Shown here in pieces: positions 1 through 64,000 of a DNA stretch of 64,000 bases. Made by a program: the position numbers and the translations under genes. The DNA is taken from the NCBI RefSeq assembly GCF_020177595.1, contig NZ_JAHTBL010000001.1, positions 186,001 to 250,000 on the forward strand, given 5' to 3'. Within the stretch, counting starts at the first letter, position 1; the number at the start of each line of letters is the position of its first letter. This stretch comes from Cognatishimia sp. MH4019. Lineage in GTDB: Bacteria > Pseudomonadota > Alphaproteobacteria > Rhodobacterales > Rhodobacteraceae. Below the pieces are notes generated by a model. The model ran no database searches and was not told the DNA's origin. It worked only from the letters and a program-made list of their open reading frames with translations.

Positions 1-597
1 CATCGGGGCAAGCGCAATCGCGTCTGATCCGACGAACATCTCCCCCTCGCCATGACCGATGGCCAAGGGCGATCCAAGCCGCGCGGCCACGATCAGGTCT
101 TCTTCACCATGAAATAGAAAGCAGAGTGCAAAGGCACCTTCCAGCTTGGCGATGGTTTTTCGCGCGGCCTCGACGGGTGTGTCGCCATTCCTCAGAAAAT
201 GATGCGCGAGCATGGCGACGGTTTCAGTGTCGGTCTCGGTCTCGCTGGTCAGGCCGTGTTCGGCCAGTTCGGCGCGCAGATCGCGGAAATTCTCGATGAT
301 CCCGTTATGCACCACGGCCACGTCTCCGCAGCGGTGGGGATGCGCGTTCTCCGCTGTAGGTGCGCCATGTGTCGCCCAGCGGGTATGTCCGATCCCGGAC
401 TTACCTGCCAGCGGGTCATGCACCAGCAAATCCGACAGGTTCACCAGCTTACCCACCGCTCTGCGGCGGTCTAAAGCGCCATCATTGACGGTTGCAATTC
501 CAGCGCTGTCATAGCCGCGATATTCGAGCCGCTTCAGCGCCTCAACAAGGATCGGAGCCACCTCATGGGTGCCAAGAACACCTACAATACCGCACAT
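1..597 (-). CDS. glmS: Glutamine-fructose-6-phosphate aminotransferase (isomerising), N-terminal part
   Basis: GlmS converts fructose-6-phosphate and glutamine to glucosamine-6-phosphate, the first step of UDP-GlcNAc synthesis in the cytoplasm. Only about 199 codons of a protein usually near 605 residues are present; the rest lies beyond position 1. The start is clear: reading leftwards from 597 the protein begins MCGIVGVLG, so Cys2 becomes the N-terminal nucleophile of the class II glutamine amidotransferase domain after Met removal. GIGHTRWATHG and VVHNGIIEN, typical of this domain, follow. The ATG overlaps the glmU stop by one base (TAATG), so translation is coupled and the two pathway enzymes share a transcript. 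The sugar-isomerase domains are not in the window. Identification is secure. Confidence 0.96.
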   Translation of the reverse strand, partial: MCGIVGVLGTHEVAPILVEALKRLEYRGYDSAGIATVNDGALDRRRAVGKLVNLSDLLVHDPLAGKSGIGHTRWATHGAPTAENAHPHRCGDVAVVHNGIIENFRDLRAELAEHGLTSETETDTETVAMLAHHFLRNGDTPVEAARKTIAKLEGAFALCFLFHGEEDLIVAARLGSPLAIGHGEGEMFVGSDAIALAPM

Positions 598-1952
598 TAT
601 GAGCCGTCCTTCTGTCGTTTGGCCTTTATAGCCTTTAACTTTTCGAACAATTTTACGGCAAAGCCGGATTTGTTCTCCTGCCGGGCGCGGGCCACGGCCA
701 GATCGGTTGCCGGGACGTCGCGCGTGATGACAGAGCCGCTTGCCGTCATCGCATCGTCGCCCAGTTTCACAGGGGCGACCAGCATCGTGTTGGATCCCAC
801 GAATACGCGCGCGCCAATCTCGGTCTGGTGTTTCAGAACGCCATCGTAATTGCAGGTGATCGTGCCCGCCCCGATGTTGGAGGACGCGCCGATCTGTGCA
901 TCGCCGATATAGCTGAGGTGGTTCACCTTGGCGCCTTCGGCGAGGGTGGCGTTTTTCAGCTCGACGAAGTTACCGATTTTCACGTCTTCCGACAGTTCGG
1001 TGCCGGGGCGCAGGCGGGCATAGGGGCCGACCACCGCGCCGCGCGCGACATGGCACCCCTCTAGATGCGAGAACGCACGTATGCGCGCACCAGTCTCAAC
1101 CGTGACACCGGGGGCGAAAACCACATTGGGCTCGATAACGCTGTCGCGGCCCAGCACTGTATCGGCGCTGAATTGCACTGTTTCGGGCGCTTGCAATGCC
1201 ACACCATCCTCCATCGCTTTGCGGCGCATCTGGGTTTGGAAAATCCCCTCCGCCTGGGCGAGTTCCGCGCGGGAGTTGATGCCCAGGGTTTCGGCCTCAT
1301 CGCAGCGCACGACGCCTGCCGTCAAACCGCGCTTGTGAGCCAGTTCCGGAATGTCGGTGAGGTAGTATTCCCCAGCGGCATTGTCATTGCCAACCTCGGA
1401 GAGAAGCTCAAAAAGCACATTGCAATCAGCCGCTATAACACCAGAATTACAAAGTGTTATAGCGCGTTCCTCATCCGAAGCCTCATTGTATTCAACGATC
1501 CGCTCAAGCGTATCGCCTTGCGTCACAAGCCGCCCGTAACGCGCTGGATCAGCCGCTTCGAACCCCAGCACAACCACGGCATATTTAGTGCGGGCCTCAA
1601 GCATCGCTTCCAAGGTTTCGGGTTGGATAAAGGGCGTATCGCCAAAGAGCACTATGGCGTCGCCCTCGAACCCCGCCAAAGCCGTGCGAGCCTGTTCGAC
1701 CGCATGGGCGGTGCCCAATTGCTCGGTCTGCAAAACAACGTCGACCTCGGGGTCGTAGATCTGGGCGGCGGCCTTCACGGCCTCGGCACCGTGACCGGTC
1801 ACGACGACGCTTCGGGTTGGAGAAATCGCAGCTGCCGATTGCATCGCGTGATGCAAAAGCGGCGCATTGCCGATCTCGTGCAAGACTTTGGGCAGGTCGG
1901 ACTGCATTCGCGTGCCTTTACCGGCCGCCAATAGAATGAGTGCGGTCGCCAT
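597..1952 (-). CDS. glmU: Bifunctional N-acetylglucosamine-1-phosphate uridyltransferase / glucosamine-1-phosphate acetyltransferase
   Basis: GlmU acetylates glucosamine-1-phosphate and then transfers UMP to make UDP-GlcNAc for peptidoglycan and lipopolysaccharide. The start at 1952 gives 451 residues, the usual length; an upstream in-frame ATG at 1991 would add 13 charged residues, but AAAGGGG stands just before the 1952 ATG. Residues 1-230 form the nucleotidyltransferase domain with LAAGKGTRM near the N-terminus. The C-terminal part is a left-handed beta helix of hexapeptide repeats with the acetyltransferase segment NFVELKN and NHLSYIGDA. It is followed directly by glmS, so this is a two-gene amino-sugar operon, divergent from gph. 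Confidence 0.97.
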   Translation of the reverse strand: MATALILLAAGKGTRMQSDLPKVLHEIGNAPLLHHAMQSAAAISPTRSVVVTGHGAEAVKAAAQIYDPEVDVVLQTEQLGTAHAVEQARTALAGFEGDAIVLFGDTPFIQPETLEAMLEARTKYAVVVLGFEAADPARYGRLVTQGDTLERIVEYNEASDEERAITLCNSGVIAADCNVLFELLSEVGNDNAAGEYYLTDIPELAHKRGLTAGVVRCDEAETLGINSRAELAQAEGIFQTQMRRKAMEDGVALQAPETVQFSADTVLGRDSVIEPNVVFAPGVTVETGARIRAFSHLEGCHVARGAVVGPYARLRPGTELSEDVKIGNFVELKNATLAEGAKVNHLSYIGDAQIGASSNIGAGTITCNYDGVLKHQTEIGARVFVGSNTMLVAPVKLGDDAMTASGSVITRDVPATDLAVARARQENKSGFAVKLFEKLKAIKAKRQKDGS

Positions 1953-1980
1953 GCCTGCCCCTTTTCTTTCTCTTGGCCCC

Positions 1981-2008
1981 GTTTTATCCATCCCTCAGCG
2001 CGCCGCAA
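1981..2008 (-). promoter_or_regulatory. Candidate glmU-glmS promoter
   Basis: On the minus strand a -35 like TTGCGG (2008-2003) and a -10 like TAAAAC (1986-1981) are separated by 16 bases. Transcription would begin near 1974, about 20 bases before the chosen glmU ATG. This agrees with the 1952 start and would exclude the longer reading from 1991. The match to the sigma-70 consensus is moderate. Confidence 0.45.
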
Positions 2009-2055
2009 GGGTGGGCGGATCACATCCAATTACCGAACGTGTCAGCGAGGCCCTT

Positions 2056-2718
2056 ATGCGCACAGTTGTTTTCGATCTCGACGGCACGTTGGCCGATACC
2101 AGCAAAGACCTAATCGCGGCTGCGAACGCTTGTTTTCAAGGGCTTGATTTGGGCAATCTGCTGGACCCGGTAGACGATGCCGCGACGGCTTTCGCAGGCG
2201 GACGGGCCATGCTGCGGCTGGGATTCGAGCGGGCCGGGCGGCATGGTGAGGATGAAGTCGATCGGCAATATCCCATTCTTTTGGACGCCTATGCGCAGGA
2301 TATTGACCGGCACACAGTGCTTTATCCCGGCACGATGGAAGCGGTGGAGCGTTTGAAATCAGGCGGCTACGCCGTGTCGATCTGCACCAACAAGCCCGAA
2401 GGTCTGGCCGAAACGCTGATGCAGCGTCTTGGCGTGCGCGGTGCGTTCGGTGCTTTGGTCGGGGCCGATACCTTGCCAGTTCGCAAGCCCGACCCCGCAC
2501 CGTTTTTTGAGGCGGTTGACCGGGTCGGCGGCACGCGCAACCTGTCGCTTTTGGTGGGCGATACCGTGACGGATCGCAAGACCTCCGCTGCGGCGAAGGT
2601 GCCATCGGTGCTGGTTACGTTTGGCCCCACAGGCCGTGCGGTCGCGGATCTGGAGCCGGAAGCGCTTTTGGATCACTACGATCAACTGGATGCCGTAGTG
2701 GCCGGTCTGATTGGCTGA
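2056..2718 (+). CDS. gph: HAD-family phosphoglycolate phosphatase
   Basis: This 220-residue haloacid-dehalogenase hydrolase most resembles phosphoglycolate phosphatase, which removes 2-phosphoglycolate formed by DNA repair or Rubisco oxygenation. Motif I is at the extreme N-terminus, FDLDGTLADT, with nucleophile Asp7 and acid/base Asp9. The C-terminal half carries the motif III lysine region (TLPVRKPDP) and motif IV VGDTVTDRKT. The helical cap lies between them. The frame is open much further upstream, but that stretch is antisense to glmU; the ATG at 2056 places motif I where the family has it. Its last 37 bases overlap the end of the convergent PrpD-family gene. Exact substrate is inferred from family resemblance only. 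Confidence 0.85.
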   Translation: MRTVVFDLDGTLADTSKDLIAAANACFQGLDLGNLLDPVDDAATAFAGGRAMLRLGFERAGRHGEDEVDRQYPILLDAYAQDIDRHTVLYPGTMEAVERLKSGGYAVSICTNKPEGLAETLMQRLGVRGAFGALVGADTLPVRKPDPAPFFEAVDRVGGTRNLSLLVGDTVTDRKTSAAAKVPSVLVTFGPTGRAVADLEPEALLDHYDQLDAVVAGLIG

Positions 2719-4049
2719 GCCAAGAGGCCGAGAAGCGGTGCGAAGGTGCCATTTGCCAAGCTCATGATCTCGTTTGCGAGCTGATCCGTGTCCTGTATGC
2801 CCAGAACCGGGCGAACCAAAGCGTCGAATTTTTCACGTAACTCCAATGGGGTGGGTGGCGCGTCGTGATCCCATCGGGGCTGATGCCAATCGCTGCTCAG
2901 CCGGGTGCCATCTTGCAATGTCAGATGCACCTGCGCGAGCCGCGTTAGGGGGAAGGCCGCATTTGCCTCCTCGGCCTCGACCATCTTGGTGGCCTGCGAC
3001 AAGCGCAAAATCTCTGGGTCTTTCAGCGCGTCGCCGGTCAGGTCAGACGGCGCAATGCCATCGCGCACAAAGGCGACCGCGCAGGGAAAGGATGTGGAAT
3101 ACTGAGCGTCTTCGGTGCTGGCGGGCAAGGACGTGGCCAGGCGGGTGCATTCGTGAAACGACGCAATCTCGATGGCTTTGATCTGGGTGGAGACCAGACC
3201 GTGCTGGCGGCGCAGGGCAAGCGCGGCTTCCACCGGTGGCTGAGCCCAACGGCAGACAGGATAAGGCTTGAAATACTGCTCATGGATATACCAGCGCGCA
3301 CCCAGATCTTCCCAAGCGGGGCCATGCGCTGTGAGGGCAGGTGCACCGGTGAAGCCGTCGCGCGCCAGCAGCGCCGCGCTGACACCGGCCATCGCGCCCC
3401 AACCAGAGCCATCCTTGACCATGGTTGGATGGTCAATGCAGCGCATCATCTGACTGCGCGGTCCGTGATACTCCGCAATGCCCATTGCATGCTCCATCTG
3501 TGCGGGGGGCAGGCCAAGCATCCGCGCCCCCATAGCCGCCACCGCGACCGCGACCCAAGCGCCTGATGTGTGGTAGTCCGGCACCGTCTCATGCAAAGTG
3601 ATCGCAAGGCGTGCGCCGATTTCGTAAGCAAAAACAAGCGCTTCCAAAAGTACTTTGCCGTCGTCGATCCGCGCCTCCTGCGCCAAAGCAAACAGCCCCG
3701 CGACGACCCCGCAGCCGATATGGCCTTTCGACGGGTTAAACCCGTCATGCCCATCCAATGCGTCGATTGTCATGCCCGTCGCCAAGGCGACCCCGGCGGC
3801 ACTGGCTGTCTGATCGCTGAAAGGCACGCTATGAGATCCGCCAAACTGGCGCGCCGCATGGGTGGTGATGATGCGCGCGAGCTCGGTCTGTGCGCCGCCA
3901 AACCCCACCCCGATCAGGTCCATCAGACACAGATGCGCTTGGCGCTGTGTCGCCTCGTCGAGCCCGTCCCAAGACAGGCTCTCGCTGAAATCATGCAGTT
4001 TGATCATGTTGGAAAGCATGGCGGGTAAAATGGTTTCGCGCATTGACAT
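2682..4049 (-). CDS. MmgE/PrpD family protein (2-methylcitrate dehydratase-like)
   Basis: A 455-residue protein of the MmgE/PrpD fold, whose characterised members include 2-methylcitrate dehydratase and cis-aconitate decarboxylase. Visible family features are the Ala/Gly-rich helical core (ALDGHDGFNPSKGHIGCG, GAWVAVAVAAMGARMLG), the segment MVKDGSGWGAMAG, and HEQYFKPYPVCRWAQP. No prpB or prpC lies near, so a role in propionate catabolism is not supported; members of this family act on varied hydroxy acids. The first codons include several ATGs (4049, 4043, 4019) and none has a convincing ribosome site, so the start is uncertain by about ten residues. It is divergent from the aminotransferase at 4110 and convergent with gph. 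Confidence 0.8.
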   Translation of the reverse strand: MSMRETILPAMLSNMIKLHDFSESLSWDGLDEATQRQAHLCLMDLIGVGFGGAQTELARIITTHAARQFGGSHSVPFSDQTASAAGVALATGMTIDALDGHDGFNPSKGHIGCGVVAGLFALAQEARIDDGKVLLEALVFAYEIGARLAITLHETVPDYHTSGAWVAVAVAAMGARMLGLPPAQMEHAMGIAEYHGPRSQMMRCIDHPTMVKDGSGWGAMAGVSAALLARDGFTGAPALTAHGPAWEDLGARWYIHEQYFKPYPVCRWAQPPVEAALALRRQHGLVSTQIKAIEIASFHECTRLATSLPASTEDAQYSTSFPCAVAFVRDGIAPSDLTGDALKDPEILRLSQATKMVEAEEANAAFPLTRLAQVHLTLQDGTRLSSDWHQPRWDHDAPPTPLELREKFDALVRPVLGIQDTDQLANEIMSLANGTFAPLLGLLAQPIRPATTASS

Positions 4050-4109
4050 TTACGACGATATGATGTCGCGCCTCTCCATTGACGTGACGCTGCAAACGGG
4101 CGCACACTC

Positions 4110-5315
4110 ATGCGTATGACCGAAGTCTTCACAGGCAGTTTCACCCAGCAAGAACCGATCCCGGAGGCAGGGATCGCTGCCGCGCTGGACGTGCTGCGTC
4201 ACGGTCGGCTGCACCGGTACAATACGATCCCCGATGAGGTTGCCGAGGCTGATCTGCTGGAGCAGGAATTTGCCAGCCTGATGGGCGCGAAATACGCGCT
4301 GGCCGTGGCGTCTGGTGGCTATGCGATGGCCACGGCCCTGCGCGCGTGCGGCATTGGAGCAGGCGACAAGGTGCTTTCCAACGCGTTCACATTGGCCCCG
4401 GTGCCTGGGGCGATTGCCAGCGTCGGTGCGACCCCGGTCTTCGTCGAAGTGACCGAGGATCTGACAATTGATCTGACGGATCTGGCGGCGAAGGCCGATC
4501 AGGCCCGCGTCTTGCTGCTCAGCCATATGCGCGGCCACATCGCGGATATGGATGCGCTGATGGCGCTTTGCGAAGCGCGTGACATCACGGTGATCGAGGA
4601 TTGCGCGCACACGATGGGCGCTAAATGGAACGGGACATGGTCCGGACGTCATGGCGTGCTGGGCTGTTATTCGTGCCAGACGTACAAACACGTCAACTCG
4701 GGCGAAGGCGGTTTTCTGGTCGGGGATGATCCAGAGCTGATGGCGCGGGCCGTGATGCTGTCGGGCAGCTATATGATGTATGGCCGTCACGGGGCAGCAC
4801 CTCCGGTCGAGACATTCGAGGATATCCGCTTGGAAACGCCCAATATTTCAGGCCGCATGGACAACTTGCGCGCCGCGATCTTGCGCCCGCAATTGCAGGA
4901 TTTGGCCACGCAATGTGACCGCTGGAACGCGCGCTACCGCGTGATGGAAGACGGGCTGGCGCAGACACCCGGTCTCTATCTGCCGCATCGCCCCGAGGCG
5001 GAAGATTATGTGATGTCGTCGTTTCAGTTCCTGTTGCTCGACTGGGACGAGAACGCCATCCGCCGCGTGATCGCAGGCTGCCTCAACCGAGGGGTGGAAT
5101 TGAAATGGTTCGGCGCGGAAGACCCGGTGGCCTTCACCTCGAAATACGACAGCTGGCGCTATGCCAATCCGCAGCCGATGCCACAGACCGACAGGGTCCT
5201 GCACGGCATTCTGGATATGCGCCTGCCGTTGACATTCAGCCTTGAGGATTGCGCTCTGATCGCCCGGATCATCCGAGACGAGGTCGCGCGCGCGTTTCAA
5301 ATGGCAGCGGAATGA
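4110..5315 (+). CDS. DegT/DnrJ/EryC1/StrS family PLP-dependent aminotransferase
   Basis: A 401-residue fold-type I aminotransferase of the DegT family, which usually transaminates keto sugars. The Schiff-base lysine is visible as K193 in QTYKHVNSGEGG; the preceding VIEDCAHTMGAKWNG segment holds the family's PLP-ring aspartate. An internal ATG at 4116 is an alternative start. The usual partners (nucleotide-sugar dehydratases, glycosyltransferases, flippases) are absent on both sides, so the substrate cannot be inferred. The gene ends two bases before the -35 element of the ivd promoter, so it is probably a single-gene unit rather than part of the leucine operon. Confidence 0.85.
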   Translation: MRMTEVFTGSFTQQEPIPEAGIAAALDVLRHGRLHRYNTIPDEVAEADLLEQEFASLMGAKYALAVASGGYAMATALRACGIGAGDKVLSNAFTLAPVPGAIASVGATPVFVEVTEDLTIDLTDLAAKADQARVLLLSHMRGHIADMDALMALCEARDITVIEDCAHTMGAKWNGTWSGRHGVLGCYSCQTYKHVNSGEGGFLVGDDPELMARAVMLSGSYMMYGRHGAAPPVETFEDIRLETPNISGRMDNLRAAILRPQLQDLATQCDRWNARYRVMEDGLAQTPGLYLPHRPEAEDYVMSSFQFLLLDWDENAIRRVIAGCLNRGVELKWFGAEDPVAFTSKYDSWRYANPQPMPQTDRVLHGILDMRLPLTFSLEDCALIARIIRDEVARAFQMAAE

Positions 5316-5316
5316 T

Positions 5317-5344
5317 TTGACGGAGCCGACTCCTCCGCTATAAA
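5317..5344 (+). promoter_or_regulatory. Promoter of the ivd/mcc leucine-degradation operon
   Basis: TTGACG at 5317-5322 and TATAAA at 5339-5344 with a 16-base spacer make a good sigma-70 promoter directly after the aminotransferase stop codon. Transcription would start near 5351, inside a palindrome, and the leader to the ivd ATG would be about 30 bases. Confidence 0.7.
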
Positions 5345-5358
5345 TGAACAAGCGTTCA
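5345..5358. promoter_or_regulatory. Palindromic operator candidate over the ivd transcription start
   Basis: TGAAC-aagc-GTTCA is a perfect 5-base inverted repeat lying immediately downstream of the -10 element. That position suits a repressor, such as the TetR- or MerR-type regulators that control branched-chain acyl-CoA degradation in proteobacteria. No regulator gene lies in the cluster, so it would act in trans. Confidence 0.5.
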
Positions 5359-5381
5359 ATAAGCGCATGGGAGGATTTGCA

Positions 5382-6545
5382 ATGTTCATGGCGTCGATGA
5401 CGTTCGATCTGGGCGAAGATGTTGCCGCACTGCGTGAAATGGTCCACCGCTGGGCGCAGGATCGTGTCAAGCCGATGGCGGCCGAGATTGACCAGACCAA
5501 TATCTTTCCGGCTGATCTTTGGCGCGAGATGGGCGAATTGGGCCTTCTGGGCATCACGGTCGACGAAGCCTATGGCGGCGCGGGCATGTCCTATCTGGCG
5601 CATACCGTCGCTGTTGAAGAGATTGCGCGGGCGTCTGCCTCGGTCTCGTTGTCTTACGGGGCGCATTCGAACCTGTGTGTGAACCAGATCAAGCTGAACG
5701 GCACCGATGCGCAGAAAGAGAAATACCTGCCGCGCCTTATCTCGGGCGAGCATGTCGGCGCGTTGGCAATGAGCGAGGCGGGGGCGGGATCAGACGTTGT
5801 CTCGATGAAGTTGCGCGCAGAAAAGCGCAATGATCACTATAGGTTAAACGGCAACAAATATTGGATCACCAACGGCCCGGATGCCGACACGCTTGTTGTC
5901 TACGCCAAGACGGACCCGGATATGGGATCGAAAGGCATCACCGCATTCCTGATCGAGAAAGAGATGACGGGTTTCAGCACCTCGCCCCATTTCGACAAGC
6001 TGGGGATGCGTGGTTCGAACACGGCAGAACTGATCTTTGAGGATGTTGAAGTCCCGTTTGAGAATGTGCTGGGCGAAGAGGGACGCGGTGTGCAGGTCCT
6101 GATGTCCGGGCTCGACTATGAACGCGTTGTGCTCGCAGGCATCGGCACCGGCATCATGGCCGCCTGTCTGGACGCAATCATGCCCTACATGGCCGAGCGC
6201 AAGCAATTCGGCGAATCCATTGGAAACTTTCAACTTATGCAGGGCAAAATTGCGGATATGTATACCGCGATGAACTCCGCCCGCGCTTATGTCTACGAGG
6301 TCGCAAAGGCCTGTGATCGCGGCGAGGTGACCCGCCAGGACGCCGCGGCTTGCGTGCTTTATTCCTCGGAGGAGGCGATGAAACAGGCTCATCAGGCGGT
6401 GCAGGCCATGGGCGGGGCGGGGTTTTTGAACGACAGCCCGGTGGCGCGCCTGTTCCGCGATGCCAAGCTGATGGAGATCGGCGCAGGCACGTCCGAGATC
6501 AGGCGCATGCTTGTGGGCCGCGAGATGATGGGAACCATGCTGTGA
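5382..6545 (+). CDS. ivd: Isovaleryl-CoA dehydrogenase
   Basis: Oxidises isovaleryl-CoA to 3-methylcrotonyl-CoA in leucine breakdown, passing electrons to electron-transfer flavoprotein. The chosen ATG has GGGAGGA seven bases upstream and gives 387 residues, normal for the family. It has the three acyl-CoA dehydrogenase domains: helical N-terminus, beta middle domain ([32 protein letters not shown]) and helical C-terminus ending [19 protein letters not shown]. Glu247 in DYERVVL sits where isovaleryl-CoA dehydrogenases keep the catalytic base, which separates them from other acyl-CoA dehydrogenases. First gene of the operon with mccB, mccA, HMG-CoA lyase and the hydratase. Its stop overlaps the GTG of the next gene (GTGA). 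Confidence 0.95.
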
Positions 6546-7084
6546 ACAATTCGACCGTAAAAGAAAATGATGCCTATAAAGAGGGACTGGCTGAGATACG
6601 GTGGAAGTATGAGACTTTTGGTAAAAATACCTCTGAAAGAGCTTACGAATACGGTACGTTAGTAATTAAGAATGCCTTTCTTGTTTCGGGCGGAGGTTTA
6701 TTTTTCATTCCAGCAATGCTTGGAATGTCGTCTGAGTTAAATGTTGAATACGCCTTCTTATCCGGCATTTTCTTCTTTGGTTCTGTAGTCTTGGCCTTGG
6801 TGTCTAACTTTTTGATTTACATTAACTTTTCGCTTCTGGAGCGTTCTGGGGAAGCAGTTTTTGATCTTGAAAAAATATATTTGCGGCGAAATCTTTCACG
6901 AGAGTTTGAGACAGACAAAGCTGATGAAGCAGAGCTAATCAGAAAGTATAATTCATCTGACGCATGGATTTTTCTTTCCTATTGGCTACCAATCATTTTC
7001 GCATTTCTTTTCTTAGCCTCACTTTTTTTTGGAGCTTATTTTCTTTATCTCGCCTTCGGATTGACTTGGGAGGGAAAGCAGTGA
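6542..7084 (+). CDS. AT-rich small membrane protein inserted between ivd and mccB
   Basis: A 180-residue protein starting at GTG 6542. By eye it has one hydrophobic segment at about residues 40-58 (containing [13 protein letters not shown]), one at about 66-90, a charged middle rich in Glu, Lys and Arg, and one or two helices at about 140-175. The organisation recalls small membrane proteins that travel as cargo with mobile DNA, but I cannot name the family. Base composition is clearly more AT-rich than in ivd and mccB. It overlaps ivd and mccB by four bases (GTGA) at both ends, so it is co-translated with them. It is not a known leucine-pathway component and is probably a transferred cassette. 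Confidence 0.75.
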
Positions 7085-8685
7085 AGCTTTCTGTCCAAGC
7101 GCTGCCCTCATCGCAGGCGTTTCAAAAGAACCGCGCGGCACATCTTGAGGCCTTGGCTGTTGTACAAGAAGCCGCCGCGTGGGCCGCTGCGGGTGGCGGC
7201 GAAAAATCCCGCGCGCGCCACGTCTCGCGGGGCAAAATGCTGCCCCGTGACCGCGTGGCCGGGCTTCTGGACCCCGGATCGCCCTTCCTGGAGGTTGGCG
7301 CAACAGCGGCGCATGGGCTTTACGACGGCGCGGCGCCTTGTGCTGGCGTGATTGCCGGTGTGGGCCGCGTTCAAGGCCAGGAGGTTATGGTTATTTGCAA
7401 CGACGCCACTGTGAAAGGTGGCACTTATTACCCCATGACCGTTAAGAAACACCTAAGAGCGCAGGAGATTGCCGAAGAATGTCGCCTCCCTTGCGTCTAT
7501 CTGGTGGATTCCGGCGGGGCGAACCTGCCCAATCAGGATGAGGTGTTCCCGGATCGCGATCACTTTGGGCGGATTTTCTACAATCAGGCACAGATGAGCG
7601 CGAAGGGCATTCCGCAGATTGCCGTGGTGATGGGATCGTGCACGGCGGGGGGTGCTTATGTGCCCGCGATGTCCGACGTGACGATCATCGTGAAAGACCA
7701 AGGCACGATCTTTCTGGCAGGCCCGCCGCTGGTGAAGGCCGCGACCGGAGAGGTCGTCACAGCCGAGGATCTGGGCGGTGGCGATGTGCACACGCGGCTG
7801 TCGGGTGTCGCGGATTATCTGGCCGAAGATGATGCGCATGCCTTGGCGTTGGCGCGCCGGGCGGTGGGATCACTTAACTTCGATAAGCCTTTGACTGTGC
7901 AATGGGAAACACCAGAAGAGCCGGCTTATGACCCCGAAGAATTATTGGGTGTCGTCCCTGCCGATCTGCGCACGCCCTATGACATTCGCGAGGTGATTGC
8001 ACGGGTTGTTGATGGCTCTCGCTTTGATGAGTTCAAGGCGCGGTTTGGGGAGACTTTGGTCACGGGCTTTGCCCATATCAACGGCTGCCCTGTGGGCCTT
8101 GTGGCGAATAATGGCGTGCTCTTTTCCGAGGCCGCACAGAAAGGGGCACATTTCGTTGAGCTGTGCTCGCAACGCAAAATCCCTTTGGTGTTCTTGCAAA
8201 ATATCACGGGCTTCATGGTGGGCCGCAAATACGAAAACGAAGGCATCGCGCGGCACGGGGCGAAGATGGTGACGGCGGTTGCCACGACATCTGTGCCGAA
8301 GATCACCATGGTGGTTGGAGGTTCTTTCGGAGCTGGAAATTATGGAATGGCAGGAAGGGCTTATCAGCCGAACTTCATGTGGTCCTGGCCCAATTCCCGT
8401 ATCTCTGTCATGGGCGGTGAACAGGCGGCGGGCGTCTTGGCGACCGTTAAACGCGACGCTTTGGAGCGTGCGGGCGAAAGCTGGTCGGCGGAAGATGAGG
8501 CCAAGTTCAAGGCCCCGACGATCAAGATGTTTGAAGAGCAATCGCACCCGCTTTATGCCAGCGCGCGGCTTTGGGATGACGGGGTTATAGACCCCAGAAA
8601 AGCGCGCGATGTGCTGGCGTTAAGCCTGTCTGCCGCTTTGAATGCGCCCATCGAGGACACGCGTTTTGGCGTGTTCAGGATGTAG
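7081..8685 (+). CDS. mccB: Methylcrotonyl-CoA carboxylase, carboxyltransferase (beta) subunit
   Basis: Transfers the carboxyl group from biotin to 3-methylcrotonyl-CoA, giving 3-methylglutaconyl-CoA. The GTG at 7081 has GGGAGG shortly upstream and yields 534 residues, the normal size. Two crotonase-like carboxyltransferase halves are visible: the N-terminal half with [19 protein letters not shown] and [16 protein letters not shown], and the C-terminal half with [26 protein letters not shown] and [16 protein letters not shown]. These segments are characteristic of the methylcrotonyl rather than the propionyl enzyme. It works with MccA encoded at 9171. The start overlaps the preceding AT-rich gene. 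Confidence 0.95.
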
Positions 8686-8694
8686 GGACAGGCC

Positions 8695-8749
8695 GTATGG
8701 TTTGCGTATGGAAAACGTATGGCTCGGGTATGGCTTGGGTATGGACAGG
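8695..8749. repeat. Five tandem 11-bp repeats with a GTATGG core
   Basis: GTATGG occurs at 8695, 8706, 8717, 8728 and 8739, exactly 11 bases apart. The five bases between cores vary (TTTGC, AAAAC, CTCGG, CTTGG, ACAGG). The array fills most of the 78-base gap between mccB and the ASCH gene and ends about 15 bases before the latter's start codon. Regular spacing near one helical turn suggests a protein-binding array or an RNA leader element. Confidence 0.85.
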
Positions 8750-8763
8750 TTAGGACAGATATC

Positions 8764-9171
8764 ATGACCCTTCAGGAGTTGATCGACGCCAACCCGGATG
8801 CGGACACGTTCCGTTTTGGTGACAGTGAGGCGCTGTGTAACGAAATCTTAGCTCTTGTGCGCTCTGGTCAGAAAACGGCGACCTGCGAAGCGATGGAGGT
8901 GTATGAAGGCGATGATGTGATGCCCCGCGTGGGGCGGCGCGATATTGCGCTGAACTGGGACGGCACGCCTGCGGTGATGTTGGAGACGGTCGAGGTCACG
9001 CAGCGCAAATTCTCAGAGATGGATGAGGAATTTGTCGCCGCTCAAGGCGAGTTTCGCGATCTGGGACATTGGCGCAAAGGTTATACCGCGTATTTCAAGC
9101 GTAATGGCCTCTTCAAACCGCATATGATGCTGATGTGCGAGCGGTTCCGACTGATCGAGGATTACGCCTGA
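8764..9171 (+). CDS. ASCH domain-containing protein
   Basis: A 135-residue protein made of a single ASCH domain, a PUA-like fold thought to bind RNA; some members hydrolyse N4-acetylcytidine. Supporting features are the early acidic helix (QELIDANPDADTFRFGDS), the segment LVRSGQKTATCEAM, whose Gly-Gln-Lys-Thr is the usual ASCH signature, and the later E-F-R-D-L-G-H-W-R-K-G region. The start at 8764 is preceded by AGGA at 8752; a longer reading from 8719 would translate through the 11-bp repeats. It lies between mccB and mccA and its stop overlaps the mccA start (TGATG). A connection with leucine degradation is not established. Confidence 0.8.
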   Translation: MTLQELIDANPDADTFRFGDSEALCNEILALVRSGQKTATCEAMEVYEGDDVMPRVGRRDIALNWDGTPAVMLETVEVTQRKFSEMDEEFVAAQGEFRDLGHWRKGYTAYFKRNGLFKPHMMLMCERFRLIEDYA

Positions 9172-11090
9172 TGTTTCGGCGCATCCTGATCGCGAACCGG
9201 GGCGAGATTGCGTGCCGCGTGGCGCGGACCTGCCGCGATATGGGCGTAGAGACGGTCGCGGTGCATTCGGACGTCGATGCAGGCGCGGCGCACGTGGCGG
9301 CGTGCGATCTGGCGGTATCACTCGGCGGCGCGACCCCGGCTGAAAGCTATTTGCGCGGCGACGCGATTATCGAGGCGGCATTGGCGACGGGGGCAGAAGC
9401 GATCCATCCGGGATACGGGTTCTTGTCGGAAAACCCGGATTTCGTGGATGCGGTTGAAAAGGCGGGCTTGGTTTTTATCGGGCCAAGCGCGGATGCGATC
9501 CGCGCCATGGGGCTGAAAGATGCGGCCAAGGAATTGATGGAGAAGGCGGGCGTGCCTGTCGTGCCGGGATATCACGGTGCCGATCAGGACGATGCGGTGC
9601 TGGCAAACGCCGCCGATGAAATCGGCTATCCGGTGCTGATCAAGGCTGTCGCAGGGGGCGGCGGCAAAGGCATGCGGCTGGTCGATGATGCATCCGGGTT
9701 CGCGGCAGGGCTGGCCAGCGCGCGCAGCGAGGCGAAGGGAGCCTTCGGCAACGATGCGGTTCTGGTGGAGAAGTTCGTCTCCAAGCCGCGCCATATCGAA
9801 GTGCAGGTCTTTGGCGACGGCAGCGATGCGGTGCATCTTTATGAACGCGATTGCTCGCTTCAACGGCGGCACCAGAAGGTGATCGAAGAGGCGCCTGCGC
9901 CGGGCATGACACCCGAAATGCGCGCCGCGATGGGGGCAGCGGCGGTCGAAGCGGCGAAGGCTATCGGCTATAAGGGCGCAGGCACGGTGGAGTTCATCGT
10001 CGACGGTTCTGACGGGCTGCGCGTGGATGGCTTTTGGTTCATGGAGATGAACACGCGGTTGCAGGTCGAACATCCGGTGACCGAGGCCGTCACGGGCGTT
10101 GATCTGGTCGCGTGGCAACTGCGTGTGGCGGCGGGCGAGGGTCTGCCAAGCGCGCAGGACGACATTCCTTTGCACGGCCATGCGTACGAAGCGCGGCTTT
10201 ACGCAGAGGATGTTCCGGCGGGGTTCTTGCCCGCGACGGGCACGTTGTCCCATCTGGTCTTTCCCCAGGGGGTGCGCGCCGATAGCGGGGTGCGCGCGGG
10301 CGATACAATTTCGCCCTTTTACGACCCGATGATCGCAAAGGTCATCGTCGCAGGAGAGACGCGCGACGTGGCTTTGGCAAAGCTGCGGGCCGGGTTACGC
10401 GGCACGCAAGTCTCTGGAACTGTGACGAATTTGGCGTTTCTGCAAGCCTTGGCGGATCACGAGGGCTTTGCGGCAGGCGATGTCGATACCGGGTTGATCG
10501 GGCGAGATCTGGACGCTTTGGTCGCGGTGCCAGACCCCTCGGCAGAGGTGATGGCACTGGCCGCAATCGGCGCGCTTGGGTTGGATCACGGATCGGATTT
10601 TGAAGGGTTTGCCTTGTGGACACCTCTGGTGCGTGAGGTGGTCTTGGGGGAGCACACCGCGCGGGTCAGCGTGCAAGGCGCGGGGCAGTTCGAGGTGTCG
10701 GTCGGCGCTACGGTCGTCTCTGTCGAGCGTGATGACGGCTGGCGCGTGGACGGCGCAAAAAGCGTTGCGGATGTGATCCTGACCGACGGCGTTGTATCTG
10801 TCTTTGCACAGACGGCCTATCACTTTGATCTGATTGACCCGCTGGCCCGCGATGCCAGTGCTGGCGGCGACGCCTCGCTGATCGAAGCGCCGATGCCGGG
10901 CTTGGTGCGGGCCGTGTCCGTTACCGCGGGCGCCGAGGTTGCGAAGGGCGACGCGCTGGTTGTTTTGGAAGCGATGAAGATGGAACACGCTCTGGTCGCG
11001 GCGCGCGACGGGGTTGTCGCGGAAGTGCTGGTGACCGAAGGCGCGCAGGTCGAAGCCGGGGCCGCGCTGATCCGGTTGGAGGACGCATGA
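9171..11090 (+). CDS. mccA: Methylcrotonyl-CoA carboxylase, biotin-containing (alpha) subunit
   Basis: Carboxylates its own biotin using ATP and bicarbonate for transfer by MccB. The 639 residues comprise the biotin-carboxylase N-domain (LIANRGEIACRVARTCRDMG), the ATP-grasp domain (AGGGGKGMRLV; VEKFVSKPRHIEVQVFGD), the C-domain (MNTRLQVEHPVTE) and a C-terminal biotinyl domain with EAMKMEH. The lysine biotinylated by BirA is K603. The subunit could be confused with propionyl-CoA carboxylase alpha, but the mccB, HMG-CoA lyase and hydratase neighbours settle it. One-base overlap with the ASCH gene and ATGA overlap with the GST gene indicate coupled translation. Confidence 0.95.
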   Translation: MFRRILIANRGEIACRVARTCRDMGVETVAVHSDVDAGAAHVAACDLAVSLGGATPAESYLRGDAIIEAALATGAEAIHPGYGFLSENPDFVDAVEKAGLVFIGPSADAIRAMGLKDAAKELMEKAGVPVVPGYHGADQDDAVLANAADEIGYPVLIKAVAGGGGKGMRLVDDASGFAAGLASARSEAKGAFGNDAVLVEKFVSKPRHIEVQVFGDGSDAVHLYERDCSLQRRHQKVIEEAPAPGMTPEMRAAMGAAAVEAAKAIGYKGAGTVEFIVDGSDGLRVDGFWFMEMNTRLQVEHPVTEAVTGVDLVAWQLRVAAGEGLPSAQDDIPLHGHAYEARLYAEDVPAGFLPATGTLSHLVFPQGVRADSGVRAGDTISPFYDPMIAKVIVAGETRDVALAKLRAGLRGTQVSGTVTNLAFLQALADHEGFAAGDVDTGLIGRDLDALVAVPDPSAEVMALAAIGALGLDHGSDFEGFALWTPLVREVVLGEHTARVSVQGAGQFEVSVGATVVSVERDDGWRVDGAKSVADVILTDGVVSVFAQTAYHFDLIDPLARDASAGGDASLIEAPMPGLVRAVSVTAGAEVAKGDALVVLEAMKMEHALVAARDGVVAEVLVTEGAQVEAGAALIRLEDA

Positions 11091-11755
11091 TAACGCTGCA
11101 TCATTGTCACCAGACACGCTCCATGCGGGTGCTTTGGTTGCTCAATGAGCTGGAAGTTGACTTTAAAGTCGTCATCTATCCCTTTGACCAGACGCTGAAA
11201 TCTGATCAGTATCTGACCGTGCATCCAGTCGGGCGAGTGCCTGCGCTGCAGATCGACGGGGAGGTCATGTTTGAAAGCGGCGCGATCGTCGAATACCTGT
11301 GCGAGCGGTTTCCCGAGGCCGGTTTGGGGCGCGCGCCGGGTGATCTGGACCGGATGGATTGGCTGAATTGGGTGCATTTTGCAGAGACGATCTCGCAGCA
11401 TACGGCGGCACTGACCCAGCAGCATGTGGCGCTTTATGAGGATGCCATGCGCTCCCCCGTCGTGATGAAGATCGAAGCCAAGCGGATCGGCAAATGTTTC
11501 GACGCGATTGAAGCGCGGCTCGACACACCGGTGGAGCAGCGGGACTATTTGCTGACGTCGGGGTTTTCGGCCGCGGATATCGGTGTCGGGCAGGCGGTGT
11601 ATATGGCCAAGCATTTCGTAAAACTTGATCCCTATCCGAAGCTGTCCGCCTGGTATGCGCGGATCACGGAGCGGGCGGGGTTTCAGGCCGCGTTGCCTCC
11701 GGACGACGGGCGCTTGTATGCGCAGGATTTCTATCCGGTGTGGTCGGATGTCTGA
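11087..11755 (+). CDS. Glutathione S-transferase family protein
   Basis: A 222-residue cytosolic-type GST. The N-terminal thioredoxin-like domain starts ITLHHCHQTRSMRVLWLLNE, with a Ser at position 12 at the usual catalytic place, RVPAL holding the cis-proline, and ESGAIVEYL, the glutathione-contacting motif. The all-helical C-terminal domain contains SGFSAADIGVGQAVYM, typical of the conserved N-capping segment. It overlaps mccA by four bases and HMG-CoA lyase by eight, so it is inside the leucine operon. A role there is not textbook; it might protect against or process a reactive unsaturated acyl-CoA, which is inference. Confidence 0.85.
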   Translation: MITLHHCHQTRSMRVLWLLNELEVDFKVVIYPFDQTLKSDQYLTVHPVGRVPALQIDGEVMFESGAIVEYLCERFPEAGLGRAPGDLDRMDWLNWVHFAETISQHTAALTQQHVALYEDAMRSPVVMKIEAKRIGKCFDAIEARLDTPVEQRDYLLTSGFSAADIGVGQAVYMAKHFVKLDPYPKLSAWYARITERAGFQAALPPDDGRLYAQDFYPVWSDV

Positions 11756-12593
11756 CGTCGTTGAGATATACGAGGTCGGGCCGCGGGACGGGCTGCAGAA
11801 CGAAGCGGCTGTGATTCCGGTGGCGCGCAAAGTGGCGCTGGTGGATGCGCTCTCCGGCGTGGGGTTCCGGCGGATCGAGGTAGCAAGTTTCGTGTCTCCG
11901 AAATGGGTCCCGCAGATGGCCGATAGCGGTGCGGTGATGGATGCGATGCGTCGGGCAGAGGGTGTGGGCTATGTCGCCCTGGCGCCGAACCTGCGCGGGT
12001 TGGCGGATGCAGAGGCGGCAGGGGCCGACGAGGTTGCCGTGTTTTTGAGCGCGTCGGAAGGGTTCTCAAAGGCGAACATCAATTGCTCGGTTGCGGAGAG
12101 TATCGAACGGGCGCGGGCGGTTGTTGACGCGGCACGCGTTCCGGTGCGCGGCTATGTGTCTTGCGTGGTGGAATGCCCCTATGATGGCCCGGTTTTGCCA
12201 GCATCGGTGGTGCGTGTGGCCAAGGCCTTGATCGAGATGGGCTGCCACGAAGTATCGCTGGGCGACACGATCGGGCGCGGGGTGCCGGACGCGGTAGACG
12301 CGATGTTGGCAGCGGTTTGTGATGCCGTGGATGTGGCGCGTTTGGCGGGGCATTTTCACGACACATCTGGGCGCGCGTTGGAGAATGTCGATGTCGCCTT
12401 GGCGCGCGGCGTGCGGGTCTTTGATGCGGCGGTCGGCGGCTTGGGCGGGTGTCCCTATGCGCCGGGGGCGGCAGGGAATGTCGCAACAGAAGCGGTGGAC
12501 AGGCATTTGAGGGCGCTGGGCTTTGAGACCGGGCTGGATGCTAAGGCTTTGGCCAAAGCGGCGGAGATGGCAAAGGAGATGCGCGGTGTTTGA
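11748..12593 (+). CDS. hmgL: Hydroxymethylglutaryl-CoA lyase
   Basis: Cleaves HMG-CoA to acetyl-CoA and acetoacetate, the last step of leucine breakdown. The 281-residue TIM-barrel protein has all the key motifs: GPRDGLQNE near the N-terminus (catalytic Arg, metal Asp, Gln), SASEGFSKANINCS, CVVECPYDGPV, the metal-binding GHFHDTSGRAL, and GGLGGCPYAPGAAGN with the catalytic cysteine. The ATG at 11748 lies within the last codons of the GST gene. It overlaps the hydratase gene by eight bases. Confidence 0.95.
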   Translation: MSDVVEIYEVGPRDGLQNEAAVIPVARKVALVDALSGVGFRRIEVASFVSPKWVPQMADSGAVMDAMRRAEGVGYVALAPNLRGLADAEAAGADEVAVFLSASEGFSKANINCSVAESIERARAVVDAARVPVRGYVSCVVECPYDGPVLPASVVRVAKALIEMGCHEVSLGDTIGRGVPDAVDAMLAAVCDAVDVARLAGHFHDTSGRALENVDVALARGVRVFDAAVGGLGGCPYAPGAAGNVATEAVDRHLRALGFETGLDAKALAKAAEMAKEMRGV

Positions 12594-13350
12594 GACGTTG
12601 GATCTGGCCGTCGATGGGCGCGGCGTGGCTTTGTTAACCTTGAACCGGCCTGAAAAGCACAACGCAATGTCGGGACAGATGATCGGTGAGCTGACCGAGG
12701 CGGCGGCGGTGTTGGGCGCGGACAAGGCTGTGCGGGTTGTCGTGCTGACAGGCGCGGGGAAAAGCTTTTGCGCAGGCGGTGATCTGGGCTGGATGAAGGC
12801 GCAGATGGAGGCGGATGGGCCGACGCGCGTGGCGGAGGCGACCAAGCTGGCCATGATGCTCAAGGCGTTGAATGAGTTAGACAAACCGCTGGTGGGGCGG
12901 GTGCAGGGCAATGCGTTTGGCGGCGGGGTCGGGTTGATCTCAATCTGCGATGTGGCGGTTGGTGTGGACGGTGTGAAACTAGGGCTGACGGAGACACGGT
13001 TAGGCCTGATCCCGGCGACCATCGGCCCGTATGTGGTGGCTCGCATGGGCGAGGGGATGGCGCGGCGCGTCTTCATGTCGGCGCGGGTCTTCGCAGCAGA
13101 GGAGGCGGTGGCGCTGGGGCTTTTGGCAAAGGCGGTGCCGGCGGATACGCTCGACGCGGCCGTGGAGGCCGAGGTCGCGCCTTATTTGGCGTGCAAACCG
13201 GGTGCTGTTGCAGCGGCGAAGCGGCTCGCGCGGCGGTTGGGGCCGGATTTGGGGGAGGACGTTATCGCGGAGACGATTGAGGCGCTGCGGGTGCAGTGGG
13301 AGAGTGATGAGGCGCGGGACGGGGTTGAGGGGTTCTTTAGGGGGCGGTGA
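12586..13350 (+). CDS. liuC: Enoyl-CoA hydratase/isomerase family, probable methylglutaconyl-CoA hydratase
   Basis: A 254-residue crotonase-fold protein starting at GTG 12586. The oxyanion-hole segments are visible as LTGAGKSFCAGGDLGWM and VGRVQGNAFGGGVGLISICD, followed by LTETRLGLIPATIGPYV. Placed last in the operon after HMG-CoA lyase, it most likely hydrates 3-methylglutaconyl-CoA to HMG-CoA, the one pathway step not otherwise covered here. The specific substrate is inferred from context; crotonases are hard to assign by motif alone. It completes a full isovaleryl-CoA to acetoacetate route. Confidence 0.88.
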   Translation: MFETLDLAVDGRGVALLTLNRPEKHNAMSGQMIGELTEAAAVLGADKAVRVVVLTGAGKSFCAGGDLGWMKAQMEADGPTRVAEATKLAMMLKALNELDKPLVGRVQGNAFGGGVGLISICDVAVGVDGVKLGLTETRLGLIPATIGPYVVARMGEGMARRVFMSARVFAAEEAVALGLLAKAVPADTLDAAVEAEVAPYLACKPGAVAAAKRLARRLGPDLGEDVIAETIEALRVQWESDEARDGVEGFFRGR

Positions 13351-13356
13351 GCAGGT

Positions 13357-13914
13357 TTACTTCGTGTTGGTCGATTCACAAGTTTCGTTTTTATTGCAGT
13401 AGTCAAATGGAAGGCTGAAGAAGTCTTCAATCGCCCAAAAAGAGATGTCAGGCTCTGGCATAATTGAAACTATGACTTTGCCTGCGACATTGTCGCCGAC
13501 AACTGAGCGAATGGAGGAGACTGTTGGACCCACTGAGTGTTCGGCAAATTCCGGAGGTAAAAATTCCCAAGGAATTTTCGGGATTTCGCGATTGTAAGTG
13601 CCGACCTCTGCCGCAGTGCTAAATAGTTGATCGACCACGCCCGGGGCAACGCTTTCCAATGAATTGGCGCACTGCCATCCAAGCATAAAGTCGTCTTTGT
13701 GTATTGCGATAATGAACTCGGTGACGCCTAAAGGAAGCTTATCACCTACCTCCCACTCAGTTATGATTGTTTTGTCAGTTTCGAACGCTTGATCGCGACT
13801 TAAATCTTGTAAGATGAGTGCATCGAAGTGCTTTAGGCTCGAGCAAATGAGAACGTCGGCTGCTGCGGTACCAGCTATTGTGGCCCAACCAATAGCTATC
13901 AACCATGTTCTCAT
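13357..13914 (-). CDS. Exported protein of unknown function
   Basis: I do not recognise this 185-residue protein. From the ATG at 13914 it begins with a signal peptide (MRTWLIAIGWATIAGTAAA, probable cleavage after Ala-Ala-Ala), followed by a mixed domain with TEWEVGDKLPLGVTEFIIAI. It has four cysteines after the signal peptide, the last two near the C-terminus (DYCNKNETCES), which fits a periplasmic disulphide-bonded protein. The frame stays open to 14010, but the signal peptide favours 13914. Composition is more AT-rich than its neighbours. It is convergent with the hydratase gene (six bases apart) and divergent from nuoA, so it stands alone. Confidence 0.65.
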   Translation of the reverse strand: MRTWLIAIGWATIAGTAAADVLICSSLKHFDALILQDLSRDQAFETDKTIITEWEVGDKLPLGVTEFIIAIHKDDFMLGWQCANSLESVAPGVVDQLFSTAAEVGTYNREIPKIPWEFLPPEFAEHSVGPTVSSIRSVVGDNVAGKVIVSIMPEPDISFWAIEDFFSLPFDYCNKNETCESTNTK

Positions 13915-14265
13915 GCCGGACCCGTCGAAAGTGAGCATTGCAAGACGTCTATCAGCTTGCCAGTCCAATTTATCAGTCTTGCCTATAGCATGCCAATTGG
14001 GAGACGCCACGCGCTATCTGCTACGAGCGAAAAGAGAAAAAGTGTCTATAGCGTTCATTTTTCTTTCACCTTCTGCAAAAGGCGCTTCGCTCTGGTCGGT
14101 TGAGAAGAGGCCCGGTTTTGATTTCTTTTTGGGAACTGTATCAGCTCTATTCCGGCAAAACCTGCCATCGCCGGGTTCTCAGTGTTTCACTCCCCTTCGG
14201 CTTCAATTGCAGCTGGCTAATTACTCCAGACCATCCCCGCGACCCCAAACCGCTCCCACTTCCCG
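13915..14265. other. Non-coding stretch upstream of the nuo promoter
   Basis: About 350 bases without a convincing gene on either strand. The first half is AT-richer than the chromosome around it, like the adjacent unknown gene, and may be the remains of the same acquired segment. The only clear signal found in the gap is the nuo promoter at its right edge. Confidence 0.5.
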
Positions 14266-14294
14266 TTGACCCTCACCACGCACCGGAATAGATA
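14266..14294 (+). promoter_or_regulatory. Promoter of the nuo operon
   Basis: TTGACC (14266-14271), a 17-base spacer and TAGATA (14289-14294) make a good sigma-70 promoter. Transcription would start near 14301, leaving a leader of roughly 47 bases before the nuoA GTG. No comparable pair was found between this site and the terminator at 38.2 kb, though internal promoters were not searched systematically. Confidence 0.7.
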
Positions 14295-14347
14295 CCAGAG
14301 CAAGCCAAGCAAACATGCGTCCCTCCGCATGAAAAGGAGCCAAAATC

Positions 14348-15252
<905 letters not shown>

Positions 15253-15261
15253 GGGACTGAT

Positions 15262-15870
15262 ATGACTGACGCTTTGCAAGAACTGGGCACCCATATTGCG
15301 CTGAAGCGGCCCGATTGTGTGCTGTCTTGGGACGTCACCCATGACGAGCTGAATATCGACGTGGCGCCGTCTTCGCTGACCGGGTTTGTCGAGTTTCTGA
15401 AGGCGGATCGGACCTGCCAGTTCTCAAGCTTGGTGGATATCACGGCGGTGGATTATCCCAGCCGCGACAAGCGGTTCGACGTCGTTTACCACTTTCTGAG
15501 CATGTATCAGAACCACCGCATTCGTCTGCGCGTGAGCATTCGCGAGGAAGACATGGTGCCGTCGATCATCGAAATTCACCCCTCGGCCAACTGGTTCGAG
15601 CGCGAGGTGTTCGATATGTTCGGTATCCTGTTCACTGGCCACCCCGATCTGCGCCGGATCCTGACCGATTACGGGTTCCGCGGCTATCCGCTGCGCAAGG
15701 ATTTCCCGACGACGGGTTATACCGAGGTTCGCTATGACGAGGCGCAAAAACGTGTGGTTTATGAGCCTGTTTCGCTGACGCAGGAATATCGGCAGTTCGA
15801 CTTTATGTCGCCGTGGGAAGGGGCGGAATATATCCTTCCGGGTGATGAGAAGACCGAGGAGAAGGCATGA
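15262..15870 (+). CDS. nuoC: NADH-quinone oxidoreductase subunit C
   Basis: Peripheral-arm 30-kDa subunit, 202 residues, separate from NuoD as in alphaproteobacteria and mitochondria (fused in Escherichia coli). The signature is clear: ERVVFDMFGI-type segment [22 protein letters not shown] followed by [19 protein letters not shown] in shorter pieces along residues 110-160. AGGGGA precedes the ATG. The end overlaps the GFA-family gene (ATGA), which separates it from nuoD. Confidence 0.97.
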
Positions 15871-16289
15871 GCTTGACCGGATCCTGCCTGTGCGGTGCCA
15901 GCACTTTTGAGGCCGAGCTTGGCCCGATGGGGGCAGGGGCCTGTCATTGCGGGATGTGCCGGAAATGGTCCGGCGGGGTCTATCTGTCGGTTGATTGCGG
16001 CGAGTCTGTAAAGTTCAAGGAAGGCGCGCCGTTGGGGTCCTACAAAGGCTCGGAATGGGGCGAGCGGGTGTTTTGCAAGGACTGCGGCTCATCCCTGCTT
16101 TGGCAGACGCAAGACGGCAAGAACCAGCACGTGTCGATCCAGTGCTTTGAGGACCCGTCCCAGTTCGAGATCGGGATGGAGCTTTTCATTGATCGAAAGC
16201 CGTCGAGCTACGCTTTGGAGGGCGAGCGCAACAAGATGACCGAGGCAGAGATCTTTGCGATGTTTGCCGATATGGAGGTTGAGAAATGA
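15867..16289 (+). CDS. GFA / CENP-V family zinc-binding protein within the nuo operon
   Basis: A 140-residue protein of the glutathione-dependent formaldehyde-activating (GFA) fold. The zinc ligands follow the family pattern: Cys7 and Cys9 (SCLCGA), Cys26, Cys28 and Cys31 ([13 protein letters not shown]), and Cys70 and Cys73 ([10 protein letters not shown]). The biochemical role of most family members is unclear; formaldehyde activation is proven for few. It overlaps nuoC and nuoD by four bases on either side, so it is expressed with them. It is not a complex I subunit in any described enzyme. Confidence 0.88.
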
Positions 16290-17500
16290 TGGACGGAACC
16301 AATTTCGACGACGCCCTGACAGGCGAGCAGAAAATCCGCAATTTCAACATTAACTTCGGCCCGCAACACCCTGCAGCACATGGCGTTTTGCGTCTGGTGC
16401 TGGAACTGGACGGCGAGATTGTCGAGCGTTGCGATCCGCATATCGGGCTGCTGCATCGCGGCACCGAGAAGTTGATGGAGAGCCGGACCTACCTGCAAAA
16501 CCTGCCGTATTTCGACCGGCTGGATTACGTGGCGCCGATGAACCAGGAGCATGCGTGGTGTCTGGCGATTGAAAAGCTGACCGGTGTGGAAGTGCCGCGT
16601 CGCGCGTCGCTGATCCGGGTGCTTTATTCCGAGATTGGCCGCATCCTCAGCCACATCCTGAACGTCACCACGCAGGCGATGGATGTGGGCGCGCTGACGC
16701 CGCCGCTTTGGGGCTTTGAAGAGCGTGAAAAGCTGATGGTGTTTTATGAGCGTGCGTGTGGCGCGCGTCTGCACGCTGCGTATTTCCGCCCGGGTGGGGT
16801 GCATCAGGACCTGCCGAATGATCTGATCGATGACATCGAAACTTGGGCCAAAGAGTTCCCGAAGGTGCTGGATGATATCGACGGGCTGCTGACTGAGAAC
16901 CGGATTTTCAAGCAGCGGAACGCAGACATTGGCGTCGTGACTGAAGAAGACATCCAGAATTATGGCTTCTCTGGCGTGATGGTTCGTGGCTCGGGCCTTG
17001 CCTGGGACCTGCGCCGCGCGCAGCCCTATGAATGCTATGACGAGTTTGAATTTCAGATCCCTGTCGGCAAGAACGGCGACTGCTATGACCGTTATCTGTG
17101 CCGAATGGAGGAGATGCGCCAATCGACGTCGATTATTTTGCAAGCCATTGAAAAGCTGCGCGAAACCCCCGGTGACGTGCTGGCCCGCGGCAAGCTGACC
17201 CCGCCGACGCGCGGTGAGATGAAGACCTCGATGGAGGCTTTGATCCACCACTTCAAGCTTTACACCGAAGGCTTCCATGTGCCCGAGGGCGAGGTGTACG
17301 CCTTCGTCGAGGCGCCAAAGGGCGAATTCGGCGTCTACCTTGTGGCCGACGGCACCAACAAACCCTACCGCGCCAAGCTGCGCGCGCCGGGCTATCTGCA
17401 TTTGCAGGCGATGGATTACCTGTGCAAAGGCCACCAACTTGCCGACGTCGCGGCCATCATCGGCACGCTCGACATCGTATTCGGAGAGATTGATCGGTGA
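16286..17500 (+). CDS. nuoD: NADH-quinone oxidoreductase subunit D
   Basis: The 49-kDa subunit that forms the quinone-binding cavity with NuoB, 404 residues. Family motifs are seen throughout: [14 protein letters not shown] with the His of the quinone site near residue 30, [30 protein letters not shown], and [10 protein letters not shown]. The C-terminus ends with DIVFGEIDR, the usual complex I form. It overlaps the preceding GFA gene (ATGATG) and the following exported-protein gene (GTGA). Confidence 0.97.
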
Positions 17501-18036
17501 AGAACATCTTTGTCTTGTTTGTCTCGTTTTGGCTGGCGACAGGGGTCGCAGCTGAAAATCCGTATAGGGCCTATTCTGAAGCCATTCGGGAGTTTGTCGA
17601 GAGCTATGTCAGCGAAAAAGGTCACGAAATAACGGAGATGTCTGGAGCTGAATCGCAAGCGTTCCAGAGAGAACTGCGCGAGTATATGGATACCGAAATG
17701 AATCGGCGTTTCAACCTGGATTGGCAGGACGAAACCGAACTGTTGGACGCTTATCTAACCCTAGTCGAGCAATGCGATCTGCCGGCTTCAATTTGCGAAG
17801 CATGGGCCGCCCGCGACTACACCCGTTATAGTGGCTTCGGTGAGTCGTTCGTCGTTATGAGCTTGCTGAGTGATGCTGTGCCAAGCGTAGGTTCGCCGGC
17901 GCCTGTGCGATGTGAGGCCTCTCATGCAGGCTTCGTAAACGGACCTGTCTTGCGGACAGAAACATATAGCTTTGTCGTAAGAACGCATACGAGCGATGCC
18001 AATTCGCCATGCTTCCTTCAAAAACTAGGACAATAG
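17497..18036 (+). CDS. Exported protein of unknown function between nuoD and nuoE
   Basis: A 179-residue protein I cannot assign. It starts at GTG 17497 overlapping nuoD and opens with a signal peptide ([18 protein letters not shown], cleavage before ENPYRAY). The mature part has an acidic helical region ([18 protein letters not shown]) and four cysteines, among them the pair in [13 protein letters not shown], suggesting a periplasmic protein with disulphides. It is followed three bases later by nuoE. Composition is somewhat more AT-rich than the nuo genes. Not a known complex I component; it may be a later insertion. Confidence 0.7.
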
Positions 18037-18039
18037 TAG

Positions 18040-19137
18040 ATGCTACGCCGTCTTCACCACGACCAACCCGATCACTTCGCCTTTACGCCTGACAACCAGA
18101 AATGGGCCGAGGCGCAGATGACGAAGTACCCGGAGGGGCGGCAGGCCTCAGCAATTATTCCGCTGCTCTGGCGCGCGCAGGAGCAGGAGGGGTGGCTGTC
18201 GCAACGCGCGATTGAGACTGTGGCCGAGATGCTGGATATGGCCTATATTCGCGCGTTGGAAGTCGCGACGTTTTACTTCATGTTCCAGTTACAACCTGTT
18301 GGAAGCGTGGCGCATATTCAGATTTGTGGCACGACGTCCTGTATGATTTGCGGGGCGGAGGATCTGGTGGCGGTCTGTAAGGAGAAGATTGCTCCGAAGC
18401 CGCATCAGATCAGCGCGGATGGCAAGCTGAGCTGGGAAGAGGTCGAGTGTCTGGGCGCATGTTCCAACGCGCCGATGGCGCAAATCGGCAAGGATTATTA
18501 CGAAGACCTGACGGCTGAGAAATTCGGTCAGATGATCGACGATTTCCGCGCGGGCGAGGTGCCGGTGCCGGGGCCGCAGAACGGGCGGTTTGCGTCGGAG
18601 CCGCTCAAGGGGCTCAGCAGTCTCGAAGGGTTTGACAGCGGCAAGACGAAATTCAATGCATCGGCGCAACTGGCCACTGACCTGAACGATACAGTCAAGC
18701 GGATCGACGGCACCGAAGTACCGCTGTTGACGCCGTGGCAAGGCAAGCCTGCGAACCGCACCAGCAAGCCCAAGACAAAAGCCAAGCAAGGGCATGTGGA
18801 GGCGGATCGAAGTCCGAAGGCAACGGCCAAGCCCGAATTGACCTCTGCCTCGCCGACACAGAAAAAGCCGCGCACGATGAAAGCACCGCGCAAGGCTGGA
18901 GCGGATGATCTTAAGCTTATCAAAGGCGTGGGGCTAAAGTTGGAGGCGCTTTTGCAGTCGATGGGCTTTTATCATTTCGACCAGATCGCCAAGTGGAGCG
19001 CCGATGAAATCGCTTGGGTCGATGACAATCTGGAAGGTTTCAAAGGCCGGGTGAGCCGCGATGATTGGGTCTCTCAGGCGAAAATCCTTGCAGATGGGGG
19101 CGAGACGCCGTTTTCTGCTCGTGCTAAGAAGAGCTAA
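18040..19137 (+). CDS. nuoE: NADH-quinone oxidoreductase subunit E with C-terminal helix-hairpin-helix extension
   Basis: The 24-kDa subunit carrying the [2Fe-2S] cluster N1a; ligands are Cys96 and Cys101 (ICGTTSC) and Cys137 and Cys141 (ECLGAC). At 365 residues it is roughly twice the length of the E. coli protein. The core ends near residue 200; a Lys/Pro/Thr-rich linker (about 225-285) leads to a helix-hairpin-helix domain at about 285-352 with [18 protein letters not shown] and [19 protein letters not shown] closely similar domain ends the next protein. Rhodobacterales attach such modules to other proteins too, for example ribosomal protein L21. The function of the extension is not known. 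Confidence 0.95.
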
Positions 19138-19181
19138 GGGCTGCGTCGATCAAGCCCAAGACGGACAGGGAGACGACTTCG

Positions 19182-19865
19182 ATGAAGGATTATGAAGCCA
19201 AGGCGGCCTGCAATAAAACATGCTGGACGGTTGCCGCGCTCGCAGGCGGTATGTTGGGACTTGGGCTGTGGCTGGTCGCGGAATACACAGCCACGCAAGC
19301 GATATTCATGGCAGTGATTGCCTTCCTGCTTTTAGGCGTCGTGCTGGCGGTGTTTTTGTGCCGCTCCCCTGCGCCGAAGATGGAGCAGGCGGGCACCGCG
19401 GGCAAAACGCCAGCACCGGCCCCAGCGGCCAAGGCGACGCCTGCGGCGGCTCCGGCAGCCACAGCGGCTCCGGCCGCTACTCCGGCACCGGCTCCTGCGG
19501 CAGCTCCGGCCACGCATGATGCGCCGAAACCGGCTGAGAAGCCTAAAGCGGCGGCCAAACCCGTGGCAGCCGATGGCAAGCCCGAGATGCTGAGCGCGCC
19601 GCGCGATGGCGGGGCCGATGATCTTAAACAGATCAAAGGTGTCGGACCCAAGCTGGAAAAGCTGCTGCATTCGATGGGCTTTTACCATTTCGACCAGATC
19701 GCCGGATGGCGTAAGAAAGAGGTCGAATGGGTCGATGAGAACCTTGAAGGGTTCAAAGGCCGTGTAAGCCGAGATGAATGGGTCAAGCAGGCCAAACTTC
19801 TTGCCAAAGGTGGTGAGACAGAGTTTTCCAAGAAAGTCGCCAAGGGTGGCGTCTACGACGGATAA
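19182..19865 (+). CDS. Membrane protein with Ala/Pro-rich linker and NuoE-type helix-hairpin-helix domain
   Basis: A 227-residue protein with GGGAG upstream of its ATG. It has two membrane helices (about residues 12-32 and 36-58), then a long Ala/Pro/Thr linker (about 70-130), then a helix-hairpin-helix domain at about 140-212. That domain is, by eye, about three-quarters identical to the C-terminal domain of NuoE immediately upstream (shared [21 protein letters not shown]). The common domain suggests that one arose from the other and that the two may share a partner. A membrane anchor for the peripheral arm is conceivable, but nothing in the sequence proves it. Confidence 0.82.
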   Translation: MKDYEAKAACNKTCWTVAALAGGMLGLGLWLVAEYTATQAIFMAVIAFLLLGVVLAVFLCRSPAPKMEQAGTAGKTPAPAPAAKATPAAAPAATAAPAATPAPAPAAAPATHDAPKPAEKPKAAAKPVAADGKPEMLSAPRDGGADDLKQIKGVGPKLEKLLHSMGFYHFDQIAGWRKKEVEWVDENLEGFKGRVSRDEWVKQAKLLAKGGETEFSKKVAKGGVYDG

Positions 19866-19937
19866 AAGCATCGTCCGTCTCTGGTGCAAATCGGGGACGG
19901 GCATTTAACGGCATCGCTTTTGGGAGGGGCGTTGCGG

Positions 19938-19957
19938 ACAGGCCCGAAAGGGTCTGT
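19938..19957 (+). other. Intercistronic stem-loop with GNRA tetraloop
   Basis: ACAGGCCC-GAAA-GGGTCTGT forms an 8-pair stem (one G-U pair) closed by a GAAA tetraloop in the gap before the gene at 19987. It lacks a T-run, so it is more likely an mRNA processing or stability element than a terminator. Confidence 0.5.
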
Positions 19958-19986
19958 GCACTTTCCAAATGGAGCGAGACTGACCA

Positions 19987-20727
19987 ATGACTGACATGAA
20001 CAAATGGACCGACGCGGCCTTGTCTGCACGCAGGACAGGGTTGCTGATGACGCAGTTGCCGATGGCCCCTGCAGCAGCGGGGCTGTATTTCTGGCGTCTG
20101 GCCGTGGCCCCCGTGGCGTTGAGCGTGATGCCGCCCAAGGCCGCGCGCCCTGCGACGGTGGGCGATGTTGTGGCCAAGGTGAAGAAGGCGGCTCCGAAGC
20201 CGAAGGCAAAGGCGGCGCCTGCTGCGAAGAAAGCCGTTAAAGCGCCTGCGCCGGTTGCCAAGGCGGCGCCTTCAAAACCTGCGCCGAAGGTTGCGAAAGC
20301 GCCTGCACCGGCTGCGAAACCGGCCCCGGCAAAAGCCGCTACACCGGCTGCAAAACCGGCCCCGGCCAAGGCAAAGGCGGCGCCTGCGAAAAAGCCAGCG
20401 GCGTTGGCGAAACCTGCCGCCAAAGCAACAGCGCCAGTCAAGCCCGCGGTTGCAAAGACAGCGGCGGCCCCGAAACCTGCGCCCAAAACCGCGGCACCGG
20501 CAAAGCCTGCGGCAGCGAAGAAGGCGGCTCCGGTGAAAAAGGCGGCAGCGAAGCCTGCGGCCAAACCCGCAGAGGCTCCGAAAAAGGCAGCTCCGGCGGC
20601 GAAGGCCCCGGCTGCTAAGCCCGCCAAGGTCGAGACCGAGTCCTATCGGGTCAAATCCAGCAATCAGAAAGCCAAGGTGACGCTTGCGGCCATGCCCGAG
20701 CGGAAAACCACAAGCGACAAGTCGTAA
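19987..20727 (+). CDS. Lys/Ala/Pro-rich low-complexity protein (histone H1-like tail)
   Basis: A 246-residue protein. Residues 1-60 are ordinary, with a hydrophobic stretch (MAPAAAGLYFWRLAVAPVAL). Residues about 65-215 consist almost wholly of Ala, Lys and Pro in repeats of the PAAKPAPAKA type; a 25-base near-perfect DNA repeat occurs at 20306 and 20342, 12 codons apart. The tail (ETESYRVKSSNQKAK) is again normal. The composition resembles histone H1-like tails and phasin/granule linkers, both of which bind polyanions. It lies between the membrane HHH protein and the DUF5337 gene in the nuo operon. Function unknown. Confidence 0.75.
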   Translation: MTDMNKWTDAALSARRTGLLMTQLPMAPAAAGLYFWRLAVAPVALSVMPPKAARPATVGDVVAKVKKAAPKPKAKAAPAAKKAVKAPAPVAKAAPSKPAPKVAKAPAPAAKPAPAKAATPAAKPAPAKAKAAPAKKPAALAKPAAKATAPVKPAVAKTAAAPKPAPKTAAPAKPAAAKKAAPVKKAAAKPAAKPAEAPKKAAPAAKAPAAKPAKVETESYRVKSSNQKAKVTLAAMPERKTTSDKS

Positions 20728-20730
20728 GCC

Positions 20731-20967
20731 ATGGCAGAGCGCTCCAACCTGTCTCGCGATGAAGAAGCCGCACTGGCCCGGAAGGGGCGGATCGCGGCTT
20801 TGGTGATCGCAGGCACCATGCTGATCTGGCTGGCCGCGCAAGTGGTCGGACCCGCGATCGGCATGGCGGGGCGCTATGCGCTGCTGTTCGATTTTGCCGC
20901 ATTGGCGGGGCTGTTCTGGGCGTTAGTTGTCACATATCAGATCTGGCGCGCGCGCCGGCAATCGTAA
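20731..20967 (+). CDS. Two-helix membrane protein, DUF5337 type
   Basis: A 78-residue protein with a charged N-terminus (RDEEAALARKGRIAA) and two membrane helices (about residues 22-44 and 47-70), ending in a basic WRARRQS tail. It matches what I know of DUF5337 proteins, which in Rhodobacterales are encoded just before nuoF. It starts four bases after the Lys/Ala/Pro-rich gene and is followed 12 bases later by nuoF. Possible role as a complex I accessory or assembly protein is inferred from this conserved position. Confidence 0.75.
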   Translation: MAERSNLSRDEEAALARKGRIAALVIAGTMLIWLAAQVVGPAIGMAGRYALLFDFAALAGLFWALVVTYQIWRARRQS

Positions 20968-20979
20968 GGGAGTTCAGCA

Positions 20980-22272
20980 ATGCTGAAGGATGAAGACCGG
21001 ATCTTCACCAATCTATACGGGATGCACGACCGCACCCTGAAGGGCGCACAGCAGCGCGGCCATTGGGACGGCACCGCAGGCATCATCAAGAAGGGCCGCG
21101 ACTGGATCGTGGACGAGATGAAGTCCAGTGGCCTGCGCGGGCGCGGCGGGGCCGGGTTCCCGACCGGTCTGAAATGGTCGTTCATGCCCAAGGAAAGCGA
21201 CGGGCGTCCGTCCTATCTGGTTGTGAACGCAGACGAATCCGAGCCGGGGACGTGTAAAGACCGCGAGATCATGCGCCATGATCCGCATACCCTGATCGAA
21301 GGCTGCCTGATCGCGTCTTTCGCGATGGGGGCGCATGCCTGCTACATCTATATTCGTGGTGAGTATATCCGCGAGCGCGAGGCGCTGCAGGCCGCGATTG
21401 ATGAGGCTTATGATGCTGGGCTTCTGGGCAAGAACGCCGCGAAATCCGGTTGGGATTTCGACCTTTACGTCCATCACGGGGCCGGGGCCTATATCTGCGG
21501 CGAGGAAACTGCGCTTCTGGAAAGCCTTGAAGGCAAGAAGGGTATGCCGCGCATGAAGCCGCCGTTTCCGGCAGGGGCTGGCCTTTATGGCTGCCCGACG
21601 ACTGTGAACAATGTCGAATCGATTGCGGTTGTGCCGACAATTCTGCGGCGCGGGCCGGATTGGTTTGCCAATTTCGGACGTCCGAACAACGCCGGCACCA
21701 AGCTTTTCGCGATCAGCGGTCATGTGAATAACCCTTGCGTGGTCGAAGAAGAGATGTCGATCCCGTTCGAGGAACTGATCGACCGTCACTGTGGCGGCAT
21801 TCGCGGCGGTTGGGATAACCTCAAGGCGATTATTCCAGGGGGCTCGTCTGTGCCGTGTCTGCCCGCTGAGATCGCAAAAGACGCGATCATGGATTTTGAC
21901 TGGCTGCGCGAGCAGCGGTCTGGTCTTGGCACCGCAGCCGTGATCGTGATGGATCAAAGCACCGATATCATCAAAGCGATCTGGCGGCTGAGCGCGTTCT
22001 ACAAGCATGAAAGCTGCGGGCAATGCACGCCCTGTCGCGAAGGCACCGGCTGGATGATGCGCGTGATGGACCGTCTGGTGAAAGGCGAGGCCGAGGTCGA
22101 GGAGATCGACATGCTGCTGGATGTGACCAAGCAGGTCGAAGGCCATACAATCTGTGCGCTGGGAGATGCGGCGGCTTGGCCCATTCAGGGTCTGATCCGC
22201 CATTTCCGCGACGAGATTGAGGACCGGATCAAGCATAAGCGGGCCGGTCGGCCTGCGGTGGCGGCAGAGTGA
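20980..22272 (+). CDS. nuoF: NADH-quinone oxidoreductase subunit F
   Basis: The NADH- and FMN-binding 51-kDa subunit, 430 residues, normal length. [18 protein letters not shown] near residue 50-65 is the NADH/FMN Rossmann-type motif; [13 protein letters not shown] follows. [19 protein letters not shown] is the second nucleotide-binding segment. Cluster N3 ligands are in [15 protein letters not shown], with the fourth cysteine in [18 protein letters not shown] precedes the ATG by about seven bases. The stop overlaps the next gene. Confidence 0.97.
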
Positions 22273-22658
22273 TCCGCCACGCCGCCTTGATGTGTCTTTT
22301 GGCCAGCCCGGTGCTGGCCGAAGACCAGACTGCCCCTGATTACTTCGTGGATACGGTCGTAGCGACCGGTGTCGCGCAGCAACTGGCACGGGCGTGTCCG
22401 ACGCTTAGCCTGAACCCGCAAACCGTGGCTAAGGACAGCGATGAGTTGATGAACCAGCTCGCCGCAGACGGGGTCATGTCCGCCGAAGAAATGCCTTGGG
22501 CCGAGGATGCAAATACCCGCATCGAGGCGCAGGTGCAGGCGTTCTTGACCCGCACAGGGCTGGATGAGCCGACACAAGACAAGGTCTGTGATGTCGGCTT
22601 GACCGAGATTGCGGAGGAGACCGCAATCGGGCGCTATCTGCTGGAAGTGCCTGCGTGA
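22269..22658 (+). CDS. Exported small protein, DUF5333-like (copy 1)
   Basis: A 129-residue protein with a signal peptide ([16 protein letters not shown], cleavage before EDQ). The mature domain has [18 protein letters not shown], then an acidic middle, and ends with [19 protein letters not shown]. The same pattern of a Cys-Pro-x-[LI]-S near the start and Cys-x-x-Gly-x-x-Glu-Ile near the end occurs in the gene at 23237, so the two are paralogues. They resemble the Rhodobacterales family DUF5333 known from nuo operons. It overlaps nuoF by four bases. Periplasmic location is predicted; function unknown. Confidence 0.72.
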
Positions 22659-23122
22659 AGCAGCCCGCCGGACATCACCTCGCTGAACTGAATGTCGGTC
22701 GGCTTAAGGCGGATGTTGGTGATCCGCTGGTCGCCGAGTTCATCGACAATATCGATCGCATCAACGGCATGGGCAAAAGAATGCCAGGATTCGTGTGGAT
22801 GCTGGAAGGCTCTGGCGCACCGGGGGCGACATCTCATGCGATTGGCGGTGATCCGCGCTATGTGCCGAACCTGACCGTCTGGGAAGATGTGGCGAGCTTG
22901 CGCAGCTTCGTCTGGGACACGGTGCATGCACGGTTTCTCAACAAGCGCCAGGAGTGGTTCGACGCCTTGGAAGAACAGCATTTCGTGATGTGGTGGGTGC
23001 CTGAAGGGCATCGCCCGTCGCTGGACGAAGCGCTGGACCGGCTGGAGATGCGCCGCGCGCAGGGCGATACAGATCAGGCTTTTGGCTGGGATGCGCTGGG
23101 CGGTGCGAAAGCCGCGGAATAA
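22655..23122 (+). CDS. DUF3291 domain-containing protein
   Basis: A 155-residue soluble protein starting at GTG 22655. LAELNVGRLKADVGDPLVAE at the start, the FVWMLEG segment, LTVWEDVASLRSFVWDTVH and HFVMWWVPEGHRPSLDEAL are the conserved pieces of DUF3291, a family with a ferredoxin-like (ABM-type monooxygenase-like) fold. The function of this family is not known. GTGA overlap with the preceding gene shows coupled translation. It separates the two DUF5333-like paralogues. Confidence 0.82.
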   Translation: MKQPAGHHLAELNVGRLKADVGDPLVAEFIDNIDRINGMGKRMPGFVWMLEGSGAPGATSHAIGGDPRYVPNLTVWEDVASLRSFVWDTVHARFLNKRQEWFDALEEQHFVMWWVPEGHRPSLDEALDRLEMRRAQGDTDQAFGWDALGGAKAAE

Positions 23123-23236
23123 CGCTGATTTTCAACGAAACCTCGCCTGATATTGAATAACATCGGCGGAAATTCCCATAGTCAGACCAGACGCGCATGC
23201 CTATCTAAAGGGCATGGCAAAGCCGAGGACCGAGCT

Positions 23237-23635
23237 ATGAAGACACTTTTATCCGCAATGCTACTGGGCGTGATGGCCACAAGTGCGGCTGCATTGACGC
23301 CTTTGCCGGAAGAAAAACACATCAACGATCAGCTTTTGGCGGCCTCTGTCGGTGACAAGATCCGCAAGAACTGCCCCAGCATCTCAGCGCGTATGTTTGT
23401 GGTTTGGCAGAAGGCCAATGATCTTGAGGATTACGCCCGCGACAAGGGGTATTCGGAAGAAGAGGTAAAGGCGTTCCTGAAAGACAAGGATGAGCGCAAG
23501 CGGATGAAGCGTCTGCGCAACGCCTATCTTGAGGAAAACGGTGTCTCCAAGGACAACCCTGACAGCTACTGCGCGCTGGGCGAGAAAGAGATCAAGGCCA
23601 AGTCCTTGATCGGAGAGCTTTTGCGCGCGAATTAA
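23237..23635 (+). CDS. Exported small protein, DUF5333-like (copy 2)
   Basis: A 132-residue protein with a signal peptide (KTLLSAMLLGVMATSAAA). The mature part contains LLAASVGDKIRKNCPSISA, a charged helical middle rich in Asp, Glu, Lys and Arg (GYSEEEVKAFLKDKDE), and the terminal YCALGEKEIKAKSLIGELL. It aligns along most of its length with the protein at 22269. A CATGCC/GGCATG inverted repeat (23196-23216) lies in the 114-base gap before it. Upstream in-frame codons from 23153 lack a signal-peptide context and were left out. Confidence 0.75.
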   Translation: MKTLLSAMLLGVMATSAAALTPLPEEKHINDQLLAASVGDKIRKNCPSISARMFVVWQKANDLEDYARDKGYSEEEVKAFLKDKDERKRMKRLRNAYLEENGVSKDNPDSYCALGEKEIKAKSLIGELLRAN

Positions 23636-23691
23636 GGCGTTTCATGGTTGCTCCAACGGCGGGGCGGGGGTAGATGTCCCCTAGCCAATGA

Positions 23692-23716
23692 GACGGGATG
23701 CCGGTGGCGTCCCGTT
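23692..23716 (+). other. Stable stem-loop just upstream of nuoG
   Basis: Eleven base pairs (two of them G-U) with the loop GGT: left arm 23692-23702, right arm 23706-23716. It sits 18 bases before the nuoG ATG and leaves the ribosome site AAAGGGA free. A smaller GGGG/CCCC hairpin lies about 20 bases upstream. Position between genes and lack of a T-run suggest mRNA processing or control of nuoG translation. Confidence 0.55.
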
Positions 23717-23734
23717 CGCCATGAAAGGGACCCC

Positions 23735-25753
23735 ATGAGCGACCTGCGCAAGATCATCATTGATGACAAAGAGCTGGAAGTTGACCCCGCGATGACGCTG
23801 ATCCAGGCCTGTGAAGAGGCCGGCGTCGAAATCCCGCGCTTTTGCTATCACGAACGCCTGTCGATTGCGGGCAATTGCCGGATGTGTCTGGTCGAAGTTG
23901 TGGGTGGGCCGCCCAAGCCTGCGGCCTCCTGCGCGATGCAGGTCAAGGATTTGCGCCCCGGCCCCGATGGGGAACCACCGCAGGTGCGCACGAACTCCCC
24001 CATGGTCAAGAAGGCCCGCGAGGGCGTGATGGAGTTTCTGCTGATCAACCATCCGCTCGATTGCCCGATCTGCGATCAGGGTGGTGAGTGCGATCTGCAG
24101 GATCAGGCGATGGCTTACGGCGTCGATTTCTCGCGCTTCCGCGAGCCGAAGCGGGCTGTTGAGGATTTGGACCTTGGCCCGTTGGTTGAGACCCACATGA
24201 CCCGCTGCATCTCCTGCACCCGCTGCGTGCGTTTCACGACCGAGGTCGCGGGGATCACGCAGATGGGCCAGACGGGCCGGGGTGAGGATAGCGAGATCAC
24301 GTCCTATCTGGGCGAGACGCTCGACAGCAATCTGCAGGGCAACATCATTGATCTATGCCCGGTGGGCGCGCTGGTCTCAAAGCCCTACGCCTTTACTGCG
24401 CGGCCTTGGGAGCTGACCAAAACCGAGAGCATCGACGTCATGGATGCGCTTGGCTCCAACATTCGCGTGGACACCAAAGGCCGCGAAGTGATGCGCTTTC
24501 TGCCGCGCAACCATGATGGGGTGAACGAGGAATGGATCGCCGACAAGACGCGCTTTGTCTGGGACGGGCTGCGCCGTCAGCGGTTGGACAAGCCCTATGT
24601 CCGCGAGAACGGCAAATTGCGCGCGTCGACCTGGCCAGAGGCTTTGGGCAAGGTTGCTGAAGCGATGAAGGGCAAGAAGGTTGCGGGCCTGGTCGGTGAT
24701 CTGGTTCCGGTGGAAGCGGCGTATGCGTTGAAAGCGCTGATCGAAGGGCAGGGCGGCTCGGTCGAATGCCGCACCGATGGCGCGAAGCTGCCCGAGGGGA
24801 ACCGCTCCGGCTATGTCGGCAATTGCACCGTCGAGGAGATCGACGACGCCGAGCATATCCTGCTGATCGGGACAAACCCGCGGATGGAAGCGCCTGTTCT
24901 GAATGCGCGCATTCGCAAGGCGTGGAGTAAAGGCGCGACGGTTGCTGTCATCGGTGAGGATGTCGATCTGACCTATCCGACCCAACATGTCGGCAATAGC
25001 CGCGAGGCTTTGGCGGCGTTGGCCAAGATGGACCATTCGGCGAATGCGGATGTGAACGGGATGATTATCCTCGGCATGGGCGCGTTGATGGAGGCTGATG
25101 GCGCGGCGGTGCTAGGCACGGCGATGCAACTGGCAGAGACTGTAGGCTCCAAGCTGATGATCCTTCACACCGCTGCGGCGCGCGTCGGCGCGATGGATGC
25201 AGGTTGCACCACCGAAGGCGGCCTCAGCGCTGCCATCGACGGAGCCGAGGTGATCTATAACCTCGGCGCGGACGAGATCGACATCGAGGCCGGGCCGTTC
25301 GTAATCTATCAAGGCAGCCATGGCGACCGCGGCGCGCACCGCGCGGATGTGATCCTGCCGGGGGCGGCTTATACCGAGGAACAAGGCCTCTTCGTGAACA
25401 CCGAAGGGCGGCCTCAACTGGCGCTGCGGGCGGGTTTCCCCCCCGGTGAAGCCAAGGAAAACTGGGCGATCCTGCGGGCGCTGTCGGCCGAGATGGGCGC
25501 GACGCTGCCCTTTGACAGCCTTGCACAGCTGCGTCAGGCGCTTGTGAAAGCTATGCCGCATCTGGCGAAGATAGACGAGGTGCCGGAAAACGAGTGGCAG
25601 GCATTGCCCGCGGGCACGCTGGGGGATGCGTCTTTCCGCTATGCGATCAGCGATCACTACCTCACCAACCCGATTGCGCGGGCGTCCCAGTTGATGGCCG
25701 AGCTGTCGGCGAATGCCAAAGCCCGGTCCGAGCAAAAGATCGCGGCGGAGTAA
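23735..25753 (+). CDS. nuoG: NADH-quinone oxidoreductase subunit G
   Basis: The 75-kDa iron-sulfur subunit, 672 residues, close to the Paracoccus and mitochondrial length. Cluster N1b ligands are Cys37, Cys48, Cys51 and Cys66; N5 has His106, Cys110, Cys113 and Cys119 ([14 protein letters not shown]); N4 has Cys158, Cys161, Cys164 and Cys208. The rest is the molybdopterin-oxidoreductase-like domain without cofactor. The extra cluster N7 cysteines of E. coli NuoG are not evident. The start at 23735 has AAAGGGA upstream; longer readings run through the hairpin region. Confidence 0.96.
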
Positions 25754-25757
25754 CGAG

Positions 25758-26165
25758 ATGCGCGGGGCGTTGATCGGGCTGGCCGCTTTGGCCATGACCG
25801 CCTGCACCCCGCCGCATTTGCAACAGGCTAATCCGGATCAGATCAACTTGCCTTTCTCACCCAAATATAACGGCATCGAGACCCGCCTTCTGGACGGCGA
25901 TCTGGTGAGTTTTCTTGTCTCCATGGAAGGCGCACGGGGGCCAAAAGACGTTGAAGACTATGCACGCTGCGCCGCAGCACAGTATACCTTGATCCGAGGC
26001 TACGGATTCGCGCGACACGTGCGCACAAGTGTCGAGGAAGTGGCTGGTATTTGGACTGCAGATGCGGTTTACACCATCTCAGCCGCGCTGCCTCGTGGAA
26101 CGCAGACCTTGGACGCCGAGGTGGAGGTGGCCAACTGCAGGGAACTCGGGATACCCACGGTGTGA
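25758..26165 (+). CDS. Putative lipoprotein of unknown function
   Basis: A 135-residue protein that begins RGALIGLAALAMTACTPPHL, a short lipoprotein signal with Cys16 as the likely lipidated residue. The lipobox (Met-Thr-Ala-Cys) is slightly off the consensus. The mature part has LLDGDLVSFLVSMEGARG and two further cysteines (YARCAAAQY, EVANCRE). It starts four bases after nuoG and ends six before nuoH. It would sit in the periplasm anchored to a membrane. I do not recognise a family with a known role. Confidence 0.7.
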   Translation: MRGALIGLAALAMTACTPPHLQQANPDQINLPFSPKYNGIETRLLDGDLVSFLVSMEGARGPKDVEDYARCAAAQYTLIRGYGFARHVRTSVEEVAGIWTADAVYTISAALPRGTQTLDAEVEVANCRELGIPTV

Positions 26166-26171
26166 GGACAT

Positions 26172-27209
26172 ATGGCTGACTTTTTCGCAACCGGAGCCGG
26201 TGTGGCGGTGATCATCGTTGCTCAATGCCTTGCTGTCATTGGGTTCGTGATGATTTCGCTGCTATTTCTGGTCTATGGTGACCGCAAGATCTGGGCCGCT
26301 GTGCAGATGCGGCGCGGGCCCAATGTTGTGGGTGCGTTCGGTCTGTTGCAGACCGTGGCCGACGCGCTGAAATATGTGGTCAAGGAAATCGTCATCCCCG
26401 CAGGTGCGGATAAGACGGTCTTCATGCTCGCCCCGATGGTGTCTTTCGTTCTGGCGCTGATCGCCTGGGCGGTGATCCCGTTCAATGACACTTGGGTGCT
26501 GGCCGATATCAACGTGGCGATCCTCTATGTTTTCGCGATCTCCTCTTTGGAGGTCTACGGCGTCATCATGGGCGGCTGGGCGTCGAACTCGAAATACCCG
26601 TTCTTGGGCAGCCTGCGCTCTGCCGCGCAGATGATCTCTTACGAGGTGTCGATTGGCCTGATCATCATCGGTGTCATTATCTCGACCGGGTCTCTGAATT
26701 TCGGGGATATCGTCCGCGCGCAGGATGGCGATCTTGGCTTTTTCAACTGGTATTGGCTGCCACATCTGCCGATGGTGTTTCTATTCTTTATCAGCACCTT
26801 GGCTGAGACGAACAGACCGCCCTTTGACCTACCCGAAGCGGAATCCGAACTGGTCGCGGGCTATCAGGTGGAATACTCGTCCACGCCCTTCCTGCTGTTC
26901 ATGGCAGGCGAGTACATCGCCATCTTCCTGATGTGCGCGCTGATCACGCTGCTGTTCTTCGGCGGCTGGCTGTCGCCTATCCCATTCCTGCCGGACAGCC
27001 CGCTGTGGATGGTCGCCAAGATGGCGTTCTTCTTCTTCCTCTTCGCGATGGTCAAAGCCATCGTGCCACGCTTCCGCTATGACCAGTTAATGCGTCTGGG
27101 CTGGAAAGTGTTCCTGCCGATGTCGTTGGCTTGGGTCGTGATCGTGGCATTCTTCGCAAAGTTTGAACTTTTCGGCGGAGCGTACGCCCGCTGGGCTGTT
27201 GGAGGGTGA
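26172..27209 (+). CDS. nuoH: NADH-quinone oxidoreductase subunit H
   Basis: The membrane subunit (ND1 homologue) that forms the entrance to the quinone chamber, 345 residues with about eight or nine helices. Signature segments are [54 protein letters not shown], and [20 protein letters not shown], which holds the conserved acidic residues of the E-channel. Only a six-base gap separates it from the lipoprotein gene. Confidence 0.97.
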
Positions 27210-27212
27210 GCG

Positions 27213-27452
27213 ATGGACTGTGAAATGCCACAGCGATACGTAGATTACCCTGCCTATCAGGAGTGTCTTCAGCGACAAGGGTTCTCAGATGAACTTCGCG
27301 AGCCGTTGGTGGAGGCCTGTGCAACTGAAGGCCCAAAAGTGAAGTTGGATGAATTGAAGGTGTCGAGCGGAACTTATCAGGTCATGTTTGATTGCTCGCA
27401 GATTCAGAGTGGATCAGACGCTTCAGTCCCAGAAAAGGAGGCAGATGAATGA
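27213..27452 (+). CDS. Small unknown protein between nuoH and nuoI
   Basis: A 79-residue soluble protein with four cysteines (DCEMPQ, YQECLQ, EACATE, FDCSQ) and many acidic residues; no signal peptide or membrane helix. I do not recognise it. It starts three bases after nuoH and overlaps nuoI by four bases (ATGA), so the context strongly supports translation. Base composition is more AT-rich than nuoH and nuoI. The even spacing of cysteines might indicate metal binding, but no family motif is met. Confidence 0.6.
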
Positions 27453-27943
27453 CGCAGATCGACTATGGACGGGCCGCGAAATACTTTCTGCTGGCCGATT
27501 TCTTCAAAGGCATGAAACTGGGGCTGCGCTACTTCTTTGCGCCGAAAGCGACGCTGAACTATCCGCATGAAAAAGGGCCGATCAGCCCTCGGTTCCGGGG
27601 CGAGCATGTGTTGCGGCGCTATCCCAATGGCGAAGAGCGGTGCATTGCGTGCAAGCTGTGTGAAGCCGTCTGCCCTGCGCAGGCGATCACCATTGATGCC
27701 GAACCGCGCGAGGATGGCTCGCGCCGGACGACGCGCTATGACATCGACATGACCAAATGCATTTATTGCGGGTTCTGTCAGGAAGCCTGTCCGGTGGATG
27801 CCATCGTGGAAGGACCGAATTTCGAGTTCTCGACCGAAACCCGCGAAGAGCTGTTCTACGACAAGGAAAAACTGCTTGCGAACGGCGACCGCTGGGAAGC
27901 CGAGATTGCCCGCAACCTTGAGATTGACGCGCCTTACAGATGA
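27449..27943 (+). CDS. nuoI: NADH-quinone oxidoreductase subunit I
   Basis: The 23-kDa ferredoxin-like subunit, 164 residues, with clusters N6a and N6b. First ligand set Cys65, Cys68, Cys71 and Cys75 ([12 protein letters not shown]); second set Cys104, Cys107, Cys110 and Cys114 ([12 protein letters not shown]). It begins with an amphipathic region ([19 protein letters not shown]) that attaches to the membrane arm. Four-base overlaps on both sides with accessory genes. Confidence 0.97.
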
Positions 27944-28323
27944 GCTCTTCCGACGCATATGACCGCGGCAAGCCGATGGCTGAGGCCACCAACCCCGGCA
28001 TCGAAGAGACGCTGGCGGCGCGCTATGACGCGTTGTTGCCCGGTTTTTCGAAGTCGCTGATCGAGGTGGCGTATGGGCATTACTACACCCGAGAGGGGCT
28101 GGATGCGAAGACGCGCTATCTGACGACGATTGCGGCGCTCACCGCGATGGGCGGGCAGACCGCGCCTCAGCTAAAAGTGCATATTCGCAATGCGTTAGGG
28201 TCCGGCGCGAGCCAGCGCGAGATTGCGGAGACGATCAATCAGATGGCTTTGTATGGCGGATTTCCGGCGATGGTAAACGCGCTGAACGCCGCCATCGAAG
28301 TGTTCGAGGAGGACGCCGCATGA
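27940..28323 (+). CDS. Carboxymuconolactone decarboxylase (CMD)-family protein, copy 1
   Basis: A 127-residue alpha-helical CMD-family protein. The family pattern is visible in [20 protein letters not shown] and [20 protein letters not shown] followed by [16 protein letters not shown]. No cysteine occurs anywhere, so the CxxC of AhpD-type peroxidases is missing and peroxidase activity is unlikely. Cysteine-free members include the gamma-carboxymuconolactone decarboxylases, but no protocatechuate-pathway gene is near. It overlaps nuoI and the second CMD gene by four bases each. Confidence 0.85.
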
Positions 28324-28730
28324 GCGATCCAACCAACCCTTTTGCCGCGATGATGGTGCAGTCGCAAGAATGGCTCAAATCCATGAACCCCGCGTTGGAG
28401 CAGTTCACGCCGAAAGGCTTTGAGGCGCTGTTTCCGACCATGTCGAAAGACATGATGGAGACGTTCATGGGCAAGACTTTCAACCCCGAAGGTCTGGATG
28501 CAAAGACCCGGCTTTTGCTGACCTTGGCAGGCCTGACGATCATGGGGGCGCAAGCGGAATCGCAGGTGCGCATGACCGTGCGCCACGCGCTGGAAGCTGG
28601 TGCGACCAAGCAGGAAATCGCGGAAGCCATCGCCCTGATGGGCGCGTTCGGTGGCTTGCCTGCAATGACCAAAGCGATGGAATTGGCGACTGAGGTGACC
28701 GACGCCGCCGAGAAGGAGAGCGACACATGA
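28320..28730 (+). CDS. Carboxymuconolactone decarboxylase (CMD)-family protein, copy 2
   Basis: A 136-residue paralogue of the preceding protein: [40 protein letters not shown] and [13 protein letters not shown] line up with it. It has a different Met-rich N-terminus ([21 protein letters not shown]). It also has no cysteine. Side-by-side paralogues suggest a heteromeric assembly. Overlap with nuoJ (ATGA) ties expression to complex I. The function is unknown. Confidence 0.85.
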
Positions 28731-29335
28731 CCGTTCCGGTGATTGCCTTTTACTGCTTTGCGCTGGCGACTGTGACGGGGGGCCTGTTCACCGTCATCTC
28801 GCGCAACCCTGTGCATTCGGTGCTGTGGTTGATCCTTGCGTTTCTCAGCTCGGCGGGCCTGTTCGTGCTGCTGGGGGCCGAGTTCGTCGCGATGCTTTTG
28901 GTGATCGTTTATGTCGGCGCGGTGGCGGTGCTGTTCTTGTTCGTTGTCATGATGCTCGACGTGGATTTCGCCGAACTCAGGGCCGAGATGTCGAAATATG
29001 TCCCGGTGGCTTTGCTGATCGGCGTCGTGTTGATGATGCAGCTGGCGATTGCCTTTGGCGCATGGGGCTTTTCCAGCGGGTTTGAAGAACGTCTGGCGGC
29101 CAACACGCCCGATGACATCCATAATACCAAGGCGCTGGGGCTGCTGATTTACGATGAGTACATCCTTCTGTTCCAACTCGCGGGCCTGATCCTGCTGGTC
29201 GCGATGATCGGGGCGATTGTCCTGACCTTGCGCCACCGCAGCGACATCAAGCGCCAGGACGTGCTGGCGCAGATGTATCGCGATCCCGCCAAGGCGATGG
29301 AGCTGAAAGACGTGAAACCGGGGCAGGGGCTTTAG
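28727..29335 (+). CDS. nuoJ: NADH-quinone oxidoreductase subunit J
   Basis: Membrane subunit (ND6 homologue), 202 residues with five predicted helices. It begins [20 protein letters not shown] and includes [20 protein letters not shown], the conserved segment [20 protein letters not shown] containing the flexible helix involved in coupling, and a C-terminal [16 protein letters not shown]. The final 20 residues are a cytoplasmic tail. 46 bases separate it from nuoK. Confidence 0.96.
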
Positions 29336-29381
29336 GCCGCCGCCGATACGACCCTGAAAGGGCGAGGGACGAAAGAGAACG

Positions 29382-29687
29382 ATGATCGGACTTGAACACT
29401 ATCTGACCGTGGCCGCGACGCTGTTCGTGATCGGCATTTTCGGTCTGTTCCTGAACCGCAAGAACGTCATCATCCTGTTGATGTCGATCGAGTTGATGCT
29501 GCTGGCCGTCAACATCAACCTTGTCGCGTTCTCCAGCTTTCTGGGTGATCTGGTGGGGCAGGTCTTCACGCTGTTCGTCCTGACCGTCGCCGCCGCCGAG
29601 GCCGCCATCGGCCTTGCCATCCTCGTCTGCTTCTTCCGCGCCCGTGGCACGATTGCGGTCGAAGACGTCAACAATATGAGAGGCTGA
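29382..29687 (+). CDS. nuoK: NADH-quinone oxidoreductase subunit K
   Basis: Membrane subunit (ND4L homologue), 101 residues, three helices. The conserved glutamates lie in the membrane in [17 protein letters not shown] and in [19 protein letters not shown]. Start and length match the family exactly. The gap before it contains only a short CCCT/AGGG repeat. It is followed by a 35-codon gene before nuoL. Confidence 0.97.
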
Positions 29688-29691
29688 GGCG

Positions 29692-29799
29692 ATGGAACCG
29701 ATCATGTACATCGGGATAGCCATTGCGGTGGCTGCAGGCATAGGCGGCTTTTTCTACGCTTTGAGAAGCGACAAGACCACGACGGACAAGAAAGACTGA
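29692..29799 (+). CDS. 35-residue single-helix membrane protein between nuoK and nuoL
   Basis: A short reading frame that exactly fills the gap between nuoK (ends 29687) and nuoL (starts 29804). It encodes 35 residues: a short start, one membrane helix ([20 protein letters not shown]) and a charged tail ([11 protein letters not shown]). GAGG lies upstream of the ATG. The pattern hydrophobic helix plus Lys/Asp tail, and the absence of any other use for the gap, argue for a real gene. It may be a single-helix accessory subunit of the complex I membrane arm; this is inference. Confidence 0.65.
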
Positions 29800-29803
29800 C
29801 GCG

Positions 29804-31897
29804 ATGGAAACGATTATCCTTTTCGCCCCGCTTGTCGGTGCTCTGATCTGCGGTTTCGGCTGGCGCATCCTTGGGGAAACGGCGGCCTGCTGGGTTGCGA
29901 CCAGCCTTTTGTTTCTCGCGGCACTGCTGTCCTGGATCGTCTTTCTGGGCTTTGACGGCGAGACCCAGCGCATCGTCATTCTGCGCTGGATCGAAAGCGG
30001 TAGCCTGACGACCGATTGGGCGATCCGGCTGGACCGTCTGACGGCGATCATGCTGATCGTGATCAACACGGTCTCCGCGCTCGTGCACCTGTATTCGTTC
30101 GGCTACATGGCCCATGACGACCATTTCCGCGAAGGGGAAAGCTACCGCCCGCGTTTCTTCGCCTACCTGTCCTTCTTCACCTTCGCGATGCTGATGCTTG
30201 TCACCTCGGACAACCTTGTGCAGATGTTCTTTGGCTGGGAAGGCGTGGGCGTCGCCTCCTATCTGTTGATCGGGTTCTACTTCCGCAAAGAGAGCGCAGG
30301 CGCCGCCGCGATGAAGGCGTTTATCGTCAACCGTGTCGGTGATTTTGGCTTCGCGCTGGGCATCTTTGCGCTGTTCTATCTGACGGATAGCGTGAATTTC
30401 GATGTGATCTTTGCGTCGGGCGCAGAGCTGGCCGAGACGCAGGTTAGGTTCCTCTGGACGGAATGGAACGCGGTCGAACTGGTCGCGTTGCTGCTCTTTA
30501 TCGGCGCGATGGGCAAGTCGGCGCAGCTCATTCTGCACACTTGGTTGCCGGACGCGATGGAAGGCCCGACGCCCGTGTCTGCGCTGATCCACGCGGCGAC
30601 CATGGTCACCGCGGGTGTGTTCCTGGTGTGCCGTATGTCCCCGATCATGGAATATGCCGACACCGCAATGGCCTTTGTGACCGTGCTGGGTGCCACGACC
30701 GCGTTTTTCGCGGCCACTGTCGGTCTTGTGCAAAACGATATCAAACGCGTGATCGCGTATTCGACGTGCTCGCAGCTGGGCTACATGTTCGTGGCCGCAG
30801 GCGTTGGCGTTTATTCGGTCGCGATGTTCCACCTGTTCACCCACGCGTTCTTCAAGGCGATGCTGTTCCTTGGCGCAGGCTCGGTCATTCACGGGATGCA
30901 CCACGAACAGGACATGCGGAACTATGGCGGCCTGCGCAAAAAGATGCCCTATACCTTCTGGGCCATGATGATCGGCACGCTGGCGATCACTGGGGTGGGC
31001 ATACCGCTGACCTATTATGGCTTCGCAGGCTTCCTGTCGAAAGACGCCGTCATCGAAAGTGCGTTCGTCGGTTCGCAATATGCGTTCTGGCTGCTGGTTG
31101 TGGCGGCGCTATTTACCAGTTTCTATAGCTGGCGGCTGATGTTCATGACCTTCTACGGCACACCGCGCGGCGACAAGCATACCCATGAGCATGCCCATGA
31201 AAGCCCGATGATTATGGTCGCTCCGCTGGGGATTTTGGCGTTGGGTGCGATCTTTTCGGGCATGATCTGGTATGGCAGCTTCTTTGGCAAAACCAACGAG
31301 GTCGGCAAGTTTTTCGGGGTGCCGTACGAGGTGGCAGAACACCATGACGACGGGCATTCAGACGACGACCATGCAGACGATCACAGCGGTGAAAACGCCG
31401 AAGGTGATCACGGCGAGGCACATTACCAGCTGATCGGCGCGCCGGGCGAGGGGGCTATCTATACCGCCCCTGATAACAACGTGCTGAACGAGGCGCATGA
31501 GGTTCCCAAATGGGTCAAGGTCAGCCCGTTCATCGCGATGCTGATCGGTTTCCTGACGGCTTATCAGATGTATATCCGCCGCCCCGACTTGCCCCGCAAA
31601 CTGGCCGAGAGCCAGTGGCCGCTTTACAACTTCTTGCTCAACAAATGGTATTTTGACGAGCTTTATAACGCGATCTTCGTGCAGCCTGCGAAAGGGCTGG
31701 GCAAGTTCCTGTGGAAGAAGGGCGACGGGGCCACGATTGACGGCGGCATCAACGGGCTGGCGATGGGCATTGTGCCCTTCCTGACCCGTCTCGCTGGCCG
31801 CGCGCAGTCGGGCTACATGTTCCACTATGTCTTCGCGATGGTGCTGGGGATCGTTGTCCTTATAACCTGGATGACGATGTTCGGAGGAGCCAACTAA
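29804..31897 (+). CDS. nuoL: NADH-quinone oxidoreductase subunit L
   Basis: Distal antiporter-like membrane subunit (ND5), 697 residues, with the long lateral helix at the C-terminus. Proton-channel motifs are [18 protein letters not shown], the lysine segment [19 protein letters not shown] and [17 protein letters not shown]. Residues about 513-545 form a hydrophilic loop exceptionally rich in His and Asp, preceded by another His-rich piece ([11 protein letters not shown], about 450-460). The stop overlaps nuoM by one base (TAATG). Confidence 0.97.
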
Positions 31898-33438
31898 TGG
31901 ACAACCTTCTCTCCATCGTCACCTTCCTGCCGCTGCTGGGCGCGATCATTCTCGCGCTCTTCCTGCGCGGCGATGACGAGGCCGCACAGCGCAACGCCAA
32001 ATGGGTCGCGATGTGGGCGACCACGGCGACGTTCCTTTTTTCGCTCTTCATCCTGACCGGGTTTGACCCGCAGGATACTGGCTTTCAGTTCGTCGAAGAG
32101 CGCGACTGGCTGCTGGGTCTGCAATACAAGATGGGCGTCGACGGGATCAGCGTTTTGTTCGTGATGCTGACGACCTTCACCATGCCGCTGGTCATCGCGG
32201 CCAGCTGGCACGTCACCCATCGCGTCAAAGACTATATGATCGCGTTTCTCATCCTTGAGACGCTGATGATCGGCGTTTTCTGCGCACTGGATCTGGTGCT
32301 GTTCTATCTCTTCTTCGAGGCGGGCCTCATCCCGATGTTCCTGATCATCGGCATCTGGGGCGGGGCGAACCGCGTCTATGCCAGCTTCAAGTTCTTCCTC
32401 TATACCTTCCTCGGCTCTGTGCTGATGCTGGTTGCGATGGTCGCGATGTTCAGCGATGCGGGCACGACCGATATCCCGACGCTGATGGAGCATAATTTCG
32501 GCACCCAGACTTTCAGCCTGATGGGTATCCAGATCATCGGCGGTATGCAGACGTTGCTGTGGCTGGCCTTCTTCGCGTCCTTTGCGGTAAAAATGCCGAT
32601 GTGGCCGGTGCACACATGGTTGCCGGATGCGCACGTGCAAGCGCCTACCGCAGGATCGGTCGTGCTGGCGGCGATCCTGCTGAAAATGGGTGGCTACGGC
32701 TTCCTGCGCTTCTCGTTGCCGATGTTCCCGGTGGCGTCCGACCTTATGGCTCCTCTGGTGCTGTGGATGTCGGCCATCGCCATCGTCTACACTTCGCTCG
32801 TCGCGATGGTGCAGGAGGATATGAAAAAGCTGATCGCCTACAGCTCGGTTGCGCATATGGGCTTCGTCACGATGGGTATCTTCGCCGCGAACCAGCAAGG
32901 CGTCGATGGCGCGATCTTCCAGATGCTCAGCCACGGCTTCATCTCGGGCGCGCTCTTCCTGTGTGTCGGCGTGATCTACGACCGCATGCACACGCGCGAG
33001 ATTGACGCTTACGGCGGCCTTGTCGCGCGGATGCCCGCATACGCGCTGATCTTCATGCTGTTCACCATGGCCAATGTGGGCCTTCCCGGCACGTCCGGCT
33101 TCATCGGCGAATTCCTGACGCTGGTGGGCGTGTTCCAAGTGAATACGTGGGTCGCCGCGGTCGCCACCACGGGTGTCATCCTGTCAGCGGCCTATGCGCT
33201 GTGGCTCTACCGCCGCGTCGTCATGGGTGATCTGATCAAGGAAAGCCTGAAAACCATCACCGACATGACCCGCCGCGAGCGTGCGATCTTTGCGCCGCTC
33301 GTGATCATGACGATCCTGCTGGGCGTCTACCCGGCACTGGTCACCGATATTATCAGCCCATCCGTCGCGGCCCTCGTGGCGGATGTGGAAACCGCGCAGG
33401 CCGCCTTTGAGGCCGCCACGATGGTTGCCGAGAATTAA
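31897..33438 (+). CDS. nuoM: NADH-quinone oxidoreductase subunit M
   Basis: Antiporter-like subunit (ND4), 513 residues, about 14 helices. Conserved pieces include [35 protein letters not shown] with the key glutamate, [20 protein letters not shown] with the channel lysine, and [18 protein letters not shown]. Starts on the last base of the nuoL stop, so translation is coupled, and ends 12 bases before nuoN, which has AAGGA upstream. Confidence 0.97.
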
Positions 33439-33450
33439 GGAAAAGACGCA

Positions 33451-34887
33451 ATGATTTCCGCCGATATCTCTGTTGTCCTGCCCGAGCTTTTGCTCGCCGT
33501 CTTCGCGATGGGCGCGCTGCTGATCACGGTTTACACGTCCAAGGACAAGGCCGCGCCGATGGTGCTGTGGACCACATCCGTCGTGCTGCTCGCGACCGCG
33601 ATCTGGATCGCGCTGTCGGGCGGCGGCACGCGCGTGGCCTTCGGCGGCATGTTTGTCGATGACGGCTTTGCACGCTTTGCCAAGGTCACGATTTTGCTCA
33701 GCGCGGCCGCTATCCTGCTGATGAGCCAGGAATATATGCTGAAACGGGATCTGCTGCGGTTCGAATATCCGATCCTTGTCACATTGGCCGTTGTAGGCAT
33801 GATGATGATGGTCAGCGCAGGCGATCTGATGGCGCTTTACATGGGGCTGGAGCTGCAATCGCTGGCGCTTTACGTTGTCGCCTCGCTGCGCCGTGACAGT
33901 GTCAAATCGACCGAGGCTGGGCTGAAGTATTTTGTTCTCGGCGCGCTGTCCTCGGGGCTGCTGCTCTACGGGGCCTCGTTGACCTATGGCTACGCAGGCA
34001 CGACGCTCTTCACCGGCATTGTAGAGGCTGCGTCCGAAGGCATCTCGCTGGGTCTGCTCTTTGGCCTTGTCTTCCTGATCGCGGGTCTGGCGTTCAAGGT
34101 TTCTGCCGCGCCATTTCACATGTGGACGCCGGACGTCTACGAAGGCTCCCCCACACCTGTAACAGCCTTTCTTGCCACCGCGCCCAAAGTGGCCGCCATG
34201 GCGCTTTTCGCGCGCGTTGTGCATGACGCGTTTTCGGGCGTGGTCAGCGATTGGCAACAGATCGTCGCGTTCCTGTCGGTCGTGTCGATGTTCCTTGGGG
34301 CCATCGCCGCCATCGGACAGCAGAATATCAAACGCCTGATGGCCTATTCGTCGATCGCGCATATGGGCTTTGCGCTGATGGGGCTGGCCGCAGGCACGGT
34401 CTTTGGCGTGCAGGCGATGCTGATCTATATGGCGATCTATGTGGCAATGAATATCGGCACGTTCGCTTTTATTCTGAGCATGGAAAAGGACGGGCAGCCC
34501 GTCACCGATATCGCCAGCCTGCAGATGTATTCCAAACGCGAGCCGCTCAAGGCGCTGGCCGTGCTGGTCCTGATGTTCTCCCTTGCCGGTGTCCCGCCTT
34601 TGGTCGGCTTCTTCGGCAAATTCTACGTATTGCGCGCGGCTTATGATGCGGGGCTTGGCTGGCTGGCCGTGGCTGGCGTCATCGCCTCGGTGATCGGCGC
34701 GTTCTACTACTTGCGCATCGTTTACTACATGTATTTCGGCGAGGACAAAGAGGGCTTGGACAGCGGCATGAACCCGGTGCTCTGGGGCTTCCTCATGGCC
34801 TCTGCGGGGGTGATGTTGCTGGGTGTTATCAACCTCTTCGGGGTCGAAGGCGTGGCAGCGGCAGCGGCGGCAACTCTTGTTAACTAA
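33451..34887 (+). CDS. nuoN: NADH-quinone oxidoreductase subunit N
   Basis: Antiporter-like subunit (ND2), 478 residues, normal bacterial length. Visible motifs are [20 protein letters not shown] with the conserved glutamate, [20 protein letters not shown] with the lysine of the half channel, and [20 protein letters not shown]. Last complex I gene; its end overlaps the probable start of birA. Confidence 0.97.
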
Positions 34888-35626
34888 CTGGCCCGAGGGC
34901 GTTGAGAAACGTGTGCTGGAGCGTGTCGATAGCACGCTCAGCGAGGCCGACCGTGTCGCGGGCACACTCTCTTCCCCCTGCTGGATCCTCGCGTTAGAGC
35001 AGACCGCTGCGCGGGGCAGGCGTGGGCGGCCCTGGTCGATGCCCAAGGGGAACTTCGCGGCGACCTATGTCATGCAGCCGGTTGAACAGCCCGAACAGGT
35101 GGCCTTGCGCAGCTTCGTGGCCTCGTTGGCACTGAATGACGCGTTTGTGGCAGCTACAGGCCGGGTCGAGAGCTTTGCGCTGAAATGGCCCAATGACGTG
35201 CTTCTCAACGGGGGCAAGGTTGCTGGCATCCTGCTGGAGCGCACGGGGATGGGCCATCTGTCTATCGGGATCGGCGTGAACCTTGCAGACGCGCCTGCAA
35301 CGGCAGAGGTTGAACCGGGCGCGGTTGCTCCTGTCTCCTTGCAAGGAGAGACGGGCGTGCTGCTGACGCCAGAGTCGTTTCTGAACTTGCTCGCCCCGGC
35401 CTACGCCCATTGGGAAGCGCAATTCACCACCTACGGGTTCGAGCCGATCCGCACCGCATGGCTGGCCCGTGCCGCCCGTTTGGGCGAGGTGATCCGCGCC
35501 CGCACGGTCAGCGACGAATGGACCGGGACTTTCGAGACGGTGGACGAGACCGGCCAACTTGTTCTATTGACCGCGAAATCCCGTGTCGCGATCCCCGCGG
35601 CCGACGTTTTCTTTGAAGGGGCATAA
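34877..35626 (+). CDS. birA: Biotin-[acetyl-CoA-carboxylase] ligase, short form without repressor domain
   Basis: Attaches biotin to carboxylase carrier domains, here including MccA. The protein of about 249 residues lacks the N-terminal winged helix of E. coli BirA, so it cannot act as a DNA-binding repressor. Motifs: [31 protein letters not shown] (biotinyl-AMP loop), [18 protein letters not shown] and IGIGVNL. No ATG suits the beginning; the TTG at 34877, overlapping the nuoN end, places the first motif at the usual distance, while a GTG at 34823 would add 18 poorly conserved residues. The start is therefore uncertain. Confidence 0.9.
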
Positions 35627-35627
35627 G

Positions 35628-36401
35628 ATGCTTCTCACCATCGACTGCGGCAACACCAACACCGTCTTCGCGATCTGGGACGGGTCCGAGTTTATCGCCA
35701 CCTGGCGCGCCTCGACCGAGCATCAGCGCACGGCGGACCAGTATTATGTCTGGCTGCGCACCTTGATGGAGGCCGAAAACCTGATGGACGTGAAGATCAC
35801 AGAAGTGATCATCTCGTCCACGGTGCCGCGCGTGGTCTTCAATCTGCGCGTCTTGTCGGACCGCTATTTCAACTGCCGCCCGTTGGTGGTTGGCAAGCCC
35901 GAATGCGCGCTGCCAGTAGAGCCGCGTGTGGACGAGGGAACCCAGGTGGGGCCGGACCGGTTGGTCAATACTGTTGCAGGATATGACTTGCATGGCGGTG
36001 ATCTGATCATCGTAGATTTCGGCACTGCCACCACCTTTGACGTGGTCGATACCGACGGAGCTTATATCGGCGGCGCGATCGCGCCCGGCGTAAACCTGTC
36101 GCTTGAAGCGCTCCACCAAGCTGCTGCCGCCTTGCCCCATGTGGATGTGACGGTGCCTCAACGGGTGGTTGGGACCAACACGGTGGCTTGCATGCAATCA
36201 GGTGTCTTCTGGGGTTATGTCGGCCTTGTCGATGGCATCTGCAAAAAGATTAAGGACGAGCGAGACCGTCCGATGAAAGTTGTCTCGACCGGGGGGCTGG
36301 CCCCGTTGTTCCAGCAAAGGCAGGCCCTCTTTGATGTCTTTGAGGATGACCTGACGATGCACGGATTGACCGTGATACACGCGTTTAACAAGGAAAAGTA
36401 A
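35628..36401 (+). CDS. coaX: Type III pantothenate kinase
   Basis: Phosphorylates pantothenate, the first step of CoA synthesis; the type III enzyme is not feedback-inhibited by CoA. The 257 residues show the ASKHA-fold nucleotide site DCGNTNTVFAIWD at the N-terminus, the substrate motif VGPDRLVNTVAGYD and the second phosphate motif IVDFGTATTFDVV with GGAIAPGVNLSLEAL. It begins one base after birA and overlaps rnj by one base. The birA-coaX-rnj group behind nuoN is conserved in related bacteria. Confidence 0.95.
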   Translation: MLLTIDCGNTNTVFAIWDGSEFIATWRASTEHQRTADQYYVWLRTLMEAENLMDVKITEVIISSTVPRVVFNLRVLSDRYFNCRPLVVGKPECALPVEPRVDEGTQVGPDRLVNTVAGYDLHGGDLIIVDFGTATTFDVVDTDGAYIGGAIAPGVNLSLEALHQAAAALPHVDVTVPQRVVGTNTVACMQSGVFWGYVGLVDGICKKIKDERDRPMKVVSTGGLAPLFQQRQALFDVFEDDLTMHGLTVIHAFNKEK

Positions 36402-38068
36402 TGAGCATTGAAAGAGCAGTGTACCTCCCCCTCGGTGGCGCGGGGGAGATCGGGATGAATTGTTATGTCTACGGCTATGGGGCCGAAGGGCGCGAGCGGT
36501 TCATCGTTGTGGATCTGGGCGTGACCTTCCCGGATATGGACACGACACCTGGTGTCGATCTGATCCTGCCGGATGTCGCCTGGCTGGAAGAGCGCAAGGA
36601 CCGCATTGACGGGGTGTTCATCACCCACGCCCATGAGGATCATGTCGGCGCAGTGGGCCATCTTTTTGGTCGCGTCGGCGCGCCAGTCTTTTGTCGCGCC
36701 TTCACCGCCAATATCGCGCGGCGTAAGCTGGATGAATACGGCGTCGGACCAGAGGCGGTAACGACGGTCAGCCCCTATCCCGAAACGGTCGAAGTGGGAC
36801 CGTTCAAGGTGGCGTTCGTGCCAATCTCGCATTCGATACCCGAAAGCTCGGGCCTGGTGATCGACACACCAGACGGGCGCATCGTGCACACCGGCGATTT
36901 CAAGATCGACGAGACGCCCCTGGTGGGCGAAGCCTTTGATCGCGCGCTTTGGGAAGAAATTTCCAAGCCGGGTGTGAAAGCGCTGGTTTGTGACAGTACC
37001 AACGTCTTTTCCCGCAATGAAGGCCGGTCTGAGGCGACCGTTGGCCCAGAGATCACCAAATTGGTCGAAAGCGCCGAAGGTATGGTCGTGGCCACGACTT
37101 TCGCCTCCAACATCGCGCGCGTGAAAACGCTGGCCGAGGCTGGAGTCGCGGCAGGGCGTTCCGTCTGTCTGCTGGGCCGCGCCATGAGCCGGATGATCGA
37201 AGCCGCGGTAGAGACAGGCATCCTTACAGATTTCCCATCCCTGGTGACGCCCGAAGACGCCGTCAGCCTGCCGCGCCAGAACCTGATGCTGGTCGTGACC
37301 GGATCGCAAGGGGAAAGGCGCGCGGCCTCGGCCCAGCTGGCCCGCGGCAAATATCGCGGCATTACGATGAAAGAGGGGGATATGTTCCTCTTTTCCTCGA
37401 AAACCATCCCCGGCAACGAACGCGGCGTGATCTCGATCATCAACCAGTTCTCGGAAATGGGCGTCGATGTGGTCGATGACAGCTCAGGTCTTTATCACGT
37501 CTCGGGGCACGCCAACCGGCCCGATCTGGAAACGATGCACGACATCGTCAAACCGCAAATCCTGATCCCGATGCATGGCGAACATCGCCATTTGCGTGAA
37601 CATGTGAAAATCGCGAAGTCCAAAGGCATGGCCGGTGTTGTCGCCGTCAACGGCATGATGGTCGATCTGGGTGGCAACGCTCCGTCGGTTTCCGAATACG
37701 TCGAAACGGGACGCACCTATCTGGACGGCTCGGTCCAGGTGGGTGCGCTGGACGGGATCGTGCGCGACCGGATGCGCATGGCTTTGAACGGCCATGTCAT
37801 CGTAACAGTCATCATCGACGAAGAGGGGGAGCCGTTGGGCGAGCCATGGTGCGAGATCAAGGGTATCGCCGAGCAGGGCGCCTCGAACGCGCCGCTGGTC
37901 GATATTCTGGAAGAGGATCTCAGCCAATTTCTGCGACGCGCGGATGACCGGACGCTGGCCGATGATGACAAGCTGGAAGAACAGATGAAACGCATCGTGC
38001 GCCAAGCCACTCAGGCCGAGATCGGCAAGAAGGTCGAGGTCACCTCGGTCATTTCGCGCCTCAGCTAG
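36401..38068 (+). CDS. rnj: Ribonuclease J
   Basis: A 555-residue beta-CASP metallo-beta-lactamase RNase with 5'-3' exonuclease and endonuclease activity, involved in mRNA decay and rRNA maturation in alphaproteobacteria. The zinc motif is THAHEDHVGAVGHL; HSIPESSGLVIDTPDG and HTGDFKIDETP follow. The beta-CASP part includes ATTFASNIARVKTLAEAG and VTGSQGERRAA, and HVSGHANRPDLE and PMHGEHRHLREH hold later motifs. The C-terminal domain ends near VTSVISRLS. TAATG overlap with coaX. It is the last gene before the strong terminator. Confidence 0.95.
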   Translation: MSIERAVYLPLGGAGEIGMNCYVYGYGAEGRERFIVVDLGVTFPDMDTTPGVDLILPDVAWLEERKDRIDGVFITHAHEDHVGAVGHLFGRVGAPVFCRAFTANIARRKLDEYGVGPEAVTTVSPYPETVEVGPFKVAFVPISHSIPESSGLVIDTPDGRIVHTGDFKIDETPLVGEAFDRALWEEISKPGVKALVCDSTNVFSRNEGRSEATVGPEITKLVESAEGMVVATTFASNIARVKTLAEAGVAAGRSVCLLGRAMSRMIEAAVETGILTDFPSLVTPEDAVSLPRQNLMLVVTGSQGERRAASAQLARGKYRGITMKEGDMFLFSSKTIPGNERGVISIINQFSEMGVDVVDDSSGLYHVSGHANRPDLETMHDIVKPQILIPMHGEHRHLREHVKIAKSKGMAGVVAVNGMMVDLGGNAPSVSEYVETGRTYLDGSVQVGALDGIVRDRMRMALNGHVIVTVIIDEEGEPLGEPWCEIKGIAEQGASNAPLVDILEEDLSQFLRRADDRTLADDDKLEEQMKRIVRQATQAEIGKKVEVTSVISRLS

Positions 38069-38079
38069 GGCGGCACCCG

Positions 38080-38126
38080 TCGGAGCCTTCGGCGAGGATA
38101 TTTGAAAAAAGCGAAGGGGCGCGCGC
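38080..38126. repeat. Dispersed intergenic repeat, copy A
   Basis: A 47-base segment following the rnj stop codon: GGAGCCTTCGGCGAGGATA, then TTTGAAAAAAGCGAAGGGG and a GC run. A second copy about 80% identical and in the same orientation lies at 41542. Short GC-rich elements ending in TATTT and an A/G-rich stretch are common between genes in Rhodobacterales. Confidence 0.65.
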
Positions 38127-38166
38127 GTTAAGGTTAATGCGCTCTTAAACGCCAAAGACGAAAAGA

Positions 38167-38210
38167 AGAAGGGCCGGGTCTGTGATGAACCCGGCCCTTC
38201 TTTTGTCTTT
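38167..38210. terminator. Bidirectional intrinsic terminator between rnj and rhlE
   Basis: A perfect 13-base-pair stem (arms 38167-38179 and 38189-38201, AGAAGGGCCGGGT and its complement) with a 9-base loop. On the plus strand it runs into a T-rich tail (TTTTGTCTTT); on the minus strand into TTCTTCTTTTCGTC. It therefore can end both the nuo-rnj transcript and the convergent rhlE transcript. Confidence 0.9.
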
Positions 38211-38230
38211 AAATACCTGAAACCGAAGGC

Positions 38231-39664
38231 TTATCCAGAGTACCGCTCTTCAAAGCTCTTGGCGATGAAGGTGGGCATATGATCGCCCATCCCGACAACA
38301 CGGGTATTGCCACCATCCTCTTTGCGGCCCCGGCCACGACCGCCCCGAGAGCGTTGCTCGCGTTCGGGCTTGGCGTCATCCTTGGTATCCGCTTGCACCG
38401 TTTCTTTTTCTTTCGGCGCATCGTCTTTGGGCTTGCGCGCGCGACGTTCGCGCTTGGGCTTCTCCTCGGATGCGTCCGCTTTTGGCGTATCTTCTGTCTT
38501 GTCGGATTTGCCACCGCCCAGCGGGTTCTCGATCCGCGGGATTTCCATCTTCACCAGACGTTCGATATCCGTGAAGTTTTTCTCGTCACGCGGCACGCAG
38601 ATCATCATTGTCGTGCCTTTTTTGCCCGCGCGGCCCGTGCGCCCGATGCGGTGCACATAGTCTTCGGCATGGCTGGGCACATCATAGTTAAAGACGTGGC
38701 TCACATCTGGAATATCCAGACCCCGCGCGGCCACATCCGAGGCCACAAGGAACCGCAAGCTGCCATCGCGGAAGCCGTCCAGCGTCTCCATCCGTTTGGA
38801 CTGGTCCAGATCGCCATGGATCGGGGCGGCATCCAGGCCGTATTTCTTCATGGATTTGGCGACCACATCCACATCGACCTTACGGTTGCAGAAGATGATT
38901 GCGTTCTTGCACTCTTTGCCTTCGTTTTCGATCAGCGTCCGCAGTAATTTGCGTTTTTCGGTCCCTTCGCGGTCCTTGCGGGAGGCTTTGAACATCACAA
39001 CGCCCTGGCGAATATTCTCGGACGTGGTGGCCGCTCGGGCGACCTCGATTTTGGCAGGGGCGCTCAGGAAAGTATTCGTGATCCGCTCGATCTCGGGCGC
39101 CATGGTGGCCGAGAAAAAGAGCGTCTGGCGCGTGAATGGTGTGAGCGAGAAGATGCGTTCGATATCCGGGATGAACCCCATATCCAGCATCCGGTCGGCC
39201 TCGTCCACCACCATGATCTGCACGCCGGTCAGCAGCAGCTTGCCACGCTCGAAATGATCGAGCAGGCGACCGGGTGTGGCGATCAGCACATCAACGCCGC
39301 GATCAATCAAAGCATCCTGCTCTTTGAAGGACACACCGCCAATCAGCAGCGCTTTCGTGAGCTTCAGATGTTTGGTGTATGTGTCGAAGTTTTCTGCCAC
39401 CTGAGCGGCCAGCTCACGTGTCGGTGCCAGCACGAGGCTGCGCGGCATCCGTGCGCGGGCGCGGCCTTTGGCCAGCATCGTGATCATCGGCAGCGTGAAG
39501 CTGGCGGTCTTGCCAGTGCCGGTTTGGGCGATGCCCAGAACGTCGCGCCCTTCGAGGGCTGGGGGGATGGCGCCTGCTTGAATCGGCGTTGGGGTGTCAT
39601 AGCCCGCGTCTGCGATGGCTTTCAGGACCTTGGGGTCCAGGTTCAGATCGGTAAATTTTGTCAT
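38231..39664 (-). CDS. rhlE: DEAD-box RNA helicase, RhlE type
   Basis: A 477-residue ATP-dependent RNA helicase. The helicase motifs are all present: TPIQAGAIP (Q motif), AQTGTGKTASF (I), PTRELAAQ (Ia), TPGRLLDH (Ib), VDEADRMLDMGF (II), FFSATM (III), SDVAARGLDIPDV (V) and HRIGRTGRAG (VI). The last 90 residues are a charged disordered tail (RERRARKPKDDAPKEKE; RSRGGRGRGRKEDGG) that typically binds RNA. RhlE-like helicases act in ribosome assembly and cold adaptation. It lies downstream of prfC in the same direction with a 229-base gap containing its own promoter candidate. Confidence 0.93.
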   Translation of the reverse strand: MTKFTDLNLDPKVLKAIADAGYDTPTPIQAGAIPPALEGRDVLGIAQTGTGKTASFTLPMITMLAKGRARARMPRSLVLAPTRELAAQVAENFDTYTKHLKLTKALLIGGVSFKEQDALIDRGVDVLIATPGRLLDHFERGKLLLTGVQIMVVDEADRMLDMGFIPDIERIFSLTPFTRQTLFFSATMAPEIERITNTFLSAPAKIEVARAATTSENIRQGVVMFKASRKDREGTEKRKLLRTLIENEGKECKNAIIFCNRKVDVDVVAKSMKKYGLDAAPIHGDLDQSKRMETLDGFRDGSLRFLVASDVAARGLDIPDVSHVFNYDVPSHAEDYVHRIGRTGRAGKKGTTMMICVPRDEKNFTDIERLVKMEIPRIENPLGGGKSDKTEDTPKADASEEKPKRERRARKPKDDAPKEKETVQADTKDDAKPEREQRSRGGRGRGRKEDGGNTRVVGMGDHMPTFIAKSFEERYSG

Positions 39665-39761
39665 GCGTATCCGAGGTTTACGGACACGTCTGGCCCGTAT
39701 CGATTAATGGGGGCAGGCCCGTATGGCCCGTGGTTATCCACAATGCGCCCGTCATGGGTGG

Positions 39762-39790
39762 CATTTACGCAATTCAAGCGGATTGGTCAA
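39762..39790 (-). promoter_or_regulatory. Candidate rhlE promoter
   Basis: On the minus strand TTGACC (39790-39785), a 17-base spacer and TAAATG (39767-39762). Transcription would start near 39755, giving a leader of about 90 bases, which is common for cold-inducible helicases. A GAAACC/GGTTTC inverted repeat (39792-39817) lies immediately upstream and could be an operator. Confidence 0.5.
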
Positions 39791-39893
39791 TGAAACCTCT
39801 TGTGAACAGGCGGTTTCGTCACGGGCGCACGCCATTGTCAACATCTGCGCAACAGTGCGCTAAACCGGCTTGGACCGTTGCGGGGTTGGACCT

Positions 39894-41501
39894 TCAGATC
39901 ATCATCTCTTTCGTCGCAGTTAACCTAACGTCAGGATAGTCGCGTTCGATGCGGTCAATATCCCATTGCAGCCGCGTCAGATAGACGACGTCGCCATCAT
40001 GGTCATGGGCGATGTGCTGCTTGTTACTATTCACAAACTTATCCACAGCGTCCTTTTCGCCATTGACCCAACGGGCAGAGGTGAACTGGCTTTGATCAAA
40101 CCGCACAGGGAGCCCATATTCCAACTCGATCCGGGAGGCCAGAACCTCGAACTGCAGCGCGCCGACGACACCGACGATAAAGCCCGATCCGATGGAGGGC
40201 TTGAAGACCTTCGCGGCCCCTTCCTCGGCAAACTGCATCAGCGCTTTTTCCAGATGCTTGGCTTTCATGGGATCGCCCGCGCGCACGCCTTGCAGCAGCT
40301 CCGGCGCAAAAGACGGGATGCCCGAGACGCGAAGCGCTTCACCTTCTGTCAGCGTATCCCCGATGCGGAGCTGGCCGTGGTTTGGAATGCCGATGATATC
40401 GCCCGCCCAAGCCTCTTCGGCCAATTCGCGGTCGGACGCCAGAAAGAGCACCGGGTTGCTGATCGCCATCGGCTTTTTACTGCGCACATGGGTCAGCTTC
40501 ATGCCGCGTTTGAAATGGCCCGAGGCCATGCGCACAAACGCCACGCGGTCGCGGTGCTTGGGGTCCATATTGGCCTGCACTTTGAACACAAAGCCTGCGA
40601 CTTTCGGCTCTTCCGGCGCAATTTCGCGCGGTTGGGCGCGCTGCACTTGCGGCTCTGGTCCGTAACTGGCGATGCCGTCCATCAGCTCCTTGACGCCGAA
40701 CGAGTTGATCGCAGAGCCGAACCAGATCGGCGTCAGCGTGCCGTCCAACAGCGCTTGCGGGTCGAGCGGGGGGAGCAGCTCCTTCGCCATCTCGACTTCT
40801 TCGAGGAACTTTTCGAGCAAATCAGCAGGCACATGTTCGGCCAGTTTGGGATCATCCAGTCCGGTGATTTCGATACTGTCGGCGACCTTGTTGCGGTCGG
40901 CGCGGTCCATCAATTCCAGCCGGTCGCGCAGCAGATCATAGCATCCCAGAAAGTCGCGACCGACCCCGATGGGCCAGCTGGCAGGTGTCACGTCAATCGC
41001 AAGGTTTTCTTGGATTTCGTCAATAATCTCGAATGTATCGCGGCTTTCGCGGTCCATTTTGTTGCAAAAGGTCAAGATCGGCAGGTCACGCAGACGGCAA
41101 ACTTCGAAAAGTTTCTGGGTCTGGCTCTCCACCCCCTTGGCCCCATCAATGACCATGATGGCCGCATCGACCGCCGTGAGCGTCCGATAGGTGTCTTCGG
41201 AGAAATCCGAGTGACCGGGCGTGTCGACAAGGTTGAACCGGAAATCGGCATAATCAAACGACATCGCAGACGCGGACACCGAAATCCCGCGGTCCTTCTC
41301 CATCTGCATGAAGTCCGAGCGCGTGCGCCGCGCTTCGCCTTTGGCGCGCACCTGACCGGCCATCTGAATGGCACCGCCATAGAGCAGGAACTTCTCGGTC
41401 AGGGTCGTCTTGCCCGCATCCGGGTGCGAGATGATCGCGAAGGTGCGACGGCGCGCAATTTCGGGCGGCAGATCGGGGCGATTTGTTGGTGTGTCTAACA
41501 T
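39894..41501 (-). CDS. prfC: Peptide chain release factor 3
   Basis: GTPase that recycles RF1 and RF2 from the ribosome after termination; 535 residues. G1 is SHPDAGKTTLTE, the switch II motif is VDTPGHSDF, and G4 is FCNKMDRES. The region after about residue 280 contains the EF-Tu-like domain 2 and an RF3-specific domain (GSGFIVGVVGALQFEVLASR, FVNSNKQHIAHDHDG). The ATG at 41501 is preferred over a TTG two codons upstream. It is a separate unit from the Hint gene at 41619. Confidence 0.95.
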   Translation of the reverse strand: MLDTPTNRPDLPPEIARRRTFAIISHPDAGKTTLTEKFLLYGGAIQMAGQVRAKGEARRTRSDFMQMEKDRGISVSASAMSFDYADFRFNLVDTPGHSDFSEDTYRTLTAVDAAIMVIDGAKGVESQTQKLFEVCRLRDLPILTFCNKMDRESRDTFEIIDEIQENLAIDVTPASWPIGVGRDFLGCYDLLRDRLELMDRADRNKVADSIEITGLDDPKLAEHVPADLLEKFLEEVEMAKELLPPLDPQALLDGTLTPIWFGSAINSFGVKELMDGIASYGPEPQVQRAQPREIAPEEPKVAGFVFKVQANMDPKHRDRVAFVRMASGHFKRGMKLTHVRSKKPMAISNPVLFLASDRELAEEAWAGDIIGIPNHGQLRIGDTLTEGEALRVSGIPSFAPELLQGVRAGDPMKAKHLEKALMQFAEEGAAKVFKPSIGSGFIVGVVGALQFEVLASRIELEYGLPVRFDQSQFTSARWVNGEKDAVDKFVNSNKQHIAHDHDGDVVYLTRLQWDIDRIERDYPDVRLTATKEMMI

Positions 41502-41541
41502 GCGCAACCCTATAGGCGAGGCCGCGCAGGATGGGAAGCGG

Positions 41542-41588
41542 TGGAGCCTCCGGCGGGTATACTTTGAAAAAGCGAAGGGGGCGGGCGC
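41542..41588. repeat. Dispersed intergenic repeat, copy B
   Basis: GGAGCCTCCGGCGGGTATAC followed by TTTGAAAAAGCGAAGGGGGC, the second copy of the element at 38080. It lies between the end of the Hint gene and the start of prfC and is in the same plus-strand orientation as copy A. Confidence 0.65.
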
Positions 41589-41618
41589 AATTGTAGATAA
41601 AGTGTCGGGATGCGTGGA

Positions 41619-42626
41619 TCAGCGTGTGGACGCGCGGCGCAGGGTTTCGGCGGCATCCTCGGAGAGCAGCTTTTCGGTCACTTCAAACTCCCGATGTGCG
41701 CTTTCGGAATGGGTGGGCAAGACGCGATCGAGCGCTTCGTCCAGCTTTTCAGGCAAGGCCGGGCGCGTATGGGGGTCGATCAGGAAGCTTTCGGCGGCAA
41801 TGCCTTCGGCATAGATAATCTGGTGGCTGTCAAAGAGCAGTTGGAAGTAATCCACGAAGCCACCGTCTTGCTGGATGACGGTTGTGCCATTGACCAACAG
41901 CCGCGCTTTGACCAGCACTTCTGAGCGGCCGGCCCCCAGCGCGTCGTCGCGTTGATAGATGAAGAGGCGGTGATCGGGGCTGACGATCAGATCGCCCGCG
42001 TTGTTCAGCGTCCCGCTTTTGATGCAAATCGGTGCAAAGCTGCCCACGGCGCGCATCGTGCTTTGACCGATCCAGCGGATTTCCTGCGCGCCATCATCTC
42101 GGGTCAGGACACGGTCACCGATATGAAGCTCTTCGATGGGTTTTTGCGCACCCGAGGCCATCGTGATCATCGTGCCGCGGGTGAAGGAGACGCACGCCAG
42201 TTCGGACATGCGTTTGGCGCCAGCAGTCTCGTCGATCCCGACCAGCGTGTAGTCCAGATTGGGCTGCAACTGGGCGAGGGGGACGAGATAAATCTCGGCA
42301 ATTTCGTTATTTTCGACCTCGACCAGAACGAGGATTTCGCAGGTCGAGCTATCGGTCGACATCAGCGTAATCGCGCAATCAATGGCCAGATCGGCGCCGG
42401 GCGTTCCAATTTCGGTGTCTTTGGCAACGGTGAAGCCGTCGCGCGCGGCGTCGAACGTAATCGCCAGCCGGTGCTGGCTGTCATCCTCGACAAGACCGTA
42501 GATGTCATCGTGTAGCAATTCGTCGGCGGTCATGATCGGATCGCCCTGGTTCACCCCGTTGGTCACGCGCACGGCAGAGTTGCGCAAAACCGGCACGCTT
42601 TGACTGGGGGTGACTTGCGCGCTCAT
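41619..42626 (-). CDS. Hint-domain (hedgehog/intein-type) protein
   Basis: A 335-residue protein. The start at 42626 has AAGGATTTT upstream. Residues 1-140 are an acidic domain of unknown type. A Hint_2-like domain begins near residue 147 with CVSFTRGTMITMASGAQKPI, where the Cys sits in the self-cleavage position, then IEELHIGDRVLTRDDG and QEIRWIGQ, and continues through DLIVSPDHRLFIYQ. Such proteins are numerous in Rhodobacterales, often as parts of secreted or RTX-like proteins. Here no Ca2+-binding repeats and no signal peptide are present. The possibility of autoprocessing before Cys147 is inference. Confidence 0.82.
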   Translation of the reverse strand: MSAQVTPSQSVPVLRNSAVRVTNGVNQGDPIMTADELLHDDIYGLVEDDSQHRLAITFDAARDGFTVAKDTEIGTPGADLAIDCAITLMSTDSSTCEILVLVEVENNEIAEIYLVPLAQLQPNLDYTLVGIDETAGAKRMSELACVSFTRGTMITMASGAQKPIEELHIGDRVLTRDDGAQEIRWIGQSTMRAVGSFAPICIKSGTLNNAGDLIVSPDHRLFIYQRDDALGAGRSEVLVKARLLVNGTTVIQQDGGFVDYFQLLFDSHQIIYAEGIAAESFLIDPHTRPALPEKLDEALDRVLPTHSESAHREFEVTEKLLSEDAAETLRRASTR

Positions 42627-42672
42627 AAACGAAAATCCTTTGTGACAAATCAACCGCGGCTATCAGAAAAGT

Positions 42673-42701
42673 AATGTAGAATTAGGGCAGCACCGCGTCA
42701 A
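42673..42701 (-). promoter_or_regulatory. Promoter of the Hint-domain gene
   Basis: On the minus strand TTGACG (42701-42696), a 17-base spacer and TACATT (42678-42673). The start of transcription would be near 42666, about 40 bases before the ATG. Confidence 0.6.
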
Positions 42702-42780
42702 CGAGCGGGCGGTTTTAGGTCAATGTTGCTGATGGCCGTCGGGAATGCTACGCCCGCTCCAAATCAGGGAGGTTGTTGTT

Positions 42781-43560
42781 ATGGATTTGGGATTAAAGGG
42801 AAAACGCGCGCTGGTCTGTGCCTCGTCAAAAGGTCTGGGACTGGGTTGCGCGCGCGCGCTCGCCGAGGCGGGTGTCGCACTTGTCATGAACGCGCGCGGG
42901 GCCGAAGCGCTGGAGGCCGCAGCAGCAGATATTCGCAGTGATTTCGGGGTCGATGTGACAACCGTGGCTTGCGATGTGACAACGGCAGACGGGCAGGCAC
43001 AAGTGCTGGAGGCTGCGGGCGATATCGACATTCTGGTGACCAATGCAGGCGGACCGCCTCCGGGCATGTGGTCGGATTGGGACCGGGAGGACTTCATCGC
43101 CGCGCTGGACGCCAATATGCTGACGCCGATTGCGTTGATGAAAGCGGTTTTGCCAAGAATGATGGAGCGCGGCTGGGGCCGGGTGGTCAACATCACCAGC
43201 CAATCCGTGCGGGCGCCCATCGGTGTCTTGGGCCTGTCGAATGCTGCGCGCACCGGGTTGACGGGCTATGTCGCCGGAACTTCCCGTCAGGTGGCGCATG
43301 CGGGTGTGACGATCAACAATCTGCTGCCGGGCATTCATGCGACGGACCGTGCCATCTCGCTGGATAAAGGCGTGACCGAGGCGCAAGGCATCACGATGGA
43401 AGAGGCCAAGGCCCAACGCGAAGCCAGCATCCCGGCCCGCCGCTACGGAACCAAAGAGGAATTCGGTGCGGCCTGTGCCTTCCTGTGCTCACAACATGCG
43501 GGCTTTATTGTGGGTCAAAACATCTTGCTTGATGGCGGTGGGACGAACATCACCATGTAA
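42781..43560 (+). CDS. Short-chain dehydrogenase/reductase with atypical active site
   Basis: A 259-residue SDR. GGGAGG precedes the ATG at 42781. The N-terminal cofactor motif is ASSKGLGLGCARALAEAG, a TGxxxGxG variant, and VTNAGGPPPG is the second structural motif. The catalytic serine region is NITSQSVRAP, but where YxxxK is expected the sequence is GLSNAARTGLTG, giving Ser-x-x-x-Arg. This is seen in a subgroup annotated as 3-oxoacyl-ACP reductase-like proteins, for which classical activity is doubtful. It ends normally (LLDGGGTNITM). It is a single gene divergent from the Hint gene. Confidence 0.88.
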   Translation: MDLGLKGKRALVCASSKGLGLGCARALAEAGVALVMNARGAEALEAAAADIRSDFGVDVTTVACDVTTADGQAQVLEAAGDIDILVTNAGGPPPGMWSDWDREDFIAALDANMLTPIALMKAVLPRMMERGWGRVVNITSQSVRAPIGVLGLSNAARTGLTGYVAGTSRQVAHAGVTINNLLPGIHATDRAISLDKGVTEAQGITMEEAKAQREASIPARRYGTKEEFGAACAFLCSQHAGFIVGQNILLDGGGTNITM

Positions 43561-43599
43561 AAGAGACCCCTTTTGCAAAGCCTTTGTAGGCGCGCCACC

Positions 43600-44295
43600 C
43601 TACGTTTTGCCTAGGTCCAGCAGCATAGTATCCAGTTCCCGCAACGTTCTTGGGTCCGATTGTGCGGCAGCAAATTTTAGGATCTGTTTGCAAAATGCAG
43701 GATAGCTGGCCGTGGATCTGCACGTCGCCCCTGCGGCGGTGCTGGTCCAAGCGCGCAATCCATGCCGCGCAATGCTATCATAAATTGGGAAAGCATTGGG
43801 CCGATGGAAATGAAGGTATTTCGATGCAAATGAGATATTCTGCGCGTGCGCAAACTTCCAGAGTGCAGTCGTCTCCGGCGCGCCCCCGGTCAGTGCCCAG
43901 TCGTGTTTCACCGAGCAAATGATCTTTACCAACTCTGCATGGCACTGGGTAATGCGTTGAAAAAGCATGTCGCTATCGATCTGAACATCAGCCTCTGTCG
44001 TCAGCGTTTCAAGCGGGCCGATGTCTGCCAACATCTTGTCGAGGCCCTTGTCCTTCAGGGCATGGGCCAGCCCCTCATACAATGCCTTGCGCCGATGTGA
44101 GTGTGGCCTAGGAGCATGCCGAAACGGGTCGGCGGCATATATCCGACCTATGGCCATGATCTTGCCCATCGTTACGAAGCAACCGTCATGCAACAAATGC
44201 TTGTGCGTCATCGCATACAGAACATGGTTTTCGAACGGTCCAAAAAGCGCAGGATCGTTAAGATAGTCTTTCAATACTCTCGCTTTGATGCGCAT
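43600..44295 (-). CDS. Protein of unknown function
   Basis: A 231-residue soluble protein without signal peptide or membrane helix. It is rich in His, Ala and Lys; notable segments are FENHVLYAMTHKHLLHDGCF near residue 25 and the pattern SFASKYLHFHRPNAFPIYDS near 170, where a Lys-Tyr-Leu-His-Phe followed by Pro and Tyr-Asp looks like a conserved core. I recall similar cores in uncharacterised proteins but cannot name the family. It is convergent with the SDR gene and divergent from the symporter. Codon use is slightly less GC-biased than its neighbours. Confidence 0.65.
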   Translation of the reverse strand: MRIKARVLKDYLNDPALFGPFENHVLYAMTHKHLLHDGCFVTMGKIMAIGRIYAADPFRHAPRPHSHRRKALYEGLAHALKDKGLDKMLADIGPLETLTTEADVQIDSDMLFQRITQCHAELVKIICSVKHDWALTGGAPETTALWKFAHAQNISFASKYLHFHRPNAFPIYDSIARHGLRAWTSTAAGATCRSTASYPAFCKQILKFAAAQSDPRTLRELDTMLLDLGKT

Positions 44296-44425
44296 AGAGC
44301 GGGCCCTTTTTTGTCGTTCAGATACGGTAAACGCTCACATTCCCGTGGGCCACGGTTTTGTGGCTGGGCGGGTCCGGGTGGCGCTGCTAGAGCTTGCAAA
44401 ACGCTTCAGTTAAGGACTCCCCCAC

Positions 44426-45820
44426 ATGCAAGCTGCTCTGCTCATTGGCCTTTTTGGCCTTGTCATTCTCGCCTCCTTGGCGGTCGCGCCCCGTCGTGCG
44501 TCGGTTGAAGGGTTTTATGACGGCGCGGGTGAGGGCGGGCAGGCGCCGGGGCTTTGGACGCTGGTTCTCAGCCAAGTCACCACGTGGATTTTTGCGCGCT
44601 CGCTCATGAACGCCGCAATCCTTGGGTATTTCTACGGGGCCGCAGGAACGCTGGCCTATGCCGCCTATTACGGCTCTTTCCTGAGCGGCGGGTTCATCGT
44701 CGCAAAGCTGCGGGGACAGGATGCTCGGTCGGTTCAGGATTGGCTGTCGGCGCGGTTCGGCGGCGTGGGCGTGACCTGCTACAACGTGGTCATCGGGCTG
44801 CGTCTTTTGTCAGAAGTGTTCGCAAACCTGATCGTTGTGGGCCTGATCTTCACCGCTGTGTTGCCCGAGATGACCAGTGCCGGACCGCTCTCGATCATTG
44901 TCGTGGCGGTGCTGGGGTTGGCCTATTCCGCGTGGGGCGGCCTCTCGGCGGCTTTGCGCACCGACGTCATGCAGATGCTTGTTTTCCTTGTGGTTTTCGC
45001 CGTTGCGTTGGTGGCGCTTATCACGTCGCCGGGCTTCTCGCTGGGGGCGGTTCTGACGGCCGAGGGCACCTCGGGCAGCTATAATGGCTGGGTCTTGCTG
45101 GTCGTCGCGTTCCTGCAGGTCTTCAGCTATCCGGCCCATGATCCGGTGATGATGGATCGCGGTTTCATCGCGGATGAAAAGACCACCAAAGCATCCTTTC
45201 TCCATGCCTTCTGGATCTCGACCTTGTGCATTCTGGCCTTCGGGATGTTCGGCATTCAGGCGAGCCTCGTAGGTGCCGAATACGAGGGTGAGCTGATTGG
45301 AACATGGGCTGGCATGTTCCCGGCCTGGGTCTTTGTGGCGCTGTTGGTGTCGCTGCTGGTTTCGGCGCTTTCCACGCTGGACTCGGCACTGGCCTCCGCC
45401 GCGCGGCTGACTGTGGAAGAACTGCGCCTGCTGCCTCGCACCCTGAATGGCGGGCGCATCGCGATGGTGGCCTTCATGGTGGGCGGCGCGGCGTTGACCC
45501 TGTGGGGCAACAAGGCGCTGTTCGATGCGGTCGCTGTCAGCGGGACGGCGTCGATGTTCCTGACGCCTGTACTGATCGTGGGGCTGGTGATGAACCGCGT
45601 TATTGCGCTTTGGGCTTACATCGTGGCCTTTGCGGCGGCGATGCTGGGGGCAGTGGCCTATTTCCTGCGCGGCAACGAACTGGTCGCGGCGATCTTGCCG
45701 GAAGGTCACAAATACGAGCAGCTTCTGGCGATCTGCGTTGTGGTTCTGGTCGTCGGTTTCGCCGCCGTTTTGGCTGGCGCGCGCCGGCCAAGCGGGGTTG
45801 CGAGCGACGCGGGGGCCTGA
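44426..45820 (+). CDS. Sodium:solute symporter family protein
   Basis: A 464-residue membrane protein with about 12 to 13 helices of the SSS (LeuT-fold) family. The segment SQVTTWIFARSLMNAAILGYF in the first helices is typical of the family's substrate/sodium site, and YSAWGGLSAALRTDVMQML matches the conserved SSS signature with a transported-substrate-independent Gly-Gly-x-x-Ala. SALSTLDSALASAARL is the second sodium-site helix. AAGGA lies upstream of the ATG. The substrate is not deducible. It is followed after 41 bases by an ABC ATPase gene, an unusual pairing. Confidence 0.87.
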   Translation: MQAALLIGLFGLVILASLAVAPRRASVEGFYDGAGEGGQAPGLWTLVLSQVTTWIFARSLMNAAILGYFYGAAGTLAYAAYYGSFLSGGFIVAKLRGQDARSVQDWLSARFGGVGVTCYNVVIGLRLLSEVFANLIVVGLIFTAVLPEMTSAGPLSIIVVAVLGLAYSAWGGLSAALRTDVMQMLVFLVVFAVALVALITSPGFSLGAVLTAEGTSGSYNGWVLLVVAFLQVFSYPAHDPVMMDRGFIADEKTTKASFLHAFWISTLCILAFGMFGIQASLVGAEYEGELIGTWAGMFPAWVFVALLVSLLVSALSTLDSALASAARLTVEELRLLPRTLNGGRIAMVAFMVGGAALTLWGNKALFDAVAVSGTASMFLTPVLIVGLVMNRVIALWAYIVAFAAAMLGAVAYFLRGNELVAAILPEGHKYEQLLAICVVVLVVGFAAVLAGARRPSGVASDAGA

Positions 45821-45861
45821 TACCCCCGCCGCTAACCCAAGTGTTTTCGTAAGGATAGGCA

Positions 45862-46950
45862 GTGGCAGCTTCTGCGCCCCGGCTTGAGATCAAAAACCTG
45901 ATGCGCCGGTATGACGGGCGCGCCGTTGTGGATGATGTCTCTCTGCAGATCAGAGCAGGGCAGGTGACCTGTCTGCTGGGCCCCTCTGGCTGTGGGAAAT
46001 CCACAACTTTGCGGATGATCGCTGGGGTCGACATGCAAGACAGCGGCGAGATTTACGTTGATGGCGATCTTGTGTGCGACACGGTTTTTCGCGTGCCGCC
46101 CGAACGGCGGGCTATTGGTCTGATGTTTCAGGACTTTGCGCTGTTTCCACACCTTAGCGTCGCGCAGAACGTGGCGTTTGGCCTTGAGGGTCCGAAAGAC
46201 GCACAGCGCGCGCGGGCGCTTCAGTTGCTGGAGCGGGTCAATATGGGCCGCTTCATTGACGACTATCCCCACCAGTTGTCAGGGGGCGAGCAACAGCGCG
46301 TCGCACTGGCCCGCGCCTTGGCGCCCAAGCCCAAGATTATGCTAATGGACGAGCCGTTTTCAGGTCTCGACAACCGTCTGCGCGATGAAATTCGCGACCA
46401 GACGCTTGAGGTTCTCAAGGAAGAAGGCACTGCCGTTCTGCTTGTGACCCACGAGCCGGACGAGGCGATGCGCATGGCCGATGAAATCGCGCTGATGCGG
46501 GGCGGCAAGATCGTCCAGCAGGGCGCACCGTACAATATCTACAATGCACCAAAGGACAAGCGTGTCGCCGCGTTCTTCAGTGATATCAATGTGATACCGG
46601 GCAAAGTTCATGGGGCTTTGACAAAGACCGCGTTTGGCGAGTTTCTGGCCCCCGGCGTTCCCGATGGTGGCGAGATCGAGATTGTGATCCGGCCCCAGCA
46701 CCTTCGCATTGACTTTGATCGCCACGGAAGCGGCCCCTTGCCGACGCCCGTCGATGGTGCGCCTGCACGCGCATTGGTCGAACGCGCGCGTTTTATGGGG
46801 CGCGAAAGCCTTGTGGAGTTCCGGATGGAGTATGATGGCAGCCTGATGACGGCCTCAATTCCATCGGTCTTTTTACCCAAGCCGGGTACGCCGCTCTGGC
46901 TGATGATCCGCCGGGACCGGTGCTTTGTTTTCCCCAAAGAGGTGGGCTAG
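45862..46950 (+). CDS. ABC transporter ATP-binding protein, FbpC/PotA type
   Basis: A 362-residue ATPase starting at GTG with AAGGA upstream. Walker A is GPSGCGKST, the Q-loop region FQDFALFPHLSV, the signature LSGGEQQRVALARAL, Walker B IMLMDEPFSGLD, and the switch His in LLVTHEPDEAM. The C-terminal 130 residues form a TOBE-type domain as in iron(III), polyamine and thiamine importers. No permease or binding-protein gene is adjacent, so its partners must be encoded elsewhere. A strong terminator overlaps its stop codon. Confidence 0.9.
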   Translation: MAASAPRLEIKNLMRRYDGRAVVDDVSLQIRAGQVTCLLGPSGCGKSTTLRMIAGVDMQDSGEIYVDGDLVCDTVFRVPPERRAIGLMFQDFALFPHLSVAQNVAFGLEGPKDAQRARALQLLERVNMGRFIDDYPHQLSGGEQQRVALARALAPKPKIMLMDEPFSGLDNRLRDEIRDQTLEVLKEEGTAVLLVTHEPDEAMRMADEIALMRGGKIVQQGAPYNIYNAPKDKRVAAFFSDINVIPGKVHGALTKTAFGEFLAPGVPDGGEIEIVIRPQHLRIDFDRHGSGPLPTPVDGAPARALVERARFMGRESLVEFRMEYDGSLMTASIPSVFLPKPGTPLWLMIRRDRCFVFPKEVG

Positions 46951-46980
46951 CCGTCCGCGAGACGGCCAGCCCCATTTTTT
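46944..46980 (+). terminator. Intrinsic terminator after the ABC ATPase gene
   Basis: A 12-position stem (46944-46955 with 46961-46972, one mismatch), a 5-base loop CGCGA and a run of six T at 46975-46980. The left arm contains the stop codon of the ATPase gene. It also separates the convergent beta-lactamase gene. Confidence 0.85.
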
Positions 46981-47839
46981 AACGCTCGGCAATGACCTTT
47001 ACGATGGCCGCGGCAATCTGAGAGACCGCTGCATTACGCGTGTCCCAATCAGCAGGTGTATCCGACACGAAAATGGCGATCAGATAAGGCGCGTCCTCGG
47101 GCTTTTGCACCATCGCAATCAGATTGCGCGTGTGATCCCGCCCGCCGCCGGATTTGTCCCAGATGCCCCAGTCCTCGGGCGCATGGGCGCGGATGAACTG
47201 ACCCGTCACACTGCCACGGCTCAGCCAATCGGCCAATTGCGCTTGCGACGTGTCACTCAGCGCGTCGCCCAGCAACAAAGCCTGCCAACTGGTCAGCATG
47301 CCCGTGGGCGTCGACGTGTCACGCGGATCGCCCGGCGCAAACACGTTCACCTCAGGCTCCAACCGGTCCAGCCGCGTGTCCGGGTCGCCGATCTGTCGCA
47401 GGAAATCGGTGACCTCTTGCGGGCCGCCCAACCGTCCGGTCAAGAGATTGGCGGCGGCATTGTCGCTCATATCGACCGTTGCAAGGCACAGTTCTGCCAG
47501 CGTGAGCGCGCTGCCGACATTCTTCTCCACCACCGGGGCATAAGGAACCAGATCGCTTTCGCGGATGGCGATAGCCTCGTCCAGCGAAAGCAAGCCCTCA
47601 TCGACCCGGTTCAGGATCGTCCCGCACAGCAACGTCTTGAACGTGCTGGCCATCAGAAACCGCTCGCCCTCGCGATGCGCCCATTGCCAATCAGACCCGG
47701 TATCAAGCACCAGAACGCCAATCCGAGCATCCAGATTGGCCTCCAACGCCTCGATATCAGCGGCCAGAGCGTCTTCAAGCGCCTGCGCTGCCAAGGGCAA
47801 CGCCAATGTCAGGGAGACGCCGAGCAAAGCGGCCTTCAT
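46979..47839 (-). CDS. Class A beta-lactamase
   Basis: A 286-residue serine beta-lactamase with signal peptide (KAALLGVSLTLALPLAAQA). The class A motifs are all present: Ser65-x-x-Lys68 (STFK), SDN at 125-127, Glu161 and Asn165 (EPEVN, the Omega-loop E-x-x-x-N) and Lys229-Ser-Gly (KSG). Exported to the periplasm, it hydrolyses penicillins and perhaps cephalosporins; spectrum cannot be read from sequence. No ampR-type regulator is adjacent. Its composition matches the chromosome and no mobile element is near, so it looks like an intrinsic gene. The start at 47839 is chosen for the signal peptide. Confidence 0.92.
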   Translation of the reverse strand: MKAALLGVSLTLALPLAAQALEDALAADIEALEANLDARIGVLVLDTGSDWQWAHREGERFLMASTFKTLLCGTILNRVDEGLLSLDEAIAIRESDLVPYAPVVEKNVGSALTLAELCLATVDMSDNAAANLLTGRLGGPQEVTDFLRQIGDPDTRLDRLEPEVNVFAPGDPRDTSTPTGMLTSWQALLLGDALSDTSQAQLADWLSRGSVTGQFIRAHAPEDWGIWDKSGGGRDHTRNLIAMVQKPEDAPYLIAIFVSDTPADWDTRNAAVSQIAAAIVKVIAER

Positions 47840-48020
47840 CTGTGCTGCGATTGTGGGAAAGCTCGTAAAAAACCACGATTTACCAATAGGTTTGCACTGT
47901 ATCATCTGTTTTGCCTCGTCGCGTTAATATGCAAATCGTAGGGTCCTCGTGACAGGCCCGGACGGCGAGCGAAAGCTGTGGTTTACAACGAAAAAGCCAA
48001 TCGGCGGGTTTTCACCAAGC

Positions 48021-48668
48021 TTAGGGTCGGTCGGTCAGGCGTTTGCCCGGCTCATCGGTAAAAAGCTCAGGCAGAACACGCAGATCGGTGATCTGGTCGA
48101 GGCGCAGATCGGTGAAAGCAGCGTCGGTTTCTGACCACGCGATGCAGGTCCACACACGGCCCCAGTAATCCAGCTTGAGCGGGCGCAGGATGTGCCGCAC
48201 ACCGTCAATCTCAACCGCCACTTTCTGGCGCGCGCGGATTGCGGCACGCAGGCTGGGCATATGCTGAAATCCAAGGGCGGCATCCGCAAACGGGTAGGCG
48301 GCCACGCCCCAGCCCACGGGCGCGGTCTCGCGATCTTCGGGCAGCACTGCATCCACCTTGGCAGACAACGACCGCGCGGCCTCTTTCAGCGCATCATCTC
48401 CTGCATCCGCGATGACCGACAGGCCCAGATGCAGCGCCTCCAGCTCGTCCGTGGTCAGGTTCAGCGGGGGCAGGGTCACCTGCGCCGTCACCCAATACCC
48501 GATCCCGCGCGCCCCTGCGATCGGCACCCCAGCAGAGGCTAAACGCTCCATATCGCGGTAGATCGTGCGTTGGGACACGCCTGTCGCAGCGGCCAGATCA
48601 GCCGCCTTGTGGAGCGCACCATCGCGCAGGATCTGGATCAACTGGGTGAGACGGTCAGCACGGGACAT
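48021..48668 (-). CDS. YafY-type transcriptional regulator, HTH plus WYL domain
   Basis: A 215-residue regulator. The N-terminal DeoR-like helix-turn-helix is at about residues 5-50 (RLTQLIQILRDGALHKAADL; ATGVSQRTIYRDMERLASAG). The WYL-type ligand domain follows, with ALHLGLSVIADAGD and RHILRPLKLDYWGRVW where the WYL motif is degenerate. The ATG at 48668 is correct; the frame continues upstream only as antisense to tatA. A cluster of TGACA half-sites lies 13 to 46 bases upstream, consistent with autoregulation. The targets are unknown; neighbours are the beta-lactamase and tatA. Confidence 0.87.
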   Translation of the reverse strand: MSRADRLTQLIQILRDGALHKAADLAAATGVSQRTIYRDMERLASAGVPIAGARGIGYWVTAQVTLPPLNLTTDELEALHLGLSVIADAGDDALKEAARSLSAKVDAVLPEDRETAPVGWGVAAYPFADAALGFQHMPSLRAAIRARQKVAVEIDGVRHILRPLKLDYWGRVWTCIAWSETDAAFTDLRLDQITDLRVLPELFTDEPGKRLTDRP

Positions 48669-48680
48669 GGGTCGACATAC

Positions 48681-48714
48681 TGACAGATTTTCGACAACTG
48701 ACAAGTTTTTGTCA
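48681..48714. promoter_or_regulatory. Operator candidate for the WYL regulator
   Basis: ACTGACA occurs at 48679 and 48697, 18 bases apart, and the second forms a perfect palindrome TGACAA-gttt-TTGTCA (48699-48714). The sites lie between the start codon of the WYL gene and its probable -35 (GTGACA on the minus strand). The arrangement suits repression of its own promoter. Confidence 0.5.
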
Positions 48715-48837
48715 CGAAGGGTTCGAATCCTTCTTGAATTGCCACTTTTGCCGCGGTTTTCCCTCTTTTGATCGGTCAAAGGCCTGTCTAGTGTCCCTTC
48801 AAGACAGATATCCCCCGCAGTTCTTCGGAGAGAAAAC

Positions 48838-49053
48838 ATGCTGAATAATATTGGCCCCATGGGCTTCCTTCTGATCGCCGTTGTCGTCCTCGTTCTTTTC
48901 GGGCGCGGCAAGGTGTCCAGCCTGATGGGTGAGGTCGGTAAAGGCATCACCGCGTTCAAAAAGGGCGTGAATGACGGCGCCAACGAGTTGGAAGAAGAAA
49001 AGGCCGCCGAGGCCAAGGACGTCACCCCTGAGGCCGAAAAAGACAAAGCCTGA
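48838..49053 (+). CDS. tatA: Sec-independent (twin-arginine) translocase subunit TatA
   Basis: A 71-residue protein of the Tat pore: N-terminal membrane helix ([18 protein letters not shown]) with the hinge [17 protein letters not shown], an amphipathic helix, and an acidic tail. The phenylalanine-glycine hinge is the family hallmark. GGAGA is upstream of the ATG. It is first in the tatABC operon with a DUF815 gene behind. Confidence 0.95.
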
Positions 49054-49082
49054 AGCGCGGCTCAAGCGTCGGAGGCGTAACT

Positions 49083-49547
49083 ATGTTTGGATTGGGCTGG
49101 GGCGAGATGGTCGTCGTGGGGCTTGTGGCGTTGATCGTCGTGGGTCCCAAAGAGTTGCCGGTGATGTTTCGCACCGTGGGTCGCTTTGCGGGCAAAGCGC
49201 GCGGCATGGCCCGCGAGTTCTCTCGCGCGATGGAAGACGCCGCCGATGAGGCGGGCGTCAAGGATATCGCAGGCGATCTGAAAAACATGAGCAACCCCAA
49301 GAAATACGGGCTCGACAAGGTCAAAGAGGCGACAGATTTCGCCAAATGGGAACCGTCGGAGCCGACCAAGCTGCGCGAAGGCTCCGAGACGGCGAAGCTG
49401 GCCGAAGAACGCGCCGAGGCGGCCAAGAAAATCCACGAGGTCTCTGCCCGCAAAGCCCAGGAACGGCTGGATCGTGAGGCCGCCGCCAAAGCGGCAGAGG
49501 CTGCACCGGACACGCCAGAGCCCGCCCCCAAGGATGCAAAAGCATGA
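49083..49547 (+). CDS. tatB: Sec-independent translocase subunit TatB
   Basis: A 154-residue protein with one membrane helix starting [20 protein letters not shown], the conserved Gly-Pro (VVGPKELP) and amphipathic helix [20 protein letters not shown], then a long Lys/Glu/Ala-rich cytoplasmic tail ending in Pro/Ala. TatB forms the substrate receptor with TatC. It overlaps tatC by four bases (ATGA). Confidence 0.95.
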
Positions 49548-50437
49548 GCGACACCGAGCAGATTGACGACAGTCAGGCCCCGCTGATCGAGCACCTGACC
49601 GAGCTGCGCACGCGGCTCATTCGCTCTGTTCTGGCCTTTGTGGTTGCCATGGTGGCCTGTTTCACCGTGGCCGAACCGATCCTGAATTTCCTGGCCGAAC
49701 CCATCGCAGACATCCTGCGCGGACGCGGCGAAGACCCCCGCCTGATCTTCACAGCCCCACAGGAAAAATTCTTCGTATTGATCCGCATCTCCGTGATCGC
49801 GGGCTTCGCGCTCAGCTTTCCCGTGATTGCGCATCAGCTTTGGCGGTTCGTGGCCCCCGGCCTCTATAAATCTGAAAAGAGCGCGTTTCTGCCCTTCATC
49901 ATCGCCTCGCCGTTGCTGTTCCTGATGGGTGCGTCCTTCGCGCACTACGTTGTGACACCGCTGGCGATGAACTTCTTCATCGGCTTTTCCGACGCGATCC
50001 CCGCGCTGACCGCTTTGGTCACCGGCGAGACCGTCGTGCCAAGCGCGGAAAGTCAGGAGCTGTCGACGGTCTTCCTCGGCTCCGTGCGCGAGTCGCTGGA
50101 CGTCTCACTCAAGTTCATCTTTGCCTTCGGGCTGTGCTTCCAATTGCCCGTCTTGCTGACCCTGATGGGCAAGGCCGGGCTGGTTTCATCGCGCGGTCTG
50201 CGCGAGGTGCGCAAATATGCCGTCGTCGGCATTTTGGTGCTCGCCGCGTTGGTGACCCCGCCTGATGTCGTCACGCAGATCATCCTGTTCGTCGTGGTCT
50301 ACGGCCTCTATGAGGTTTCGATCTGGCTTGTCCAAGGCGTTGAGAAGAAACGCAAAAAGCAGATGCAGGAAGAAGGCCTCTGGGACGAAGAGCTGTATGG
50401 CGACGGCGATCTCGACGAAGACGAGGCCGCCAAGTGA
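49544..50437 (+). CDS. tatC: Sec-independent translocase subunit TatC
   Basis: The polytopic receptor of Tat signal peptides, 297 residues with six helices. The signature [19 protein letters not shown] at the N-terminus and the loop [15 protein letters not shown] are typical; [11 protein letters not shown]-type ([18 protein letters not shown]) follows. The C-terminus has an acidic tail ([16 protein letters not shown]), longer than in E. coli. It overlaps the DUF815 gene by four bases. Confidence 0.96.
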
Positions 50438-51276
50438 GCAAAACCCTCAAGCGGATCGCCGCTGCGCTGGACCGGATGAGCCCGCCCCCCGCAGGCGCGC
50501 CGGATTTCGACGCCGCCGGCGCCTTCGTCTGGCACACCAACCCCGACGGCCTGACCCCGGTGCCAAAGGTCAACCGCATCGCCCTTGATCTGCTGATCGG
50601 CGTCGACCGCTCCCGCGAGACATTGCTGGAGAACACCCGCCAGTTTGCGCGCGGTCTGCCCGCCAACAACGCGCTCCTCTGGGGCGCGCGCGGGATGGGC
50701 AAATCCTCTCTCGTCAAAGCTGTGCACGGCGCGGTGAATGCTGAAGGCCTGCCGCTCAAAGTGGTCGAACTTCAGCGCGAAGACCTGCCCAGCATCTCGC
50801 GTTTGCTTACGCATCTACGCGCCTCCGATCACCGCTTCCTGCTCTTCTGCGATGACCTCAGCTTTTCTCATGACGACCAGCACTACAAATCCCTGAAAGC
50901 CGTTTTGGATGGTGGCATCGAAGGCCGCCCCGAAAACGTGCTGTTCTACGCCACCTCCAACCGCCGCCACCTGATGCCCCGCGATATGATCGAGAACGAG
51001 CGCGGCTCGGCGATCAATCCGTCCGAGGCGGTTGAAGAAAAGGTCTCTCTTTCCGACCGTTTCGGGCTGTGGCTGGGCTTTCATGCCTGCAGCCAGGACG
51101 AGTATCTGGCGATGATCCGCGGCTATTGCGACGCCCACGGTGTCGAGATTGAGGACGACGTCTTGCGTGCCGAGGCCGTCGAATGGCAAGCAACGCGCGG
51201 CGCGCGCTCAGGCCGTGTCGCGTGGCAGTATTTCACTGATCTGGCCGGCCGTCGCGGTGTGAAGGTCGCGGGATAG
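50434..51276 (+). CDS. DUF815 family P-loop ATPase
   Basis: A 280-residue AAA-like ATPase starting at GTG. Walker A is LLWGARGMGKSSLVKAVH, the Walker B-like segment is FLLFCDDLSFSHDD, and ATSNRRHLMPRDM resembles a sensor 1 region. DUF815 proteins are widespread in Alphaproteobacteria and are uncharacterised. It overlaps tatC, so it is expressed with the Tat machinery. A role in handling or quality control of Tat substrates is possible but not shown. It is followed by a weak hairpin and then the convergent mannosidase operon. Confidence 0.85.
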   Translation: MSKTLKRIAAALDRMSPPPAGAPDFDAAGAFVWHTNPDGLTPVPKVNRIALDLLIGVDRSRETLLENTRQFARGLPANNALLWGARGMGKSSLVKAVHGAVNAEGLPLKVVELQREDLPSISRLLTHLRASDHRFLLFCDDLSFSHDDQHYKSLKAVLDGGIEGRPENVLFYATSNRRHLMPRDMIENERGSAINPSEAVEEKVSLSDRFGLWLGFHACSQDEYLAMIRGYCDAHGVEIEDDVLRAEAVEWQATRGARSGRVAWQYFTDLAGRRGVKVAG

Positions 51277-51281
51277 AGGGC

Positions 51282-51299
51282 GGCGTTACGCCTGTTTTT
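51282..51299 (+). terminator. Weak terminator candidate after the tat-DUF815 operon
   Basis: A short GGCG-TTA-CGCC hairpin followed by five T. The stem is only four pairs, so efficiency would be low; no better signal was found in the 106-base convergent gap. Confidence 0.35.
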
Positions 51300-51382
51300 C
51301 CGAACACGTTACCTGAGGTTTCAGCCCTGACTGCCCAACGCACTGTAAGCAAATCCACGGGTTTTCGTGTCTTCACCAGATC

Positions 51383-54300
51383 TCACGCACGCGAAAATTT
51401 CACGGTCTTGATCTCAAAAGGCTTGAGCGTCACAGCGACCCTGTTCTGATCGAGCGCCAAAGGCGCGATCGGGTCCTCGAAAATCGTTGCCACATGGGCC
51501 GCCTTGCAGCCAAAACCCAAGGTAAGCTCGGTGGTCGTCGCAACGCCATGCGCTTCGAACATGCGCAGGACGATGTCACCGTCGGCATTTGCGGGCTTGA
51601 TCGTTTCGATGATGACATTGCGCGCGCTTGAGGCTGCAACCGGTTTGGACGCGGCCATATCCGAGGCAGACGTCTCCAGCACCCTGAGCGGGGCGTTCAG
51701 ATCATATGCCTCGTGATCAAGCTGTTCCGGCTGATCGGCATCGAACGGCAATAAGGCATAGGTGAACCGGTGGCCCCCTTGGTCTGCATTCGGGTCGGGG
51801 GCGGTTGCCGATTTGATGAGCGTGATACGGATACGCCCGCCAAGCACATCATAGCCGTATTTGCAGTCATTCAGAACCGCGACGCCAAGGTTTTTGTCCG
51901 TCAAACACGCCCATTTCTGGGCCGGTACTTCAAAGCGCGCTGCGTCGAAATCAGTGTCGCGACGCGTGCTGCGCGACACGCGGCCCCATTGCGTATCATA
52001 ACTCGCAGTGTCGCTGACGAGTGTTGTCGAGAACGCGGCTTTCAGCAGCGTGTGCTGCTCGTGCCAGTCCACATCCGTGACAAAATCCAGCCGTGCGGAA
52101 TGCGCGCGCAGTTGGATGCTTTGGCGGATTTCGCTGTGCCGCCAACGCGTGACAAAGTGGATGGTTGCCCGTAACGGTCCTGTTTCGACAATCTCAGCTA
52201 TGGTGTCACCGGTGACCAGCGCGCAATGCTCTTCATAGCTTGGGTCAATGTCCCAGGCGTCCCAGCAAATCGGACGATCTTCAAATGCCAGCAGTTGGTT
52301 TCCAAGACTGCCATCTGCAAGAACGCTCCGCTCGCCCCGCTTGTCGAAAACCTCTGAAACAGTGCCATCGGGTGTCAGCACGACCCGCAGCAACGGGTTT
52401 TCCAGGATAAACCGCGCACCGTCCTTGCGGGCGGTGACCTCACCTTTTGGCATGACAGCCGCAGAGATTGGCACAACGCAATAGCCCGGCAAGTCATCGA
52501 AGAAGGCAAGTGTGCCCTCTGCCGTGGTCTGCCCCTTCACCGCCGTATTGTCACCAAACAGTGCCAGCCGTGGGCCTGTCGTTGGCGCCGTGTTCACCGC
52601 GCGCGGCTCAGGCCCGGCCAGCGCTTTGGCCGCCGTGCTTGCGGCATCCTCGACCAAAGCTCTGATGTTGGCAAAATCACCGCGCGTGTCGTCAAACACC
52701 TGTCCGATTGATGTGCCGGTGATGATGTCATGGAACTGGTTAAGGCATAGCAGCTGCCACGCCTCCGTCAGGTCCGGGTTCTGCCCTGCCATCACGGCCA
52801 TCGCTTCGGCCTCGTGCAGCGCCCACTCCGCCTTGCGGTTCGCGCGTTTGATCCAGCCTTGAGATGTGTAGGTGCCGCGATGACCCTCCATGTAATGCTC
52901 ACCCTGCCAAACGGGCAGATCAGGAGTGTCCTTGATGGCGTCAAACATGTCGCGCACGTTGCTGTATTTGAACTGCGGCATGCCGGGCATGCTTTTGAAG
53001 GCTTGCGCCTTGGCAAGAAGGTCCTCGGTGGGGCCGCCGCCGCCATCGCCGTAACCAAAGCAAATCGGCAGATCGCGCACCGACTGGGGCGAGGTGCATC
53101 TGGTGACCGTGCCCAGAACCTCTGGCGCGGTCAGGTCACTTTTGTAGTTGGTTGGAAAAGGCAGATACTGCACGTCGCGCGGTGTGCTCAGCACATGAGC
53201 CAGCACACGCGACCCGTCCAGCCCCTCCCAGTGATGCGTTGAGGAGGCGATCTGATTAAGCTGGTTCCAGTTCAGCTTGTTCGTGACGAACCAATCAAGC
53301 CCGGCAAGCTGCATCAGCTGCGGGATTTGTGCGGGAAAACCGAACGTGTCGGGGAGCCAGAGGACAGGCGTCTCCACCGCCCCAAACGTATCGCTGAAAT
53401 AACCGCGCCCCAATGTGAGCTGCCGGATCAGCGATTCTGCACCGATGACATTCAGGTCAGGCTCAACCCACATGCCGCCCATGACCTCCCAGCGGCCTTC
53501 GGCAACGCGCTCTTTGATCTTGTCGAAAAGGGCAGGGTAGTCCTTTGCGGTGTAGGCATAAAGCTGGGGTTGCGAATGCGAGAACTGGAAATCGGGATCG
53601 TCCTCCATCAAACGCAGCACATTCGTATAGGTCCGCGCGTTCTTCAGCCTGATCTGATCGACCGTCCAAAGATAGGCGATATCCATATGCGCATGGCCGA
53701 TGCCGTGCAGGGTGATGTCCAGCGGGTCCCCGGCCGAGGGCAGTTCAGCCTTCAGGAGCGACAAAGCTTCGGGGGCGGTGCTGTAAAGCGCATCACCGAT
53801 GGGATCACGCGTGTCGAGCAGGCGCAGCGCATGATCCAATATGTCCAGAACGGCCGCGCCTGTCGCGTTGTCGAGCGTTGTGGCCGTGTCCAATACGGTC
53901 TGCGCAAGTTGCACCAGCTCCAGCAATACCGGGTCGCGTTCGACCAAAGCCGGCACCCCCATGAACAGCTTGGATTTGGAGTTCGGCTCAGGGGGCCAAC
54001 CGGCCAGCCCGGTCCAGCCGTGCAGTGACAGCACATGCGGCGCACCATCAGCGACATCAGGATCAAGGCGGATCGTGTGGTGATAGCGATCCGCCGAGCC
54101 GATGGGGATGCGGTCAACATGCACCATCGCTTCGGGATGATTGAACACATCGCCCAGAAGACCCAACGGCAAATGAAGCGCGAGGTTTGTCGCGTCCCAA
54201 CCGTCCGGCACTTGAAAAGTCGATTTCATGACGAAATTCAGATCAGCATGACCCCAATAGCTTTCATGGGGGATTTCATCCCATAGTGTCGGATCGCCGC

Positions 54301-54442
54301 AAATGGGCGCATCCAGCATCGGTTCCAGCAAGGGAAGGATGCGAAAATGCGGCAAGATGGATCGGCGCCGATGCACATAAGGCGCGATCAGCTTAAGCCG
54401 CGCGCCCAGCTTTTCGGGGGTGAAGGGCCATTGGCGTTTCAT
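51383..54442 (-). CDS. Alpha-mannosidase, glycoside hydrolase family 38
   Basis: A 1019-residue cytoplasmic enzyme without signal peptide. The GH38 core starts near residue 247 with LHGIGHAHMDIAYLWTVDQI: His252 and Asp254 are zinc ligands. The nucleophile is Asp365 in LWLPDTFGFP. RWEVMGGMWVEPDLNVIG and FHDIITGTSIGQVFDDT (mid domain) are further conserved parts, and the C-terminal beta domains follow. The first 245 residues are an extra N-terminal region seen in Mn- or Co-dependent bacterial and fungal vacuolar forms. Family members release mannose from alpha-linked glycans or glycerate mannosides. It is the last gene of a transport operon and overlaps the ATPase by four bases. Confidence 0.93.
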   Translation of the reverse strand: MKRQWPFTPEKLGARLKLIAPYVHRRRSILPHFRILPLLEPMLDAPICGDPTLWDEIPHESYWGHADLNFVMKSTFQVPDGWDATNLALHLPLGLLGDVFNHPEAMVHVDRIPIGSADRYHHTIRLDPDVADGAPHVLSLHGWTGLAGWPPEPNSKSKLFMGVPALVERDPVLLELVQLAQTVLDTATTLDNATGAAVLDILDHALRLLDTRDPIGDALYSTAPEALSLLKAELPSAGDPLDITLHGIGHAHMDIAYLWTVDQIRLKNARTYTNVLRLMEDDPDFQFSHSQPQLYAYTAKDYPALFDKIKERVAEGRWEVMGGMWVEPDLNVIGAESLIRQLTLGRGYFSDTFGAVETPVLWLPDTFGFPAQIPQLMQLAGLDWFVTNKLNWNQLNQIASSTHHWEGLDGSRVLAHVLSTPRDVQYLPFPTNYKSDLTAPEVLGTVTRCTSPQSVRDLPICFGYGDGGGGPTEDLLAKAQAFKSMPGMPQFKYSNVRDMFDAIKDTPDLPVWQGEHYMEGHRGTYTSQGWIKRANRKAEWALHEAEAMAVMAGQNPDLTEAWQLLCLNQFHDIITGTSIGQVFDDTRGDFANIRALVEDAASTAAKALAGPEPRAVNTAPTTGPRLALFGDNTAVKGQTTAEGTLAFFDDLPGYCVVPISAAVMPKGEVTARKDGARFILENPLLRVVLTPDGTVSEVFDKRGERSVLADGSLGNQLLAFEDRPICWDAWDIDPSYEEHCALVTGDTIAEIVETGPLRATIHFVTRWRHSEIRQSIQLRAHSARLDFVTDVDWHEQHTLLKAAFSTTLVSDTASYDTQWGRVSRSTRRDTDFDAARFEVPAQKWACLTDKNLGVAVLNDCKYGYDVLGGRIRITLIKSATAPDPNADQGGHRFTYALLPFDADQPEQLDHEAYDLNAPLRVLETSASDMAASKPVAASSARNVIIETIKPANADGDIVLRMFEAHGVATTTELTLGFGCKAAHVATIFEDPIAPLALDQNRVAVTLKPFEIKTVKFSRA

Positions 54443-56169
54443 GCTTCCTGCAAATCAAAACCCGGGACGATGCCACGATAGATGGAGCGCGCTTTCGCGG
54501 CTTCGGCCTCCAGCTTGACCGGGTCCCAGTCTTGCCGTCCGTCCCCCCAGCTTCGATGCAGGTCAGGCCATGGGATGCTGTCGATCAGCAACTTGGTATA
54601 GGGGTGCTGTGGTGCGCCGATGACCTCTTTCGGTGGCCCCGCCTCGACCACATGGCCTTTGAACAGGACCATGACGTAGTCGCTGACGTGATAGGCCGTT
54701 GCCAGGTCATGGGTGATGTAGAGGATCGAGATACCGTATTTGTCTTTCAGATCGTAGATGTTCGACAGGATCGACGCCCGCAGGGAGGCATCAACCATCG
54801 AAACGGGCTCATCCGCGATCAGCAATTTGGGGCTGAGCATCAGCGCACGCGCAACGATAAGGCGCTGGCGCTGCCCACCAGAGAGCTGGTGAGGATAGCG
54901 GTTGAGGACCAGATCGGGATCTAGCCCGACAGCATCGCAGGCCTCTTCCATGGCGGTCTGGGTATGAGCGTCGGATTTGGCCAGCCCGAACTGCTTGAAC
55001 GGAAATTTCAGCGCGTGATTGACCCGGTAGAACGGGTTGAAACACGCGTAGGGGTCTTGGAAAACGGCCTGCACATTCTTGCGGAAATCGAGCGATTGTG
55101 CCGCAGACATTCTTGCCACGTCCTGCCCTTCAAACAGCACGCGCCCTTCACTGGGCGGATTAAAACCCAGCATGATCGACCCCATGGTCGATTTGCCAGA
55201 CCCCGATTGTCCGACGATGGAAATGATCTGCGGTGTGTCGCCTTGCAGGGTAAACGACATCGGATGCAGGGCTGTCACCGCGCCGTAGTTTTTCCGCACG
55301 TCCTCAAAGCGCAGCAACGGCTCGGCACTTGCGCGTTCAGGGGCCTTGGCACGGGCATCGGGGTTAAGGAAACTCTCGCCCCCAACCAACGGAACCGAGG
55401 AGATTAAGTCGCGCGTATAGGGGTGCTTTGGCGCCTCTAGAATTTGTTGCACCGTGCCGTGCTCGACCAGTTCGCCGTCTTTCAAAACGGCCAATTCATC
55501 CACGGTCTGTGCCATCAGCCCCATGTCATGGCCGATCAGCATCAGACCGGAGCCAATCTCGGATTGGATCGCCTTGAGCGTTTGCATCACCTGCCGCTGG
55601 GTGACCACATCCAGCGCCGATGTCGGTTCGTCCGCGATGATCAGTTCGGGGTTCAAGATGATCCCCATCGCGATACAGACCCGCTGTTTCATGCCGCCTG
55701 ACAGCTCGTGCGGATAAAGATCGGCGGTATGCTGGGGCAGGCCGACGCTTTCCAGCGCGGCATCCGAACGGCGTTTAAGCTCGGCGCGGTCCAGTTTGCC
55801 CTCATGGGCGATGATACCGTCCCACATCTGCGGCTCGACACGCATCACCGGGTTCAGCGAATTCATAGCCCCCTGCGGGATGTAGGCCACGCGGCTCAGG
55901 CGTGTGCGGCGCATCTGGTCTTCGTCAAGATCCAGCACATTGGTGCCGCCCAGATCAATCGTGCCACCAGCAACGCGCCCGGGTTCCGCCAGCATTTGCA
56001 TCACCGCCAGCGCGGTCGTCGTCTTTCCGGAGCCGCTTTCGCCGATAAAACCAACGCGTCGGCCTTTGTGGATATCGAGCGACAGCGCTTTGACCGCCTG
56101 CACCACGCCTTGCGGGGTCGGAAACTCGATCGACAGGTCTTTCAGGGTGAGGACGGGTTTCTCTGTCAT
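54439..56169 (-). CDS. ABC transporter ATP-binding protein, two fused ATPase domains (Opp/Dpp type)
   Basis: A 576-residue protein joining the two ATPases that are separate (DppD, DppF) in many systems. Domain 1 (about 1-270): Walker A GESGSGKTT, signature LSGGMKQRV, Walker B LIIADEPTSALD. Domain 2 (about 290-576): GQSGSGKST, LSGGQRQRL, LLIADEPVSMVD. Both carry the oligopeptide-family C-terminal piece (HPYTRDLISSVP and HPYTKLLIDSIPWPD). It energises the two permeases at 56166 and 57100 and overlaps the neighbouring genes on both sides. Confidence 0.93.
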   Translation of the reverse strand: MTEKPVLTLKDLSIEFPTPQGVVQAVKALSLDIHKGRRVGFIGESGSGKTTTALAVMQMLAEPGRVAGGTIDLGGTNVLDLDEDQMRRTRLSRVAYIPQGAMNSLNPVMRVEPQMWDGIIAHEGKLDRAELKRRSDAALESVGLPQHTADLYPHELSGGMKQRVCIAMGIILNPELIIADEPTSALDVVTQRQVMQTLKAIQSEIGSGLMLIGHDMGLMAQTVDELAVLKDGELVEHGTVQQILEAPKHPYTRDLISSVPLVGGESFLNPDARAKAPERASAEPLLRFEDVRKNYGAVTALHPMSFTLQGDTPQIISIVGQSGSGKSTMGSIMLGFNPPSEGRVLFEGQDVARMSAAQSLDFRKNVQAVFQDPYACFNPFYRVNHALKFPFKQFGLAKSDAHTQTAMEEACDAVGLDPDLVLNRYPHQLSGGQRQRLIVARALMLSPKLLIADEPVSMVDASLRASILSNIYDLKDKYGISILYITHDLATAYHVSDYVMVLFKGHVVEAGPPKEVIGAPQHPYTKLLIDSIPWPDLHRSWGDGRQDWDPVKLEAEAAKARSIYRGIVPGFDLQEA

Positions 56170-57098
56170 GACAGCCTCCTCAGGCGGGGATTTGAAACCT
56201 CATCAAGGCCGAGATTGATCAGCAAAAGCCCAATGAAGATGATGGCCAGCAGCAATGTCGGAATACCCCACCACCACCACAGGTTTTGAATCAGCGCGCC
56301 TGCGTTGATGGCCTCGTAGATCGTGCGGCCAAGGGTCGGGATGCGTTGTGGACCAAGCCCGAGCACCTCGAGCCCCACGGCGGTCACAATGGATGTGGTG
56401 ACCGACGCGATGAACGAGCCAAAGAGATACGGCACCAGATTGGGCATCATCTCGCGGAACATGATGTGGCTGGTCGAGGCACCGGATAGCTGCGCCATTT
56501 GCACATAGCCCGATTGCTTCATCGACAGGACCTGCGCCCGGATCAGGCGGGTCGGCGATTGCCAGACGAACCCCGCGATGAGCAGGGCCATCATCGTAAG
56601 CGAGACGTCTCCGAAGGCGGATTGGAACACGACAAGGATCAGCAGGGGAGGGATGGTGATCATCACATCGGCGCTCACGCGAATGATATCGTCCGTCCGT
56701 CCCCCCAGAAAACCTGCCGAGAAGCCCAGAAAGATACCGATGGACATACCGATCAAAGACGCGAGCAGACCCACGAAAAGTGTGTTCGGCGCGCCGATGA
56801 TGATCAGCGCCAGCACGTCGCGGCCTCCGCCATCCGTCCCCAGCGGGTTTGCCATGCTCCCGGCCTGACCGCGCAGGTTCTCAAAACCGACAGGGGGCAG
56901 ACGCAGCATGCTGGATCCGGTGAACACCAGATCGGGATCCCAGACGAACCGCCCGATGATCCCCATCGCGATGATACCAAGCAGCAGGGCAGCGCCCCAG
57001 ATCAGCTTGGGGTTCATCCATGGATTATCAAAGCGTTTGATCCGTTTTGCCTGCCGCTTTTCAGCGCGTGTCGGGGGCAAGTGGTCTTGGGATGTCAT
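56166..57098 (-). CDS. ABC transporter permease (DppC type)
   Basis: A 310-residue inner-membrane permease with six helices. The first helix lies after a Lys/Arg-rich N-terminus (PTRAEKRQAKRIKRFDNPW). PLGTDGGGRDVLALIIIGAP is the hallmark of the DppC branch, and the ATPase-contacting loop is YVQMAQLSGASTSHIMFREM. The start at 57098 is one base after the stop of the upstream permease. ATGA overlap with the ATPase gene follows. Confidence 0.9.
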   Translation of the reverse strand: MTSQDHLPPTRAEKRQAKRIKRFDNPWMNPKLIWGAALLLGIIAMGIIGRFVWDPDLVFTGSSMLRLPPVGFENLRGQAGSMANPLGTDGGGRDVLALIIIGAPNTLFVGLLASLIGMSIGIFLGFSAGFLGGRTDDIIRVSADVMITIPPLLILVVFQSAFGDVSLTMMALLIAGFVWQSPTRLIRAQVLSMKQSGYVQMAQLSGASTSHIMFREMMPNLVPYLFGSFIASVTTSIVTAVGLEVLGLGPQRIPTLGRTIYEAINAGALIQNLWWWWGIPTLLLAIIFIGLLLINLGLDEVSNPRLRRLS

Positions 57099-57099
57099 A

Positions 57100-58110
57100 T
57101 CAAGCCACCTCATGCCGGATGCGAGGATCAATAAACGGGTAGACCAAATCGACAAGAAACACGCTGAGCGCGGTGATCAGAATGATCACGAAGCTCACAC
57201 CCTGGATCACGGGGAAGTCCTGATTGAGGATCGCATCGTATAGCAGCTTGCCCATGCCGTTATAGGCAAAGATGCGTTCCACCAGAACCTGTCCCGCGAT
57301 GAGCAGACCGATCTTGAGCGCAAAGGCCGTGATCTGCGGCAGGATCGCATTGCGGATCATGTAGCGGTAAAGAATGTAGCGCGGGCGCAGGCCCTTGGCC
57401 TCGGCCAGTTTAACGTAGTCTTCGCCTTGCACCCCGATCATCAGGCCGCGCATGCCCAGGGCCCAGAAGCCGAATGTGACAACGACAATCGAAAGGGCAG
57501 GCAAAAAGCCGTGATAGACGACCGACTGCACGAACTCCCATGTCCAGCCGGGTTCGACAAATATGCTGTAGGCCCCGGTCAGCGGGAACCATTGCAGCTT
57601 GGCCGCAAAGACCCACATCAGCAAAAGACCCGACAGAATGGGCGGGATCGAGGTAAAGACCATCGCAGCCGGAATGGCCACCCGCACCAGTTTGGGCGAG
57701 CGGTCCCAGACCATCAGCGCGCCCAGCAGGTTGCCGATGACAAAGGTGATGATCAGCGACAGGATCATCAGCCCCAGCGTCCAGGGCAGCGCGTTGAGGA
57801 TCAAGGTGGAGACGGGCGTTGGAAAGGCCGCCGTCGAGAGCCCGAAATCAAACACCAAAGCACCGGTGATATAGCGGAAGTATTGCAGGAGCATTGGCTC
57901 GTCGATGCCCATATTGGCGCGCAACTGGGCCAGGATCTCTTCCGAATTGGCAACAGACCCTGCACCGGCAGCCATGCGGCCAAGGGCGATTTCGGCGGGA
58001 TCAACAGGCGACAGGCGCGGGATGATCCAGATGATCGTCGCGGCGATCAAAACGGTCAGGATCAGCGTGGTCAGCCGGTTGATGAGATAAGCGCGAGGAA
58101 TGCGTCCCAA
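57100..58110 (-). CDS. ABC transporter permease (DppB type)
   Basis: A 336-residue permease. It begins RIPRAYLINRLTTLILTVLI, a typical DppB first helix, followed by a periplasmic loop with an insert (EIALGRMAAGAGSVANSEE) and five more helices. The coupling loop is EDYVKLAEAKGLRPRYILY. AGGAGAGA-type Shine-Dalgarno (GGAGAG) lies before the start. First of the two permease genes, 98 bases downstream of the binding-protein gene, with a stem-loop between. Confidence 0.9.
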   Translation of the reverse strand: MGRIPRAYLINRLTTLILTVLIAATIIWIIPRLSPVDPAEIALGRMAAGAGSVANSEEILAQLRANMGIDEPMLLQYFRYITGALVFDFGLSTAAFPTPVSTLILNALPWTLGLMILSLIITFVIGNLLGALMVWDRSPKLVRVAIPAAMVFTSIPPILSGLLLMWVFAAKLQWFPLTGAYSIFVEPGWTWEFVQSVVYHGFLPALSIVVVTFGFWALGMRGLMIGVQGEDYVKLAEAKGLRPRYILYRYMIRNAILPQITAFALKIGLLIAGQVLVERIFAYNGMGKLLYDAILNQDFPVIQGVSFVIILITALSVFLVDLVYPFIDPRIRHEVA

Positions 58111-58156
58111 AGGGTCTCTCCTTCATGTCAGGTGGCGCTATAAACTCGCCACTCGT

Positions 58157-58188
58157 GACCGGCGCCCGCTGCAAGCAAAGCGCCGGCC
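58157..58188 (-). other. Intercistronic stem-loop between binding-protein and permease genes
   Basis: A GC-rich 9-pair stem with one G-U pair (arms 58157-58165 and 58180-58188) and a 14-base loop, directly after the binding-protein gene. No T-run follows. Such structures protect the upstream part of transporter mRNAs so that binding protein outnumbers permease. Confidence 0.6.
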
Positions 58189-58208
58189 ACTCTCTCTGGG
58201 AGGGGTCG

Positions 58209-59936
58209 TCAGTTACCAGCCGGTTCCAGATTATGGATGATCTGATGGGTGTGGTTCCACCAGAAGAACGGATGGTTGTAGTAATTGTCCGCCGTGGGCC
58301 AGCCTGTCCAATAGGTCTCGTTCATCGGCAAGAGCTTGGCTGCCTGAACAAGTGGAATGAAGGGCATTTCGGCGTCCAGATGGGCGTAGGCTTCGGCCAC
58401 AAGACCGGGGATTTCCGCATCCCCCAAAGGACGCGCGGCGATATCTTCCATGATCGCGCTATAGCTTTCAGCAGCCGGACCATCCCAGCGGGCGGTGTTG
58501 TTAAAGCCCGGACTACGCTCGCCCACGGGCACCACATCGGCGACCGTATAGCGACCCATCGAGGCCCAAGGCTCGTTCACCGAACCACATGACAGCCAGC
58601 TGTAGGACATCTCATACGCACCGAACGGCAGAACCTCGCCCCAGAACACACCGTTTTCCACCGGCACCGCACGGGCGTCGATGCCAGCGCGTTGCAACTG
58701 CTCGACAATCACGTCGATGGTGCGGGTGTATTCGGTTGAGGCAGAGTTGACGTGGATCTGCACCGAAAGCGTTTCGCCATCCTTGGTGTAGAAGTCGCCG
58801 TCTTTCGACCAGCCCTCCGCCTCAATCAGCGCTTGCCCCGCAGCGACATCAGCGCGTGCAGGCAAACCGTAGCCCGCCTCCACCACAGCGTCGATGAACG
58901 GCGACATGGAGCCATATTGCGCGAACATCGTTTGCGACGCGGCCGTCGTGCCTTCATAGGCCACATTCACGATCTGTGTCCGGTCGATGATATTGGCCAC
59001 GGCTTTGCGCATATTCGCGTTGTCCCAAGGGGCAACGGTTGTGTTGATCTCCAACTGACGCGCACAGGGGTCGGCGGCGGCGTAGGGGTAATCCGCATAC
59101 CAGGCGATCACATTGGGGTTTTGGGCCTGAATGGCCTCAAATGTGCCGATTGTCACATTCTGCGCGGCATCCAGCTGGTTGGCGGCCATCAACTGCGCCC
59201 GGCTTTCCTCGCCGCCGGTTTCCACAAAGACCACACGTGCGGGCGCGGGCAGGTCCATGAAGCCGGTTTTGGCACCCCACCAGTCATCATTGCGATCCCA
59301 GATCGCACGGTTCGACGCAGCGGATGTGAAGGTGTAGGGGCCTGTCCCAATCGGTGGGTTGAAGGCGAATGTCGCGGGGTCCTGTCCAGCCCAGACATGC
59401 TCTGGCATGATCAGGAAAGACCCGAAGATGCGCACGCCGAAATTTTCAACGATGAAGCGTGGGTTGGGATCGTTGAGGGTGAATTTGACGGTCAGGTCGT
59501 CAATCTTCTCAACCGACGCAACCTGCGCTTTGATGGTGGAGGCCTCGCGCGAGGAAATGTCTTCGTTGGTCAGCGCGATATCAGTGGTGAAGATCACGTC
59601 ATCGGCGTTGAACGCCTCTCCATCTGACCACTCGACCCCGTCGCGCAGCGAGATCGTGAATTCGGTGCTGTCCGCATTGCTTTCAAAGCCAGTCGCGAGC
59701 CAGGGATCAACCTCGCCGGTGCCGTAGTTGAGGATAAAAAGCGGCTCCCACATCGTCTGATGCGCGCCGTGCATCCGCTTGGTGCCCGGTGTCATCCAGT
59801 TGAAGTTCTCGGGGTCCTGAATGGTGCGATCAAGGTCAAAAATGACCGTGTTCTCGCGGGCAACATCTTGGGCCAATGCCGCCGTTGCCGCCAAGGCAAC
59901 CGCAGAGGTCGCCAAAAGTAGTCTTCCCAGTTTCAT
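58209..59936 (-). CDS. ABC transporter substrate-binding protein, family 5
   Basis: A 575-residue periplasmic protein with a Sec signal peptide (KLGRLLLATSAVALAATAALA, cleavage before QDV). GGGAGGA precedes the ATG at 59936. The family 5 fold is supported by WEPLFILNYGTGEVDPWLA near the start, LRDGVEWSDGEAFNADDV, and MRKAVANIIDR. Family 5 proteins bind peptides, nickel or oligosaccharides; in some bacteria they deliver mannose or glucose oligomers. Together with the GH38 enzyme this points to a glycan ligand. Only the context supports this; the pocket residues cannot be read from sequence. Confidence 0.92.
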   Translation of the reverse strand: MKLGRLLLATSAVALAATAALAQDVARENTVIFDLDRTIQDPENFNWMTPGTKRMHGAHQTMWEPLFILNYGTGEVDPWLATGFESNADSTEFTISLRDGVEWSDGEAFNADDVIFTTDIALTNEDISSREASTIKAQVASVEKIDDLTVKFTLNDPNPRFIVENFGVRIFGSFLIMPEHVWAGQDPATFAFNPPIGTGPYTFTSAASNRAIWDRNDDWWGAKTGFMDLPAPARVVFVETGGEESRAQLMAANQLDAAQNVTIGTFEAIQAQNPNVIAWYADYPYAAADPCARQLEINTTVAPWDNANMRKAVANIIDRTQIVNVAYEGTTAASQTMFAQYGSMSPFIDAVVEAGYGLPARADVAAGQALIEAEGWSKDGDFYTKDGETLSVQIHVNSASTEYTRTIDVIVEQLQRAGIDARAVPVENGVFWGEVLPFGAYEMSYSWLSCGSVNEPWASMGRYTVADVVPVGERSPGFNNTARWDGPAAESYSAIMEDIAARPLGDAEIPGLVAEAYAHLDAEMPFIPLVQAAKLLPMNETYWTGWPTADNYYNHPFFWWNHTHQIIHNLEPAGN

Positions 59937-59955
59937 GTTCTTTCCTCCCAGAAAA

Positions 59956-59991
59956 GGGCTTTTCGCCCAGTATTTTGTCCGGTTACCGGAC
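59956..59991 (-). other. Stem-loops between the MBL gene and the binding-protein gene
   Basis: Two structures: a 15-base palindrome GTCCGGT-t-ACCGGAC (59977-59991) across the MBL stop codon, and GGGC-gaaaa-GCCC (59956-59968, minus-strand sense) followed by four T. The latter could act as a weak attenuator or as a barrier to RNA decay upstream of the binding-protein gene. Confidence 0.45.
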
Positions 59992-60663
59992 GTAGTCCAT
60001 GACCAAAACACGTGTGCGGTCTGGCAGGGCCTCCTTCGTGATTACATGCGTCGCGCCAAAGGCGAAATCGACATCTTCGTCCTTGAAATGGCTCAGAAAA
60101 CTCTCAATCCACATGGTGTTGCGCGGCTTGTAGGTCAGCGTGCGAAAATGCATCGGGATCACCAGCTTGGGCCGGGTCCGGTGGATCATTTCCATCAGGT
60201 CGGGCAACTCCAGCGTCAGATAGCCACCCGCAAGGGCAAAAAGCACATCGACATCTTCGAAAAATGCTTGCTGGGCGTCGGTCAGTGGATTGCCGACATC
60301 CCCCATATGCGCAAACCTAATCCCGTCCAGAGTGAACCGGTACATGCCATTCTGGCCCGGAACCTCGTGTTCCGGGTGGTGGTCCCACTCGGCGCCCTCG
60401 ATGGCGGTGATTTCAATACCGTTCGCTGTCACCGATCCACCGCTCTGCGCTACTGTCAGCGCATTCACCACCGTCGGATCGCCATCGATCAGATCCGCGC
60501 GGCAATGGGCGCTGTCATCGTCGGAAGAGATAATGACAAGATCGGCAGGCTCTTTGATCGGCGCATAGCCCACACCTTCGGGTGTATAGGGATCGGTGAT
60601 TACCCTTGGCCCGCTCGCCGGTGTTACTCCAAACGCTGCATGGCCGAACCACGTGATTTCCAT
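59983..60663 (-). CDS. MBL-fold metal-dependent hydrolase (UlaG/UPF0173-like)
   Basis: A 226-residue metallo-beta-lactamase-fold protein. ITWFGHAAFGV at the start is the typical UlaG-like opening. The first zinc motif is altered: where HxHxDH is expected the sequence is ISSDDDSAHC, so the site is reduced. FAHMGDVGNPL and LVIPMHFRT hold the later metal ligands. UlaG-like members open lactones, which would suit sugar-acid metabolism; this is inference. It abuts the dioxygenase gene (TGA directly followed by ATG). Confidence 0.85.
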   Translation of the reverse strand: MEITWFGHAAFGVTPASGPRVITDPYTPEGVGYAPIKEPADLVIISSDDDSAHCRADLIDGDPTVVNALTVAQSGGSVTANGIEITAIEGAEWDHHPEHEVPGQNGMYRFTLDGIRFAHMGDVGNPLTDAQQAFFEDVDVLFALAGGYLTLELPDLMEMIHRTRPKLVIPMHFRTLTYKPRNTMWIESFLSHFKDEDVDFAFGATHVITKEALPDRTRVLVMDYVR

Positions 60664-61488
60664 TCAGTTATTCCCCACCACATGCGGACTTTGGGTCAGT
60701 TTGATATCGTCATTGTCAGGCCGTGGATGCGTCACCCAGTCTCCGGCATCCCCCCGGCACAAGATCGCTTCCACCCCTTTTGCCCACGCCGGATCAGTAA
60801 TCCTGACACTGGGTGGGCAATAGCGCAGGGTCAAACCGCAGCGCCTGCGATCAGACCGGTTGGCCAGTGATCCATGCACAAGCATATCGGCATGCAACGA
60901 GATTTGTCCCGCCTTCAGCGTATTGGTGAAGGGATCGCCAAGCGCCTCTGCATTCGCGGTTTCCTTATGAAAAACCGCCTCACGTCCGGTAGCCTGCACA
61001 TCCAGCGCACCTTGGTTATGCGTGCCCGGAATGAACCGCATCGCCGAGTTTTCCGCATCAGCATCATCAATCGCCAGCCAGACCGTTACCGTCCGGGCAG
61101 GCGACAGCGCCCAGAATGACGCGTCTTGGTGCCAAGGGACGGCTTTGGGATCGTGCGGTTTCTTGGACAGAACAGCCGTTGCCCAACACAGGATATCAGG
61201 ACCGATGATGTCCTGCACATGGTCCAGAATGCGAGGGTTGGTCGCGATATCCCAAAGACCCGAAAGACGCGCCTGATAGCAATTCACGCCATAGGCGCCA
61301 TCGGGCCCTAGATCCGCCATGAGTTGATCAAGATACCGACGAATATGCACGATTTCAGAGGCCGAGAAGACATCGAAAGGCTGCACGAAACCTTGCGCAT
61401 TGTAATCCGCGACCTGACGCGCGGACAGCTTGAGCCCGTCTTCCTGCACAGCCGGCACAAAGCGCAGGTCCTGCATATCTTCAATCAT
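60664..61488 (-). CDS. Phytanoyl-CoA dioxygenase (PhyH)-family Fe(II)/2-oxoglutarate enzyme
   Basis: A 274-residue non-haem iron oxygenase. GGAGG lies before the ATG at 61488. The iron triad is His120-x-Asp122 (PWHQDASFW) and His205 (DMLVHGSLANRS); an arginine a few residues later is placed to bind 2-oxoglutarate. GTHNQGALD is a typical PhyH piece. Members hydroxylate or demethylate small molecules. As first gene of the mannosidase operon it might remove an alkyl or similar group from the imported compound. The frame is open upstream, but only as antisense to the AraC gene. Confidence 0.88.
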   Translation of the reverse strand: MIEDMQDLRFVPAVQEDGLKLSARQVADYNAQGFVQPFDVFSASEIVHIRRYLDQLMADLGPDGAYGVNCYQARLSGLWDIATNPRILDHVQDIIGPDILCWATAVLSKKPHDPKAVPWHQDASFWALSPARTVTVWLAIDDADAENSAMRFIPGTHNQGALDVQATGREAVFHKETANAEALGDPFTNTLKAGQISLHADMLVHGSLANRSDRRRCGLTLRYCPPSVRITDPAWAKGVEAILCRGDAGDWVTHPRPDNDDIKLTQSPHVVGNN

Positions 61489-61614
61489 TGTCGTCCTCCC
61501 GCCGGCCATGGTCAGGGACCAGCTGCCAAGAGTCACTAACGAGCTTTGACATTTTATTACACTATATTGATTTTTTATAGCTGCACAGCAGCATTTAATT
61601 GCTAATCTTGCGGT
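61489..61614. promoter_or_regulatory. Control region between the mannosidase operon and araC-type gene
   Basis: An AT-rich 126-base divergent gap. Contents: TTGACA at 61546 (plus strand), CTATA-N9-TATAG half-sites (61562-61580), and GCTGC-aca-GCAGC (61580-61592). On the minus strand TATAAA lies at the CTATA/TATAG element. A clear -10 for either direction could not be fixed. The region is the probable binding site of the AraC-type regulator. Confidence 0.5.
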
Positions 61615-62481
61615 ATGCAGAAAACAACCTTCTACATCGAGAACTACATCAGGCCGGATGAGGCTTTTCATTTCGCCCGCAAGTCTTTGGCAAAACGGTT
61701 TCCCAATGCCGCCCATGATCATAACTTCTTTGAAGTCTTCCTGATTGAGAGCGGCCAAACCAGCCATTGGATCAACGGTGAAACCCAGCAGCTCGAGCCG
61801 GGGCACCTGACTTTCATCCGCCCCAATGATGTCCACGCTTTTCGCGCTGACCGCGCCAAAGGATGCCAGATCATCAACGTGATGTTTCGGGTGGAAACAG
61901 CGCAGCACCTCAAGGCCAGATACGCCAATCCAATCGCAAACGCGTTCTTTGACAGCGCCGCGCATATGCCCGAAATGCACAAGCTGGACACCGTCCGATT
62001 TGCCCGCGCCATCAATGTCGCGCAGCAATTGCAAACGGCCCATCGCTCTTTGGCGCGCATTGAAGAGTTTCTTCTTGTGTTGACCAATCGGGTGGCGGAT
62101 GCCGCCGGTGGGCTGACCCCAAACGCGCCGCGCTGGTTCGCCGAAGCGTGTAGTGCGGCACAATCGCAAACCGTTTTCAGCCAAGGGGCCGCCGGTTTCA
62201 TCGCCGCTGCCGGTCGCAGTCACGAACATGTCTGCCGCACCTGCAAAGCGGTCACAGGCCTGACCCCGTCCGAATACATCAATCAGGTTCGCATCGAATA
62301 TGCAGCCCACCTGTTGCGAAGCGATGAACGTGCCATTGATGATGTGGTCGACGCCTGTGGCTTTGACAACAGCAGCTATTTCTACAGACTGTTTCGCCGC
62401 CAATACGGGACGACGCCGCGCAAATACAGGCTCGAAAATCAAAGGGACCCGTTCCAGATGGTTGATAGGGACGGTCGATAA
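61615..62481 (+). CDS. AraC-family transcriptional regulator
   Basis: A 288-residue regulator. The N-terminal cupin-type sensor domain includes HNFFEVFLIESGQTSHWING and LEPGHLTFIRPNDVHAFRAD. The C-terminal double helix-turn-helix is at about residues 190-285 with CRTCKAVTGLTPSEYINQVR, EYAAHLLRSDERAIDDVVDA, and GFDNSSYFYRLFRRQYGTTP, the family signature. Divergent placement makes it the likely sugar-responsive activator of the mannosidase/ABC operon. A near-perfect palindrome covers its stop codon. Confidence 0.93.
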   Translation: MQKTTFYIENYIRPDEAFHFARKSLAKRFPNAAHDHNFFEVFLIESGQTSHWINGETQQLEPGHLTFIRPNDVHAFRADRAKGCQIINVMFRVETAQHLKARYANPIANAFFDSAAHMPEMHKLDTVRFARAINVAQQLQTAHRSLARIEEFLLVLTNRVADAAGGLTPNAPRWFAEACSAAQSQTVFSQGAAGFIAAAGRSHEHVCRTCKAVTGLTPSEYINQVRIEYAAHLLRSDERAIDDVVDACGFDNSSYFYRLFRRQYGTTPRKYRLENQRDPFQMVDRDGR

Positions 62482-62488
62482 TCGACCG
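62472..62488. other. Palindrome across the araC-type stop codon
   Basis: CGGTCGAT-a-ATCGACCG, 8-base arms with one central base. It may form a hairpin with a 5-base loop or bind a dimeric protein. No T-run follows. Confidence 0.5.
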
Positions 62489-62816
62489 ACCAGCCGCAAT
62501 GCGGGATTGCCCCCAAATCACAACGCCTGACAAAAATTCCCAATCGCCAGATCGGATATTGCTCCTGATCTTTGCCGCCAGAAAACTTCGATCTTGCAGC
62601 GAAAACCACAAACGGATGGCCAAAATTGGATCGGGCCGCCGGTCTTCAACTCGCGATTATTCAACCATCCGTTGATGAGGCTCCCGCAAGCGATCAAGGA
62701 ATAGACAGACGCTGTGCCATGGTTTGGGAACACGCATGCGGATGCCTTTGTGCACTGGACAAATCCACCGGCGAGTAAGAACATTCCAGCCAATCAGAAA
62801 TCAGGGAGACGTTTGG
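62489..62816. other. Leader region of the amino-acid ABC operon
   Basis: About 330 bases with no gene I can support. AACGGATGG (62611-62619) and its exact complement CCATCCGTT (62665-62673) form a 9-base inverted repeat around a 45-base spacer. No convincing sigma-70 promoter was found, so the promoter of the binding-protein gene remains unidentified. Confidence 0.5.
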
Positions 62817-63635
62817 ATGAAATTGCTTGCGACCACAGCTTTGGCCTTGGCTATCTCTGCGACCTCGGTGCTGGCTCAAGGCACCTGCGCTGCCGGAAAG
62901 ACGCTTTCCGACGGCGTGCTGACCATCGCGACCGGCAACCCGGCCTATTATCCGTGGGTGATGAATGACGCACCCGAAAGCGGTGAAGGGTTCGAAGCCG
63001 CCGTGGCCTATGCCATCGCCGACAAGATGGGGTTTGCGGCGGATGACGTGACATGGGTGCGCACAAGTTTTGATGAAGCGATCCAGCCGGGTGCGAAGAA
63101 CTTTGACTTCAACATGCAGCAATACTCGATCACGCCAGAGCGCGAGGAGATGGTCGATTTCAGCCTGCCTTACTACACGGCTGCCATGGCGGTGCTGACC
63201 ACGCAAAGCGTTGTCGATGCCGGAGCGACCGCAACGTTGGACAGCTTGGCGGGCCTGAAATGGGGGGCGGTCGCGACGACCACCGCGCTTCCGATGCTCA
63301 ACGACGTGATCCAGCCCGCAAGCGATCCGCTGCTGTACAACGACAACGCCGATGTGAACGCCGCCATCATGGCCGGTCAGATTGATGCGGCGCTCTATGA
63401 TCTGCCGACCGCGCTTTATCTGTCGGCTGTGGTCGTCGAAGGCGGCGCGCTGTTGGGTCAGTTCCCGCCCGAGCAATCAGAGCGCCCCGACCAGTTTGGC
63501 CTGTTGATGGAAGAGGGCTCTGCGTTGAAGGAATGCGTTGATGCCGCAATCTCCGAGCTGACCGAAAGTGGTGAGTTGGCCGCGATCGAGGCCAAGTGGC
63601 TCGCCGAAGCAACAGGCGTTCCGGTCATCGAGTAG
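62817..63635 (+). CDS. Polar amino-acid ABC transporter substrate-binding protein, family 3
   Basis: A 272-residue periplasmic protein. Signal peptide KLLATTALALAISATSVLA with cleavage before QGT; GGGAG is upstream of the ATG at 62817. LTIATGNPAYYPWVMND, the segment GFEAAVAYAIADKMGF and FDFNMQQYSITPEREEMVDF with SLPYY are typical of family 3 binding proteins for polar amino acids or opines. The exact ligand is not deducible. The downstream permease begins with no gap. Confidence 0.9.
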   Translation: MKLLATTALALAISATSVLAQGTCAAGKTLSDGVLTIATGNPAYYPWVMNDAPESGEGFEAAVAYAIADKMGFAADDVTWVRTSFDEAIQPGAKNFDFNMQQYSITPEREEMVDFSLPYYTAAMAVLTTQSVVDAGATATLDSLAGLKWGAVATTTALPMLNDVIQPASDPLLYNDNADVNAAIMAGQIDAALYDLPTALYLSAVVVEGGALLGQFPPEQSERPDQFGLLMEEGSALKECVDAAISELTESGELAAIEAKWLAEATGVPVIE

Positions 63636-64000
63636 ATGGCCGACACATCGTTGCAACCCCGCACGAAAGAGCGCGCCGCCGACGCGCCCACACGCCGCGA
63701 GGTCTATGAGGCGGGTGTGCGGCGTCGCGCGAACCGGATCGCGCTGATCTCGACGGTCAGTGTGGTTTTGGCCATTGTCCTGCTGGTGCCGCTCGCCCCG
63801 GGGTGGGAGGCCGTGCAACGCGCCTTCTTCAACGGTCGGGTCTTTGCAGCGACCTTTCCCGGGCTACTCGAAGCCTTTTTGTTGAACGTGATGATCTTTG
63901 CGTGGTCCGCGCCCCTGATCGCGCTCACCGGTCTGGCCATCGCGCTGTGCCGGGACGCCCGTGCGCCTGCGCTCTTTCCTCTGCGGCTGTTCGGGATCGC
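63636..64000 (+). CDS. Amino-acid ABC transporter permease, N-terminal part
   Basis: Starts directly after the binding-protein stop (TAGATG) and runs off the window end; about 121 codons are present. A hydrophilic N-terminus (RTKERAADAPTRREVYEAGV) is followed by the first membrane helix (IALISTVSVVLAIVLLVPLA) and a segment with TFPGLLEAFLLNVMIFAWSA, the entry to the second helix that resembles HisM/GlnP-type permeases. Cut by the edge, not truncated biologically. Confidence 0.82.
   Translation, partial: MADTSLQPRTKERAADAPTRREVYEAGVRRRANRIALISTVSVVLAIVLLVPLAPGWEAVQRAFFNGRVFAATFPGLLEAFLLNVMIFAWSAPLIALTGLAIALCRDARAPALFPLRLFGI

Follow-up and report, generated by a model that had tools for sequence, protein, structure and literature searches.

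The window, the 64,000-nucleotide stretch of Cognatishimia sp. MH4019 DNA analysed here, contains a minus-strand run of genes (61488 to 51383) that, by open reading frame and family calls, encodes a PhyH-family oxygenase, an MBL-fold protein, a family-5 binding protein (SBP5), permeases B and C, a fused double ATPase and a GH38 alpha-mannosidase, in that order. The frames, families, gene order and divergent AraC regulator of the first-pass annotation were borne out by the open reading frame list and profile matches. The MBL gene directly abuts the PhyH gene (60664/60663), the permease genes are spaced by 1 bp, and the permease C/ATPase and ATPase/GH38 pairs each overlap by 4 bp. Gaps of 46 bp and 98 bp separate MBL from SBP5 and SBP5 from permease B; the second contains a strong hairpin that is likely an mRNA stabiliser or partial terminator. 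The ATG at 61488, preceded by an RBS-like GGGAGG, is the likely PhyH start, rather than the far-upstream TTG at 62499 in the open reading frame list.

Table 1. Genes and sequence features of the GH38 locus (positions in the window).
Feature	Position	Strand	Details
AraC/RhaS-like regulator, divergent (P0008)	61615..62481	+	288 aa; PF02311 + PF12833
AraC-type operator (putative)	61546..61570	-	direct repeat TCAA-N16-GTCAA
PhyH-family Fe(II)/2-oxoglutarate oxygenase (P0001)	60664..61488	-	274 aa; PF05721 1e-28
MBL-fold protein, Lactamase_B_3/TM0207 branch (P0002)	59983..60663	-	PF13483 1.4e-42; altered first metal motif
Family-5 periplasmic binding protein SBP5 (P0003)	58209..59936	-	575 aa, signal peptide; PF00496
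Stem-loop 3' of SBP5 gene	58155..58190	-	-29.5 kcal/mol, z -3.36 vs shuffles
ABC permease B	57100..58110	-	TTG start; PF00528 + PF19300
ABC permease C	56166..57098	-	PF00528
Fused double ABC ATPase, Dpp/Opp/GsiA type	54439..56169	-	576 aa; two ABC_tran + oligo_HPY
GH38 alpha-mannosidase, Ams1/MAN2C1-like	51383..54442	-	1019 aa; PF01074, PF09261, PF07748, PF17677

A search for these families in this order, which the first-pass annotation had proposed, revealed the complete AraC(-)-PhyH-MBL-SBP5-permB-permC-ATPase-GH38 arrangement in 17 other genome_contigs loci, nearly all from Rhodobacteraceae and one from Roseibium. The divergent AraC gene is placed identically in 17/17, and the operon also occurs in further genomes beyond this set. 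The direct repeat TCAA-N16-GTCAA was found upstream of the first operon gene, in the corresponding interval, in 22 of the 25 loci tested, while a stricter form of it occurs only once in the window's genome. The operon appears, from its sequence, to be controlled by one AraC-type operator and to be switchable. Since the 17 other loci share the gene order despite their lower identity, and the operator is conserved, the arrangement is more than chance. Outside the operon, no additional conserved partner gene was shared by more than 4 of the 34 loci.

The GH38 protein contains the N-terminal, middle and C-terminal domains of its family (PF01074 4e-79, PF09261 4e-22, PF07748 7e-61), and its metal and catalytic residues H252, D254, D365 and H571 are invariant in 19 sequences. 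Its best PDB match is Ams1 (6lz1, E 2e-123), it is closest to oligomannoside enzymes, and it has no signal peptide. We infer that it would cleave an alpha-mannoside in the cytoplasm. E. coli MngB likewise belongs to the GH38 family, but the enzyme here is no MngB orthologue, scoring 81 bits against the cut-off of 1138 for the MngB-type mannosylglycerate hydrolase model (NF007331). Another operon on mannosides with GH38 alpha-mannosidases is the high-mannose N-glycan operon of Bifidobacterium longum, which has GH38 and GH125 and thus several mannosidases instead of one (Cordeiro et al. 2022 via PMC10154615). It differs further in its phylum, and neither an oxygenase nor an MBL protein is described for it.

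The closest solved relatives of SBP5 are the mannoside-binding proteins of Thermotoga maritima (4pfu/5hm4, E 7e-41), followed by the chito-oligosaccharide-binding protein of Vibrio (1zty). Matches to mannoside and chito-oligosaccharide-type binders range from 7e-41 to about 1e-28, whereas nickel and dipeptide binders match at 1e-22 or weaker, placing SBP5 by sequence comparison nearer to the sugar-binding members of family 5 than to the peptide or nickel binders. Cousins with 31-33% identity lie in sugar-acid and fucose-like catabolic operons. Together, these relatives suggest a sugar as ligand and fit the oligosaccharide import suggested by the first-pass annotation. That annotation had named peptide binding, combined with GH38 expression independent of the transporter, as one outcome that would undo its proposal, and a peptide, nickel or opine importer beside which GH38 sits by chance is indeed conceivable, as family 5 includes such importers and generic Opp/Nik models give the highest scores for the ATPase and permeases. 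However, none of the peptide, nickel or opine models reaches its cut-off for SBP5, mannosides and chito-oligosaccharides are the ligands of its closest solved relatives, and even Chloroflexi keep GH38 with the transporter. We rejected this reading, which we regard as highly improbable, on the sugar-binding relatives of SBP5. The T. maritima TM1223/TM1226-type importers (1vr5, 4pfu, 5hm4), whose family-5 binder is the nearest solved one to P0003, have beta-linked mannobiose and cellobiose as ligands. We know of no PhyH or MBL gene in that type of locus.

PhyH carries the HxD...H motif and the arginine for 2-oxoglutarate: H120-x-D122, H205 and R214-R216 are invariant in 18 orthologues. Because the Asp of HxD is present, the motif marks it as not of the halogenase type. 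Its best fold match is ThoJ, then SyrB2. As a working analogy, likened by its described reaction only, we take SqoD from the sulfo-ASDO pathway of Marinobacterium aestuarii, an Fe/2-oxoglutarate dioxygenase that takes a substituent off a sugar (PMC12890257). SqoD differs in acting on sulfoquinovose C-S bonds, and no GH38 is mentioned for that pathway. The MBL-fold protein was modelled with a pLDDT of 88, and its predicted fold best matches TM0207 (1vjn; TM 0.74/0.85, 28% identity), an MBL fold without assigned function. TM0207 has SHxHxDH, whereas in P0002 and its orthologues SSDDDxAHCR replaces HxHxDH and the later H, GD and PMH are kept. Since HxHxDH is missing, the role that the first-pass annotation gave this protein, as a hydrolase opening a lactone or stripping an ester, is only a guess.

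We analysed the co-occurrence of PhyH, MBL and GH38 orthologues in 199 same-family genomes by hypergeometric test. GH38 is present in 13 genomes and PhyH in 14, with both in 12; MBL is present in 13, together with GH38 in 11 and with PhyH in 12. This co-occurrence is almost perfect (p ~1e-14 to 1e-16). PhyH is inherited with the transporter and GH38 set, in line with its proposed link to the operon, and the earlier pairing of GH38 with the transporter is now tied by operon structure, operator and co-inheritance. Pairwise-distance correlations between the genes are moderate (0.3-0.9) and were not used as evidence. The Chloroflexi version consists of SBP5, permeases B and C, ATPases and GH38 alone, with neither PhyH nor MBL nearby, and at L117 and L122 an otherwise intact operon lacks PhyH or MBL. 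Because this Chloroflexi core lacks PhyH and MBL, and either can be lost or relocated on its own, the two look accessory to mannoside use, as if added later to an alpha-mannoside module. A second PhyH (PhyH2) fills one slot in about 10 loci and is replaced there by a cytochrome P450 in L028 only, with no redox partners nearby. In genome G172 (L155), PhyH lies outside the operon, adjoining an AraC paralogue with 40% identity to P0008, and the operator-like sequence ATCAATATAGTGCATCAAAAA is found upstream. The PhyH of G059 (L156) adjoins urate-oxidase and NMT1-type transport genes, yet groups inside the operon PhyHs, which we count against our favoured explanation. MBL relatives also stand alone (L113, L115, L116, L134, L135). 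Plasmid relatives of MBL and PhyH showed no sugar-uptake context, and the best plasmid relative of SBP5 is an orphan gene in Bradyrhizobium (L132). In L035 the operon gains an AP_endonuc_2-like (sugar-isomerase-type) gene, relatives of which occur in L125 and L128.

Gene content, order, conservation, metal ligands and operator are read from the sequence itself. The explanation we favour, which we hold to be reasonably probable, is that the operon is self-contained, under AraC control, and serves to scavenge a small alpha-mannoside whose substituent or aglycone has to be oxidised. SBP5 and the ABC transporter would import the intact glycoside into the cytoplasm, where GH38 would release alpha-mannose at its metal-dependent site. 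PhyH could use O2 and 2-oxoglutarate to hydroxylate a C-H of the moiety, whether already released or still bound; in the simplest case an O-alkyl group (e.g. O-methyl) or the like would be removed. The second PhyH, or once the P450, would work on a further position in some lineages, and the MBL-fold protein may act at its modified metal site on the product of the oxidation or in a related step. We infer the extra group on the mannoside; what the substituent is and which reactions PhyH and MBL catalyse are guesses. In the window's genome (99.99% complete) we found neither a type I phosphomannose isomerase (PMI) nor a GlcNAc_2-epim family member, and no relative of GMP/PMI type II in 1.89 Mb, about half of the genome. 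These absences count against this explanation, as do the lack of any kinase, isomerase or dehydrogenase gene within the operon and the otherwise intact copies without PhyH or MBL (L117, L122). The genome does contain a full-score match to S-(hydroxymethyl)glutathione dehydrogenase, which could be a candidate for formaldehyde uptake.

In its most specific form, the favoured explanation has O-methylated alpha-mannosides undergo oxidative demethylation; they might come, for example, from N-glycans of algae or invertebrates or from algal polysaccharides. PhyH, joined in some lineages by PhyH2 or P450, would hydroxylate the O-methyl group, formaldehyde would leave and mannose would be metabolised. 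N-glycans of algae and molluscs are reported to contain methylated mannoses (PMC6974686, PMC8699351), the genome has its formaldehyde-oxidising candidate, and the P450 in the PhyH2 slot of L028 recalls porphyran degradation, in which a P450 oxygenase strips the methyl from 6-O-methyl-galactose, likewise an algal sugar (PMC10033563). The porphyran system, however, concerns another sugar, uses P450 instead of PhyH and has no GH38; the P450 here is confined to a single genome without redox partners nearby, the MBL protein is left unexplained and the genome searches found no PMI or mannose isomerase, so that we consider demethylation as such unlikely. The same missing PMI type I and GlcNAc_2-epim proteins, the lack of mannose catabolic genes in the operon and the AP_endonuc_2-like gene would suit a substrate whose aglycone is the prize. 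This could be an alpha-mannosyl osmolyte or heteroside, for which mannosylglycerate from red algae and mannosylated alcohols or acids are examples, and PhyH and MBL would degrade the aglycone after GH38 release. We find this doubtful, as GH38 scores far below the mannosylglycerate hydrolase model and most resembles enzymes that act on oligomannosides.

Alternatively, this could be a plain alpha-manno-oligosaccharide operon for N-glycan or mannan fragments, with PhyH and MBL as passengers or doing an unrelated job under a shared regulator. The Chloroflexi version, the single losses or relocations of PhyH and MBL (L117, L122) and the standalone MBL relatives are consistent with this, but the near-perfect co-inheritance of PhyH, MBL and GH38 within the family argues against it, as do the AraC paralogue and operator-like sequence retained by the relocated PhyH and the placement of PhyH and MBL at the head of the operon, next to the operator. 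We give it little credence.

Returning to the favoured explanation, mannose cutting itself is ordinary, while the pairing of GH38 with both an iron oxygenase and an unusual MBL-fold protein appears undescribed: we found no description of the GH38, PhyH and MBL combination in the literature searched, in agreement with the first-pass annotation, which knew of no described pathway with it. It is quite possible, if on balance uncertain, that marine Rhodobacteraceae have an undescribed O2-dependent pathway for substituted alpha-mannosides, in which a dedicated PhyH (in some lineages with PhyH2 or P450) and an MBL protein with an Asp-based metal site act on the sugar or aglycone after import and GH38 cleavage. 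If true, this would add an oxygenase-assisted route to known alpha-mannoside use, provide marker genes for tracing the turnover of one specific mannose-containing compound by marine Rhodobacteraceae, and open to study a subfamily of MBL-fold proteins whose conserved motif is unusual. As the operon is compact, conserved and under a single operator, its inducer, ligand and each enzyme are directly testable.

We further noticed that in L114 a sulfatase gene lies between MBL and SBP5 on the opposite strand; it occurs in this single genome and was not used as evidence. Distant PhyH relatives (37-40%) in other alphaproteobacteria belong to a different system, with another conserved neighbourhood that contains two similar proteins of about 517 aa, a hydrolase-like gene and transport-like genes.

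The first-pass annotation described seven genes running in one direction with a divergent AraC regulator, and the sequence bears out their positions and order. It also proposed searching genomes for these families in that order; a GH38 scan of genome_contigs with tblastn of the window proteins revealed AraC and all seven genes, identically ordered, at 17 loci, one of them in Roseibium. On inspection, only the binding protein among the operon's products carries a signal peptide, so GH38, PhyH and the MBL-fold protein are taken to be cytoplasmic. A strong hairpin lies 3' of the binding-protein gene, a common arrangement where such a protein is overproduced. The operon converges on tatB/tatC-like genes followed by an ATPase-like gene (49083-51276).

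Genes of the GH38 operon and its regulator in the window
Feature	Position	Strand	Remark
PhyH	61488-60664	-	first in operon order
MBL fold	60663-59983	-	second in operon order
Family-5 binding protein	59936-58209	-	signal peptide by inspection
Permease (first)	58110-57100	-	
Permease (second)	57098-56166	-	
Fused double ATPase	56169-54439	-	
GH38	54442-51383	-	last in operon order
AraC	61615-62481	+	divergent

Among 199 same-family genomes, orthologues were present in 13 (GH38), 14 (PhyH) and 13 (MBL), with overlaps of 11-12. The co-occurrence p values, 1e-14 to 1e-16, serve as a rough guide and no more, since the genomes are related and orthologues were defined by identity cut-offs set after the tables had been inspected. 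The operon is not family-wide: none of the three genes was found in the same-genus genome G106, whose DNA similarity to the window ends at about 51278, where the adjoining ATPase-like gene stops. PhyH orthologues form one group in a tree, with the two PhyHs found outside the operon nested within it. Of the seven operon genes, GH38 varies most (mean pairwise identity 0.55, compared with 0.76-0.82 for the binding protein and permeases). Genome G001 probably carries a decaying operon copy (L118:9435-10750), consisting of GH38 fragments that contain an in-frame TAG, and an AraC remnant.

A direct repeat, TCAA-N16-GTCAA, lies between AraC and the first gene at 22 of 25 loci as a putative operator. 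Background matches to the loose form number 27 in 1.89 Mb, or about 0.002 per 150-bp interval. The stricter form, TCAANNTAGNNNANNNNNNNGTCAA, is present a single time in the window, where 0.02 matches would be expected if one mismatch is allowed, and once in its whole genome. Genome G172 has an operon without PhyH (L122); its PhyH is found elsewhere (L155:9365-11140), between an operator-like upstream sequence and a downstream gene resembling PQQ-type glucose/sorbosone dehydrogenases. Since it also adjoins an AraC paralogue (40% to the window's regulator, P0008), its tie to such regulation survives relocation. We conclude that the operon is real, conserved and co-regulated.

Peptide import, which the first-pass annotation had named as an outcome that would overturn its reading, is unlikely. 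The solved structures nearest to the binding protein are T. maritima mannoside/oligosaccharide binders and a Vibrio chitin-oligosaccharide binder, with nickel and dipeptide binders well behind; no NCBIfam peptide, nickel or opine model reached its cut-off; and plasmid cousins (31-33% identity) sit in operons with genes for SMP-30 lactonase, enolase-type dehydratase, rhamnose mutarotase, SDR and sulfatase. The ATPase was probably replaced at L024 (8027-9794) and L122 (9729-11478), judging by its roughly 50% likeness to the window's, against 82-87% for the permeases.

GH38 has all four Pfam domains, is closest to Ams1-type enzymes among solved structures and lies far from the NCBIfam mannosylglycerate hydrolase model. 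H252, D254, D365 and H571, its metal and catalytic residues by the established roles in GH38, do not vary across bacterial relatives. PhyH keeps the H-x-D...H triad and Arg region; its predicted model (mean pLDDT only 75) resembles ThoJ, SyrB2 and other Fe/2OG enzymes, and fold comparison revealed no near orthologue among the structures compared. The proposed MBL hydrolase stands as to fold, which is confidently predicted and closest to TM0207, but not as to its hydrolase motif: orthologues carry SSDDDxAHCRxD in place of HxHxDH. Ligand residues further along the chain (H, GD, PMH) are retained, and the protein may still hold metal via Asp. SSDDDxAHCR is conserved in this subfamily, and stand-alone relatives show SSSNDDFHDNDH (59983-60663; L110, L115, L111, L116).

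We propose that an intact alpha-mannoside would be taken up, mannose released in the cytoplasm and part of the substrate oxidised. There are precedents for an oxygenase taking a substituent off a sugar, in the catabolism of 6-O-methyl-galactose (PMC10033563) and of sulfoquinovose (PMC12890257). A formaldehyde-oxidising dehydrogenase is encoded in the genome, but this is a widespread trait and weak evidence. Neither a type I mannose-6-phosphate isomerase domain nor a GlcNAc_2-epim member was matched in this genome (99.99% complete) despite its GH38 operon, and the type II isomerase had no match in the 52% searched. The first two absences leave free mannose without an assigned route and keep alive the alternative that the prize is the non-mannose part of an imported heteroside.

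GH38 with ABC transporters is already known from N-glycan and xanthan loci, and the operon core is a known type of alpha-mannoside uptake module. The new part is the attachment of PhyH and MBL, whose chemistry is interesting but putative and unproven. The first-pass annotation found their pairing with GH38 unfamiliar, and the open-licence literature yielded no description of such an operon, which is no proof of novelty. Two Chloroflexi loci (L033, L034) combine a GntR/LacI-type regulator, binding protein, permeases, two ATPases and GH38, and neither PhyH nor MBL is matched in their vicinity; this set is likely the older core. About ten loci insert a second PhyH (22-29% identical to the first PhyH, 71-77% among themselves) between the binding protein and the first permease, permB, a slot filled by a P450 at L028. 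At L117 the operon retains only a 53-residue MBL match, and a search at E 1e-30 found no MBL in the rest of that genome. Together these variants indicate that PhyH and MBL are attached, separable modules. Genome G059, without a GH38 match, has a PhyH orthologue located after genes for an NMT1-type ABC transporter and urate oxidase (L156:5345-10401). At L114 (5248-6807), a sulfatase gene (PF00884, CLPSR motif) lies on the opposite strand between the operon's MBL and binding-protein genes.
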